Shown: piece after piece, positions 1-64,000 of the stretch
Numbering within the stretch: the stretch's first letter is position 1
Layout: the number at the start of each line of letters is the position of its first letter
Origin: Kappaphycus alvarezii
Taxonomy: Eukaryota; Rhodophyta; Florideophyceae; Gigartinales; Solieriaceae
Reading direction: 5' to 3'
Assembly (NCBI GenBank): GCA_002205965.3
Contig: NADL03000649.1
Location: forward strand, 310,001-374,000
DNA: 64,000 nucleotides
Position numbers and translations under genes: made by a program
Notes under the pieces: generated by a model
Databases searched by the model: none
The model's input: only the letters and a program-made list of their open reading frames with translations
Told to the model about the DNA's origin: nothing

Positions 1-1474
1 ACCACTGACAGGCCTCGCATCACCACACGCAGTCCATAGACTCGCCCATTTTACTTCAGTCTTCATCATGTCCAACGACTAGAGTACACCCTATGCCCAA
101 CCAACGCAGCAGTCTGTCAATGCGAGCCCACAGTATTCTACTTTCTCCCAGTTTCTTGAACCCGATACAAAACCCCTGTCATCAACCCCGTCTATCGTTC
201 TAGCCTCACTAGCTATACCACAACCCCATCAGTACCGGCCACATTACCAACCAAAGTCACGTTTTGCCCATCATCTACATCTATACAGTCACCCGCCCTG
301 AGACTGATATTTCAGCTCCGGATCAATCACGACCCGAAACCCTGCACATCACTCCATCCAAGGCAACGTCCAGGCCCATCATCAACCACAATTTACAACC
401 TACAAGTAACTCTTCCTTCGAATTATATCCCATTCAAACACCACACAGATTCAATTCTCCTTGTAGCACATGTCACACTTGCGCACTGGTCACGAGACTT
501 GCCAATACCAACACTATCATACAAAATGAACTAAAGCACATCTTTGCTCCAGTTTGTTTCCCTCGATGGCACTCCTTCCGCGCGGCACACTGCCGCAAAA
601 TGTGCCACGCTTAGAGTTGTTGGAACAAGGTTGCACACCTTTCATCCCCATAAACATGAATGCCTTACATGCATCTTGGCCTCGAGAGAAGAGGCGGCTT
701 TTCTGTCCTCATGTTGGACTGGTGGAAAGCAGGCAACATACGTATGCTTCCGTTTCCATACTTGCTATGCATACCTTTGACAAAATACTCTACACATGCC
801 ACAAGTCTGACAAGGGTGCATGCCCCACTATTTCAGAGCTCCTCTTTACGTCGCCATTCCCATATGCAACAGTATCAAATCTTTAGGCCGACATCTCTAA
901 AGCACTGCATAGTAAGGTTTAGGGTGATACCCCAGCCCCCTCATGTAAGACACAACAGAGTAACCATTAAGCTTCCAATGTAAGGTCTTACCCTCATAAC
1001 AGGTGGTCTACTTTGTTTTACGAAAGACGCTTGGCAACCTCAACATGGCTTTCAAGCACGAATGATTCCACAGTCCTTTAGTCAGTTCAGTATGCAGTTC
1101 CCTTTGATCGCCTTTGAGGCGCGTGTAGACCTGTGCAAACAGGTAACTTGAAGCTTCCCCTGTGATAGATATTTACCAGTCTCAATCCCTGTCACAGTGA
1201 TCCTCTCGGCCCCAGCAGCATCTCTGTCAAAGCAGTTGTTACCCAGCAACTACCAAATCAGCATGTCCTGCGTCCGAGGCACGCGCGCGCCTCGGGCGCA
1301 ATCGCACCACAACCCACAAATACCATCGTAATCCGTAATATTCACAACTCCTCCCTTACCGCAACCAACGGAAGCAGAGGCTCCAACGCGAAGGCAACCC
1401 CCCGGCAGCGATTGACAAACTTCTCTAGTTAAGACATGTAAATTCAAAAATTTTTGACCACGCAACAATCCAAG
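1..1474. other. Left-edge noncoding stretch
   Basis: No open frame here reads like a conserved protein. The short frames on both strands are low-complexity, rich in His, Thr, Pro and Ser, and change composition abruptly. The stretch lies downstream of the importin stop codon, so it probably holds that gene's 3' untranslated region and the flank of a gene outside the window. No tRNA-like cloverleaf or repeat was noticed. Confidence 0.4.
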
Positions 1475-4400
1475 CTAGCTCTCCAGTTCACGTGCAATAC
1501 CCTCCATAGCTGCCCTATCTTGTTCGCTTACCTTGGCCCACCACGCACCCATTGCCGCTTGTTTCACACTCTTCACAAGTACTCAACCTCGTTGATATCA
1601 TCCAGGGCGTTGTACTCGAATGCACCTTCGTCATCATCTGATTCGTCAAAAGTATCAAATTCAAACAGGCCTCCATCGAAACCCCCATTCGTTTGTAGTT
1701 GCTCGAGCACGGAAACCGGGAGGCCTGTTCCAACAGCCAATCTCTCCAGACCGTCTCCACTGTTCTGCCCAATTTCATCCACAAAGTTCGTTGCATCTTC
1801 GTCGTCTCCCAAGTCTGACCCCGCATCGGCGTCTACTTGCCCAAACGTCTCAAAACTCGTAGAAATGCCGTTGCCTCAGATGCCGCGGCAAGCGAAGCGA
1901 GATTTTGACCGGCGTTCTCGGCGGACTTGGAGGCAGCGGCTCTTTGTCATCAATCATCTCTTCAATCTCAGCGCTAGATTCAGCAGGTGAGGCTTGGAGT
2001 GTTCCACAATAAGTCCTCTAGTGCACAGGATCGCGCCGACCCCCAGAATCACTGACTTTTTCGAGTGCACCCTGTCAAAGAGTTGCAGGTTGTTTGTTTG
2101 GGCAGCGACTAACTGCATCACCGAGGTGGGTCCTAGACCATTCAACACGTTCGGGGCATCGACGTAGCAAGAGAGCATAACAATTGCAAACAGGCGTTGT
2201 CTAAGTACTGTTTGGTCCTCCCAGTTTGCACGTACCGAGATGCCGAGCTCCTTGCCACTTCGACAAGAACCCTTTGCGTCAATTCTTCGCTTAGTGGTCT
2301 CAGATTGCTCAAGGAGAGGATCAACACATCAGCGATCTTAGCTCCGAAAATTGCATCGCTATCATCAAACTTGTTGGACCAAAGCTTTGTGATAATTGAC
2401 ATGAATGCTTGCATTCCTCCATCTAGTTGCATGACACTGCGGAGATCATACCGCAGGTACCCCTGCAGTGCCTTAATCATGTGCCCCACATAATCAGCAG
2501 CCCACTCGTGAAAACTATTCACCATTTTGGGAATGAGTGATATCATGAACGGAGAGAGCGACCCATGCAACTCACCAGTATGGACGACAAGGCTGCTTAG
2601 TACATCAAGCAGCTCTCCACAAACACTTGATGAGACTCTTGAAACATTGACTCTAAAAGGGGATGCAGTTCCCTCTCTATGGAGAAACACTGCAGACTTT
2701 TCCTCCCTGCTTGGCTTTGACCATTCACCAACTCCCGATATTACGGATGAAATGAGATGTAAAACTTGGGATACGCGTATGCAAGCTCGTCATCCTCGTC
2801 ATCGCCATCCGCAGAATACCCTTTGCAGATTGCCGAAAGGCGATATTAACCGCTCTACCAGGGAAGTGCATGGGGCATAATCTCGTCTGGATACCCAACA
2901 ACCAGCTTGTGCAACGCCGGTAGTATAGACATATAGTTGTCTGCCATGTTATCAATGAGCTGAAGCAGCTTTTCCAAGAGGCGGGGTGCAACGTGCCTGA
3001 TTAGCGCGGTAGACCCTTCCTGTTCCATCAAGTGTTCCAAGGCACCAGCGGCAGCAGCTTGAACGGGAAGTTCAGTATCTTGAAGCAGTGCGACACAGCC
3101 TCTCAACGAAGCCTCCCGAGCTCCTCTGAGAAATCATCCCACTCACATGAGGCTACCTGACCCAGCAGCCACACTGCCTCGACCTCAGGAAACCAAATTC
3201 TGAGCGCAAATCCGGCTCAACATGAGTCCTCAACACACTCAAAAGACTGGATGATAATTCCTTCTTTGACATGAGCTTTCCCTTGACGGCCACCAAGGAT
3301 GCAAATGCACCGACTTTCTGTCGTGCGAGTGTGGCACGCTGCTGGGACCGACAGGAGCGGCATTATAAGGATCAAGAACGTTTTGAAGAAGATAGTGCAG
3401 GAATGGGAGAATGGTACTCTTTGACCTGAGGTCAGACATCTTTGTAAGAAGATTTGAGGCGGCCATTCGGGGGGAGGTAAAATCCTCTGTGAAATCATAC
3501 TGCTTGCGGACATATTCGGTGGGATCGGTGGCCCAAGTCTCCTCATCCGACTCGACAAAGCAAAGGTAGGGAAAGGCGACCCTGGTCAACAAGGTATCGA
3601 CATAGGGTCGAATAATAGCCCAAAGGGATGCAGTTTCGATAGCCTCTTCGATAAAGTCGAGTGCAAGGTGAGCGACCCGCCTACTCAACTGGTGTCCATC
3701 GGTTGTCGAAGTGAGAAATGGAGCATAACGTTTGTAGCCTGCTCGGCGTGTCGCTCTTTAAAGGCGTTTGCCACAGCGACGGTCCATGGTTCATCCATCG
3801 GGGCCTTTTGTGGAGAACCGTAGCGCTTGAGAAACTTGCTAATGACTTGTGCAATCCATTTTTTCGTCTTCCACTCCGGCTCCATGGCCAATTCGTCAAG
3901 GTCATCCTTGTATGGAAGTTGGGTAGGCCTGCGAATGGTCTGATAAAAGGCGGCAAGCCACTGATCCAAAACGTTCCTCTGCCAAACAAGGGGGCAAGAT
4001 AACTGAGTGTCCAGAAAATCTTGACGATAAGCTTCTGGGCCAGACATGCACTGCGGCGAGGGTTTGGGTCTGCCGGGTTTGGAGGCTTTGCAACGATAAG
4101 ATCCAGATGTGCGTAGAGGGCGAGCAGAGTAGGAAAGCATGCGGCGGCGATGGAATCGAGGGGCTCGCGCGGGTGAGAGAGGCCGGCATCATTGGGGTCT
4201 GCGGGATCCAATCGGTGGGGGTCGCGTGACTTGAATTCGTAAACCTTGACGAGTTGGCGCAGGGCGCACAGGGCGGCATGAACTTTGTTTGGATCGTTGG
4301 AGCGGAGATAGTCGGAGATGGAAGGGAGGAGTTTAGGCCACCTGGAGGGAAAGTCGATGAGAATGAGCCAGCGGGCGGTTTCGGCGAGTACTCCCTCGAC

Positions 4401-4698
4401 ACTGGTTGCGGTGGCGGCAGCGAGAGCGGGCAACAAGTTGTCGCGAATGAGGGAGCGAGCGTTGTGGAGAGGAGGGGCGGTGTACGTGATGCTCGCATAA
4501 GGTTTTTCAATCGAAGGCGGCGGCGGATGCGACGACGGGGTCGGAGGAGGTGGCGAGGGTGAGAAGGTGGGAAGGATGATGGTCATCGTTGGCGAGGGTA
4601 GCCAGGAGGGACTCTGCTGCATGTCGTTGGGAGGCATCATTGGAGAGGGTAAGAGTGAGTGCACGTGCAACATGCTGTGGATGGTGGGATGAGGTCAT
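1475..4698 (-). CDS. Importin-7/8-like karyopherin (SXM1/NMD5 family)
   Basis: Nuclear transport receptor of the importin-beta superfamily; the family carries ribosomal proteins, histones and signalling proteins into the nucleus with Ran. The N-terminus (MTSSHHPQHVARALTLTLSN, start at 4698) fits an importin-beta N-terminal HEAT region. Around 4.1-3.9 kb come KIFWTLSYLAP and EWKTKKWIAQVISKFLKRYG, matching the KIF and WK-KKW-ARLFERYG blocks of IPO7/8. Around 3.6-3.5 kb, ETWATDPTEYVRKQYDF matches the highly conserved W-DPYEYIR-KFD block. The C-terminus is acidic (about 1.6-1.8 kb) and followed by a short helical tail ending at the TAG at 1475-1477. The span codes for about 1,070 residues, close to the family length of about 1,040. 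The frame changes several times, once in a run of five G at 3990-3994, without loss of homology. Introns are not obvious; indels in the assembly are more likely. Confidence 0.88.
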
Positions 4699-5341
4699 GG
4701 CCTGGAAAGGGGGTAGGGGGCGGGGGGTGTAGAGAAATGGTCAGTTTTGCAGGGTTTTTAGGTTTTGAGTTTGGAAAGGAATAGAGAGGGCTTTAGAGAG
4801 GGGGTGGGAGGGGGGGGGGGGAGGGGGAAACTGCGGCGGTTTTTGGGCAAAAGATGCGCGCATGGCTTGGAATGGCCGTCTGGGCCGCTAGGGCCGCCTG
4901 GGCCGTCTGTCAAACTTTTTCTTTTTTTTTCTTTTTGTAATCAACCCGTGCACCGACGGCCACAGGTCAAAACCCTGCTTCCCTGCCCTGCCTTTCCCAC
5001 AAAAAAAACGCCCGTTTTTGCCCCCTTCCGTCGGCCACCCCCGATTCTACCTCACCCATGCCACTGTACGCCACTGCACACTACTCTACTGTCCACCATG
5101 TATTGTACGCTACCATTGTATGTACAGTACAATACTGTATAACAGACTGACACTATTCCACCCGCAACACCGGATCCCACATCGGATCAGATCAGATCAC
5201 TTCACTTGCAACCAACAATTGGCTCGCCTCAAACAAAACCCATTTCAAATTGTCCACACCGTACATAGCTAGCCCACCTTACCCCCCTTCGCCTGCCCAA
5301 CTCCACACGCAAAGCCTCGCCTCACCCAACTCACACCCACC
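4699..5341. promoter_or_regulatory. Divergent intergenic region between importin and SPT4
   Basis: The 643 bases separate two genes transcribed away from each other, so both promoters must lie here. The stretch holds a poly-G tract near 4807-4827, T-rich tracts near 4917-4938, and the TACTG/CAGTA-type motif (tgtacagtacaatactgt) near 5120-5137. The same motif recurs upstream of several other genes in this window. No classical TATA box was identified with confidence. Confidence 0.45.
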
Positions 5342-5942
5342 ATGCCCAAGAGGATGTCGGCGACCATGTCGTCCCACCGAGGTAACGCAAAGCAAACTAA
5401 GGGCCTGCATGTCCTGTTCGCTCATCAAGACCACCCAGCAGTTTGTCCAGGATGGCTGCGACAACTGCTCATTCATGAGCTATGAAAAAGACAGAGAGCA
5501 AGTCTCTGGCGGCACAACCTCCCAGTTTGTCGGGGTAAGCCTTTGCAATCCAGCCCCCGATTTCCCATACCCACAACACACACCTCTCTCCTCCCTTACG
5601 CCACAACGCGTCCCACTCTAACCCCCTCCATTCTCTTCCCCACCTTCCTCCAGCACATATGTCGTCATGAATCCCACTCGATCATGGGTTGCAAAATGGC
5701 AGCGAGTTGGTAAGTCCCATGTCCTTGCACTGCACTTGTGTCCACACACTCTGCCGCCAATCATTCAACACCACAAACTCACATCACTTTCACTCCATCT
5801 CCCCTCTTAGCCACCTTTTGTCCCCGGCGCCTACGCCGTCTCGATAGACGCCAAAATGCCATATGATATCGTCGAACGTCTCGAGAGAAATCGCTGCCGT
5901 CCACACTCAGTGCTTGCCACATCCGAAAAGCCGCATCAGTAA
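5342..5942 (+). CDS. SPT4: Transcription elongation factor SPT4
   Basis: Small zinc-finger subunit of the SPT4/SPT5 (DSIF) complex, which keeps RNA polymerase II processive. Visible are the first zinc-binding cysteine pair in LRACMSCSLIKT, the second in DGCDNCSF, then TSQFVG, then NPTRSWVAKWQRV after intron 1, then FVPGAYAVSIDAKMP after intron 2; all match SPT4 blocks in order. The protein is about 120 residues, the usual size. The start is placed at the ATG at 5342 (context ACCATG), but reaching the LRACMSC frame needs one frame change in the first 45 bases. Intron boundaries also need a one-base change in a GGGG run (5532-5535) and a TTTT run (5816-5819), fitting homopolymer errors rather than gene decay. 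Confidence 0.87.
5535..5653 (+). other. SPT4 intron 1
   Basis: This is a GT-AG intron of 119 bases. It begins GTAAGC after TTTGTCGGG, ends CTTCCTCCAG, and interrupts SPT4 between TSQFVG and YVVMNPTRSW. Homology continues on both sides. The phase works only if the GGGG run at the donor is one base too long. Confidence 0.75.
5710..5810 (+). other. SPT4 intron 2
   Basis: This is a GT-AG intron of 101 bases that begins GTAAGTCC and ends CCCTCTTAG. It lies between the WVAKWQRV and FVPGAYAVS blocks of SPT4. It is one of the clearest spliceosomal introns in the window and shows that the organism uses standard GTAAG donors. Confidence 0.78.
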
Positions 5943-6292
5943 CTCTCCACTTGTTCCTGTCATGATCCAGCGTAACTTGTACCAACGCTACCTGACACTC
6001 CCGCCGTGCCACACTTTCACCGCGTTTAATCGATAAAGAGAAAGCAGATTGCAGTCAGGCCATTGCTTTTTGACAGAGCCCGAATCCCTGCTCCCTTGCT
6101 GCTTGTTCACCATTGTCTTTCCTAGTCGCGCTATCTACACTCCTACGGCTACAGTCAACTACAGTGTGCTATACCTATCCACCTGCGAATCTCGCTATCC
6201 ATCCACCCCCGTTCGCATACTCGCCTTTTTCCGCTCAAGTGTATATACACACTAATCCCCTCAACTATGCTCATGTAGTATCGCATTCCTCT
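5943..6292. other. Convergent 3' spacer between SPT4 and the carboxypeptidase
   Basis: The 350 bases separate the stop codons of two convergent genes. The sequence is pyrimidine-rich on the plus strand and has no conserved frame. It most likely contains the two 3' untranslated regions and polyadenylation signals, none of which can be placed exactly. Confidence 0.45.
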
Positions 6293-7887
6293 TCACACCC
6301 CTGTTCCCTGTTTTCCGTCACTTGCCGTCACCTCTGAATCCGCACCGCCCCTCAAGGTCACTCCTTTCCTCTCGTTTCCTCTTCTTTTCCTCACCACCAC
6401 AACCGTCAGCGAAACCAACACCACGAATACCGCGCTTCCCAGGCTCACAACAGCACAAACGGCAAGTCGATTCTTGCAATTCCTCCCCAACTTCCGAAAT
6501 CTGCCGCCTGGGAAATTCGAAAAAGTGTCCACCGTCGCCTCGTCATACCTCAACAGAGATTTCACCGCCTCCAACCCTTCCTTACACGTCGGCTCAATCT
6601 CCTCCGCCGCAGCAGGAACCCCTCCAGCCCGCTCGCCGTCGACTGATTGGGTCTCAGTTCCACCGTGTAACTCAATGCCCCTCGACTCGCCATCCAGTCA
6701 CTAAGAACACCGCCCGCCAAGTAAACTGATGAGGCTTGACGGAACAAATATCGCTGCCCAAACGCGCGTGACATGTCCCTCGCAATGACCCTGCCTAGAT
6801 TGCAAAACTGTCGCCATCGCTCGGGAGTGTCTCTGGTGTAACTCCATGGACTCAGCACCTCTGCACCGTACGAATGAAAGTCGATATGCGATTCGATACC
6901 ATCCAAGGATTCAATGTACGACGCACAACCTGTGACTCGGGCTCTGAAAACGGGCCGGTACCAATGTACTGCTCATCGCAGGGATCCTTGAGCGTCGGAA
7001 CCTTCGGTAGGGACTGGTCCGTAGCCCTTTGCCAATTGCGATTGAGGTCGACGCCGTCACGGTTCCGATTTGGGCAACCGGCAATGCGACGGTTCTTGCG
7101 TTGAAGGCGATGAGTTTGAGTGAAGCGATAGCCATCTGGATTGATGAGAGGGATGAGATGACTTGTGTGGAGCGCAGAAGACGGACCAGGGGGTCGTCGC
7201 GGGGTGAGTGGCGAGATGGACTGTGAGTGCGTCGGCAATGTAGGTGGCGACGTGGGTGGCGATCCACTCGCGGGCGTGTTGCAGGGCGGTGAGAAGGATG
7301 CGACGGGGGGAGGAGGAGTCTGTTTGACCGATTGTGAGAGCGTGGATGGGATGTCGGTTGATGGAGATCCGATAATGGTGAGATTGACGAGGGGATGAAG
7401 ATCAGGAAGAGTTTTCCACTTTGCGAGGAGTGCAGGGTGAGTCCAGTAGCGGGAGTAGAAAGAGAGTTGATGGTCGGGGTGGATCGGAAGAGAAAGGGAG
7501 GCGGGTGGTAGTGGTAGTTGGAGTGTTGAGAGGGGGAGGTGGAGAATAGGTGAGACAGGTTGACGGAGAGGATGTTGGTGTGGGGTTGAAGGGAGGGTGA
7601 GTTGACGAGGAGGGAGAGTTGGTGGGGTCAAGGGCAAGAAGGTTTGGTTGGTTGAGGAGGAGTTGTTCGGGAGATAATTTCAAGGGGGCAGGGATGGGAG
7701 AGCAGAGTGTAGGTTGGTTTATTTGGGAGTGTTGAGTGAGGGTAAGGGATACGAGGGCGAAATGGTGGTAAGGGGGTTCGAGAGGGAAGGAACATGGGAG
7801 TTGGGCGAGCTGGGCGTTGGTGGAGGGGTAGAGGAGGAGGGGGCAGAGAAAGAAGAAGATGACATGAGGGGAGGAGGGGGGGAGCAT
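6293..7887 (-). CDS. M14 zinc carboxypeptidase, type I membrane-anchored
   Basis: Metallocarboxypeptidase that removes C-terminal residues; predicted to act outside the plasma membrane or in the secretory lumen. A signal peptide is visible at the start (FFFLCPLLLYPSTNAQLAQL). All family landmarks follow: zinc motif HAREW (7264-7278), substrate-binding NPDGYRFT, RKNRR and DLNRNW, the pfSEPES block (GTGPFSEPES), third zinc ligand in HIDFHSYGAEVLSPW, and catalytic Glu in YTVELRP. The C-terminus adds a hydrophobic span (VSLGSAVFVVLVSLTVVVV) followed by RKRR and a tail of about 30 residues, so the enzyme should be anchored with a short cytosolic tail. The frame shifts at least three times between blocks, so the catalytic core appears complete but the reading frame in this assembly is broken. 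Confidence 0.85.
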
Positions 7888-8327
7888 GACAGGATGGTAG
7901 AGATGATATGAAGGAAAAATTGCGGGGGGTGCAAGAAAGGGGAGTCAGGAGAGAGAGGCGGGTGGAGTGAGAGTACGGAGGGGAGAATAATATGGGTTCG
8001 GTTATAGGTTTGGTTTAGTGGAACGGGATCAAGAAGAGGGGGTTTGATTGAGGAGGGTAAATGAATGATAAGAAGGTTTCTGGTGAGGGATCATTGGGGT
8101 GGGGCTGGGGGAGGAGATGTAGTGTGAGGTGGGGGTGGTATTGAAGAAATATGAAAGGGGGGTTTTGCCCAGAGAGAGGGGAGAGTGCGGGACACAAGTT
8201 GGAAGGGGAGCGGAGGGATTTTGAGAGAAAATTAGAGTTGGGAGGGGATAAGGAAGGGAGGTATCGGTTGATTGTAAATTAATTTCTCAAAGATGAGTGA
8301 CGTTGAACATTATTGTGAGCAGCTCAG

Positions 8328-8381
8328 CTGTACTGTACTGTACTGTAACTGTAGACACCTACTGTACTGTGCTGTACAGAG
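8328..8381. repeat. TACTG pentamer cluster
   Basis: A short array reads tgtactgtactgtactgt, followed by cctactgtactgtgctgtac. TACTG joined to its complement CAGTA gives the palindrome TACTGTACAGTA, so such clusters can fold into hairpins. The same motif recurs at 8765-8828, 9595-9613, 36386-36522 and 45911-45997. Confidence 0.7.
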
Positions 8382-8764
8382 CCGTTGTTATTTTGAGGAA
8401 TAAAGCATTTGGAAAATTAGTGCTATCAACTATGATACGGTAAAATATGACTCGGTACAACGGCATAGACGAGGAACTTTACTGTACACTACTGTACACA
8501 TTTTATAAATCACAAAAGAGGTTAAGAGACTCGTGGCTGATTTGTGACAGCACTGTACACTTCATTACATTACTATCAAAGCATATGTCCGTAATTGCAT
8601 TTATTTGCCTTTCAAGGCGAAAACGAAAATTGCAGTTCCAATGCTTATTGATTCCTGTCATACATCAATTCAGAATTTACAAGCACCACCATTCAAGATG
8701 CCATTTGCTCTCACTGCAGTACACTAGTACTACATGCGTAGCACTGGTCTTCTTCATCCTCTTC

Positions 8765-8828
8765 TGTACAGTACTGTACAGTAACTAGAGATAAACCAGG
8801 CCAACTCGGTAAGGTACTGTACTGTACG
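8765..8828. repeat. CAGTA/TACTG palindromic cluster
   Basis: The segment contains tgtacagtactgtacagta at its left end and ggtactgtactgtacg at its right end, with a spacer of about 35 bases. Both parts are built from TACTG and its complement. It lies in AT-rich noncoding DNA. Confidence 0.65.
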
Positions 8829-10249
8829 TTACGCCCGCATATTTTCGCATTGTTTTTCAAGGTTTCTTCCATTTGATTCTCCTCTTTGTCGGCTTTTGAT
8901 CTCCTCGTTGACCTGGTCAGCTAGGTGATTCAACTTGATTATATTAATAACAATGAGCATCATTGTAGGGCCGGGAAACTGGAGTCAACGGGACTGAATC
9001 ATTTCCTAGATCACATAATTACACATGGCTTTCTCAAATATTAATTCCTCCTTTCAAACACCAACCACTCTTTGTAACGCCTTTCCATGCCCCATCCCAG
9101 CCTCTATTCACAATCTGTCATCACACTCTTCAGCCGTTTTTCTATAATGAGGTTATATAACTGTAGCAAAATAACTGCACAGTACGGTACTGTAGCGCTA
9201 CTTTCCATTCAAAACAAAACTCGCCCATTTTTTCATCTCATGCAGCCCAACTCGTCTATGCTTCGCTCCGAACCACTGCATGCAATTTTCTCGCCCAATT
9301 AAACGGCTTTACCCTCGCATCCCTAGTTTTGTTACAAAAAGAAAATAACAATTTTAATAATCTAAAGTCGGAAGTCAAGCGAATACCCTCCATCATAATT
9401 ACTATATTATTTTACTCATTTGTCATTTCGAGTTGGTAGACTTGCTGCACCGTTTTGAATTTCTCATTTTTTCAATACCACTAGACTGTAACAGGTGTCT
9501 ATCATTTAGTTTTATCGATATTCTGTTTTCTGGGCTTTGGCGTAAAACTGATCATAAACAATAAATATTTCTCACAATCACAATCATTTTAACGTACTGT
9601 ACACTGCTGTACCCCATATTGTAACTCAACGGTACGGCGATATAATATCAAAAACGAATCAATCACCAACCTTGTTATCGTCTACTGTACAAAGCCTGTT
9701 CACAATGAGGCTCAATATAATCGTGCCCGAGTGTAAGCAGACAAACTTGAATTCGACTCTACTGTAAGAATCACTGGCCTAAAGCTCTATTCTATTCTAT
9801 TGTACAGTTCGATACTGTAGAACTGACGCCTACAGTTCGAATCTTCTGTTTACGTACTGCTCTATGAATAATGCTGGCGTCCACCAAAATGCCAATCGCA
9901 CGACTCGTACGTTCGACTTTTTACTTCTCTCCCACATGCAGGCCGCTGCTTGCTGCGCTCACCAGCCTCACCAGTTTTACCATCAAGCAACTACAGTATC
10001 ACTCATCAACTTCCACTAAGAGTCCTCTACCTCCTCTACTACTGAGGGATTCGTCGTTCCCAACCTCATGTCAACGCACTATTGCTGATCTTTTTTGTTT
10101 GACGCTCCCCAGTCGTGCGATACGACACAACCCACTGCTTCAAACTAAAAATAGTGCCACAACCGGTTCCAGCTCATCCATCTTTTGCCTCCTCATTCTC
10201 GTGTGCATGATCACCTGCAACACATTCCAAAGAGAAAAACCCACAGTTT

Positions 10250-11100
10250 TCCTGCCCACTCTCCCTGATCCATAGTCCACCTCTCCCGCCCCATCGTCAA
10301 ATCCCGGCCTCTCCATTTGTCTCACACCTCACTTCCGGCCCACTTACAAACCCCCTCCTCCCTCTCCACTGAAATCCAACCGTGAACATCCCCAAAACAC
10401 TTTACTGTTCCCACCACCCATCGCTCTACTCATACCCCGCTCCGTATCAATCCTACCATCACCACAACGCCCACACAATAAACCTCTCCAAACACCAAAC
10501 CTGGCCCCTTGCTCCACCTCCCCATACCTACACCACATGCCCACGCAAAGCATAAAACCATCATTAACAAATCGCAAACACCAACCACACACAGGGCCAC
10601 TGCCCATTCGACACACACGGACGAATCCACCCCACAATGCAACGACTGCGCATCTCTGAAACCTCCGCAATTCGCCCCCATATGCCAGCCCACTTCCACT
10701 CGCCCGCATGGACGAACCACCATCAAGCCAGTCGATACACCTACACCACGCCGCAACCCAGGTGTACCGTGAAATGGGAGGCTCGTTTACACGATGTCGG
10801 CGGTCGAGACATCGCAGGTCACGGGGAGCGGGAAGAGCACGTTCGTCTTTCCATTCGGAATTAGCGCCTTTGAATACATGTGTGGTGACCCGATGGCGCG
10901 GAGTGTTGGGATTTTCAAACTGGAATGCCGAATCGAGGCGGGGTGATTTCCGGGGTTTCAACGCTGCGTCAGGCAGGTGGTGGTTTAGGGAGGGTTGACT
11001 GTTTGGACAATGGGAGCTGCACATGTTGGCGCAGCAGGAGAGATTAGAAATTGATAGGGAATCGAGATATGGCCGTGGGGTGAGGGCCAAAGAAGGCCAA
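10250..11100. other. Possible gene remnant or small gene at the island edge
   Basis: The plus strand from 10250 to 10760 is strongly C-rich and G-poor, as at the 5' ends of the recognised genes here, which suggests a plus-strand transcript. Downstream, an ATG at 10708 opens MDEPPSSQSIHLHHAATQVY. Another frame beginning near 10795 reads MSAVETSQVTGSGKSTFVFP and runs for about 50 codons. Neither matches a family I know, and the GSGKST string alone is not enough to call an ATPase. It may be a small gene, or a gene truncated by expansion of the adjoining desert. Confidence 0.2.
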
Positions 11101-12300
11101 GCTGGCTGTTTAATTGCTACGGAATTCTCAATCGACTGCCCAGCATCCCTCTTGGCTTTCGGAGTGGCTCCTTCCGTTTCGTCACTCGTCCTCGATTCCT
11201 TGGCTTGTAAAAGAAGGGGGGGATTGAGAGGGTGGGGTTCTTTTCAGTTGCCCCTCGACAGTGATTCTTTCACCTTGTGGGTCATCGGCATTGTCATTAC
11301 AGAGTAGTACAGCCGAGACTACATGCTTTTCAAGTCGGGATACTCATTATTGATCTTCTCCTGGATTCGGTAATCAGTGTCGTTTTACTCCTATACTGCT
11401 GGGCAGTAATATGCCTGGTCTTCGGCATTGGGGAAAATGGGGGTGGTCTACTGCGAGAAACAGTCCCAAGAGCAAGCACTCAAATCATGTTGCAGGATTA
11501 TCAGTACAAATAACTGAGCATTTCCGTCAACTAAATAATAGCTGGCAGCCCATTCACCAAGCAGGTGGTGTTGAAAGTGACCATCAACGCGGCGTGTCAT
11601 TGAAAGCGGATCATCCTCGCCCTGGAGTATTGGTCCAAGGCTCGGCTGGCGACCGTTGATGTCACCTCTTTGATCTGACAGAACGCAGCGGGTTACCGCC
11701 CTTTAAGGGGACGTAGTTCCTCCCCGTTACTGTGTCGGTACACCTTTTCGAGTTCGATGGTTGTCTGGAAAACTTTAGGGTAGATCGAATATTTCTTCCA
11801 ACAGCAAAGACACCCCAAACTTTCCCCCGTCAAGAGTGGACATAGGAATGGGGACCAGCCTGTTGCTATCTCGCTATTCGGCAATAAACCCCTTGTATTT
11901 TCGTAGGGTTACCAGCCTGAGCTGCGTTCAAGCCCAACAAGCGGTTGAAGTTTCTCATTCTGAGGTTATCAGGCTAGCGAGTTAGTAAAGGTAACATCAG
12001 ACTAGTCTGTGCCACCGCGGGGCCCTGTTGCCATGACACCGGGCTTCCCCTTGTGTTCCCTGTATGACCGCGGTTCATGACAGGACGCCTGTCACCGAGG
12101 CTGAGTTCGTAACCGAGCAAAGTGGCCGGATCATCGTGTCTGCCGATCTGCCAAGAGCCGCATCTAAAGTGGATAGGGTGGCCGCCATAGAAGTCCAGGC
12201 TTTCCGTACACTCGAACACCTGACAATCAAGCAGGGAATTTTTTATTACCAAACCGGTCCTTTCTGCAAATTCCTGTTCCTTCCATCTCGAGATCCATCC
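11101..12300. other. Unassigned transition region
   Basis: Mixed-composition DNA between the left island and the AT-rich desert. A minus-strand frame at 11974-12252 (including GGHPIHFRCGSWQIGRHDD) and another at 11693-11884 have moderately complex composition, but I recognise neither. They could be exon fragments or pieces of a mobile element. Confidence 0.3.
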
Positions 12301-15300
12301 TTGACTTCTTCAAACTATTAGTCCCACCTTTTCTTTCAAATGGAAAAAACCCTACAGTACTTTTCCTTTATAAATCTAAATTCACTGGACGACTCCATTT
12401 TCTATTCCATATCTAAAGATTTGATCATCCTTTTCGAAAAGAAGTCTTTCGACTCGTGATCTCTTTCAGATTCAAATTCAAATTCAGTTCCAATATTTTA
12501 TCAAGCGTGTTTTTTGTCATTGCCCTGAATGCATGAAAATCCAAAGTCGCTACATTGCCTTGCATTTTTTATTTCGACACAGGCTGTGAAAGTTTTCGAA
12601 GACATTACTCTATTTAAAGTTAAATAGCAATGTCTTTGAAGCAAAAACTCTGCCATCAACCACTCCAGGGATCGGGAGATGTGGAGGATTGGGTGGAACG
12701 ATGGAATCACCCGTTGTACAACGGTGGAGGTATTGATGTGGAGGATAGAGGGAAGATCGAAGTGTAATCGTCATCTCGGACTCCTTTGTGGCGGATTGAG
12801 CGGAATTTGACGGTCTTGCGGAGGGACTCATGGACCTTGAGATGTCCGGCGACACTATCTATCATTATGGACCATTCGACACAATTTATAGGGACTGCAT
12901 TGAAGGTATGGATATTTTGGTGGAATTCGTTGGCTCTGATCACGACGACGAAGAGTTTGAATAGGAAATATAGATTTTTATCCTGAGAGTATCCACTGTT
13001 AGTTTTATAATCCACAAGACTCCCTTTAATGCATTTTATGGTATTTACTATGTTTGTTTGAGACTTTAGGGTTATTAAAAAGGTATATAAAAGCTCAGTA
13101 CAATGTTTTCTCAAGGAGAGAGCAAGCAAGTCGGGAGACAACTTCAAGTGCAGACCCAAGTTTGTCTAGAAGTTGAATGTCAACTTAAGCATAAGAAGCA
13201 TTTTTTACGTCAGTCCCTGAGTAAATTTGGTAGACTTTGTGCTTTCTATACTCAATAGTAGCCATTTAAACTCTTGCCCTTATCTAACTCTTCTTGTTTC
13301 CACAACCATACTTCGGTAGCACTTTTGTCGCTTGCAATACCTCCATCTTGGATAATTCGTTCTGAGAATATCAAAATCTGGCAATTAGTTTCTACCAGGG
13401 CTCCCAATTAAAATAATGGGACCTGAAAAACAATTTTTTAACTATACCAATAAGTTTTGGGTGCAAAAACAGTCTTCATACCTGACGTAAGGGGGTATTG
13501 GACCTTTCCTTGGCTCCTGGGAGTTATACAGAGGTCCAGAAGGCTTTTGTGTGGTAATAACCCAAGGGAAGGTCCTCAAAAGTTTTTGCATGGACCCTCT
13601 TGGTCAGCTTCTTAGCGATGGAACATAAAGGGATAATGTTCTGAAATTAAGAATGTCTACAGGGCAACAGGATGAATTGCAAAAGGTTAAATGCTGTTCT
13701 GGCCTCTGGGTAACCTTACAGCCGATCCTAGAGGATGCTATTGATCACTTGGCTTGTTTTATTTGGGAATTAGATGCGGCATGCAGCTGCACGGTAAAGA
13801 AAGTTATACATTGGAACATTCAACATCACTCGGATGAGTCGAGATGAGTCAGAACTGTATGTCCACTCTTCTGTTTCCCTCCCTTATTGCTGCGATTGTT
13901 ACTGACAAAAACCTCGTTTCATGCGTATACACCACTTCTCCGATACTCCAATAAAGTTATCAAAAATTTCCGTGTCATTGTGTTCAATGGTGAACGCCAC
14001 AGTCATAACTGCTCAGGAGAACGTCCTACTCAACTGCTGTCTCATCTGAACGGTAAAAATTCGAGTTCAATCAATATAAACTCTCCGAAGACGGCAGCAT
14101 GAAGTCGGGAGCAAGGGTACTTAAATTTGTAAAGAAGGCTTTGTAGGAGTACTTAAGAAAACCACCACCCCCGATGATAAAATTGCAAAGGCCGTGGATG
14201 TGGTGATTGGTCAATGTAATGTAACCAGTTTGCTTCGGTCCAAGATCGTAACATTGAGCTCCCCACAGATCAATGATAAGGTAAATGCAAGCCTGGTTAG
14301 TGATCCTCTCGAAAACTTTTTGCAGATGGATCAATTAAAGATTTAAACTGTATTAGAGATCGAAAAATATTAAATATGGTTCTGCGGTCGGACAAGCGCT
14401 CTCACAGAAGTCTATTTGACAAAAATTCTTGCCGCTCAGCGGGTTAACTTTTGAGTTTGATTTTTTGGAGCAGAGAGCGAGTAAACGATGGAAATAAAAG
14501 GCTCGATTACGCTTGGCACTCTGAGCTGGGAAATTAAAAGGCTGAGGAGTGGTCTCATCTTTGCTGGCCTGCCAAATTTGAAGATAAAATTAAAAAGGGA
14601 TCCTGTTGTAAAGGAAAATTACATTACGCGTGAAGGATGAAATATACACCCAGGAGACTGTAGATATAGGCCTAATAAAAATCTTGGGCAGGCAGAACCA
14701 AACATAAATACAATTCAGCATTGCATAAAAATTTTTCACACCGTTACTGTCGTTTAATTCGCTTCAACATCCCCATGGATGCCATAATTGCCTCCAACAT
14801 AAACTCTACAATAGCTAGCGCATGATTAAAACAAGGAAAATGTGCTGCAACGATCTTATGTATTGATGACGACCAATGTGCGAATCACCAGGACCGTCAA
14901 AGCGACAACCATGAAAATTACTCCAAAAGGTAGAGAGCGACAATAATGCGTTCGGACTCCTCTTGTCCCAAACCATGTGACGGCCTGCAGTCTTGAAAGC
15001 TGCAAGAGCTTAGTTCTTTGAACTGGAGGATTTTGCAGACTTATAGTGGTGAAGACTTGTAGAATTGGTCCTCAAGGACAGCGAATCGAAGTATTTCACC
15101 CGGATAGCACTTAGCTAGCAATATAGTTGGATCCCGCAGCGGAAAACCGCAATGATGATGCTGTTAAGTTTGACATATGCTGCGATTATGTAACCGACCT
15201 AATGAACGTTGCAAATCGTCGGACTTTAGTCCGAGATATATCTAAGTGACTGCCTGTTACTCCAAGCATTCCAGAAATAGTGTACAAATGTACAAAATTA

Positions 15301-15399
15301 TACACATTTAATTTCGAAAACTCCTCCCACCGGAAGAGGAATTGTTATTGTCTATGAGAAACTAATCGCTATATATCAGCCGCAAGTCACCCTATAGTC

Positions 15400-18300
15400 C
15401 CTTACGCAAATGGTACATCAGCTGCATAAGAATCTCGAGCACGCCAACCATCAGATCTTCGCACACAGATCCAAGCTCTCTACTGAGGTACAAAGAGTAT
15501 CCTCATTTGTATCTTAACTGATAGAAGCCCTGAATCAAGCCAGTTAGTCAACTAATGCAACCCTGGATAGTCGACCTGGCCCAAGGAAAAGTAGGCGAAC
15601 CAATTTCTCTGGAAAATGATCAATTGGCAGCTAGTGTGCTCAGATGTAAATTACCTCAGACCTAAAGATGTAAATATTACATTAAACGTAGTGCACAGAT
15701 GCTTGTATAGCAATGCCCATGAGTGGCGGATGGTCCATTCCAAAATAGAAGAAGTAAAAAAATTAAATACTGTCAGACTTTGAAGGGTGCTTCAATCCAG
15801 CTGTTTAAAAAATTGAGCAAAGAGAAGATCGCTCGAGAAAGCTTTCCTGTTGGAAAAAAGTGAAGGTGTTCCTATCTTCAAAGAAGACTTCAACAAAATT
15901 ATACTGGACATCACCGATATTGGAGTTAAAGACCAGATAGATCGTTACCCTCGCGATTTGAAGGCCTATATCAGGAAGGTATTATGCACCAAGGATATGT
16001 CAGCATGAGAGACTGATAACGAGTGGAATCGACCTATCGTAGTTCTGGACCCGGTAACCTGCGAAAGTCTCCTGGAGGAAAGAATGGAATGGAAGCCCTT
16101 TTGCTGGAAACGGAGGTCCAGTACCTATTGAAATCGCGAGCTTAGAATTAAAACCGGCTCAGTTTATAGGAGCTTGGAATAGCAGAATGTGAAAGATGTA
16201 TGGGCGATAGTCTCTGACTCTGTGCGGACGAGGCGCAAAAAGGAAAATCTTGGGTTCGTTGGATACCTCCCCAACTGAGTGATGGTAACCGTGACCCGGG
16301 TTTATTTAGACGATTGCGGTTGAGTCCCCTCGAGAGATAGAAAGTCGTACCCTAATCTGGATCATTCTAGACTGACATTACTTAAATGTAATGGATGCAA
16401 TCCATTGCCTTCTTCAGTAACCTGGTTACTTAGTGTCAGCCTTATTGAGTCCCAGTAGCCCCTAAATACACCTAGGACAAACAGGTGGAAAATAGTGCTT
16501 TCGAAAAGCTAAAATGTAAAGAAAAGGACTATAATGTAAAGGCAGGAAGAGAAGAGTTTTTCAGAGGGGAAGTATGTGGAGTCTACGCCAGAATATCAGG
16601 TGCAAACAGAAAGTACATATGGCCAAACACTTTAAAGCATAGAGGAACTTATTGAAGGTCCACCGTCAGTTTAAGTTCCTTGCAAAACCTAAAAGATCCG
16701 GTAATTATGCAAAGAAACCCGAGATATACCAGTGATCCAAAGAAGAACCCATCGTGTCCACCAAAAGGTCGAATGCAACAGTCACTGGAATATTATTTCT
16801 TGTCTTTGAAAGAATGTACAAACACCCTCTCATTTTCAAACTAATCATTTCGGTTGGGCCAGAAAAGATTCTTATAGATCTGTTGTTGAGATCAACTTCC
16901 TGAGAGAGCCATTTCGCAAACATTATCTGATCAACCTCCTTAGAGATTCATTTTGCAAACATCAACTAATCAACATCCTGAAAGATTCATTTCGCGAACA
17001 TCAAATAAGAACCACCAATTACAAGGAACTTGCTGAAATGGCTAGCGAGGCGGATCAGGCACTTCACGAAGTGTTGAATTCTGTCCGCATACAGATTAAG
17101 ACCGATACGGAACCGTTTTTTCAGCGAGCCCATTGAAGCGTTATGATGCAATTATTGGAAAGGAGTATTGCGCCCCTATTGGAACGAAAATCAACTACTT
17201 TAATAACTAGTTACTTCTGATGATACATTAGTGGGTCCGTTTGTATCTTTCAATGCCGTAGCTAGAGATTCAGAAAAGAAAATTGAGTTACTTTCGATCT
17301 TACTTCGACGGCTAGATTGTGGTGCGTATAGTAAATTTTGGAAATATTTTCTGATGCATAGAAAGAGAAGCTTCCAAAAAGTTTGCCCTGAGAAGGAAAA
17401 AGAACTTTGATATAGAATTTCAAGAGGATGCAAACCACATAAGAAAGGTCTCTACAGACTCCCTGACGAAGAGATGTCAGAACTCCGAAGAAAGGTAGAC
17501 GAGATATTTAAATATGAGTGTATCCGTAGTAAGACCCCTTGAGGAGCTCCTATTCTATTCGTAAGCAATAAGGATAATGATATACGGATGTTTTTTATTG
17601 CAGAGCCTTAATTAAGCTTACTGAGAGAAAAATTTTCCTTCAACACGAATTGATTGCATTTAAGACTATCTTAAAGGAGCAAAGTACTTCAGTAGAATTA
17701 ATATTACATCTGGTTATCATCAGATTAGCCTACACGAAACTAAATTCCTTTTACGGAATTACGAACACGATTAGGGCACTTTGAATTTCTTGTTCAGTCG
17801 TTTCGAACCATCAACGCCCCAGCAACTATCATAACCTTAATGAATGAAATTTTGAAAAACCAGCTTGAATTATCCATGATCGTCTTTCTGGATGGTATTC
17901 TCATCTACAGTAAGACATACAAAGATCACTTGGATCATATCCCTGCTGTACTGGAAACCATCAGAAGAGAAAAAATGTTTGTAAAACTACCTAAATAGGT
18001 TTTTGGAGTTACAGTAGTAGAGTACCCGGGACGCAATATTTCCCAGAGCGGTATTGTTTTGATCGAAATGTGATAATGAATTCATGGAATGGCCGATACC
18101 AAAAAATAAGCTACAAGCACAGTCTTTTCTTGGTTTTTTCAATTACTACTGGAGATTCATAAAATGATTTTCAATGCCTGTGGAAATTTTAACAGAATTG
18201 AAAATAAGGGACAATTTACAATGTAACTGCGCCCAAGATGAGACCTATAAATACTCAAGCAAAAAATTTGTAGTGCACCAGTAATCAGAAACTTCGACGC

Positions 18301-19930
18301 CACCTTTCCTATCTACGTAACACGGATGCGTCACACTATGCAATTGGCGCCGCGTTGGAACAGAAATAATTAATTTCTAAAAGACCGGTCTCTTTTGCTT
18401 CCAGGACTCCTCACGTTGCCGGGCAAAATTATTCGGCCATGACAGGGACCTTTTGGCCGTTGAAGATTCCCTCAAGTAGCGGAGGTCCTACTTTAAGTAA
18501 AGCTCAATCGGGCCACTATTCCTCAAGATACCTAGAAAACCAAGAAAAATTGTCGCCGAGAAAAGTGATACATATGGAAAGATCAGTTAGTTTAGAATTC
18601 AAAAGAATCCGCATTTCAGTAAAATAGAACGGATTGGAGGATGCCGTATCAATGCAACTACAAGATGTTTCGTCATCTGATCATAGGAGGAATTCATTCC
18701 TCCAAGACTTTATTACCAAGAAATCCTCAGAGCCAAGCCAATAATATTTCAACTACATAATTCGCGAAAACTGAGATAGTGGGTCAAGCAGAAGACTATT
18801 TTACGGATGGGAACCTCAAAACCTATTATCAAGACACGAAAGCGCCCTTTGAGCATGGAGGGTGCTTTTACTTAGAAAAGGAAATATTCATGTACCAGAA
18901 GGGAATTTTAGAGTCAAGTCCCTGCATTAATACCATTGCACACCTAACATTGGAAACAGAGGAATAATCAAAACGATCAATTAAGTATGATAAAAGTACA
19001 ATTAGAAAATTTAAGATCGGATGTAATACGGTACGTTCATTCCTCCTAATTTAAGAGAACCAAAGCAAACAGTTAGAAGACCGCGGTTCTTTTACGACCA
19101 CTAGAAACACCAAAAAACAATTGGACTCACATAAAAATGGATTTCGTCACAAACTCTCCCAATATCGAAAACAGGAAACAACGGCGTGTTCACAGTCGCA
19201 GACAGACTTTCTAAGATGATCAGAATATTACCAGCGACACCAAAAAATTCTCCTGAAACGGCTCTGCTGTTCAAGAATAATTTATGAAGGAACAAAGGAA
19301 TACCAGACAATATCATGTGTGACCAAGATCCCATTTTCAAGTGTAGATTTTGGACAAACCTCCTCGCTCTACCAGGGCAAAAGGTATACAATTCTTCTAA
19401 GTAACACACACACACTGATGGAAAGTCGGAGATAATGAACAGAAAGATCGAGCCTCGACAAATCAGATTGGCATAATCACATAGTAGTTTGATTTTGCTT
19501 ACAACTCCTCTACGAATGTAACCACTACTCTCTCACCATTATTCCTCAACTATAGACTTCGAACAAGAAAAATGAAGTTGGACATTTTAGCATTAGAAAA
19601 CTTAGAGGAAGCAGGTTTCCTTAGAAATATGCTCGAGCCATTAAGGAAACTCCTGAATCAAATCCGAACATACAGTCAATCCACAGCAAAATATGGAAAA
19701 AGAACAGAAAAACATCTGGTTCCAAGGTTGATGAAAACATTTGGCTATCAAAAAAGATTCTATCACTCGAAGATTAGGCCAGATATCGCAAACTGAACTA
19801 AAAGTATTGTGGTCCGTTTGAAATCACTGAAGACATTAACGGCGTGACGTAGCGTCTGAAATTACCGCATCCGATGATTGACAGAGGAATACAAAATGAA
19901 TTCCATACTAGCCTATTGAAGCCTTTCTTT
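15400..19930 (+). mobile_element. Degenerate Ty3/gypsy LTR retrotransposon
   Basis: Fragments appear in Ty3/gypsy order on the plus strand. A gag-like stretch lies near 15.8-16.0 kb (DQIDRYPRDLKAYIRK). Reverse transcriptase runs from 17.47 to 18.05 kb: EMSELRRKVDEIFKYECI, GAPILFVSNKDNDIRM, INITSGYHQISLHETKF, MIVFLDGILIYSK. RNase H is near 18.33 kb (DASHYAIGAALEQ, RPVSFASRTPHVAGQNYSAM). The integrase core is at 19.1-19.4 kb (GVFTVADRLSKMIRILPA, CDQDPIFKCRFWTNL), and the integrase C-terminal end at 19.79-19.92 kb (YCGPFEI, FHTSLLKPF). Many stop codons and frame changes interrupt it, and the catalytic LDD of reverse transcriptase reads LDG, so the copy is dead. Flanking long terminal repeats and target-site duplications were not identified. 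Confidence 0.88.
16904..17011 (+). repeat. 39-base in-frame tandem repeat in the gypsy relic
   Basis: Two full 39-base units (16904-16942, 16943-16981) and a partial third are about 75-85% alike. Each has a core of CATTT, GC(A/G)AACAT and AATCAAC-like positions. In the element's frame each unit codes for 13 residues (FRKHYLINLLRDS, then FCKHQLINILKDS, then FREHQIR), so the repeat arose while the region was coding or preserves frame by chance. Confidence 0.75.
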
Positions 19931-20359
19931 CAATCTGATATCTGCAGAATTAGTAGACCCCTAAACTATGTACCATAGGTAGCACAAAATAACAAATAAA
20001 GAGGAAAAGATTGAATTCGAGAGTTGTTGGCTGCATTCACCCTTCATTAGTGAGTATATGACATTAAACATAAAAATACCGACGAAAAATCTTGTGAGTA
20101 TGGTAGTTGAGTAGCTGATGTAAATGAGAGTAGCAAACCACATGTATAAAATTCACGTCGATATAACACAAGAATGGAACAATATGTACGTAATTATTGA
20201 TAAAGAAAAATAAAAGACTATTTCGGAGCAATCAAGTATATATGAGACTTACAAAACTGGGTTGTTACCGAAAATTAGGTAAAAATTGATCTACAGCAAG
20301 AATAATGATGATAGGGAAGCAGAGGCACCTTTTTATCTCTTTAGGAAAGGAATGCCAGA

Positions 20360-20385
20360 GGTTAAAGTACTCCTGTACTTTAACC
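20360..20385. repeat. Perfect 26-base inverted repeat
   Basis: The 11-base arm GGTTAAAGTAC is followed by the loop TCCT and the exact reverse complement of the arm. It lies about 430 bases beyond the last recognisable integrase sequence, in otherwise featureless AT-rich DNA. A partial copy of the central part (agtactcctg) follows directly. Confidence 0.8.
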
Positions 20386-23300
20386 AAGTACTCCTGAGAA
20401 ATTTCTGACTATAATGAAGATGAAACGAGGGTGGAGCCCTTGTTGAAACGAAATTATAAATATATCAAGAGAGGTTCTATAGAGGCTAAATAGGATGCAT
20501 CACATCAATTAAATTCATTACATATTGTTAAGGATCCTCGCCCAGCTAATACGACCATACGGAAAGGGTTTGGAATCAGAGATAATATTTTCATATATCA
20601 CGACCCATGGCTTTTGTAACCTCGTCACAGTTGGATTTCACGCGAAGAAGTTGATATTATGCTAAACTAGGTATAAATAATCCCTTTCTGCTCCTGATAC
20701 GTTTCAGTGTTTTGTGAAGAGTAGAAATGAAGTTGTAAATCTTACTTGAATTCAATAGTGCTCCCATACTCAGAACAATAATCCGCTGTATGTCCCGCAA
20801 ATAGAGTAAATATTTGAAGAACTGGTATTTCTTCGAGTCTTTTCGACAATTCAAAATTCTAAATACAGGTAAAAAATTTGAGATGGCGGAGGGATGAAAG
20901 AAAATGATCTAGTATGTTGAGATTAGAAACAGTTCTTCTTCCTAATTATAAAGATTGTATATTATTGATTCTCTATCTAACATTCAGATGATGATTGATG
21001 ATTTTTCAATCGACTTGCACTTCTAGCGAATCTATTCAAAATACGTCAAAATATTTTCTTTCCAAACGGAACAGCATACAAGAAAACTATCTGCGTTATT
21101 TGGTATTGTAGGTAGCACCAAGCTGAGATTATTTATCTATAAACCACAATATTTCATTCAAGAACGAACCTTTATCAGAAATAAGTTTTTCAATACGAGC
21201 CCAAGACTAACACTGAAAAGGAAATCCCGACGACACTTACGCTTTTTAAAATATTGAATGCTCAATCCAGAGCTTATAAGTATTTTACAGCTATAATACG
21301 AGGGAACTCAAGAATAAATATGTAAAGTCATCGGAATTACACAGACTGACTTCCTAGAAAAATTTTTCTTTCGTTTGGGGTAAGAAGTTCTATCATCTCT
21401 CGAAAAACTGAAGGAATCTCTGAGCTTAGCACCGGATACGTGTTATCCGGGCTTCTAAAAACGTTTCCTGATGGAGAGAAAAGATTTGAAGAAAATTATA
21501 AGAGCTTTTCTAGTACAGAAAATTATTCGGACTATTCCCGAAAAGAGTACGTAAGAATTTTTGAATTTTCTCCAGAAAGAGAGCAATTACACCAATTATG
21601 CGGAGAAAAAATAATTCAGATACTAAAGAGAATATTACTGGGTGATGTACGATATTTACAGGTTCCGCCTCTTTCCAGTTCCTGAAAAGCCCCTTGATAA
21701 TGTTTCGGATCACATATGACACCGATTTAACTATCGCAAGAATCGACCGCACGCTAGTTGACTGTATTTCATTGCTGAATATGAGTTTAACGCGATATAA
21801 ATATCTGGAGACACCAATCGGCTTCAAATTTACATACTATAGATGCCATAAACCAAGTTATCTTAATTACTGAAAAAACACAGAAAATTGCCTGAAATGG
21901 TCGTTCTGGGATGTTGGTTTGGCCCGGATCATTAAATAAAGGATGTGACGCCCTATCTAAAATTTAAAGTTATCCCGAAAAAGCAGAAATAATTTACTAT
22001 TGCGTCAGGAGTCTTGTTAAATTTTTTTGTCTAGAATGACCAAATGTTTTTGTCCCTCACCGATAAAATTTAGATTATGGACGATAGAATATGCAGAAAC
22101 AGATTCTGTAGTGTTAACGGGCAATATCTGCCACTGGGGCCCAGTTTGGTTGTAAGGCTCGTCCCAGAAAGTTTCCTGTGTTTGGGGAGCAAAACGATAT
22201 CTGCCAGCATGTCAATTCGTATGTAGGGTGATAAACAGTGGTTTATGATCCAAATTATTATACATTCTTACTTTTTTCTCTCAGTGGCGTCTTCCATGAA
22301 CTATTAATGTTACAATGGACTTTTCAGGGAACATCTATATCTGCCGCGGAAAGCGAAATCTATGTATTGATTTGGAGAATCATTTCTCAAGGCCAATGAT
22401 TCAAGCTATTAGGACACCGAATGCTGATGTTGTTGGAAAATTTGATGGAAGAGATCGTTTATTCCTCTGGTCAGCCAAAAGTGACCAGTTGTAAAGTTGC
22501 AGACTGCTCTCCTTGATTATAGCTCAAAAAATTGTATGGGGATATCGATATCTGATAGAAGAAGTGGAATAACCTCTACTCCAATGGAATCACGGAGCGT
22601 GTTAGGGGCTAAATTAAAAAGTACATCACAAAAATTTTCTGAATAACTGTAAGGGATGGGTAGCAGGTATATGAAGAGTGTTACTTGGGGCTACTTAAGA
22701 CTACCCTTCGCTAGCAATCCTCCCCTTTCTTCGACCAACTGGCTCGTTCAGAGCATTAAACCATTCGATAAAGCCACACTTCTGGATAACACCACAGATT
22801 AGTGGATGGGATGTAGTGGTCGTAGCCGATCAAAGAATTGATAGGGAAAGAACTATTTGATTTTTAGTAGTAGCGAAGTAATTTTAATAGGTGACATTAT
22901 AACATCAGGAAAACGTATGATTATACCTTCTTGATATAAGTGGTTGAGACAATTCTAGATCTTAGTAGCTCTCGATTCTCGTTACATGTTTAAAAATTAC
23001 GTGAGAAGATATCATGTAAGTCATAATATTCGTACCGGCGATATCATTCCCGAGGAAACCCAATTTTTTTGTCTTTAGTTCCAAAGATAAATAAGTCGGC
23101 AGATCTTTGGATCTATTTCAACTACATGCATTAGGCCCCTGTTCAAGTTTCAAATTAGTACTTATGTCTCTTTCCTTTTTCATTTTTATTTATACGTCGT
23201 TTCACATTCTATCTCTACAGTAGACTCATTGGTTCTCAGGTTGAATTTTATCTCGAAATGTACTCATTTTTATACATTATGGATAATGTTTCTAGAAAAG

Positions 23301-25090
23301 AAGTCAACCGTTCTTTTCTACCGCATTCGGTACATAAGCGAAGAAAGGCATCAGTTGGAAGAAACGATTGAGTACGAGACCGCAAAGTATTCAGATGAAC
23401 ATAATATGTAAATTATATCCACAGCAGTCATTCATCACTCAGAGGTGCAGAAATCTGTCTCTCTTAACGCTCGAAGCAAGTAAAAGGAACTTAGAAATGC
23501 TCCGAAGTCTATTAAGGCCTCTGAAAGGTTCATAGTTACCGAGGGGGGCCAATTACCGTACATTCCACCAATATGTTTAAAATGGAATGGAAGCGTCTCG
23601 AAGATAGAAGTCAGAGGGACAAAGAAGGTTTAAAACGATTACATAATCGTCTAGATATTATAAAGACATGAAGACTACTGGTAACATTTGAGTCACTCCC
23701 GGTCCATGTTTTGGATGTCAACATCGGTTTTGCTAACAAAACCGTAACTTTATTAAATTATAGTCGTCTCTGAATACGTTTTATTCAATAACTTCGAGTT
23801 AATGGAGAGCAAGTTCAAATAATTTATACATATATACTGTGGCGTTCGGATGCAGTCGAAAAAAGAGAATAGCCGTAGTTAAAATATAACTTGGAGTAAA
23901 TTTAGTTGCACTGTACTTCAGTGTATTTTACTAATGTAACGTGGAGAATCTTTGATTTAGTCTTTTAATCAAAATTTCGTCTTCATATTTTAAATACGTT
24001 GCTATCCAATCAAGTATTTAAGTAAAATTCTCTGAGTACATGTCGTTTCAGTTGATGAATTTTCAAGTGGTCCTCTGATATATTATTACGGCTGCGGAAA
24101 ATCTATTTTGTACTTTTTAAATTTTTCTTTCAAACCGTGACTGCTGGGCTTGTTCTGGCTAGTATGTTTTAGAGTATTTATACGGGCTACTCTGGGATTT
24201 CTGTATTACTCATCCGATTAGGAGGGTGGAAATAGTTTTCAACGCGCAATTTGTATGGGTTTCTTCAACGTTTAAGCACTGAAGATTTTACTTACTCCTG
24301 GAAACAGGAAAACGGTTAATGAATAGTTTATTAACTACTCCTTGCAAACAATATAATAAGATTCCTACGGGTGGACTTTTAAACCATACTGAAGAGATTA
24401 GTTAGTGAGAAGAGAACTAGATCTATCTAACTATCATCATCTACTGAAATATCAAATATCACTGGGGTTTTTTACTTGTAACCTTGACACTTCAGCATCC
24501 TGCTGAAAATAGAAAGAACAAAAAGAGGATAGTAAGCAGAAATAACTGTTCAAATGAAACTATCACTTTTAAAATGTTAAAATCTGAACTCCCTAAGAAG
24601 TTTTAATTTAGACAAGGCTATAATATTTTTAAATTATTCAGTGCTCTTAACCTACTGCTGCCAAAAATATGATACATAGAAAATTTAAGGAAACTTCCAT
24701 ATTGAATCTAGAAGAAGAGATGGAAGACTCGGAAAAAGATAGATTGTAACCTAAAAAATTAGTTTATCAAATAAGAACATTCTAGAAGCAGGTGGAAAAT
24801 CGAAAGTAGCGGTATGGAAACATTTTCAGGCATATCAGAAGCAAAAGCAAACTATAACCTATTGATAAACGAAACAAATCTCTTTTATCTAGTTCCACGC
24901 TGTTCCTCGCTAATTAGACTACACAAATTCATGTCCGTAATTTTTATCGTTCTTACTCGTATCAGCTGAATTTTCAATTATCCAAGTTTCTTGTGGTCAT
25001 TCTTATAGTTTCTATAGGTATGAAAATTGATACATACTTAAATTTCTTGTCCTAATAGCTTGAAAAAAGCACAATCCTGGTGTTAAGAAT

Positions 25091-25200
25091 GCCACTTATC
25101 CGCTCACTTTAGTGTACATATTTAACTTGAACTGTACCAAGACAAGTTCATATAGCCACTTATACTCTCCCGTATCGTACATATTTAACTTGAAATGTTC
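25091..25200. repeat. 64-base tandem duplication
   Basis: Two adjacent copies start with gccactta at 25091 and 25155, and both contain the identical 18-base string gtacatatttaacttgaa. The sequence between the matching ends has diverged. No coding meaning is visible. Confidence 0.65.
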
Positions 25201-27441
25201 GTATAAAAACGCATAAAAGAAACCAGAAAGCTCGAAGTCCCTATCCAGCATTGCTCCACGGTTTCTAACTTCATTTTAAGGAAGAAAAGTTATAGGATAG
25301 AAATTTTTATCCGTACCAACAACATCGGTATATCGGAGACTCTTAGCGAGCGAAGCTTCACCTGCTTGCAGTGATGAAAAAAATCAGTACATATAACCAT
25401 ATCCGATCTAAAACAAGGCTCAACTAGAACCAATAGCTTCTTTTAATTTTCTACCAAATTGACTGATGCCTTTAAGGTCTCCTACTGTTGATTTCAAAAT
25501 ATTAATACTAAGCATAACTCAATTCTTTCCACTAACGGTAATTATCTGCTCGGAACCTTTCTACAAGTTCCTTTTCCATGGAGATATAGTGGGAAAGAGT
25601 TTTCACTATCCATTATCGTCTTATTCCATACCAATGTGACACACTGTCAACCACGCAAATGCGATCAGCCGTCTTTCAATTTAGTCTTTTACGGTTATTT
25701 AACACATCCACGTAACCATTGCTGAGATATCACCTCCGTTTTGGTTTTTCTATTTCAGAGTCGGTTACGGTCCTTGCATCATCAAAAGAGGTGTACCTGT
25801 CAAGACCTGAAAACCTCCGTACAGGCATGATTCGCCCAAACCTCGGTGCATCGGTAAATATAGAAGTGTAGTTTGCACTCCCGATACATCTCACATCAAT
25901 GAATTTCAGCCGTGACATTAAAACAAAAGAATCAAAAAATCTTAAATTTTCACCACTTTTGCATGGTTCTAGATTGCTTACTTCCAGGACCGTATTGGTA
26001 TTTGCGAAAAAGAAACGCAAAGCATCAAAAATATACATCCATAACTAGTTGGAGGGCGTCTTGGTATTTGAAATTACATGGTTGATCCATCTCCCGGGCC
26101 ATATTTCCTCCGTTTATGCGCAAAAGCTGATTATTTGGGAGACTCAGTCAATCAATACTTGATACATTTCTGTCATTTTACATAGGAAATACATATAACC
26201 AATCAACTCTGCCATCGATATCCGTGACTTTATTCTTTTTTTAATTTTATTCACAATCAGAATTGTACGCAAAATATGAGTGAGGCTTCCATTCGAGCTT
26301 AAAACTGCGGTAGATTCTTCGATTAGCGGAATAATAGATGGTACCTCGCTTCTTCATTGACTTGTTCCCACTATCGAGTTGTGAGGAGAGATCTCTTTAC
26401 GTTTGGTGTCAGCCTGTATACTCCACCTTATCGTTTATCCAGATTAAGATTGAAAAGTTTTCAAAAGCATCAGTACCCACAGCAACTAGGAGAAAAGTTT
26501 CGCCCAACCAAAGGGGTCAGGGTTCCGATTCCAAAAAGTGATGCATCATAAGCCCGAAATACTAGATTACTGAAGGTATGATCTATAATGGTCAAATTTG
26601 AATATCTTACAGAAAACAGGCACTTTTCTAGTTCAAAATGAGTACCTTCCATAAACAAAAAACAAAAGATTTAAATAACCTGTCTTCAGTCCTATTTCAC
26701 CACTATTCTCTCATTCTGATAGGCTTACTTCTGAAACTTAAAACCATTTACGTCACCAGTTTATCTTTCATTAATTTCTCTGTTTTTTTTCGAATCAAAA
26801 TTCTGAATTGAAATAAAAGTAATCACGAAACCTTTTACCTGATAAACTTAAGTATTGAAAATAGTTTTCAAGGTTTTGAACGATGCTTTCGTCAAGAACT
26901 TCGAATCGGAATCACGCATATCTAAAAATACTTGCAAAGAACGCTTCAGGGAAACACCGAAAATCATAACAAAATTTTCATAGTTGATAGTTTTTAACTA
27001 GTTTTGGCCATTCATTTCTGAATTTAAAAACGCAGCTCCCGAAACCTTCCATTCAAGTCTGAAATGTCTAATTTGCTGAACTGGAATTAAGAAAGCTAAT
27101 TGATTCAACTCAAATGATTAGAGGAAAAGTTTTTAAAGAAATGGAAGTATTACAAACATGTGTAGAACTACTGCAGTTTGTGTACAGATCCATTTAAAAA
27201 TTACCCTGATTCATTTTTTTCGACCACCAGTAATGCATGTCGCCGATATCATCGCTTCAAAAGCAACCATTGGGTAAACTTTTCAATTTAAACTCGTTAA
27301 ACTTTAAAGTGCTTTACTTCATTCAAAGACGTTAATGAGGGTACCAGTCCTCAACGTATCTCAGAGAACGAGAGAAAAAATAACTATAAAATCTTCGGGA
27401 CACAAATTGGTGTTGTCTAGATAGGAACCTCATCTCAGCAC

Positions 27442-27825
27442 AAAATATGCACTTGTGCCCCCAGCCGTCTTAAAAATCCCCCAAGAAAATTGATGGTGAT
27501 GAACACTTTGGTCATGATGAGGAAGGACACCCGCGAACACATGCTTGAAAAGCGTTCTTCAGGTGAGGCAGCTGATGACGGCGAAGACGTTCCCGTCCAA
27601 ACATTCGAGGCATTACAGCTTCGGTACGCTCGTGACCCCTTCAATAAGTACTGTGCTTATGAAACTGCCCCCGGGACTATTGAGGGCGGTTGCGTTGCAG
27701 ATATGTTAGAGTTGTCTATTAACTCTGCAAAACGCGACCAAACGGACAGGTCGAACGCTGTCCGAGCCATACTATTTTCGTTTGCTTTACCTGCAGGGCA
27801 ACCAAATCAGTCTGTGGAGTAGGGA
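27442..27825 (+). CDS. Isolated ORF fragment of unknown function
   Basis: An uninterrupted frame of about 127 codons ends at a TAG near 27820. It sits in a desert where most frames stop within 60 codons. The local base composition is GC-richer than the surroundings and residue use is balanced, including DDGEDVPVQTFEALQLRY and DPFNKYCAYETAPGTIEGG. I do not recognise the family. It could be part of a mobile-element protein, a host exon, or a recent insertion. No start is convincing, because the frame has no stop just upstream of the first ATG. Confidence 0.35.
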
Positions 27826-30800
27826 GAAAACTTAACTCAATGGGTATCTGTCGTGTACATTGCAGGTCTTAATATTCGTCTAAGAACTAACCGAATGTTC
27901 CGCGTCAGGCACCGTAGAATAATAGCATTTCCTCGAATAGAAAAATGTAATGTCGCAACGGGAACGAGTAACGGGGTTCTATGAAGTATTCGATCAAGGA
28001 AAGAAGAGTTTTTCTTAGCAGCTTTGTCGCTCTTGCAAAGTTTAAGGATAATAGTATTCAGCTTTTCGCAAGTGTTTTATCTCTGGAAACACACTTTAAA
28101 CTACCTAAACAACCGAGGTCCACTTCTTTTTAGTTAAAAAACATATTCAAACAGTTCTTTCGCTTAGTTTCCTAGGGACCTACAGGGAACTCAATTGTAT
28201 GCTGTGTCCGGGAGGGCGCGGCTCAAGTTATGATATGCCGATATGTTTTCTTCGAAGTGACACAAACGTTTCAACTGCTTATCAACAGTACGCCTCAATA
28301 TGGCCTGGTTTTTACACCTAACTACTTGAGAATTCTTCAGATAAGTGGCGCAGCCCAAATTTTCCGCTCTTTTTAAGGTCATTTCTGCGGGTGTGGAAAA
28401 CTTTCATGCCGAAACTCAAGATTTCAAAACCGGGCTCCGACTTTTGCGACCTCTGTACGGAGCTCTAAGACTTCAAAGGGACTAGTAACGACCCGAGAAT
28501 GAGGTAAGTATTGTCTGAAACACTGCAGAAGCATCGGTTTGAGCAATTGAAGAGTTTGATCGTTACAAACATACTGTAGTGAGGTTAAAGAGGAACCTAA
28601 TAATGGCATTGTTCATCTAACGTTTTACTTCCAGGAGAAGGTACGGTTACCTTCATTGTTGCATCGACCCAACCAGTTGCACTTTCTAAATGTTCTAATG
28701 TTGAATATATTCAGTATTTGTGCCAGAAATCTAGATCTGGTTTGTATCTTCAGATTAGTGGAATGATATTGGCCAAACAACAAAACGGGAAATGAGTTCT
28801 GCTCTATGCTCCACAATGTAATGGATTTCGCAAGGGTTCTGCTACGTTGATCAAGGAGGAAGCTGAAGACTGTATATATGAAACATCATAGAGAAATGAT
28901 GAGATTTATTGAGAAGAGTTCACAGTTTAATCTGATAATTTGTAGAAGCTTAATCAAATGGGTAGGCTAGAAGCCCCCTTGGGTCCTTTCTTTGCCGTTC
29001 TTGGAAACTTAAAATTTCGACCTATCACGTCTTCTCACTCGATTACATTCTTGCTTAGTGTGTTTTATGCAAAATAGTTTACATAGTCGTCTGAGTAGAG
29101 TAGCTTCACAATACTTAAACGGAAAATTTCTGTTCAATATTTTCAGATAAAGTCGATTCACTAAAACTCGTTGTCCCATTTTAATGTTGAATTTCACAGG
29201 CTAAGTGAGGTTATATATCCACATGAAGGGACCAGTGAGGCCTATTTGAAGATTAATCTCGCGAACGGTACCATAAAAATGATGAAACTGACATAAAAAA
29301 TTACTTTGCGAATGAGGAGGACTGGATGAGCATCCACTTTAAATGGATCAATTTAGTGGTGCACATTGATAAATTGTTCATGAGACCATACCTCTCCAAC
29401 GAAAACTCCATTTAATATGCGGTTTTTTGCATCAGAAAGAGCGTAGTAGAGACTTTAAACAAGGATAACGGACCAAAAATGGCCCACGTAACGAAAATGT
29501 TCACAATTCCATAGGATATATTTGAAATGAATAAGCACACATTTTCAAATTACCGTTTAAACTAAATTTTCGAACTATGCCGTACAAGAATTTTTACTGT
29601 AGTACATCAAATCAAAATGAAAGTAGAATAACACTTTGCACAATTGTTGAGCATAAGGGTAGCACGAAATACTTTTCAACGGCATCAACGAAGCATTAGA
29701 GAATAATTCATTTCGATATTCTTTTGAGTAAAAAGTTAGCAATGACCATTATAACATTGACTTTATTCCATATCGCTTCATTTGCGGAACATAAAACTTT
29801 CGCGATCAAATCTCGCATAGTATTCTCGTCTGAAATTCAGAATGCAAGTCTATACAATGCCATAACTTGATACTAATGCGATTTAAAATTCTCGAGTAAA
29901 TTTTTTATGGTTATTAATCAAACTTTACCGTACCCGCACTTTCTTATGTTTATTTAGTTATGATATAAATCTCAAGTCTATCCATTAGTTCATCCGCATT
30001 TTCACAGCAATTCATTTCTTTCTATGATGTCACCCTTCTTATTTGTCACGTAATCTGGATTAACGTCTCTATAAGAAGGCGAAAATCATTGATTATCGTC
30101 TATCCTCTTTCTGTAATGTTTTTTGAGTAAATATTAATCTCGATCTACGAATTGAAAATGTGCCGATTTTCATGAGGAAAAGTTTCGTTAGTGTTATTGA
30201 CAGTATTTTATTGTCTGAACAGAATTGAATTGTTATGCTTCGTTTCCATTATATTTTTCAATTTTTAGGGGTTTATCAACCAACATGATTCAAATGACAT
30301 TTTCAAAGCGGCCCCAAAAGTATTCTCTTTCTAGTAATTGCGACTGCCCTTTTATTTTGACTGGGGAGTTCTCTACTTGCTGATACTCGAATAAGCTGCA
30401 CTGACTATGGATAAGGTATGAGGATGCGGTGATCATTGCAAGTAAGGAAATTTTGTTGGTAGAAAGAAAATCTCCACGCTTAAGTCATCCGAATGTCAAT
30501 ATATCAAGAAAAATCTGGAAATTCAGTTGCTGGATAATTTAATGCTTGTTACAGATAAAAGCTATCCCGGTCAGATATGTCTCCGCATACAAATGAACCG
30601 AATTGACTCACTAACATTTGGTCGTATCGGAGCACGACACAAAGTCCCAAATAGTCCCTTAAGCAGTTTCAGGTGTTGCCGATTCTATTTGTGAATAGAT
30701 TGTCCATGCATCGAAATTATTTTATCGCAGTGTGTCATTAAACCATTTTTTTTTCAAAGTGAGCATCATCTGATCTATTTGTAGTTTGATTGGAGCTTTT

Positions 30801-30999
30801 AGTTGCAATTAAATAGAGCATGAGCGTAGTTTGGTGGAAGTAGCACAAATGGTAAACTTACTGATATTTTTATTCACTGTCGTCCAAGACCGCCTCAAAT
30901 ATGAAAAAATAATCAGCTTATCCTGATTTAGCGACTTTTTCCAAAAAAAGAAAAGATGAACAGAAGGAGAGAAAAATTGACACCTGCAATAATGCACTA

Positions 31000-32480
31000 T
31001 TGCAGCTCTATATTTTAAAAAGACGGCAATTTTTGAATACAAGTCAATTCGAAAATATGCCGCTCTCTATCGGTATACTGCATCGTACCAATCTTTCAGC
31101 AACAGAAAGTTCTTTAATAGCTTCTGTCCTGGTTATTCGCGCCTATCCAGCCTATATGCAAACTGCCCTTGCCTTCAGAAATGCCGTTGCAGACATCTGT
31201 TTCAACCGCATTGACACGAATTCAATCTGCTGTTACCCTGGCCCTCTTGGCTGAAGTAGCAAAAGAGCGACCCGCTGAATTCAGAAACTTTAGCACCCAA
31301 AAAAATCCGGAGCATTCTGATAAAGATACTGAGGCCCCTTCTTCGTTCTTTGAAACCTTCTACGATGTCGGGGAGTCTATTTGTATTAGAGATATGACTA
31401 TATTTTCTACTTCCAATTTTTTCGCTTTGTGGGATCGCTACTCCCACTTTATCACTAGCAAAAACTGAGTGACCATAGCAAAACGTTCCCAATTAACCGG
31501 CAAAGATTTTTTCCAGGACACGTACCACACTTAAGAATCTTGATGCCTGGGATTTTCTTGGAAAAAATGTTTGGAATCTCCGATCCGGCTTTCAAATGCA
31601 CCGTCTACAGTTTTATTTAAATGATATCTGAAGCTTCTTACGATATATAACTTGTAAAAATGGGTGGAGAGTGGACGACTGAAAAACAGAGAGAGAAGGG
31701 TAAATTATTTAAGAGCTTCCCAAATGCTCTCTATGTCACCGGCGTCACCTTTCAGCAGTGCAAAGGCCTAGTGGTAGTATGCAGATGGTAAGAAATATTT
31801 GAGAGGTAAATTCAAGTTTTATGTAATAAAGGTTGAAGTGTCAGTGGAACCGATACTTCAAACTTTAGTGATAGTATTGAAATAGCAATAGGACGAGGTT
31901 CCGTGTTTCCAGTGAAGACATAGATTCATACATCAAATGGTTGATTGGTACGATTCGGAATGCCAGAAAAGTGCCACAGAGAGGATTTGGAAGATACTGA
32001 TATTGACTTTGTTGCAGACAAAGGTGCTTGGCTTATTGTTAAGGACAAAAGATTTCAGAAGGCAATGGATTATTTAAAGTGTCTTGCACCCGCAAAAGGA
32101 ACGCCGCAATATTAATCTTACTAGGGATGAAATAGAGTTCAAAAAGATAGTTGCATCGGACATCATTATTGTTGACATTTTTTCGGGCGGTTCTGTACAC
32201 TGTGAACTGGGCTGTGTTGTCAAGCAGGTACAGAAGGAATGAAAAACTCTCAACCGTGCGATATTTAGTCTGTGCCTTGCCTTGACTAACAAGCATATTT
32301 TTTGAAGCCCATTTCATCCATCAGATCAGTTTCTGTTTAATCAAGTGAAGAACAGATTGTATGCAATTGGAGACGAGTTAGATGCGAAGTAGGCAAGAAC
32401 GCAGGCGAAGTATCGAAATAATTATCGCAGAAGGATGGGTATAAAGTGCAGATCAATTATGGACGCGCAGTACCCATCCA
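31000..32480 (+). other. Unclassified element or gene relic
   Basis: Frames of 84-99 codons with balanced composition occur at 31000-31468 (for example ALTRIQSAVTLALLAEVAKE). A second stretch near 32.34-32.45 kb reads LFNQVKNRLYAIGDELDA and, after a stop, ARTQAKYRNNYRRRMG, which faintly resembles the region after integrase cores. The order and spacing do not allow a family call. The stretch may be another dead retroelement. Confidence 0.25.
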
Positions 32481-34827
32481 ATGCCGAAACTGAGAGAGTG
32501 ACGTTTAAATATTTTCTACTGTTTTCAGATACAGTCACCTGCTGCTTCGTAAATTGATTTATCGATGATAAACTGTAAAATTGAAAAACTATGTTTACAA
32601 GTATTGGAAAATATTAATTTGTTTTCCATACCCAGTACAGTGATAGAAAATGTGGAACAATATTTTATCAGAGGCACAAACTTTAATTTATTGTGAATCA
32701 TCGAAAAAAATTATCCTTTTTTCACTGGCCAATGTTTTGTACTGTATTACAGTACAGTGAAGTAATTTTCATGTCTGTCAGTTAGTTTTTAGATTCTGCA
32801 GTTATAATTACTGGAAGTAATTGCCAGCGAAATTATTTGGATTAACGCTCATCTGGAGAATTATTCTATAATTATAATTGAGCACGAGTCTACAAAAATT
32901 ATTATACTGTTGGAATCATCTTTGTAGACACAACGGACATATCTTCCAAATAATAAATCAAAACACATTTCATCTCTTTGTAGCTTCTCTACTCTGATCC
33001 ATAGTGTAAATAGCCCTAGGCTGTTAGAAAATTTTAGAAAGCGTCGGTCCATCTATCTTTCCCTGCCGATCATCTACCAATAAATATTTGCTTTGCTTTA
33101 CTATTATTCACAGACCTATGCAGGTAATTTTACTTATTTATTTATTTGCAATTATCTATTTTGGATCTACGCATCTCATTTTAATTTTACATAAATATCC
33201 TTAATTCGCATGAAGAAGGCACTTCATTGCCTATGTATTTTTTTCGATATATTTTGCCGCTGTACGATTGAGATTGAGTAATTCCGTATTTAGTGGACAA
33301 CTTTCTTTGAGACCTAGTATTTTAGATGACATTAATGCAGTATAGTTTTCTCAGATTAAAGAGCGGTTTTGTATTGGAACTTATGTATACAAATTGCGCT
33401 GCGTGCTGAATTGTGCTTATTATCAGATTTACCTACAACATGATGGGCTATTCGGGAATTGACCACTCAAGCCTTACTGCAGTCGAGAAAGTAAGTCATG
33501 TATATGAAGCCTAGATTAAACGGGCTAATTTTCATAGTTTTTTTTTTCAATTTTTCGAACTTTGAGAATTGTAATGCACCATAGATGCAGCTCATAGACC
33601 TCGCGACAACTATGTATTAGATCGAATACGAGAATCATTTTATCAGTATATGTTTTACACATGGTTTGTTGTCGATCTATCGAGGATCGGATAATAAGCG
33701 AAACGATTTCGCTCATCCATCCATCACGGACAATCGGATTCTTTCTTTACATATCGTCTAGCTGACTATTGATACTGGATCGCCCGACATGATGGCGCCA
33801 ATTACCCAGAGGTGAGCAGCTCGGACTTGAAGTAGTGATTTCGATAAATACAGGCTCCAACCCGGACAACAGTGTCCTGAGAACGAGGATTCGTTAGGCG
33901 TTGGCGCAGTAGCGTCGATATGGATATATTACAGCCCAGATGTAATATAATGGGTATCCCGCAGATTGGGGAACATCGAGTAGGTGAAAAGAATTCATAT
34001 TAAGGAGCCGCTGTAAGCCGTATGGTTTGTGTAGGGATCCATGATGGAAGAAGAGTGTGCATCACTGGCCTGGTGGTTGAGATGTGTCATGAAGAAGATT
34101 TGGAGTCAGCCAGAGATCACTGTAAGTGTTGCGGAAGTCAGTACAGCCTGAGGGATTTGTCGTAGGAAACAGTGGGTACGCACCGTTCGGAGGTTTTGTT
34201 GACGTGAGCTCGCGGCTCACCATCGTATGTATTGTTCCCAAGATGGTATCAGAAGCTCATGAATAGATGAAAGCGAGCCCGGTGGGGATATCTTTCACAA
34301 TACATTGTAGGAGTTAATCCTTTTTGGATGTATAAGATCGAGAACCAGTGGTGAATGAGCAAAGAGGTAAGCAAGCTGGAAAAATCCACTTTACCCTAAA
34401 ATTTGAGCGCTTCTTCAAGCCATCGTCACCGACCTCGTTGACTTAACCCCAGCCGGTTCACCGCCGCCCACTGAACGGCTTGAACTCCTTTCTCCTTGGC
34501 TAATCCTATCCCTTTGGTTTAATTGCTCCGTTATAGGTTTGTTCGCTCTACCACACCTATATGCTACTGACGAACCATTCAATAGGGTTTTATCCAACAC
34601 CGGACTGCGCTTCCGGCCTCCGATCTTTAATTGTATTGACCTAGCTCCAGCATCCGGCTACACTTACTCGCCACAGGGATGTCTGAATATCCTTGGAGGA
34701 GATGGGATTAAGTTCTTTCCGTAGTCATGTAAAGGCAGCGTCTCCTCGACAGAAAGGCCAAAAAAGAAAAAAGGAGGGCAGAGCGGGACGACCTGGCCGA
34801 CGACATCCCCATGCTGCTCTTTCTTTT

Positions 34828-35634
34828 TCACACTCTCTTTCTACTTCGCACCGTACCAACCCTATCACTGTAGCCCTCTGTCATGTCCAGCAGTGATTCA
34901 GCAGAGAATATCCTAAGTCGATGCCAAATGTACTCAACTGAGCAGAACATGTCGAATTGACACTGGAGCACAGAGCAACGCGTGCAGTGAGTTCTGAGTC
35001 CAAAAAAAAAAAAGATAGTCGCCGCGGAGCTAGTGTGAAGTGGAATGCATTGCACTTTACTCTGAATAGGCACAGCAGGAATGAGCGTACGCACGACAAT
35101 GTAATGTAAAGACACCCTCAAAGGGCGTGCTCGATAAAGACTCATTAGGGCGAGGACTATGGAAAGCGAGGCGTTGGCAAAGGATGCGGAGGGCATTTCC
35201 CTTGAAAAGTTGCGGTGGAACAGGTGTGGATGATTGGAGGGCACTGCAGAAGGAGTGAGAATTGCGCGCAGTGGGTGGCGGTGCGGTGGGGATACGAGAT
35301 GATGGTTAGAGGGATATGGTATTTCTGTGGAGGCGAGGTGTGGGAGGGGTAGAGATTGGTAGTTGGGCCAGGAGGGGTCGGTGGGTCGGCGGTGCTCGGG
35401 GGGGAGGCATGGTGCAGGGTGGATGGAAGTGTGGGGGGAGAGGAGGAAAAGATGAAGGGGTAGTTCGGTTGAGCCGGCTTGGGCTGTGGAGAGGAAGGAC
35501 TTGACGAGAGTGGCGGCCTCGAAGGCAAGTGGATGGGAGGGGACGATGCAATTCTCGGCAGAAAGAGAGAGTTGGTGTGTAGACCCGAGGTAGCATGGTG
35601 TGCGTTGCAAGTCAGTGATGACAAGAAGTGACAC
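34828..35634 (-). CDS. Possible hypothetical protein, minus strand
   Basis: An open frame of 268 codons begins with a GTG, not an ATG, near 35634. Its first part has balanced composition (AENCIVPSHPLAFEAATLVK) and the middle becomes proline- and histidine-rich. The coding strand is C-rich and G-poor at the proposed 5' end, as at recognised genes in this window, which supports a minus-strand transcript. I do not recognise a domain. The true start may lie in another frame upstream. Confidence 0.25.
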   Translation of the reverse strand: MSLLVITDLQRTPCYLGSTHQLSLSAENCIVPSHPLAFEAATLVKSFLSTAQAGSTELPLHLFLLSPHTSIHPAPCLPPEHRRPTDPSWPNYQSLPLPHLASTEIPYPSNHHLVSPPHRHPLRAILTPSAVPSNHPHLFHRNFSREMPSASFANASLSIVLALMSLYRARPLRVSLHYIVVRTLIPAVPIQSKVQCIPLHTSSAATIFFFFGLRTHCTRCSVLQCQFDMFCSVEYIWHRLRIFSAESLLDMTEGYSDRVGTVRSRKRV

Positions 35635-36733
35635 GTACAGTACGGGGGAAATTTGGGGTGTTTTTAATCCATGAAAAATATGGTCAGCTGTTCATGAGAG
35701 GGATGTCGTGATGTGGGATTGGCGGGAAGCCGTCAAAACACTAGAAAACTGGCTGGAGGCCGGCCAACAGGCAGGCCGCATTGGACATCGCTGCCGCTGC
35801 GGCAATACTGTAGCTCTGGTTCTTTCATGCAGCTCGGCCCTTATATTGAAAAGGTGGGGGAATTTTGGGGGGTGCTTTACGGATTACGGATGCAGGAGAG
35901 CTATTTTCCGAAGACAAGGGGGGACCGTCCCATTGAATTGAAAGGGTTTGTCATTAAATTCTATGCTACACGAGCATGTGCGATTTTTGAATGAGCATTC
36001 TGTCACATTCAAGGATGCGCATCGGTGTACTTACAGTATTACCAGACAGGAGCAGGACTGTAAAGGAGGGTACCTGTTGGTGAAATTTGTGCAATTGGAT
36101 AAAAGTCGAAAAGGTATCTGGGGAGAAACTATTTTGAGGTATTTGCAAATCGTCATTAAAATTGGTTATTGGTCTCCACTTTGGATTCTGTGGAACGAAA
36201 ACGGTACAGAGGGGTCCAAGTGATGTCCATTTGAAGCAATGTAGTATGGCGGCGGATGTGGCCTCGCTCAGTCTTGGGACCGGCGAATGGCTGGTGTTTG
36301 TAAATCAATACCGATTAATAGGTCTGCCCGTTTCACGTTATGATGACAACATCAACAACAAAAAAATCCCGCCTCAAAGTCTTATTGTACTGTACAGTAG
36401 CTTCTGCATTCTGCGCAGTGCTCAGCGCTCGGATCACAAGTACAGTACTGCAAAGTACAGTAGATACTGTACAGTACAGGACAGTACTGTACTGTACATA
36501 CTGTCCATAAATACAGTACATGAGTTGCTCTTCACCGATTTCCATCCTTCCCATACCCATCACTCCCCCATCAGCACAACCTACACATCTAAACGCCTTC
36601 CTTTCCCTCGCCCACACCACCCTTTCCTCACACCGTCCAACCCCGCTCATTGCCGTACATTGCGCTCCATTCCTCCTCTGTTCAACATCCACGCACCACC
36701 ACCAACCCCTCCCTCACAAATCAATCTCACCCA
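35635..36733. promoter_or_regulatory. Upstream region of the thioredoxin-like gene
   Basis: No conserved frame is present. The last 350 bases before the thioredoxin-like start contain a dense CAGTA/TACTG cluster followed by a C-rich, G-poor tract on the plus strand. That is the arrangement expected here of promoter followed by transcribed leader. Confidence 0.4.
36386..36522. repeat. Dense CAGTA/TACTG palindromic cluster
   Basis: At least ten TACTG or CAGTA units occur in about 140 bases, several joined head-to-head (for example ctgtacagtacaggacag, tactgtactgtacatactg). It sits about 210 bases upstream of the thioredoxin-like start codon. The units could form cruciforms or serve as a multimerised binding site; neither can be tested by reading alone. 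Confidence 0.7.
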
Positions 36734-37283
36734 ATGACCCACACCACCCCGACTTTCGCACAACCTCTTCCATTCCTACATCCTCCCCTTATTCCACCCG
36801 TCAAAGCCCTCGCCGTCCACCCACCCTTCTCTCACGCCCCGCCTTTCCGTCGCCACACCCCCAGCACCCCCCCTCTTCCTTCAGACCATGACGACACCAT
36901 ATCCCTCATCGCCCCTCCAATCCTTGGCCTCCCCTCTCTCAACGCCGCCTTGTCAGCTGCCCCATCTGCACCCTCGTCCCCCGACACACTTGTCGTCGTT
37001 ATCTATCATGCCATGGTGTCGTGTTTGTAAGACCTTGCTTCACAAGCTGCCTCGTATCGCCCCATCCTATCCCCACGTCAAGTGGTTGAGTGTCGATTTT
37101 GCAGACCCTGAAAATAGGCAGTTTTCTCGTGATTTAGGTGTCAAGTTGCTGCCCACTTTCCAGTTTTACAGGCCAGGCGCTACCGCGGGGAAGGCTGTCT
37201 TGGAGCAATTTACCAGTGGCCCGTTTGGTATCAAGAGGGTCGAAGAGAGGCTGCAGCCGTACGGTCCTCCTTTGAAGCGCTAG
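36734..37283 (+). CDS. Thioredoxin-like protein with WCRVC active site
   Basis: Single thioredoxin-fold domain preceded by about 90 residues rich in Pro, Ser and Thr that may be a plastid-targeting extension. The start is the ATG at 36734 (MTHTTPTFAQPLPFLHPP). The domain reads TLVVVIYHA, then WCRVCKTLLHKLP (active site near 37014-37028), VKWLSVDFADPENRQFSRDL, the cis-proline block LLPTFQFYRPG, and GIKRVEERL near the end. The active site resembles the plant WCRKC thioredoxin-like group more than classical WCGPC. One frame change is needed just before the active site, in a short C run near 37011, again fitting an assembly indel. A redox role in the plastid is an inference. Confidence 0.75.
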
Positions 37284-37968
37284 GTTTTCAGTCCCTCTAT
37301 GCCCTCAGTACTGCTGCTTAATAAGGAGTGAACGCAGTTTTTGTCGCCATGCATTTTCGTTGCCAAAGGGCGACGCTTTGGAAAAGAATCGCTCAAGCAT
37401 GGCTCTGTCGTGTCAAGATTGAGTCAACTTTTAGACCAATGTTTCACGCTACCGTCTGCCGAATCAACTGATTTTTTTGCCGTGCTCGGGCACATGAAAG
37501 TGGCAAAGGGGTTGGGCCGTCCATACAGGGCTGCCGGCAGCCAAGGAGACTTTGAAGTATCGTGCTGTGAAGAGTGCCAAGAGGGGATTGGCCTCGGATG
37601 GGTTTTTCGGAGATTCGTATCACAAATCACGGGTCCCACGTAATTTTCTCACTGGCTAGCGGCATAACTATGATCAGATTTGAACGGGTGTGTGAAGCGA
37701 TAACCGAATACGCTTGTTAACGTCAGCTTTAAATTGACAACCCCACGACCCACTACAAAGCTGTCTTATGAAGGGACGCTGTAACGATTTTGAATCTGTG
37801 TTCGGTGTTTCTTCTTGGCATTCATCCCTATTCTCTCAAGCTACAGGCAAACTCTGGCTGTCTACCTCTCATCCCTATCCGTAGTTTGTCTCTAGCAGAA
37901 GGGTAAGCTTGCGTTTTGCGTCCCGAGTTCCAAGTGGCGAACGGCGCCCTGTTTCGCACAACTTCGGG
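37284..37968. other. Spacer without a recognised gene
   Basis: About 685 bases between the thioredoxin-like stop and the next candidate start. Frames of 71 and 100 codons exist on opposite strands near 37.34-37.64 kb, but neither has a recognisable domain and they overlap, so at most one could be real. Confidence 0.35.
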
Positions 37969-38358
37969 ATGAGTGCTGACATGACTTCGCTGATGTGTTT
38001 GATATCGACTATGCCGTTGCCTCCAGTGGTCGCAGTCCTTGGCAAAACTTGGAAATGCCCGAGGAAGCTGACAAAATTGCTCAAGCTGGGCAGCAGACCT
38101 CTCACGAGCGACATTCGAAAACTCCAGTCACACTGGTGGTATTCTCAGTCTGTACAGTCGCATTTTCTGTTAGGAACAGTGCTTTGCGTTGTCGTCGGGA
38201 TCTTGCTTCGTCAGAACATTGACAAATCAGCGAGCGACCGCACTCTGAAGATTTTCCTGCCTGTTATGCTATCTCTGTTTATTGTGCTTCTCGGTTCAAC
38301 CCTCGTGTTTGTAATTATCGACAAGATGAAGCATAGGTCAGACCGATCGGATCATTAA
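37969..38358 (+). CDS. Small protein with two transmembrane segments
   Basis: Unrecognised small membrane protein of about 125 residues. From the ATG at 37969 an acidic soluble part reads VFDIDYAVASSGRSPWQNLE and EEADKIAQAGQQTSHERHSK after one frame change. It is followed by TLVVFSVCTVAF and LLGTVLCVVVGILL, a short loop (RQNIDKSASDRTLK), a second hydrophobic span (FLPVMLSLFIVLLGSTLVFV), and a basic tail ending in DRSDH. The second frame change falls in a TTTT run. The size and two-span layout recall V-ATPase assembly factor VMA21, but the sequence likeness is weak and that name is only a suggestion. Confidence 0.45.
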   Translation: MSADMTSLMCLISTMPLPPVVAVLGKTWKCPRKLTKLLKLGSRPLTSDIRKLQSHWWYSQSVQSHFLLGTVLCVVVGILLRQNIDKSASDRTLKIFLPVMLSLFIVLLGSTLVFVIIDKMKHRSDRSDH

Positions 38359-38489
38359 AATTAAGCATAACGCTTGTCTTCAGGAGTGATGTTGGTAGCG
38401 GCAGTCGTTCGTAGTCAACATTTTCAACCATCCGCTTCTTAAAAACTGTCTGTAAATTTTACGGAATGGCTGGAAGTTAGTTTACTTCT

Positions 38490-41400
38490 CTATCTACGAG
38501 ACTTGATCAACTCATCGGCTGCCTTCACATCCCAACCTGTTGCGAGGAGCGCGTCTATGAGAGTGTCAGTGTCCCGGATCTCTGTTAGCTGCCGAAGTTG
38601 TTCGACCAAAGCGGGAAAAGTTCGAAACTGCGGCTCAGACTGTTTCCGAGGCTCAACCAGAACACATCGCCCCAAGTTTCTGATTCAGAATCCGTTGACC
38701 TGTCAAATCAACGATAACCTTCCTGTCCTCCCTTTGCGTGACCCCTGTAAGTTTTGACGAACCAGCCACCTGTGCTGTCCTTGTCTGATCACTAGGCGTC
38801 TGATTCGTCCCTGCTTGACTTGGCCCTGACTCAGGGGATGAGACTGCATTCGATGTCGAGGCATGATGGCTGTCAGTTTTGCCGCCATTCTTTATCCTCT
38901 TGTCGAAAGATGCAGTCGACGACGGACAGGGAGCTGATGCTCGCCTTGTTGCCTGTTTCGCCAACTTCGAAGAGGCAATCCTGGCGACGAGGGCGTCTAG
39001 TCTACCTGATGGCAGCATCGTCTCTTTTCTCGAGTCAGCTTGCCTTCCGTTCTCTGTACACCTCCTAGCTAGGTTTCTGCATTCCTGAGCATTTTCCAAG
39101 TCCGCGGAGCTGCCATTCACCTGTACATTCTGCCCCTGCTCATTACGCTCAATCCCTCTCGGAGCAGGTCTTGCGCAGCTTCTATTCCCGCAGTCTTCCA
39201 CAGGGTTAGACGATGGGCCGACAACTATGGCGGATTTCTTGGTCCTCCCTGACAAACTTCTACCCAACCGTAGTCTTTTCGACGTTGACTCAGCCCTTGA
39301 GGGTGAATGTGAGCCATCCTTTTCATTTGGGTGACTAGAAATCTGTTTCACACTGGGAGGTGAACCCAATGCTACAACCCTGGATTGAGAACCCTTGCGG
39401 AAGGATTAACACCTACACCAGCCTCCCCCGCATAATGGCTTCATCGGTGTCAACAAAGGGAACGCCTGAGGCACGGCAGAGGAAACCATGTTGTCAGAGG
39501 CAGGAGACCTCCATTTCCCCTAACACCTTTCCTCGTCGGATGATGATTCCGAGAGGGCCTCTCGTTCGGGTTTTGGGCGGCGCCATGGCGAACGGCCTCT
39601 TGATGCGCTCTGGGACGACAGGAGGAGGTCTTTGCCCAGATGTATAATCGATGGAGAAAGGGAACCATGCAGATTGAAGTCATTGCTGCAAGTGGATTCC
39701 TCTCTGGTCACCATTAACCGTCGCGGCATTCATTTGCGCAACCGGAACGCTAGCGTTCCTCATGTGTGCAGAGTGCACGTTGCGGTTGCCAACCGTCAAA
39801 CATTGCAAGTTCGGGTGACCCATGTGCATAGATTGCATGATCGGGTGACCAATTTGCACAGGTTGCACTTCTGGTTGCCCAGTTGTAAAGGTTGGGTGCT
39901 GGCGCTTCCTCCAGAATCATGTTTGCTAGTAGCACACAATGAAGGTGCAAGCAATCTTAATCTAGCAGTGTTTTGAGGATTCGTTTTCAAATATCGATTT
40001 TGAGCCTACTTGCGCTGGAACATTCACCCCACTCTCGATAACTGCTGCCAATGAGGATAAAGTCCTGGATTCACTCCTACGATACCACCGGGGATCGTAT
40101 TAGGAAGTATAGGAACCAGCTTACTTTGCGGCGCACCCGTACTTGTGACGAGACATGGCCCATGCAAGCGGTATTCGCAATACTGCAGCTTCCTGCGGGG
40201 CACTTGAACCGGCACGAACATTGTTCATGATATTGTTGACACTGGCCGTTGTTGGAGACGCGGAGACTTGCATTTCTTCGATCGGTAACTTGCTCGCACC
40301 ATGGTCAACCTTCTTTTTTTTCGCCGCCGCCGGAGGATTCCTCAGATGCGGAATAATCATCATCTGATATATCTTCCAAGCTTGGAATACCGCGTTAGGG
40401 TCCTGAAATGCTTTCTCCACCTCACTTTCACTGCCTAACTCAGATCCGAAATCCTGGATGACATTCCGCCTTGCCCTTTGGCTCTCTCCTTCTTGCTAAA
40501 AGCTCCATCCCGCATTATCGACTGTAAAGTCTCTTCATAAATATACGCCGCAGTGGACGGATCACGGCTTTCAAGGGCTCGACGGGCCGCTTGTAGATTT
40601 GCGTCCTTGTTGAGCCATATCGGGATTCTCATCGGGCCATTCTCATCGGCGGAATCTATCCAGATCGCATCATGTGAAATATCCGGCAAGGACGTTTCTC
40701 CTTGGCGGAGCAGTAACGGTCCCACTCCTTCGCCGAGAAACTCGAGCATCAACGGCCTGTTGCGATAGAGCTGAGCATACCACTTTTTCAACTTCATCTG
40801 GTCTCGCCCTTGCAGTTGTGGCGTTCAAAATGGGTGCAGAGAGTCGGTTAACAGAGGACGACCCTCGCAAGAGCAGCAGGTTCCTCTTTGAAACGACGCA
40901 AGACCCAACATCGGGGCTTGGCTTCGGCAAGCTTGAGTTTCACTGCCACATTGTCAGTGCTTGGTATTTCATTTGGAGCACTACACATCAATTCCTGCTC
41001 GAGACCAGTCGCATGTAATTGTTAATGTCGAGGTCCTGCAAAACTTTCTCAAGATCCTTCTGTCGGACGCTTTGGTCCAAGCAGCTCCGTTTGAAGTGTT
41101 AAACTTCCCAGCTCCACAGCCACTGCTTGTGTGCGAAGCTTGTGGCGCTGCTTGTCATAAATATGCTCGTCTGCCGATTTTTCTGTCAACAGTCTGATGA
41201 TATGAACAGTTTTCTTCTGCCAATTCTCTGAATCCTCGACACTGCTTGCAAGTCTGCAGAAGGATTCCAGTCTGAATCAAAAAGGATGACAGTATCTGCA
41301 GTTTGTAAGTTGATTCCTACCCGCCTGCTCTTGTGGTCAGCAGAAAAACCTTCAGTTCAGACTGCGGCGAATTAAACTCTGAGATAGTCCGCAACCGATC

Positions 41401-44329
41401 TTCAGACGCAGTCAAACCATCAAGGCGGCCGTATTTGACACTAACAAATCCATCAAATCCTCCAGAAAATCGACTGTGCGTCGAAACTGCGAAAAGATCA
41501 AAACTCTGTGCCCAGCCGCAATAAGGCGAGGTAGGCTGTAATGTAGAAACTCAAACTTCCCACTGGATGCGACTACCGCAGATTTGCCTGTCTCTGCTGC
41601 GTTGAACATGCAGTCCGATACCGTAAACGGATGACTGCTCACCATTCTCATACTCATTATGATGTTGTGGGCTGAGCAATTATTTTTGCATCAGCCCTGC
41701 GCCGAAAGTGGAGCATCAAGGCCTCTGAAGCTGACTCATTGGACATCGAATCACAACTTCATCGGCTGAGGTGTATGAAGGACACACGTCTGCCCTTACG
41801 CGTCGCCGGAAAAACGGTCTAATGATGGTATGAAGACGGTCCACGATAACAGATTGTTCTGCGTGCGTAAGGCGGTTTTTGGCTGACCTTGACCCCTGAC
41901 GAGGATCAAACGGGCCGCAAACCATGTTTTGAACGTTGCCTTGCTGCTGAAAATTCGCGGGTTGAGTACATTCATTAAGCTCCACAACTCTTTCAGGTCA
42001 TTGGAAAGTGGAGTTCCCGTCAATAGCAGTCGTCTTTGGGCGTGCTTATAACCTCTGATTCCCAGATTGAGCTTTGAATCGTCATTTTTCAAGCGATGGG
42101 CCTCGTCAACGACAGGTACTCGAATTCGACGTTGCGAAACTTTCGCAGTACCCTCGGTAGTGCCTCATTCCTCCCTCTATCTGCTTCTTGAACAAGTCGC
42201 GCAGTGCCACTCGTAGCTCGTTACCATAATATCAAAATTGTCTTCGTCAAGAATTGCCTCAAGTTCCTCGAGCCTTTCTTCGCAGCTTCCGAGATGTGTG
42301 ACAACGTTGATCTTGCCTGGATAAAAAAGACGAACTTCCTTCGCCCAGTGGTCGCACACGTTCTTTGGAGCAATCACAAGGTGAGGTCCTCTTGAACCTG
42401 ACAGCACTAGGGACGCTAGAAAAGTGACAGCCTGGATTGTCTTGCCAAGCCCCATCTCGTCAGCGAGGATCGCGTTAATTCCCTGGGCATCGAGCGTTAG
42501 CAGCCATTTCACACCATCGATCTGGTGAGGTTGCAACTCAGTGTTTTTGCCCATCGGAGGGACCAGCTCTTCCTCCTTTCTTGACTGAAGTACACCACCG
42601 CTGCCGTCATTTTGGCCTTCGGCAGATTCCGGGGCAACATCATCGCCCGCACCGCCCTCCTTCAATTCGCCACTCCCTCCCGCTACCCCTCCCTTAGCAA
42701 GCGACTTGGAACCTGCCGGGGCATTTTGGTTGGCAGTCGCCTCAGCCATCGCCCTGTGAAGCTCGCGCGAAATGTCGCGCTTTGCTTCAAGAGCTGGTCA
42801 AGTCGCTCCTTCTGTTCCTGTGCAGAGAGCTCCTCCTGTCCTGAATTGAACGCGTCCGCCGGGCGAGTGCGCTTCCTTCTCTTGTTGACACCTGGCTTCC
42901 TGCCCCTCCGCGTCCTCAAATTTTCGGTTCCTCCTCATCCTCATCCTCTTCATACTCGTCCGCACTGGCGCTACTCTCTACCCCAGTGCCTTCGTCTATG
43001 GCAACCTCCTCATCTTTTGCCGGTTCGCTCAAAAAGTCGCTGTCCTCCTCTTCCTCCTCAAGCTCCCATTTTTGTTCCTGCGACCCCGTCGCGTGGCTGC
43101 CCGCTTCGATTTGCGAACGCCCGTTGGAGTTTGTTTATTCATTTCGCCATTCTTTCGCTTCTTTGAGACCTTGTTGGCGGCCTTCTTGCGAGAGGCTTGG
43201 ACACTGTTGTCCTTTCTCGCGTTGGCGAGCCTTGCAGCCTTGCCTTGACCCTATGAGCCAAAGTATTCTTAGTCTTTGGCAATGGGACACTGGCCTGGAT
43301 TCTGTCTGATGCTCTGCCACGCTGGTCTTTGGGGCGCCCTCTCTTGGTTCCAGTGTTAGTAACGACATTGTCCTCATCATCATCATCGACTTCCACTTCC
43401 TCCAAGACCTCTACGTGGTCATAGGACTGTTCGCTGAGCACCTCTTCAGACACCTTTGGATGGACACTAGGTTGATTGTTAACCGTCTTGATTTCCTCGG
43501 AACGGGAACATCATCTTCAGACGATGGAATGGGATTGTTTGGACCAGAAAGCACGGCATTTGCAATCTGTGCCAAAGTGACCTTACCGGAAGCTGAACGA
43601 AACAGCTTGCGAAAGCGAGCCTTTTCTTTTGGATCTGACTCACTGCGGAGCAAGCGATCAAAGCGGTGCTTTTCAATAGGAGGAATGCGTGACACAGATG
43701 CGAGGCGGGAGGAATGGCGACGAGTGGTTGGACGTTGGACGTGCGTTGGCATGACGTAATCTTTGTCGAGATCATCATCCGTGTGTCCTTGTCTCTCGAC
43801 TGTGATGTGGTTGGGATGGGGAGTTGGGATCGCCGGTCACGGTGGATTGAGGTTGAGCGGGTTGCGGTGCGGGATCGGCGGAGCGGAGATTGCGAGAAGA
43901 GGGAGAGGACTTGCGGACGGACTTTGTAGGTTTTGCGTGACGAGCCGAGGCGTGGCGAAGAAGAGAGTCGACGCCGGCAAAGGGGCGGGACTTTGTGGGT
44001 TTCTTCTTGAGGAAACGGGCCCTGTCGACAACTTGCGGGGAATATTCGAGAGGGGAGGGTGGATTGTTGGATTGGGTGGGAGGGAGGGGGGTTGTTCGTC
44101 ATCGGTGTCTCGGTTGAGGTCGATGGTGGGGAGGGGGAAGATCGGGCGGAAGGGAGGTGGGATGTGGGGGCGGGGGCGTCATCGACGGAGTGGACGTGAG
44201 ATTGGGGGAGGGGAGGTGTCCGAGGAGGGGTCATCGTCGGACATGTGGATCGGGTCGTTGAATAGTTCTCGTGGAGAGGGAGGGGGTTGAGGGACGGTTG
44301 CGACGGGAGGAACGGGGCAAGGGGGCCAT
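38490..44329 (-). CDS. SNF2-family chromatin-remodelling ATPase, very long
   Basis: Nuclear DNA-dependent ATPase. The start is the ATG at 44329 (context CCACCATGG). The N-terminal part is disordered, with an acidic block ([16 protein letters not shown]) and an AT-hook (KRGRPK, about 43331-43345). A helical segment, [11 protein letters not shown], lies before the ATPase, as in DDM1/HELLS. The ATPase has motif [14 protein letters not shown] (42439-42464), Ia [25 protein letters not shown] (42096-42107), [55 protein letters not shown] and VI RIGQ-like [11 protein letters not shown]. The subfamily is uncertain: DDM1/HELLS or ISWI-like. After the helicase comes about 0.8 kb of helical sequence, then a long Ser/Gln/Pro-rich tail, ending in a UBA/CUE-like segment ([20 protein letters not shown]). 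Many frame changes interrupt the gene. The tail could belong to a second gene. Confidence 0.8.
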
Positions 44330-44983
44330 GGTGGGCAAACAGGGGGAGGGAAAGTCGAGTTTGTTATGGGAAGTGACAGCGGTGGTTGTCGTTGTCGCGA
44401 AGGATCATTTGATGGTTGGGACGGGGAGGGGGAAAAACGGGTAGTGAAGAACGGGCGGCTTGAAGAATATGTTGACCTGGCAATGACGAAATTCCGACGG
44501 TTGACGGCGGCGAGGTGAAAAACGAGCAATTCAAATTTCGTAGGGCGGGAAAAGGCGGAGGGCCAAAAATAAGTTGTTTTCGGACATGGTACAATTCAGA
44601 GTAATTGTGCAATGGAGATGGAGGCAACGTGGGCCTCGCCTGTGAAACCAAGTTGGCGCCAAACGGCTTGGCGGAGCTGTAACCTATGGCCTTGAAAAAA
44701 AAAGCTGAAAAACAAAAAATATAGCCGGGCAAAATGCGCCCGACAGTGGTTATTTTCGCGCAAATGTTGGGGTTTGCGCAAATTGCACAAAAGAAAACTC
44801 TGCAAACACCAAAAAAGGTGGCATGTAATTTATAGTCACAGTAATTAAAACTTGGCATCTCCAATTACTAACCAACCGGCGACACCAAAACCGCCGACAG
44901 TAACACGACATGACAGCAATTGACAAGTCGTCACGTGGTACACACCTGTCAAAACCCCCCAACCGCACCTGCCAATGACAAAC
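44330..44983. promoter_or_regulatory. Spacer and likely promoter of the SNF2 gene
   Basis: The 654 bases lie between the stop of the NCRAC thioredoxin-like gene and the start of the SNF2 gene, both on the minus strand. The 250 bases next to the SNF2 start are G-rich on the plus strand, the usual gene 5' bias in this window. Further upstream the DNA is AT-rich with an A-run near 44695-44703. No conserved frame was seen. Confidence 0.4.
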
Positions 44984-45468
44984 TCACGCATCCTCAAACA
45001 CATACTGTTCGATATCAAACTCGTCGCCCACAAACTCGAGTACCTTTTCACGAACGGTACCAACTGCCTCGGCCCCACAACCTGCTCCAACAAGCCAACA
45101 CCATTCCCCCCTTCCCCTCTCTAAACTTGTAAAACTGCCACATGGGCACAAAATCGACGCCCAGTTCCTTTCCCAAGCGCCCCGTCTCACCCTCTGTAAC
45201 ATCCATTTGACAAAACCTGACATGCACGTTTTGGTTGCCCAACAAATCCTCTGCCATTCTTTCATAAGCGCGTGAGGCGTAGCTGCATGCGCGACAGTTG
45301 CGTTGTACGAAATTGAAAACGACGAGCTCTGCGGAGGGGTGTGGAGGCATCATGGCGGCAAAGTCACGGGCGGTGGTGACTTGTTGGACGGATAGGGTTG
45401 GGTGGTTTTTGGTGGGGTGCGGTGGCGACGGCGGGGGACGGGTAGGGTGGGGGGATAAAGGCGGACAT
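44984..45468 (-). CDS. Thioredoxin-like protein with NCRAC active site
   Basis: Thioredoxin-fold protein of about 160 residues. The start is placed at the ATG at 45468 (MSAFIPPPYPSP, context CGACCATG), with a proline-rich leader that may be a transit peptide. The domain reads AELVVFNFVQ, then RNCRACSYASRAYERMAEDL, VHVRFCQMDVTEGETGRLG, and the cis-proline region VDFVPMWQFYKF. It ends TVREKVLEFVGDEFDIEQYV at the stop 44984-44986. The CxxC cysteines are kept, but the usual tryptophan before them is replaced by asparagine. Two frame changes, one in the leader and one after WQFYKF, are required. The gene shares the Cys-Arg-x-Cys signature with the gene at 36.7 kb, on the other side of the SNF2 gene. 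Confidence 0.72.
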
Positions 45469-46362
45469 GGTCGTTGGTGAGGTTGGACGGGGTGGTGGGG
45501 TGAGGTGTGCGACGGCCAGGGGAGGGGATGGGGCACGGTTGAAATAGGAAAGAGCGTCGGCAGTGCGGGGGTGTACAGTTTGTTGATTACAATATGTCGG
45601 CAGGGAGCGGTGCGGCGGGTGTGGTGAATGGGCGAGGTGTAAATATGCGCGTGATAGGCAAGGAAAAATAGGGGTTTGGTGCAGTGGTGAATGCCTAGAA
45701 GTGTCCTACTGGTCATTCACTTGTTGTTTATTGGTCGAGACGCATGTGCAACGATTGCAAATCGAGAATCTTTCGAGAAGAGTTCGGAAAGCAAATGTGT
45801 GGCGTTGTTGGCCAACGTCTTTGATGGATATTATACGCAATGGCCCTCCTTTTCAGCCAATAGGAAAACGGTATATGGAGGGTTTTTGGGGAGTGGCCAG
45901 GTGCACAATTGGTACAGTAATTTACTTTACAGTAAAGTACAGTACAATATGTAGATCAACACATGCCATACCGTACCAAACCGTACTGTACAGTACCTAA
46001 CGTTGCCAATTGGTCTACGGTACCAAGCAAGAGCCATTTTGCACACTCTCCAATCCTTTCGTTTCCAAATGCTGTCTTTTTCGTTTCCCTTTTCCTTTTC
46101 AATCTGCCGACCCATGCATCCTGACAACAGCCACAGCCACTGCCATCCCCTCCAGATTGCTGCAATGTCACCAAAATCCCGTCATCCCACCCTTACTCAA
46201 CCTGCAATCTCGCCTACTTAACCATTCCCACATCCTCCACTCTCACCCTCCCCCTTACTTGTCAATCTCCCACCAAACAAAAAAGAAAACACCAAGTCGT
46301 TTTGCTGTCTCCACCCGCCACCACCTCTCGTCACTCCGCCTTGAACACATCACCAACCCCGA
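45469..46362. promoter_or_regulatory. Region between the thioredoxin-like and MOCOS genes
   Basis: About 0.9 kb with no conserved frame. The part near the thioredoxin-like start is G-rich on the plus strand. A CAGTA/TACTG cluster lies at 45911-45997. From about 46050 the plus strand becomes strongly C-rich and continues so into the MOCOS gene, which is unexpected for the 3' side of a minus-strand gene. Confidence 0.4.
45911..45997. repeat. CAGTA/TACTG cluster with short palindromes
   Basis: The segment includes tactttacagtaaagta, an imperfect palindrome with 8-base arms, then agtacagtaca, and then ccgtactgtacagtacc. It is the same pentamer family as the clusters at 8.3, 8.8 and 36.4 kb. Confidence 0.65.
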
Positions 46363-48403
46363 TCATTCTTCCCTCCCCACCACTTGATACAAACACCCAA
46401 ACACCAACCCTCCCTTTCCCTTTCTTCGTCCAACTCTCGCAATACTTTCAACGGCCCCCTTTCCCCCTTCCCCTCTCCACTCGCTAATCAAATTCACCAC
46501 CTCACATCTCGTACAATCTCTCACCTTTACCAATTCAACCCTCTCACCCACCAACCTATCCGCCTCCGCCTCCGCCCCCGCCCCCGCCCCAATCCCCTCC
46601 ATCACAACATTCCCCCTTACCGCTCTCACCAGACCCTCCCTCGACACTCCGCTCTCCCTTCCCACCAATTCCACCTCTCCCTCCCAAATCACCAACACAT
46701 TCCCACTTTCCCTCTCCAACTTTTCCACTCTCACCTGCTTTCCAACCACTCGCGACATCCACTCCCCAATCCCACCCCCCTCTCCCACCTCAACCCTCAC
46801 CCCCGCCCTTCCTCCCACATCTCCACAACCCCCGCTCTCCATTCAGCTGCAACCCCCGCCAATTCCCGCCCCTCCCTCATCGTCACCAACTCCCCCCCAA
46901 TCCCAACCACCCCATACCTCCGATCCCCCTCCAACCCTCCCTTCCCAACCATTACGCTCTCCACCCGACTGCCCCCACACCCCTTCACCGGATACACCCA
47001 CAACTCCTTCACCTTCATCTCCCCTGCCCCCCCCCACTCCCTTTCTCACCTTGACACACAAAAATTCCCTCAGAATCTTCAGCACCCTCACCGCATCCTC
47101 CACCAAACTACCCCACCCAAACGACACCCTCACCACCCCGGTCCCCTTACCCTCCACAAAGTCGCCCCCTTCCCCACATCTCACACCGCGTCTATAATTC
47201 CGTTCCACCTCCGCATCCCCCACCCCATCACCTTCGCACAGCCCCCGGCATTACACATACATCCCACCCGACTATACACCCCGCTCATCTCCAACACCCG
47301 ACCCACCTCCGTATGTCCCACCCCTCTCCAAACCCCATCCACCTCCCTAAACAACGTAAACGTCACAACACTCCCTTCTTCCTCCCCTCCCCAATTTCCC
47401 TCAAACCAACATCCCCATGAACCACCACCCGTTCAAACACCCCGCAAACCCTCCCGAACACACCCGCCACCGCATGCACATGCTCACTCACCCCTCCATT
47501 CCCCCCACACAACTCCCAAACCGCTTCAACGTACCCGCCAACCTCTGTAACCCCTGTAAATTCGGCGTCCCCAATTGCATCCACACTCCAAATCCATCGA
47601 CCCTACAAACAACCGTCCCGAAAACGGCGTCACCGCATCCACCGATCGCATCCCTCCGAAATACGATACGTTTGCCGTATGCAACAGCAACTTCTCAAGA
47701 TAGGATCGCTTTCGAATCAACAATGCCCCGACACCGCTCAGCGAGGCGGACAATTTGTAAGCGGAGAACAACAGGGCGTCGATGTCGCCGTTGTTATCCA
47801 GGACAAAGGGTGGGAGGCGAGGAATTTGGTGGTGTCGACTAGAGTGATGAGGGTGGGAGGGGGGTGGGGGGAGGCCGTTTGTTTTGGCGAGCGTGGCCCA
47901 ACGGAGGGGATATCGCGCGCCGGTTAGGTTGCATTCGGCGGGGAAGGCGAGAAGGGTGAAAGGGGGTGGGGTGGTGAATGGGGGGTGGGATGGGGGTGGG
48001 GTTATGGTTGTGGGGGTGGAGAGGGAGCTGTGGAGGGTTGTGGTGGAGAGGGAACGAAAGGTGGCTCCTGCGGCGAGGGCGGGATTGCGGAGACCGAGCA
48101 CGGCGTTGTGAGAGTGGGTGTGGGTTACGAGTTCGGAGTAGAGGCTCCATGGGAGACGGGTGGAGAGGAGGTGCAAGGCGGTGGTGGTGTTGGCAGTGAA
48201 GATGATGTGTAGTTGTGGGAGGGGTCACCGAGGAAGGAGTGGAGCGAGGCACGCGCGGCGGAGAGAGTGGGGTGAGAGGGGGTGTGCGAGGGGGAAGGAA
48301 TGTCGGCGGCGTACAGGCAGGGGAAGAGCAGAGGTGGCCCAGTCGGCGTAGATGGTTGTGGGGGCAGAAGGGCTCGTGCGGAGGTGATGGTCGGGAGATC
48401 CAT
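46363..48403 (-). CDS. MOCOS: Molybdenum cofactor sulfurase
   Basis: PLP-dependent enzyme that adds the terminal sulfido ligand to the molybdenum cofactor of xanthine dehydrogenase and aldehyde oxidase. The start is the ATG at 48403. The N-terminal aminotransferase-V-like domain shows TIYADWATSALPLP, FTANTTTALHLLS, THTHSHNAVLGLR, LLAFPAECNLTGARYPL and the PLP-lysine region SAYKLSASLSGVGALLI, followed by VSYFGG. Near 47.25 kb is the cysteine-rich block SRVGCMCNAGGCAKVMGW. The C-terminal MOSC part has ELWVYPVKGCGGSRVESV, VRAVRGNVVMEG and DCTRCEVVNL, ending VFGCLYQV. The order and length match the family. Several frame changes are present. The coding strand switches from C-rich to G-rich near 47.6 kb, giving many Gly and Val codons in the 3' half. 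Confidence 0.86.
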
Positions 48404-49850
48404 TTATAGCCAGCCGGGGAGGAGATGGAGATGGAGATGGCGACCGGGCGGAGGAGGTTGAAGAGCACGTACGGTAGATCCGGTGGAGTCGGTAGAGTGG
48501 ATCTGAATTCGGTCAAGTGTACTAGTGAGCTTACGCAAAAACAGAATTCTGAAATGTCTTCAGAAATAGGTAGTATGATAAATTTCTGAAAAGTATTTCT
48601 GAAATTATTTTCTGAAATTGAAAACGTGTTTACGCATGAACTGGCGCAAAAACTCCTACTGCACGATCTTTATTTCTCACAACCATTTCTCAAGGGTCTT
48701 TACTAACTGGTCACATTTCAGCAATTTACCTCACGACTTCATTCCAAAATTCTGCAATTGAATTACAGACTGTAATTCTATTGCTGAGATTTGGCAGTTT
48801 TATTTCTGAATTCTTTGTTCGTAAGCTCTCTACTGTACTGTACAAAATGAAATGTTTAGAAAAAAAAGAGTGGTACTGGCTACTGTTATCCGCGATCATC
48901 ATAACTATATGCATATAGTGGAGTGCTGCACGCATGAGCAGAGTACACTTCAAGTAGTTGTGTTCTGTACTGCTTTCAATATTCATTTATTGTATATTCT
49001 AGATGGGCTATTTTGTATTAGCTGTTTCGAGATAAATGGTTCTGAATCCCAAAAACGTGTCATTTCTGTCCTACTAGCTAGCTCTCATTTCAATCCGTTT
49101 TTCTTCCAGCCACCGCATTCGCAACTCTACCGTACTCCAAATGCTGTGACCAAGTTTGGCGAATCATTTTACAGCATCCACGAATAGGTTCTTCGCTGTT
49201 ACAATACAGTATGTTTCGGGGCCTGTTGTGATTGTTTGTGGTTTGGATTTAAGATCTGGTTTTCAAGGATAGTTTGGATCTGTGATGCATATTGCCATGC
49301 TGTTTGTCTTTACAGTAAGTGTGAACGAAAAACTGTACGGTAAATTGTGCGGTCTTGGCTCGAATGGGCGTGGATCTAATCTGCTGACTTGGATCAATGC
49401 TGTCCTGTTCGGAATTAATTTGCATCATTTGAGATAATACTATCGTTGACGATATTATTGTCTCTAATGCTGTTGGCGATAATGATGTTTCATCGTCTAA
49501 CGTCTCCATCCGCCGATTCTGTCGTTATCAGTAGCTGCGGAACAGTCGCCAAGGTCGACTGGACAATGTAGGCCTCTGCCATCACTGTCTCCTGCGCCGC
49601 GCTGCGCGCTGCGTGCATCTTTTCGCGATTAAATCCACCGTCCAGCAGTCTCCACTCATTGCCGTCATGATTATCTTCAGTGCTACCTTCCCCCTGCGTC
49701 ACTCCATTTCCTCATCGGTCGTGTTCCTCATTTCCCTTCTAACCCTTTCGTCCCCTTATATCAACTCATTCCGTCATCCATCCCCTCTCTTTACCCCTGC
49801 CGTCATCCCCATGCTTCCTCGCACATGCGGAACTCAACTTACACCGCAAC
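48404..49850. promoter_or_regulatory. Divergent region between MOCOS and the first REJ/IPT gene
   Basis: About 1.45 kb between two genes transcribed away from each other. Both promoters should be here. The middle (48.6-49.4 kb) is AT-rich, with one TACTG unit pair at 48832-48842. The last 180 bases before the plus-strand gene are C-rich and G-poor on the coding strand. No conserved frame was seen. Confidence 0.45.
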
Positions 49851-52800
49851 ATGCTTCCCACCGCTCTCCTTTTCATCTTCCTCGTCCTCGCGCCCAGCTT
49901 CTCCCCCGTCCTCTGCAACGACTCTCTCAACTCTCGCCAGACTCCTCTCTCGATTCCAGAATCTCAGCACCAGTCCAAAACACCAACCACCTGCACCATA
50001 ACTACCCATTCCGAACCCGTCCGCAAGCTCCTCCACATCAACGGCACCGCCGATGATATCCTCTACTTTTCACTCTGTTTCACAAATCCCACATCAGGTC
50101 TTACCCTCTTCGAATCTTCCTCAAACCCAGATGTCCTTCGCGTCGATCAAACAGAACCCTCCGATGTCTCCCTCGACCGCTTTCAACTTGATCTTGCCGC
50201 CTGTCAGAATATCACCGCCACCTTCTCCTTTGATCGCATGGTTGGCACCACAAATTACAGCTTGCAAGTTCGGAAAACTGCTACCCAAATCATTTGCGCA
50301 ACCAAGGTATCATTTATCATCGTCGGCTTCTCCATCCTGCAAATCTCCTTACTCCCCTCCACACAAATTACCGCCCGAAATGCAACAACCAGCGCCGTCA
50401 ATACTGTCGTTTCTGGCTCCCCGCACCAACTGCGCATGCATTACGACGATGTACTTGTCACTCGCTTCATGATGTTGCATCTTTATTCAGTTTCCAGACG
50501 GTACAAATTCCACTTCCAAGTCCAAGTCCTTCCTGCTCGACGCTCTCAACCATCTTGTTGTGTCTTCAGAGAATACCGATGCAACCTCACCTGTCTTTTT
50601 GGACAAGCATTGCAAAATTGTCCAATCCGGTCAACAGCTAAGTCACTCGTCCTGTGGATTTGCCATTGAGCTCGCTGCCATGAACACAGGTTTCTACTTG
50701 GCCATGTGGTTGCGCTTTGAGCCTTATCATGATGGCACATCCCTCTTTTTGTTTTCGTGGGATTTCATCCTTCTTGGGGACCATGACCTTGATCATGAAG
50801 CTCTTGAGAATATTCTCTACGTCTCTGTTGTAGGCAACCCACCGCCCATTGTTCTTGACCTCTATCCAAGGACACCACTTCGCCGCACGGGTGGCGAGCA
50901 TCTTACTGTGGTCATGGACAATACGGAAGGCTCGAATGTCCGTTTCCTGACCATCGGAGTGCTCACTTGTCTCGAGTTGCATGACTCGTATCGTCAGAGA
51001 CCAGACGGAACCTATGAGGCCATCTACATTACGCAACCAGGGAATGGAACCAATTTAGCGTGGGACTTGCATGTGTCGTATCCGGAAGGGATCACGCGCA
51101 CAGCAAAAATGACGTCGCTGCAGTTGCACTTCGCTATTTCTTACTCGACTGCCGTGTTGCAGATCCAGTCTATTTCGCCAGCGTTTGGGCATGCAGGTGA
51201 TCTCATCGTCATGACCGGGTATTTCGATGGTTTGACCCCGAGAACTCGAACCACGATGTATACATTGGTTCAAAGACGCTACGCTCTTTGAGAGTTACCG
51301 TGCTTGTTAATGACGCTGGGACAGAGATATCCTTCGAGCTTCCAAGTCGGTCTGCCGTTCGGTGCTGCTTACCAGTACGATGTCATAGTTGTTGTAGGTG
51401 CAGAAACCACCGCAAGAGACTTTCACATACAAGGCAAACAGTGTCATCTTGGAGGTTATGTATACGGTGCTAGCTACGATCTAGAACAGGAACTTTATGT
51501 GGTGGGCGGGTGCGCAGTGTCCCGTTTTGTGGCTTCTCTTCCTTCCGGAGTTCCAGAACCCGAAATGTTCCATTGGTCACTTGTGGGCGCGGCAGATATT
51601 TCTGGCCAGAATCTTGTCGTCGAGCAGACAAACGTTTCGAATGATACAAGGACTCTTCTACTGTTTCCGCAGACTTTCGGTGGAAAGCAGGGCAAGTATG
51701 AGGTCAGTGCGAGCTGCTCAATTGACGGTGAGGAGTTCACGTCCACAGTTGTCGTGATGAAGCAAATCAAACCGGTGATTGGAGTCACCCTTCCCAAGCC
51801 GCTTCCGAGAAGCATTTCCAGTCCTGACGTCCCTTTGCGAGTAGCGGCAGTTATTACGACACCCCGCACCGACTGCTACAACCACACTGCGAAAATTATC
51901 TACCGATGGTCCTACGGAAGTGACACCCAAGAGTTTTCTTACCGCAATTTTTCAACTTTGCCCGTGAATGCATCGTCAACGCCTGCCAAGCTTGGGAGAG
52001 AGTATGTCATACCCCAGTCAAGACTCCAGGTTGGCAATCTCTCCGTGTCACTCTATGCTTACATGGAAGATGAGCCGGCAGTGTTTGGAATGGCGACAAT
52101 CTCTTTCACAGTTCTGCCCGCTCCTCTCGTAGCTGTGATCGGATATGGGCTTCAAAAATCCTGCATAGCGTCGCCACGGATTTAAAAATGACGCAGAGAA
52201 CAGTTATGATCCTGATGGGCCTTATCTACGAAATAGCAGTGAGGTATCAAGCTTTGAATGGGAATGTACTGTTTATGAGGCTTTGGCCAATGAAACAAGC
52301 TCGCAAAAATGCAGCCAAGCCTGTTGCCAGATACGGATGCGACTTCTTTCACAGTCACCAAGCAGTCCCTCAATGCAGTAGGTGATCCTCGAATCGGAGG
52401 GTAAGGATCGCTTATTCTTCATACATACTCAGTTGTGGTCTCCGTGGACGGCAGAAATCCTCAAAACAGGTCCAGAGTATTGAGATAAGCCCGGAAAATT
52501 TGCCGCTGCATCTTTAGGTGGTTTGCGGATCGTAGAGATAACAGAGGTAACGCCGTTGACTGGAACAAGGTGCGGTATTTTGATGATATCCTGATCGTAC
52601 CAGATGGACAACGTCTCCTGGGCCTTTGAAATAAGGGCTCCGGTTTCTAGTTCCCTCATTCTAAAGCAGCCAGGAAACCTGATACTTCACCCAGGCTACT
52701 TTGATCCCACACTTTCGGCCTCTACACAGTCACTTCCTCTGGGTATCAAGGCTAATTCACTCGCTCCCTCTCAGAACTACGAACTTGTGATACCTATCGT

Positions 52801-54598
52801 GTCCACTGTGTCAGGTGTGGAAAAGGGCGAGTCTACGATTGTCTTCAGCACAGAAGATATGCCTATATTAATACTACCGGAACTTCCTGTAGTACATGGC
52901 GATGCCGAGACGACTTTTACAGCCTTTGCGCGTGTCAATTTAGACTCTCCCATGATTTCCTGTATTATTTCTATCTCGTTGACGATGATGGTGAGCAATA
53001 CTGTCTTGATGGCTGCAGTGGAAGCCCCTATGTTCAGTTCACGTTTTCCGAGCCTGGAAACTTCAAGATTCTCGTGAAGCTCATGGATATGCAAGGAAAA
53101 ACCTTTGATGAAGCCTCGTTCAACCAAAGCATACATATCACTGCAGATTCTTTTGAAGTAAGTGCTTGTCGCATCCAAGACAAAGTTTGTCCGCATTTGA
53201 AGAAATCTTGAGAAAAATTCATCATCAAGGGGATCACGGAAGCTTCGAGTTGCTTGTATCATCTTGTCCTACAAGATGCGAGGAGGCATTCTGAAAGCTC
53301 CTCGGATGACGACACCGAGGTTTTGGATCTTGCGTGGATGCAATGCATCAGATTGTGCAAAATTCCGCCCCGACCACGATGACTTCGAAGAGCTACGTTA
53401 CAACCGCTGTCAGATTTGAGCATAGACAATGAATATTTTGCGTCCCAGGGATCATGTACACCTTATTTTCTATGGTTGACAAAGCAATTAAGCAATTCCA
53501 GATACCGAGGCCTATGATGTGCAAAGTGAACTGCTGCTATTCTACAACTTATCTGCTAGGCACGTGATCAGTACCCTGCTGGTTCTTCATCAAGAGTTCG
53601 TCTGCAGCAATTCGGATCTGGTTCAGGTCTGGACGCTCGAAGCCTCCTAATTGATATGTATCGCTTGCAAGAAGATCATTTCACAGCTGTTCTATCAAGA
53701 GACGCCGAATGCGGGCTTGTGAAGCACTTTGATACAATCGTAGCCGAGGAAGAGCGCTGGGGATATCAACTCCTTTATTGTCAACAGACACTCCTCCAGG
53801 TCGGCCAACGGAAACAATCCTGAGACATTTGACATTTTGAGCACTTACGAAAAGGCGAACGAGAAACCTAGTTACTCAACCTTTACACTAGCAGTTCTCT
53901 GTAATCCGGACCAAGCAAAAGGTATACGAGGAGAGGCCTCTAGTTTCGAATGGTGTGAGGTGTTCAGCGGATTTGAAGCAGAGGCTAATGAAACAGTCGT
54001 GTAGTAGACCCGAGCCAAAAGCGTGTTTTCAGTGTTATGGAAACAATTGATTACACATGGCTGAGCGGAATAAGTGGAGACGAGCCGCCATCGGATACAC
54101 TGTTTCTTGTGACAACAAACGTTTCTCTGGTCGAACGGGGAGGAATTAGTTTATGGGTGCCACCAAAAATTCACGACTGTTACGCAGTGAACACGTCAAT
54201 GGCAAGACTTGGTGTTACGTCCAGCAGAGGATGCTTGTCGGCGCAAGGCTTTGTTGTTCAAGATCTCGGAAAGCCTTTCGAGCCAAAGGTGTTAATGCGC
54301 GATTTGCGAAGAAACTTTTCTGCTGTCGATGCCAGCGTTCATCAGATGGATCTCAACAATTTTAATGACCGCGTCCGCTCCAGGTGTCTTCGGTGCTGTT
54401 GGCACTGATTGTCCTGTCAGCGCTCGAAAGCCTACCCTCGCTCTACCGTACGGGGAGGATACAGATTTCTTGTACATCGTTTTGGGCGGAGTCACGCTCG
54501 CCTTGGTCGGAGTGACATTACTTGGGTTGCCACTGGTTCGGCGTTCCAGGCATATTCTGGTGCGGCGGCAGCTGCGGCGTAAATCTAGAAAGCTTTAG
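49851..54598 (+). CDS. Large type I membrane protein with IPT/TIG and REJ-like regions, copy 1
   Basis: Predicted cell-surface protein of about 1,580 residues. A clear signal peptide starts at 49851 (MLPTALLFIFLVLAPSFSPV). Two IPT/TIG-like beta domains follow: PIVLDLYPRTPLRRTGGEHL (about 50.84 kb) and SISPAFGHAGDLIVMTGYF (about 51.17 kb). A REJ-like stretch near 52.2-52.35 kb contains NSYDPDGPYL and SFEWECTVYE. Near 53.0 kb is the cysteine motif EQYCLDGCSG (codons near 52993-53022). Many N-glycosylation sequons occur (NGT, NIT, NYS, NVS). A single hydrophobic span (YIVLGGVTLALVGVTLLGLP) lies near 54.47-54.53 kb, followed by a short basic tail (RRKSRKL) and stop at 54596-54598. The middle (53.2-54.0 kb) is the least readable, with many frame changes. 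It is paralogous to the next gene. A role in cell recognition or adhesion is inferred from domain type only. Confidence 0.68.
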
Positions 54599-55426
54599 TA
54601 CTGAATGATCGCCTGTCAGACGAGTTGCGAAGTTAGAAATATCAATGTATTGTAGAAAAAGTATCGCAAGGATAATTTTGAGGGAGTGGAATTGAACTTC
54701 TTGTGTAGAATCCCTTTCAACATGTTCAGCCGGTCATATACGCAGTAAAACGAAGTCCTTTCCTGAATTGCAGCGATCTACTATCAAGGACCGCTAGCTT
54801 CCACCGTTGACTCGGAGCTTACGACTGCTGGTCCGAGACTAAGACTACAAGGGTTTAAGGGTGCATTGGATCTCGCTTGCACTCGTGTGAGAAACAGAAT
54901 ACTATGCACGGAGGCCGCATGGTCACTCTGGGGGCGCATTTGAAACGAGTTGTGGTCCGTCGTCCGAATTAAAAACGGCAACTGAATTAGAAGAGACAGT
55001 TAACGTCCTGAGAAGATCTGTTTGTAGAATTGATATATTTCTCATTAAGCAGGAAGAAGCAAAGTAGGATTCCTTTCCGGTGAGATGTATTATATCTCTT
55101 CGAAGCGTGTGTAGAAGGATAATTCGCTACGCAGAATCAAGTTTCAACTATCCAAATTTCGTTTCCCACGAACGAACGGATTCCCACTGCTGCCATTCCC
55201 TTCCTCTCGTTCTCCGAGCTTCAAACGCCTATGCCCCAAGACAAATATTTCTAGAGACTTGGTTAGGCTAACTTCTCTTTGTCGCTGTTGACCTCATTTG
55301 AGTTTGGGAACGCAGCGGACCCCCACTGTATGGCTGCGATCGATATAGTGGGCTTCCTGAGGCAAATCGAAGGCCTTTAGAATAGGCACCGTTCTCTAGT
55401 GTAACAGACTAAGAACAGCCAGGAGA
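54599..55426. promoter_or_regulatory. Spacer between the tandem REJ/IPT genes
   Basis: The 828 bases lie between the stop of copy 1 and the proposed start of copy 2. No conserved frame was seen. It should contain the 3' end of the first transcript and the promoter of the second. No CAGTA cluster is present. Confidence 0.4.
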
Positions 55427-58400
55427 ATGGTGCTGTTATCATCGCTTTATTCCTTCCTTGGAGCCATAGTCATCGCTGCAATCACTGTTCTTCGAGAGCA
55501 ATCCCATCTTCAATAGCAAAAACTATGACGTCCCATGGCAAATCGGCCGGAATTTCTTACGGCCTCAGAGCAGACAATCCCGGAATGATACTAACGATTT
55601 GAGCGGTTTCTACACGATGGTCCTTACCTCCGTCGAGTTTTGATGGTGAACGGAACTTCAGAGGATATTGTGACGTTCCCTTTCGTCCGGAGCAAGGAAA
55701 GGCACCTTCAGACTACAACTTCACTTTTGCTTCAAATGACACTGAAATCCTAGACCCCGATACGGACATTTCCTTTGCTCATCGAGTTTGAGAGAATGTT
55801 GAATATAACTGCAGCTATCGACTTTAACAAGTTTCCTGGTGTTCAACGTTTGACTTAGAAGCCAGAAGGATAACTGGGGACTTGTAGTTGACTCAATTTC
55901 TGTGGACTACTTGGCTGCCGGGATGGCTATTATGGCCTCAGAATAGATCTTTGATAACAGGTGCAGGACGGTCTCTAAGGATCCCCAGCTACGAGGACAT
56001 TTACGACGAACCACATCGGGAGTTTGACGTGTTCATCCAATATTTGAACGGGACAGACTCCTCGCATATTTTGAAGCATTCAAATCCTATCCCAAGATTT
56101 ACTATCAGTGGCATGACAGCCAAATTTGACGATTACAAGGTCAAGTTCAATGGGATGACGAACTCTGCTCAGTATCAGGCGGTGATTGGGATGGACGAAA
56201 AGTTATTCTGAATCAAGGATGCGGAATGGGTTTCGCTATGGGGATCGTAAACGACTCTTATTTTGACGGATTCCACTTTGCCTTCGACTTTGAGAAGAAT
56301 CGTGCAGGAAGTTTGGAGTAGTTTTTGAATGGGAAGAATTCACAACCTACTCGGAGTTTGAGGACGAAATGTTTACAAACTATCAACGCGAGATATTGGG
56401 TCAACCACCCGTAGTGGTGATGGCAATCGAACCAGAGATTGTATTTGATCGAAATGGAGATCAGGAGCTGTACGTGGAAATGTTCAACACAGCTGATGTG
56501 AACATTACTTCATTCAATGTGAATGGAATTCAGTTTCCGTTGATTCCCGGATCGAGACAAAGTTTCTCCACTCCGCCAGATTTCTTTGAATCTGCAAAGT
56601 TCTTGACGAAGGCAGGCAAAGGCAAGAGACTACCATGGACCATTTCGGGAACCAGACAAAAACTGTCAACTGGTGGTAATAAGATTATTGAAGTTGCAAC
56701 CGTCATCGACGAAACTGGCTTCCAGTTTTCTTACGATGGAGTTGATATTTACGTCCACAATGTAAGCCCAACGTCAGTTTCTGAACGGGGTGGGGAAAAG
56801 GTTGTGATGTCTGGAAATTTTACGGAATTCAATGTTAGCAATCCGGATCACGGGTTCTATTGGCAGTACTACTCTCGAGCAAGGCAGTTACACAACAACC
56901 TCCATCTTCGATCGAGTTTCTAAGCCCCCCGAGGCAGAAAATCGGTTCTGGGTGGGAGTATAGCGTTATTGTGCGGATTGACAATTCTTTTTCTCAACCA
57001 GTTACCCTTGGATATGAGCCTATTTCACTTACCGCTCACCAACACGTTTTTGGGACATCTTTTGACCCAGATATTGGAGTGCATGCGGTGAGCTCTTGTG
57101 GAAATACCACCTTTATGGCTGTCTTGCAGAATTACAACGGAGCTGATGGCTTGTACTCATGGAAGTTATTGAATTCTGCAGGCTTTGATCTGTTCTCTTT
57201 TGAAAACGCTACTTTATTGGTGAAGGACGAACATTCTCTTGACTTACCTAACAAGTTCATTCCACATTTTTATGCGATTTACCAACTTATCGCTGAAATT
57301 GTCGTCGGTAATCTTTCCACAACGAGTGTTTTTCATGTGCAGAGGACCGAAAACGTGTTGTCGGTGTCAACTTGGTTCAACCAGAGAATAGGACAATCTT
57401 CTCCTCCTGTCAACATGCGGATAGTAGCAAAAGTTGATATCCTGATTGCTATCAAGAGACTCCTGTTTTAACTTACGAATGGGAATATGAGGATAAGGTG
57501 CAAACTCTTCTTGACGCGGAGAGGGTGGGAATGGGACCGCTAAGTGTACACAACAGTGAACTGAAGCCACATTTTCACAAGTACATCTTCTCTTTCAAAA
57601 CAGGTCCGGAACAGTCGACGGGAAGATAACCCCGACAAGACTTGGACGAGAACTGGTCATTCCAAGGGAGGACTGCAACATGGAATTCACCGCGTTCGGC
57701 TGACAGTTAGATCCGACAAAGATGCGCGACTTATAGGGACTTCAGGTACCTCTGTTACCATTGCTGAAGACGAACTCAGGGCCATCATTGGAACAGGCCA
57801 GGCGTCGAGAAGAGCATCTGATGCAGAGGACCTGTATATCTCTGCCCAGGGAAGCACTGATCCTGATATTATTGCAGGTGGAAGCCCATCTTCTGGCTTG
57901 TCGTATGAATGGACTTGCCTCTTTTCACACAGTCTTAACCTCAGCTCTGCAGAAAACTGCTCTAGCATTTACTTCCTCCAAACGCAAGAAATCTGTCTTC
58001 TTTCTCTATCCCGATGGAGACACTTCAGAACTACTCCAGTCTTGCGACAGATGATATTGAGGGTGAGGTTTATTTACGATACACTCTGACAGTGAGAAAG
58101 GGGGCCAGATTAGGCACAGCTTCACAGACTATTGCTGTGGTGAGCGCAGGAGGTTTGAAGCTGGCAGGCTACGAGAGGATTGAGTTACTGAACTCTCTCG
58201 GAGAGCGCTTAGACCACCGCGCTGTTCCATTTTGGGATGAAGTCATCATTCGTCCAATTACATCCCTGAACACAGAATGGCGTTTTCGTCTGGAGGAACC
58301 ACTTCATGAAAAGCGTACTTTCTTTGCGGTGGTTCGAGGCTAATATCTAGCCCAGGATACTACTCGGTGGCCGGAAGGAGCGATCCTGGTTTTCAACGAC

Positions 58401-60865
58401 TACAATTAGGAATCAAGGCCGACGAGCTCTCTCCAAATGAAGACTACTCTTTCTCGATATCCATTCAAGACCTGGAAAATTGTCAGATGAGGTATTGATC
58501 TCTTTTCACACGGTTGAAGTTCCATCCATAATCTTCCCCAGCATTGCTAGCAACACTGGAACAGTGAACACTACATTCAAGGCTTCAGCCACATCCTTTA
58601 ATGCAAACTCATCCTATTCCTTCCAGTTTTATCTCATAGAGCAAAATAAGCCTACGAGAGAATATTGCATCGATGGATGCACAGGCGCAAACACAGTGCG
58701 TTCCAGGTGCCAAAGCCAGGACTTTATATACTGTTCAGTGTCGACTTTTGTGTGCTAGTGGCAAGAAACTGCTTGCTGTTAAGAACAACACTGCCTTGCT
58801 CTCCGTGCAGGCCTCAGATTCAGTTAGACAGGGGACCAGTTCGACCAGGAAATAGATCGAGATTACATCCTTGGAGATGATGGCTCCGTGAATCAAAAAG
58901 GATTCTTCATCACTGAGTCTATGTATGAGCACAACGAAACTGCCGTAGCCATCTCTGATGACCCCTCCAATGACCTATGCGCAAATTACACAAGAAAATG
59001 GGCACGCATGTCCCGTGTTATTGTCGGGAATGAGCTCCCGAACACAGCGAACGCACGCAACTATGTTAGCCTGGCTTCAAACTTTGCTCGTCTGAAATGC
59101 GTTGAGGATGCTGAAACCTTGTATGAACTTCTTGGCATGGTCGACGAATCAATTTCTCGCACACCTTCAGAAGAAACTCTGACCACGACAGATATTCTAG
59201 GAAGGAAGACCTCCCTAATGTGGAACTTGAAGAGGAATTACTTCTTTTTATAATTTCAGTATGAGTCGCGCATTATCGAGTGGCTGGTGGTTCCTCTAGA
59301 GGAAGGCTTGTGCCTGCTGAAGGGCAGTGAATAACCTGGTTCTCGACCTTTCCGAAATGTGGATGACTCACATCACTGCATCAGCTACAAGTGGAAGAGT
59401 TTGTGGATGGGACGCCACATACACTTCGAGTTCAATTGATGGTGAGCCAGATATTCTTTAACGCCATCCAAGTCTGAACCTCCTCTCGGCATAAATACCA
59501 TTAGAGTTGCCGTAATGTGTAATCGTGAGCGGAGGACTCTCTGTCGACTCCATTTGCAAGTTTTGAGTGGTGCGACTCGGTGTATGATTTATCCGCAAGT
59601 GAACGAATATTGATTACTGTGGCAGAATCATTCGATTACCCATACTTATCCGGTGTTCAAGGGACGAATCGCTCCGATAGTAGAAGACTTGTAATGGTAG
59701 ATATCACCACTCTCGGTGAGAGTAATCGACTTGTGTCGGCAATGTCGGACAGTGCTGTTGTTGCTCAGACTGAATCTGAGGATGAAGAGTTTGAGGCATG
59801 CTACCGAATAAGACTAACCATGGGAAGCGAGGCAATGACCAGGTCAGATGAGTGTTCACGCAATGTTCCGTACCATATGTGGCCCCGGAAGGCGTACGGA
59901 AAATCACTCAGCGAGCCATTTCAAAACGGGCGTACCAACGAAGAACTGCAGGAGTTAAAGTTACACCAGAGACAAGAAACGACTCAGCCACTGTCATTGC
60001 AAAGTCAAATATTCTTGGGCTTTACGGAGCGTACCGCACAACTTGTGACAGACCGGCGTCTATCTCCCTTGGCGGTGTAGGTCTAACTCTTGTTGGACAT
60101 GCTTGGAATAACTATGGTCATTCTTGCGATAATGGGTCTGACTTATGGGCTGATAACGACGTTAGTTGGAGTTGCAGTGTTGAGTGATGATGAGGAGGAA
60201 ATCTTGGAAAATTATGTCGAGCGCGACTTTTTTGGGCGAGGACAAGTCCGTCTGAATATGGTCCAAGATTCCGAAAACGGGTCATCTGCTTCAGGATCAT
60301 ACACTTCAATGATAGCAGAGCGGCTAACAGGCGTGAGTTGCCTGCGGAGGGAGAATTTTAGAAGAAACGGATTCAATACCTGACAATGTAGGGTCTGCGG
60401 TATTTTCCGCACGGGAGAGCCCGCATCAGGATTACCAAAGGAGGAGAGGTAGAGGGATCTGGGACTACCGCGATTTTTGTACAACTACATGGGTGGATAG
60501 AGAAAGGACAGCCTAACTGGCCGAATTCACAATCAGAACATAAGAGGTTGTAAAGAAGCCACTTCAAACGAGCTTGAAGACCAACTGGCACAACTGACCT
60601 CACAGAGCTGAGAGAAATGGGGCCCGTAGACTTGTGCTGCAGATCTCGAGCGATGAGGGCAGCTCACTTTAAGGCATACCCCACGTGCGAGAGTTATTTG
60701 CATAGCACCGAGGGCGCGACTGCATGTGAGGGCATTCCTTGTTTCGCTGCGAAGGTTGCTAGTGTCATAGATAAGGTTGCGTCTTTGATCGATAGGAGTG
60801 ATCTGGCGCAAGCTGTTGTTTTGTTACGTCAAGCACTGCATACAGCATATATCCAAAACGCGTGA
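55427..60865 (+). CDS. Large type I membrane protein with IPT/TIG and REJ regions, copy 2
   Basis: Paralogue of the preceding gene, about 1,800 residues. The ATG at 55427 opens a hydrophobic leader (MVLLSSLYSFLGAIVIAAIT). Blocks shared with copy 1 appear in the same order: RRVLMVNGTSEDIV near the start, an IPT/TIG-like stretch (NVSPTSVSERGGEKVVMSGN, about 56.77 kb), TRLGRELVIP, a REJ stretch (GLSYEWTCLFSHSLNLSSAE, then YTLTVRKGARLGTASQTIAV), LGIKADELSPNEDYSFSI, and the cysteine motif EYCIDGCTGA (58666-58686). The membrane span lies near 60.07-60.18 kb (GITMVILAIMGLTYGLITTL). Unlike copy 1, it continues with an acidic cytosolic tail (SDDEEEILENYVERDFFGRG) and probably about 200 more residues, to a TGA at 60863-60865. 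Frame changes are frequent, and the start and tail end are the least certain points. Confidence 0.65.
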
Positions 60866-60971
60866 GGATCTTTAGCCCTGAATGGGATGGCATGGAAAAA
60901 GTCAGCACTATTCGAAAGTACGAAGTACTGCAATAAATTGACGAGGCTAGTGAATATGGACGGAAAGTATT

Positions 60972-61918
60972 CTAGGGATGAGTGCAGTGACGAGTCCCAG
61001 AAATGAGATCAATACCGTCAACAAGGGCGTTTGCATGCGAGAGTTGCACCCACATTTCACGACCAAAACGTCCACCTCCAGTCGGGATTTGGACCAAAAA
61101 CGAGCGATCTGCTGGTATGGCAAACGTGGCGCCCTTTAGGTTTTCCCGAACAAGCTTCTCCGCAGCGCTGGCGGTCATGGCGTCGTCAAGCGTGGTTGTT
61201 GCGGCCAATGTGATAAGACATATCTCCGCATCGGAATCATTGGGGGCCACAAGCGGGGTCCAGATATTTGCTGCAGACATTTTCTTGAGGGTAACTCCTG
61301 CGCTTTGAAACGCCTGACCTCAATTGTATCTGTGCGTCGCAGCAGATCAAAGCCTCCACATGAATTGACGCCGACCCTCCGGGTGCACATTGCAAAAGCA
61401 GATCGCGCACGCCCTGCCAAGCAAAGAATGCGCTGTCGCGCAAGGAATCCCAGTAATCGATATGGCCGTATGACCAAGCCGAATTGTCAACGACATAATC
61501 GCTATGCCCTGTGAAAGTGACAATAGGCCTCCATGGAAGCATGGCGGTCATGGATAAGGCCCATCGGGTTCGTACGGTATCGGAGGAGATGATACGGGTG
61601 TCGTAGAGGAGAGGGAAGTGTGTGAGAAGACAGGAGAATTTTTAGAAAGTTAATGTTTGCCTTGTATCTGGAAGTGCCGCGGAATTTGTTGAGGGGATCC
61701 TCAAAGGTGACTTTGGGAGAATAAAGAGTATAATCTGGGTTTGGAGTGGAGAATAGAGTGGGTAGCTCTGCGCGGAGGCGGTTTGCAATTTCGGGGAGAT
61801 TGTGTAGATGCAGCGCAACGTAGGGGAGAAGAGGTGGGATGTTGAAGTTTGAGATTGGGACATGGGAATGGGGGAGGGGTAGAGGAGTGGCAGAGGCGAA
61901 GGCAAGACTTGTCGACAT
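60972..61918 (-). CDS. DUF2358 protein, probably plastid-targeted
   Basis: DUF2358 occurs in cyanobacteria and in plant chloroplast proteins, sometimes fused to a SOUL haem-binding domain; its biochemical role is unknown. The start is the ATG at 61918, with a transit-peptide-like beginning (MSTSLAFASATPLPLPHSHV). The domain reads NLPEIANRLRAELPTLF, YTLYSPKVTFEDPLNKFRGT, then RTRWALSMTAMLPWRPIVTF, FTGHSDYVVDNSA, SYGHIDYWDSLRDSAFFAWQ and GVRDLLLQ, all in family order. The C-terminal part begins FDLLRRTDTIEVR, faintly like the first strand of SOUL domains. It continues with NIWTPLVAPNDSDAEICLIT, KLVRENLKGATFAIPADRSF and GREMWVQLSHANALVDGIDL; I do not recognise this section. At least three frame changes occur. 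The 3' end lies only about 100 bases from the stop of the tandem gene pair. Confidence 0.72.
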
Positions 61919-62383
61919 GTCAGAGTAAAGGTGAACGGGAGCATAGACGCTACAGACTAGGTGGGTAACGACAGAGTCGAGTTGAGCCGTAACAAAGAGT
62001 TGGGGGCCTAGGCCCAAAGAGGTCATGTGCAAGAATTGAGGAGGCGGATTGGCGGTGCCTCCTAAGGTATGAAACGTCACTCTATTGCAAATTATATGAT
62101 GCCAAGTGGGAAACATCCAACACAACACCTGAAATCCCAGACTTTGACGCGAGACATTGGATTGATCCCAGCCATCCACATGCTTCGAAACGCCGATTCA
62201 GGCGCCACAGAGGTACCTTTTCCTATTTCAACCATTCAGGAAATTTTGGCAACAAAACAAACCTACCCGTAATCTCCCTACCCAACTTTCCTCCCATCTT
62301 CCTCCGCTCAACCCGGCCCTTCCCTTCCTCCCCCCCCCCTCCCTACTCACGCCACAACCGCCCCGGGTCATCCCTCCCTCACC
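61919..62383. promoter_or_regulatory. Head-to-head promoter region, DUF2358 / homogentisate phytyltransferase
   Basis: The 465 bases separate the divergent start codons of two probably plastid-directed proteins. The plus-strand side has a C-rich tract near 62320-62345 just before the phytyltransferase start. No CAGTA cluster is visible. A shared bidirectional promoter is plausible from spacing alone. Confidence 0.5.
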
Positions 62384-63478
62384 ATGACTCCAGCCTTTGT
62401 CCCTCCGCTACCTCCCCTCCCCGTCGTGCCCGCACCTACAACCCCCCTCTCACACATCTCCACCCACGCACCACAATCTCCCATCACACCTCGTCTCCCT
62501 CCCCTCTCCCCTCTTCCATCCCACCCCAAACCTCCCCCCCACGCATGATAGCCGGCGCAGATACAGACCCCTCCCCCTCCCACACCTCGTTCACTCAAGC
62601 ATTCATCAAGTTTACACGCCCACACACCATTCGCGCACCATCCTCGGTTCCGTCGCCGGTTGCGCACGCGCACTCCTTGAATCCAACGCCTTTATCGACT
62701 GGGCACTTTTGCCTACCGCGTGTCTCGGCCTCTTGGCCCTTTTGCTTGGCAACGCTTTTATCGTCGGTATCAATCAGATTTATGACGTCCGCGTCGACAA
62801 AATCAACAAGCCCTTCTTGCCCCTCGCCGCGGGCGAAATGTCACCCCGTCTCGCATGGGCCATCGTCGTCTCCAGTGCCCTGTCCGGTCTGGCTATCGTT
62901 CGCCTTTGTTTCTCTCGTCTTATTTTCGCACTCTACGCCTTTGGCATGTCCTTTGGTGCCCTTTATTCAGTCCCCCCGTTTCGTCTCAAGCGATACCCGG
63001 CCATGGCCGCCATTACCATCTCTTGTGTCCGTGGCTTTCTCATGAATTTTGGTGTGTACCATGCTACAAAGGCCGCCCTGGGGGTCCCGTTTGCATGGTC
63101 TCCGCCCATTACTTTTCTTGCCGTGTTTATGACCGTCTTTGCCTGCGTCATCGCCTTGTCAAAGGACCTGCCCGATATTCGTGGCGACCGCGCCGAGGGT
63201 GTACCTACGTTTGCTACTAAAGTCGGTCCGAAACGCATGGTGCGCATTGTCGTCGCTTTACTTGGTGCTAATTACGTCGGTGCTGTGCTAACAGCGCTCT
63301 TGGCTCCGACAGGCGCATTTCGAAGTCTTGTGTTGGGCCTAGGACATTTGTTCCTGGGTGCATGGCTCTGGCGCTATCAAACAACCATCGTCGCTGAAAG
63401 CCAGGACTCCATCAAGGCTTTCTATCGCTTCATATGGAAGCTGTTTATGCAGAATACCTCCTCTTCCCGTTTATATAA
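62384..63478 (+). CDS. VTE2: Homogentisate phytyltransferase (tocopherol biosynthesis)
   Basis: Integral membrane UbiA-family prenyltransferase of the plastid that joins homogentisate to phytyl diphosphate, the committed step to tocopherol. The start is set at the ATG at 62384 (MTPAFVPPLPPLPVVPAP), giving a Pro/Ser/Thr-rich leader that may be a transit peptide. The family blocks are FIKFTRPHTIR, the first Asp-rich motif NQIYDVRVDKINKPFLPLA (from about 62772), FGALYSVPPFRLKRYPAMAA, VRGFLMNFGVYHA, the second motif LSKDLPDIRGDRAEGVPTFA (from about 63159), and the conserved end FYRFIWKLF. In a neighbouring frame the end continues YAEYLLFPFI to a TAA at 63476-63478. Three single-base losses are implied: in a C run near 62540, near 62634, and in a T run at 63444-63446. 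Geranylgeranyl-using homologues cannot be excluded. Confidence 0.85.
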
Positions 63479-63619
63479 AACAGGCAACCATTTTTCCGGT
63501 CTCATACCACCATCAAACAATAAACAGCAGTGGACATACCAAGCAATTGTGGCATCTCCTGAGGCATTCGAGAAACGGATGAGATTCTTGACACCTCACT
63601 AGGGTTCACTGAAACTACC
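63479..63619. other. Short convergent 3' spacer
   Basis: Only 141 bases separate the stop of the phytyltransferase from the stop of the minus-strand gene at the right edge, so the two 3' untranslated regions are close or overlapping. Confidence 0.5.
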
Positions 63620-64000
63620 TCAACGCAACTTCAGGCCAATATTCGCCACATCTCGAATCCCTGCTCTGCCAGGCCTGCTTTCAACTTGCGTAGTTAGATC
63701 TAGTTCTTCCTTCCCACAAACGGGGCGCATGACCTCTTCAATTTCATCGCCCGACGGAAAGCCACGGAAACCTTTTCCGATTACGCTGCTCACCCATTTC
63801 CAACATCACTGGGGGTCTTTCTGCGGTTGCACTTCCAACCACCGCCCTACGACCTCTTCCGACCAGCTTCCTGGCGTGACTTGACATCTTCCGCACAACC
63901 CCGCCCTCAATACGTGAAAGAGACCTTAGTGCCTTGCCGCTCCCCCCTTCAGAAGACACTGACTTTGCCACACGGGAAGGCCCGTAATGAGGCAAAGATT
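63620..64000 (-). CDS. C-terminal part of an unrecognised gene, cut by the window edge
   Basis: The minus strand codes SSEGGSGKALRSLSRIEGGV, RKMSSHARKLVGRGRRAVVG and, after one frame change, GFRGFPSGDEIEEVMRP, then CGKEELDLTTQVESRPGRAG and IRDVANIGLKLR before a TGA at 63620-63622. Composition is balanced, with charged and hydrophobic residues alternating, unlike the shadow frames around it. I do not recognise the family. The gene continues beyond the right edge. Confidence 0.5.

Follow-up and report, generated by a model that had tools for sequence, protein, structure and literature searches.

Most studies of proteins carrying the REJ (receptor for egg jelly) domain deal with them as components of cilia or sperm that are linked to polycystin channels, and red algae are not known to have flagella. 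Large, single-span proteins with IPT domains are exemplified by fibrocystin (PKHD1), which is not known to contain REJ; the proteins described here resemble it in size, single span and putative IPT. In the relevant passages of the literature, SpREJ proteins are given 1–11 membrane spans (PMC1934368), so that a single-span REJ protein is already known. Among algae, passages on Ectocarpus Esi0130_0068 describe the product of a male-gamete gene, a REJ surface protein with a GPS, 6–7 spans and a match to polycystin channels (PMC4700764). The word 'receptor' is absent from the passages available of a review of red-algal signalling (PMC12024005), and a search of a literature collection returned no paper that brings the REJ domain or the receptor for egg jelly together with red algae.

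A window of 64,000 nucleotides of the Kappaphycus alvarezii genome (the whole stretch of DNA analysed, from contig NADL03000649.1) contains two adjacent genes for large REJ proteins, copy 1 and copy 2, with the following features:

49851..54598, + strand: copy 1 gene of about 1,580 codons, with about 21 indels interrupting its frame
49851..49916, + strand: copy 1 signal peptide MLPTALLFIFLVLAPSFSPVLC (sequence; hydropathy peak 2.15 at residue 4)
51160..51405, + strand: copy 1 putative IPT/TIG domain, approximate bounds (PF01833, 19.9 bits, E 7.2e-4, cut-off 20.9)
51871..52375, + strand: copy 1 REJ domain, matched part, profile positions 6-172 of 452 (PF02010, 51.0 bits, E 1.2e-13)
53002..53022, + strand: copy 1 cysteine motif CLDGCSG (sequence)
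53587..53604, + strand: copy 1 basic site, form SSRVRL (sequence)
54467..54523, + strand: copy 1 membrane span FLYIVLGGVTLALVGVTLL (hydropathy 2.36)
54536..54595, + strand: copy 1 cytosolic tail of 20 residues, net charge +10, family motif absent (sequence)
54596..54598, + strand: copy 1 stop codon (same frame in the second contig)
55427..60452, + strand: copy 2 gene, about 28 frame breaks in the window and about 9 in the second contig, C699
55427..55492, + strand: copy 2 signal peptide MVLLSSLYSFLGAIVIAAITVL (sequence; hydropathy peak 2.13)
56750..57020, + strand: copy 2 putative IPT/TIG domain, approximate bounds (PF01833, 20.6 bits, E 4.3e-4, cut-off 20.9)
57635..58143, + strand: copy 2 REJ domain, best matched stretch, profile positions 37-200 of 452 (PF02010, 65.0 bits, E 6.4e-18)
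58666..58686, + strand: copy 2 cysteine motif CIDGCTG (sequence)
59292..59309, + strand: copy 2 basic site, form SSRGRL (sequence)
60040..60182, + strand: copy 2 membrane span region, approximate (hydropathy 2.53 in L012 and 2.23 in the window frame from 60087)
60183..60449, + strand: acidic cytosolic tail of copy 2 (by the second contig, 89 residues with a net charge of -12)
60213..60242, + strand: copy 2 conserved cytosolic motif YVERDFFGRG (sequence)

The preliminary description had treated these genes as a homologous pair, and the comparison of the two proteins supports this. With frames picked by codon usage alone and independently for each copy, blastp aligned copy 1 with copy 2 at E 1.5e-22 over 982 positions (20%) and again at E 2.7e-7 over 253 positions, whereas the best of four control comparisons with two neighbouring genes, their frames read likewise, gave E 0.45. 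As judged by sequence and hydropathy, both copies possess a signal peptide, the WEC/EWTC element, the cysteine motif C-(L/I)-D-G-C-(S/T)-G and one main span. The NGT-x-DI block is likewise common to the pair, but end-to-end alignment shows that it is absent from the other four genes of the family described below. The two tails differ as had been noted, that of copy 1 being short and basic, and identical in the window and in a second contig of the same genome, and that of copy 2 long and acidic. The start codon of copy 2 is ATG 55427, and alignment to L012 places its stop at 60450-60452; its proposed extent to 60865 was not borne out, coding beyond the stop being unsupported. The hydrophobic stretch of its span is about 40 residues long in the second contig. 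The two copies are 24% identical, and each is at least as close to its best match elsewhere. On account of this low identity and of their non-sister position in a weakly supported tree, a recent tandem duplication was ruled out.

The reading frames of both copies are interrupted, and the breaks look like indels of the assembly. At the switches examined, the frames to either side overlap with no gap between them, which rules out introns. Programmed frameshifting was rejected as well, since no common site was seen at the breaks and many of those in copy 2 are missing from the second contig. There, copy 2 needs 9 frameshifts instead of 28 in the window, and 619 of its codons form a single open frame. 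Should the breaks be real, the genes would be pseudogenes and the proteins would not be made, a reading to which the number of breaks lends some weight, as copy 1 is broken equally in both contigs (21 frameshifts in the window, 22 in the second). However, a conserved SNF2-type helicase and an M14 peptidase in the window show the same kind of breakage, and the open stretch of copy 2 also speaks against decay. Substitutions between paired contigs argue against it too: pooled over 7,532 codons of five of the six family genes, pN/pS is 0.27 (0.26 for copy 1 and 0.23 for copy 2), compared with 1.28 and 1.72 in the two shifted, wrong phases. Both members of five contig pairs entered this test; the L010 gene, with three L010-type contigs, was left out. 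The five genes tested are under purifying selection, and we consider it very improbable that the two copies are pseudogenes or artefacts of assembly. When frames were sought jointly on the near-identical pairs of contigs, needless frameshifts resulted, and this approach was discarded. Rfam scans at gathering scores and tRNA scans gave no match.

A REJ-like stretch had been suspected in both copies, and the Pfam profile PF02010 (cut-off 25 bits) identifies it. With the frames joined, both copies score well above the cut-off, at 51.0 and 65.0 bits. In unedited open frames copy 2 reaches 43.4 bits (E 2.3e-11) and copy 1 24.1 bits, just below the cut-off; in whole frames with X at stops the values are 37.9 and 20.1 bits, respectively. 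The match is confined to the N-terminal 170-200 of the 452 profile positions. For IPT/TIG (PF01833, cut-off 20.9 bits), one domain per copy is suggested by scores of cut-out stretches that fall 0.3-1.0 bit short of the cut-off, but the several domains per copy that had been proposed were not recovered: PF01833 has no match in the remaining IPT-like stretch of either copy, and the joined proteins give none at E <= 5. Two other family genes exceed the cut-off, with 27.8 and 31.7 bits, and in the PDB a seven-row family profile finds MET (IPT region, E 2.6e-8) and plexin A1 (E 0.023). Searched with a profile built from copies 1 and 2, the PDB gave nothing at E <= 1; four PDB matches of the window IPT pieces, all at E 0.16 or more, were taken as chance, and an AlphaFold model of 50473-51288 was discarded at a pLDDT of 34.5.

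Like SpREJ proteins and polycystin-1 (PKD1), the K. alvarezii proteins combine PF02010 in a long ectodomain with Ig/PKD/FNIII-like modules beside it. In contrast to them, the GPS, PLAT, channel and PKD-repeat array are undetected, and a putative IPT/TIG domain and a conserved tail motif are found instead. The reported lack of GPS, PLAT and multi-span channel parts thus stands in Pfam scans at E <= 1 to 5: GPS (PF01825) has no match in either copy at E <= 1 or E <= 5, nor at E <= 1 in six C-terminal frames of relatives, PLAT and channel domains have none in the same proteins and frames, and each protein has one main span. One could imagine degraded relatives of polycystin-1, that is, former REJ-GPS-PLAT-channel proteins now lacking their channel half and kept as regulators of a separate PKD2-like channel, as in animals the REJ domain defines the PKD1 family according to the passages available (PMC1934368). 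We regard such an origin as improbable, given frames free of GPS and PLAT and a genome in which the PKD_channel profile, searched without a positive control, has no match. Lectin, Sema, PSI, kinase and plexin cytosolic domains also have no Pfam match in copies 1 and 2. This sets them apart from SpREJ1-type sperm receptors, which combine a lectin domain with REJ, and from MET and plexin, with which they have the single span and a probable IPT region in common but to which they add REJ.

The pair belongs to a larger family. A search of 336,021,096 bases of the genome listed 11 REJ places, all above the cut-off, which group into five loci; with the tandem pair counted in, there are at least six genes. 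These bear out the family of surface receptors with REJ, IPT and a single span that had been postulated from the pair; no relatives were found among viral contigs and prokaryote genomes. The six genes are alignable end to end at 20-27% identity (one stretch per gene, taken from 13 near-complete copies, namely window copies 1 and 2, L009-L018 and L019), and each protein has its main hydrophobic span near the C-terminus. A conserved basic site of the S-x-R-R-L type (SRRRL or TRRRL in three other genes) precedes the span by about 240-290 residues, on the membrane side of the REJ part, and may be a site of cleavage.

Beyond the tandem pair itself, our analysis reveals a new cytosolic motif, Y-[VI]-E-R-D-x-[YF]-G-R-[GE], in five of the six genes, copy 1 being the one without. 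In all five carriers it follows the hydrophobic peak by 17-27 residues, and among all ten-column windows of these five it ranks first for conservation. The tail pattern is TAYRTNGARMGNGAYNTNTWYGGNMGN; the degenerate tail pattern occurs once in the window, with 0.00 expected by shuffles; of 20 loci examined, the ten from L009 to L018 also have it once each. The 'diverged signalling ends' of the preliminary description thus apply to copy 1, with its different, basic tail, but not to the family, in which the other five tails have this conserved motif in common.

We propose that the two genes are probably functional and belong to an old family, its products being large type I membrane proteins that serve as single-pass recognition or adhesion receptors with one common cytosolic partner. 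The ectodomain would be a chain of predicted beta-sandwich modules, comprising an N-terminal domain, IPT/TIG and the REJ stretch (FNIII-like in polycystin-1), and this chain may act at the cell surface as the recognition or adhesion surface. Its divergence across the family could provide for different ligands. Inside the membrane, the conserved motif would dock a single cytosolic partner common to the carriers; with one docking partner, different outside signals would converge on one inside route. Copy 1, its tail swapped for a short basic one, might be a co-receptor or feed a different pathway.

Alternatively, the same motif might serve for sorting and not for docking. The proteins would then be wall or matrix adhesion proteins without signalling, their ectodomain tying the membrane to the sulfated-galactan wall and their tail motif sorting or anchoring them. 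The length of the ectodomain and its 10-26 N-glycosylation sequons across the six models are in keeping with this, as is the lack of any kinase or other catalytic domain in Pfam scans. Conservation of the motif and the one replaced tail are also compatible with sorting, but conservation of a short motif far above that of the ectodomain, together with that replacement, fits a regulated partner slightly better, and we find a purely adhesive role rather unlikely.

By analogy with REJ proteins of sea urchin sperm and Ectocarpus male gametes, the proteins might instead be gamete recognition receptors, binding in a species- or sex-specific manner on spermatia or trichogyne. In the accounts available, Esi0130_0068 is male-gamete specific with signs of positive selection (PMC4700764), and SpREJ1 and SpREJ3 are thought to be linked to the acrosome reaction (PMC1934368). 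The paired contigs, however, point to purifying selection when the protein is taken as a whole, not to positive selection, although a few sites could differ, and a six-gene family suggests a wider use. Moreover, the Ectocarpus protein, alike in being an algal REJ surface protein, is in the passages describing it a single gene with GPS and 6-7 spans, as opposed to six genes with one span and putative IPT in K. alvarezii. A gamete role for copies 1 and 2 is speculation by analogy, and we judge it unlikely. Returning to single-pass receptors with a common partner, we suggest tentatively, and with clearly less confidence, that red algae carry dedicated single-span REJ/IPT receptors whose varied ectodomains report via one conserved docking motif, which copy 1 lacks, and that this would amount to a plexin/MET-like system invented separately.

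A six-gene REJ family without detected channel parts in a seaweed lineage not known to be flagellate suggests that the REJ ectodomain is separable from cilia. If true, a separately invented REJ/IPT system would show that REJ receptors can function where cilia, GPS cleavage and a polycystin channel are all absent. For the recognition of cells or gametes in red algae, the family genes offer concrete candidates, and the common tail motif would make their inside partner directly searchable.

The window holds the following genes in the parts considered here:

6852-7637, reverse strand: zinc carboxypeptidase (M14) gene, frame-broken
41000-43200, reverse strand: SNF2-type helicase (PF00176, 168 bits)
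49851-54598, forward strand: copy 1 of the tandem pair
55427-60452, forward strand: copy 2 of the tandem pair
62397-63602, forward strand: UbiA prenyltransferase gene (Pfam, 132 bits), presumably resembling homogentisate phytyltransferase (NQIYDVRVDKINKP)

Positions 13000-34000 form a 21-kb AT-rich stretch (35-42% GC) in which no open frame reaches 150 residues. A Ty3/gypsy-type remnant within it is identified by a Tf2-1-like SH3 match near 19778-19927 (35.5 bits).

With frames picked by codon usage alone, copies 1 and 2 matched in blastp with an E value of 1.5e-22 over 982 positions, plus 2.7e-7 over 253, against a best value of 0.45 in four control comparisons with two identically read neighbouring genes, confirming that the copies are homologous as the preliminary description had proposed. 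When the two were aligned jointly with frameshifts tolerated, 29% of 1,479 aligned residues were identical, but fitting them together inflates this value; end-to-end identity is 24.3%. The pair is adjacent, yet old as judged from its sequences. The REJ domain assigned to both copies was recovered by Pfam (cut-off 25) at 51.0 bits in copy 1 and 65.0 bits in copy 2 from the joined frames, at 24.1 and 43.4 bits from single unedited open frames, and at 20.1 and 37.9 bits from whole frames with X at stops.

A whole-genome PF02010 search returned 11 places, all above the cut-off; this is a lower bound, because the search missed copy 1. Blastn comparison of the ten that lie outside the window, together with the window itself, yielded five near-identical sets (94-99% over 8-9.8 kb including flanks): L009/L015, L010/L011/L017, window/L012, L013/L014 and L016/L018. 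Every REJ locus has one or two near-identical counterparts (94-99%) on other contigs. The assembly, whose contig C645 contains the window and which totals 336,021,096 bases in 884 contigs, seems, from these sequences, to have retained either both haplotypes or recent duplicates. The C-terminus of the UbiA gene differs in L012, and the gene 3' of another family member (L009 8288-9001, L015 7935-9899) is one that we take to resemble copine (C2 plus vWA). The five sets and copy 1 represent six distinct genes, which can be aligned end to end at pairwise identities of 20.4-26.7%. FastTree joined copy 1 with the L010 gene (0.87) and copy 2 with the L018 gene (0.91), both supports being weak. None of the genes examined requires introns, and the L010 gene can be read as a single 1,577-codon protein after joining frames just once.

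The IPT/TIG-like domains described for the two copies persist only as near-threshold matches: cut-out stretches scored 19.9 (copy 1) and 20.6 bits (copy 2), just under the cut-off of 20.9, and the joined proteins gave no Pfam TIG match at E <= 5. Among the family loci outside the window, TIG scored above the cut-off in L010, at 27.8 bits, and twice in L013, where separate stretches reached 31.7 and 22.6 bits; L009 (20.7) and L015 (19.6) fell narrowly below it, and no match came from the L012, L014 and L018 frames scanned. In the PDB, a profile built from seven unedited family frames picked up the MET receptor's IPT region (best E 2.6e-8) and also plexin A1 (E 0.023). The L013/L014 gene (contigs C635/C735) carries extra IPT/TIG repeats on an inserted stretch of about 200 residues, and the number of IPT domains thus varies within the family. 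After its REJ part, copy 1 shows Y_Y_Y and PKD, both below their Pfam cut-offs. As first noted for GPS, PLAT and channel parts, Pfam scans of the two copies detected none of these, nor lectin domains; for want of GPS, PLAT and a channel part we do not assign the proteins to PKD1.

In copies 1 and 2 the reading frame changes at intervals of about 180-230 bases, and wherever a switch was inspected the two frames overlapped with no gap between. Breaks of this kind also interrupt conserved motifs of the helicase, identifying the assembly as rich in indels. A blastn alignment of 7,988 bases between the window and contig C699, which carries both copies (L019 and L012), shows 97.4% identity, 88 gap openings and 91 mismatches. 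Copy 2 needs 9 frameshifts in C699 versus 28 in the window, single bases being missing at 24 places in the window and 4 in L012, and its final 619 codons form a single open frame in C699; copy 1 does not improve (22 versus 21). For contig pairs of five genes (copies 1 and 2 and those at L009, L013 and L018, but not L010), frames were picked to avoid stops and differences counted irrespective of outcome. The 7,532 clean codons contain 121 synonymous and 107 non-synonymous differences, 125 of the 228 at third positions in the true phase, giving a pooled pN/pS of 0.27 (0.26, 0.23, 0.26, 0.49 and 0.19, in the order named) versus 1.28 and 1.72 in the two shifted phases. From these values, the helicase and the C699 comparison we conclude that the frame breaks of copies 1 and 2 are mainly assembly errors and that the tested genes are under purifying selection.

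In all six models the strongest hydrophobic peak lies near the C-terminus. Peaks above 1.6 elsewhere correspond to signal peptides or, in a few cases, lie in the ectodomain (two each in copy 1 and L015, one each in L013 and L018). Because the hydrophobic stretch of copy 2 spans about 40 residues in L012, this copy may have two spans instead of one. Beyond the membrane, the contrast drawn earlier between a short basic and a long acidic tail is upheld: that of copy 1 has 20 residues and a net charge of +10, the same in the window and C699, whereas that of copy 2 has 89 residues and a net charge of -12 in L012. The copy 2 stop seen in L012 maps to window 60450, so the end originally placed at 60865 is too far downstream.

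Five of the six genes share the tail motif Y-[VI]-E-R-D-[VFIL]-[YF]-G-R-[GE], 17-27 residues beyond where the main hydrophobic peak ends. In the alignment of these five genes, copy 1 omitted, 6 of the 10 motif columns are invariant, compared with 4 in the best other ten-column window. The degenerate DNA pattern of the motif has a single match in the 64,000-base window, at 60213 (0.00 expected from 100 shuffles), and one in each of L009-L018; it is absent from the other 10 of 20 loci, namely eight short REJ-match stretches, L019 (copy 1) and L020. About 0.04 chance matches are calculated for the whole genome at base frequencies of one quarter. No tail motif is visible for copy 1 in three frames over some 500 bases 3' of its stop, in the window or C699. 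Some 240-290 residues ahead of the span, all six genes align at a basic site, which reads SRRRL or TRRRL in three of them, SRVRL in copy 1 and SRGRL in copy 2; the L018 gene has a weaker form, SKRVR.

REJ and IPT domains are individually already known. Our literature search, with most subscription papers outside its reach, found nothing on REJ in red algae, and the combination of REJ and IPT with one span and the tail motif but without GPS, PLAT or channel is, as far as we have seen, a new variant. The polycystin-1 REJ module is described as containing FNIII-like domains (PMC3677617). Building on what is established, namely domain content, family size, selection and tail conservation, we propose that the family members would be type I surface proteins. 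Their ectodomain, built from Ig- and FNIII-like modules, would bind a ligand of the wall, matrix or cell surface, and their cytosolic tail would dock a partner common to family members; copy 1 would then act in trans or via another route. Two sea urchin REJ proteins are reported as thought to act in fertilisation (PMC1934368) and one Ectocarpus REJ protein as a fertilisation candidate (PMC4700764); by analogy, a role of the Kappaphycus family in fertilisation is possible.
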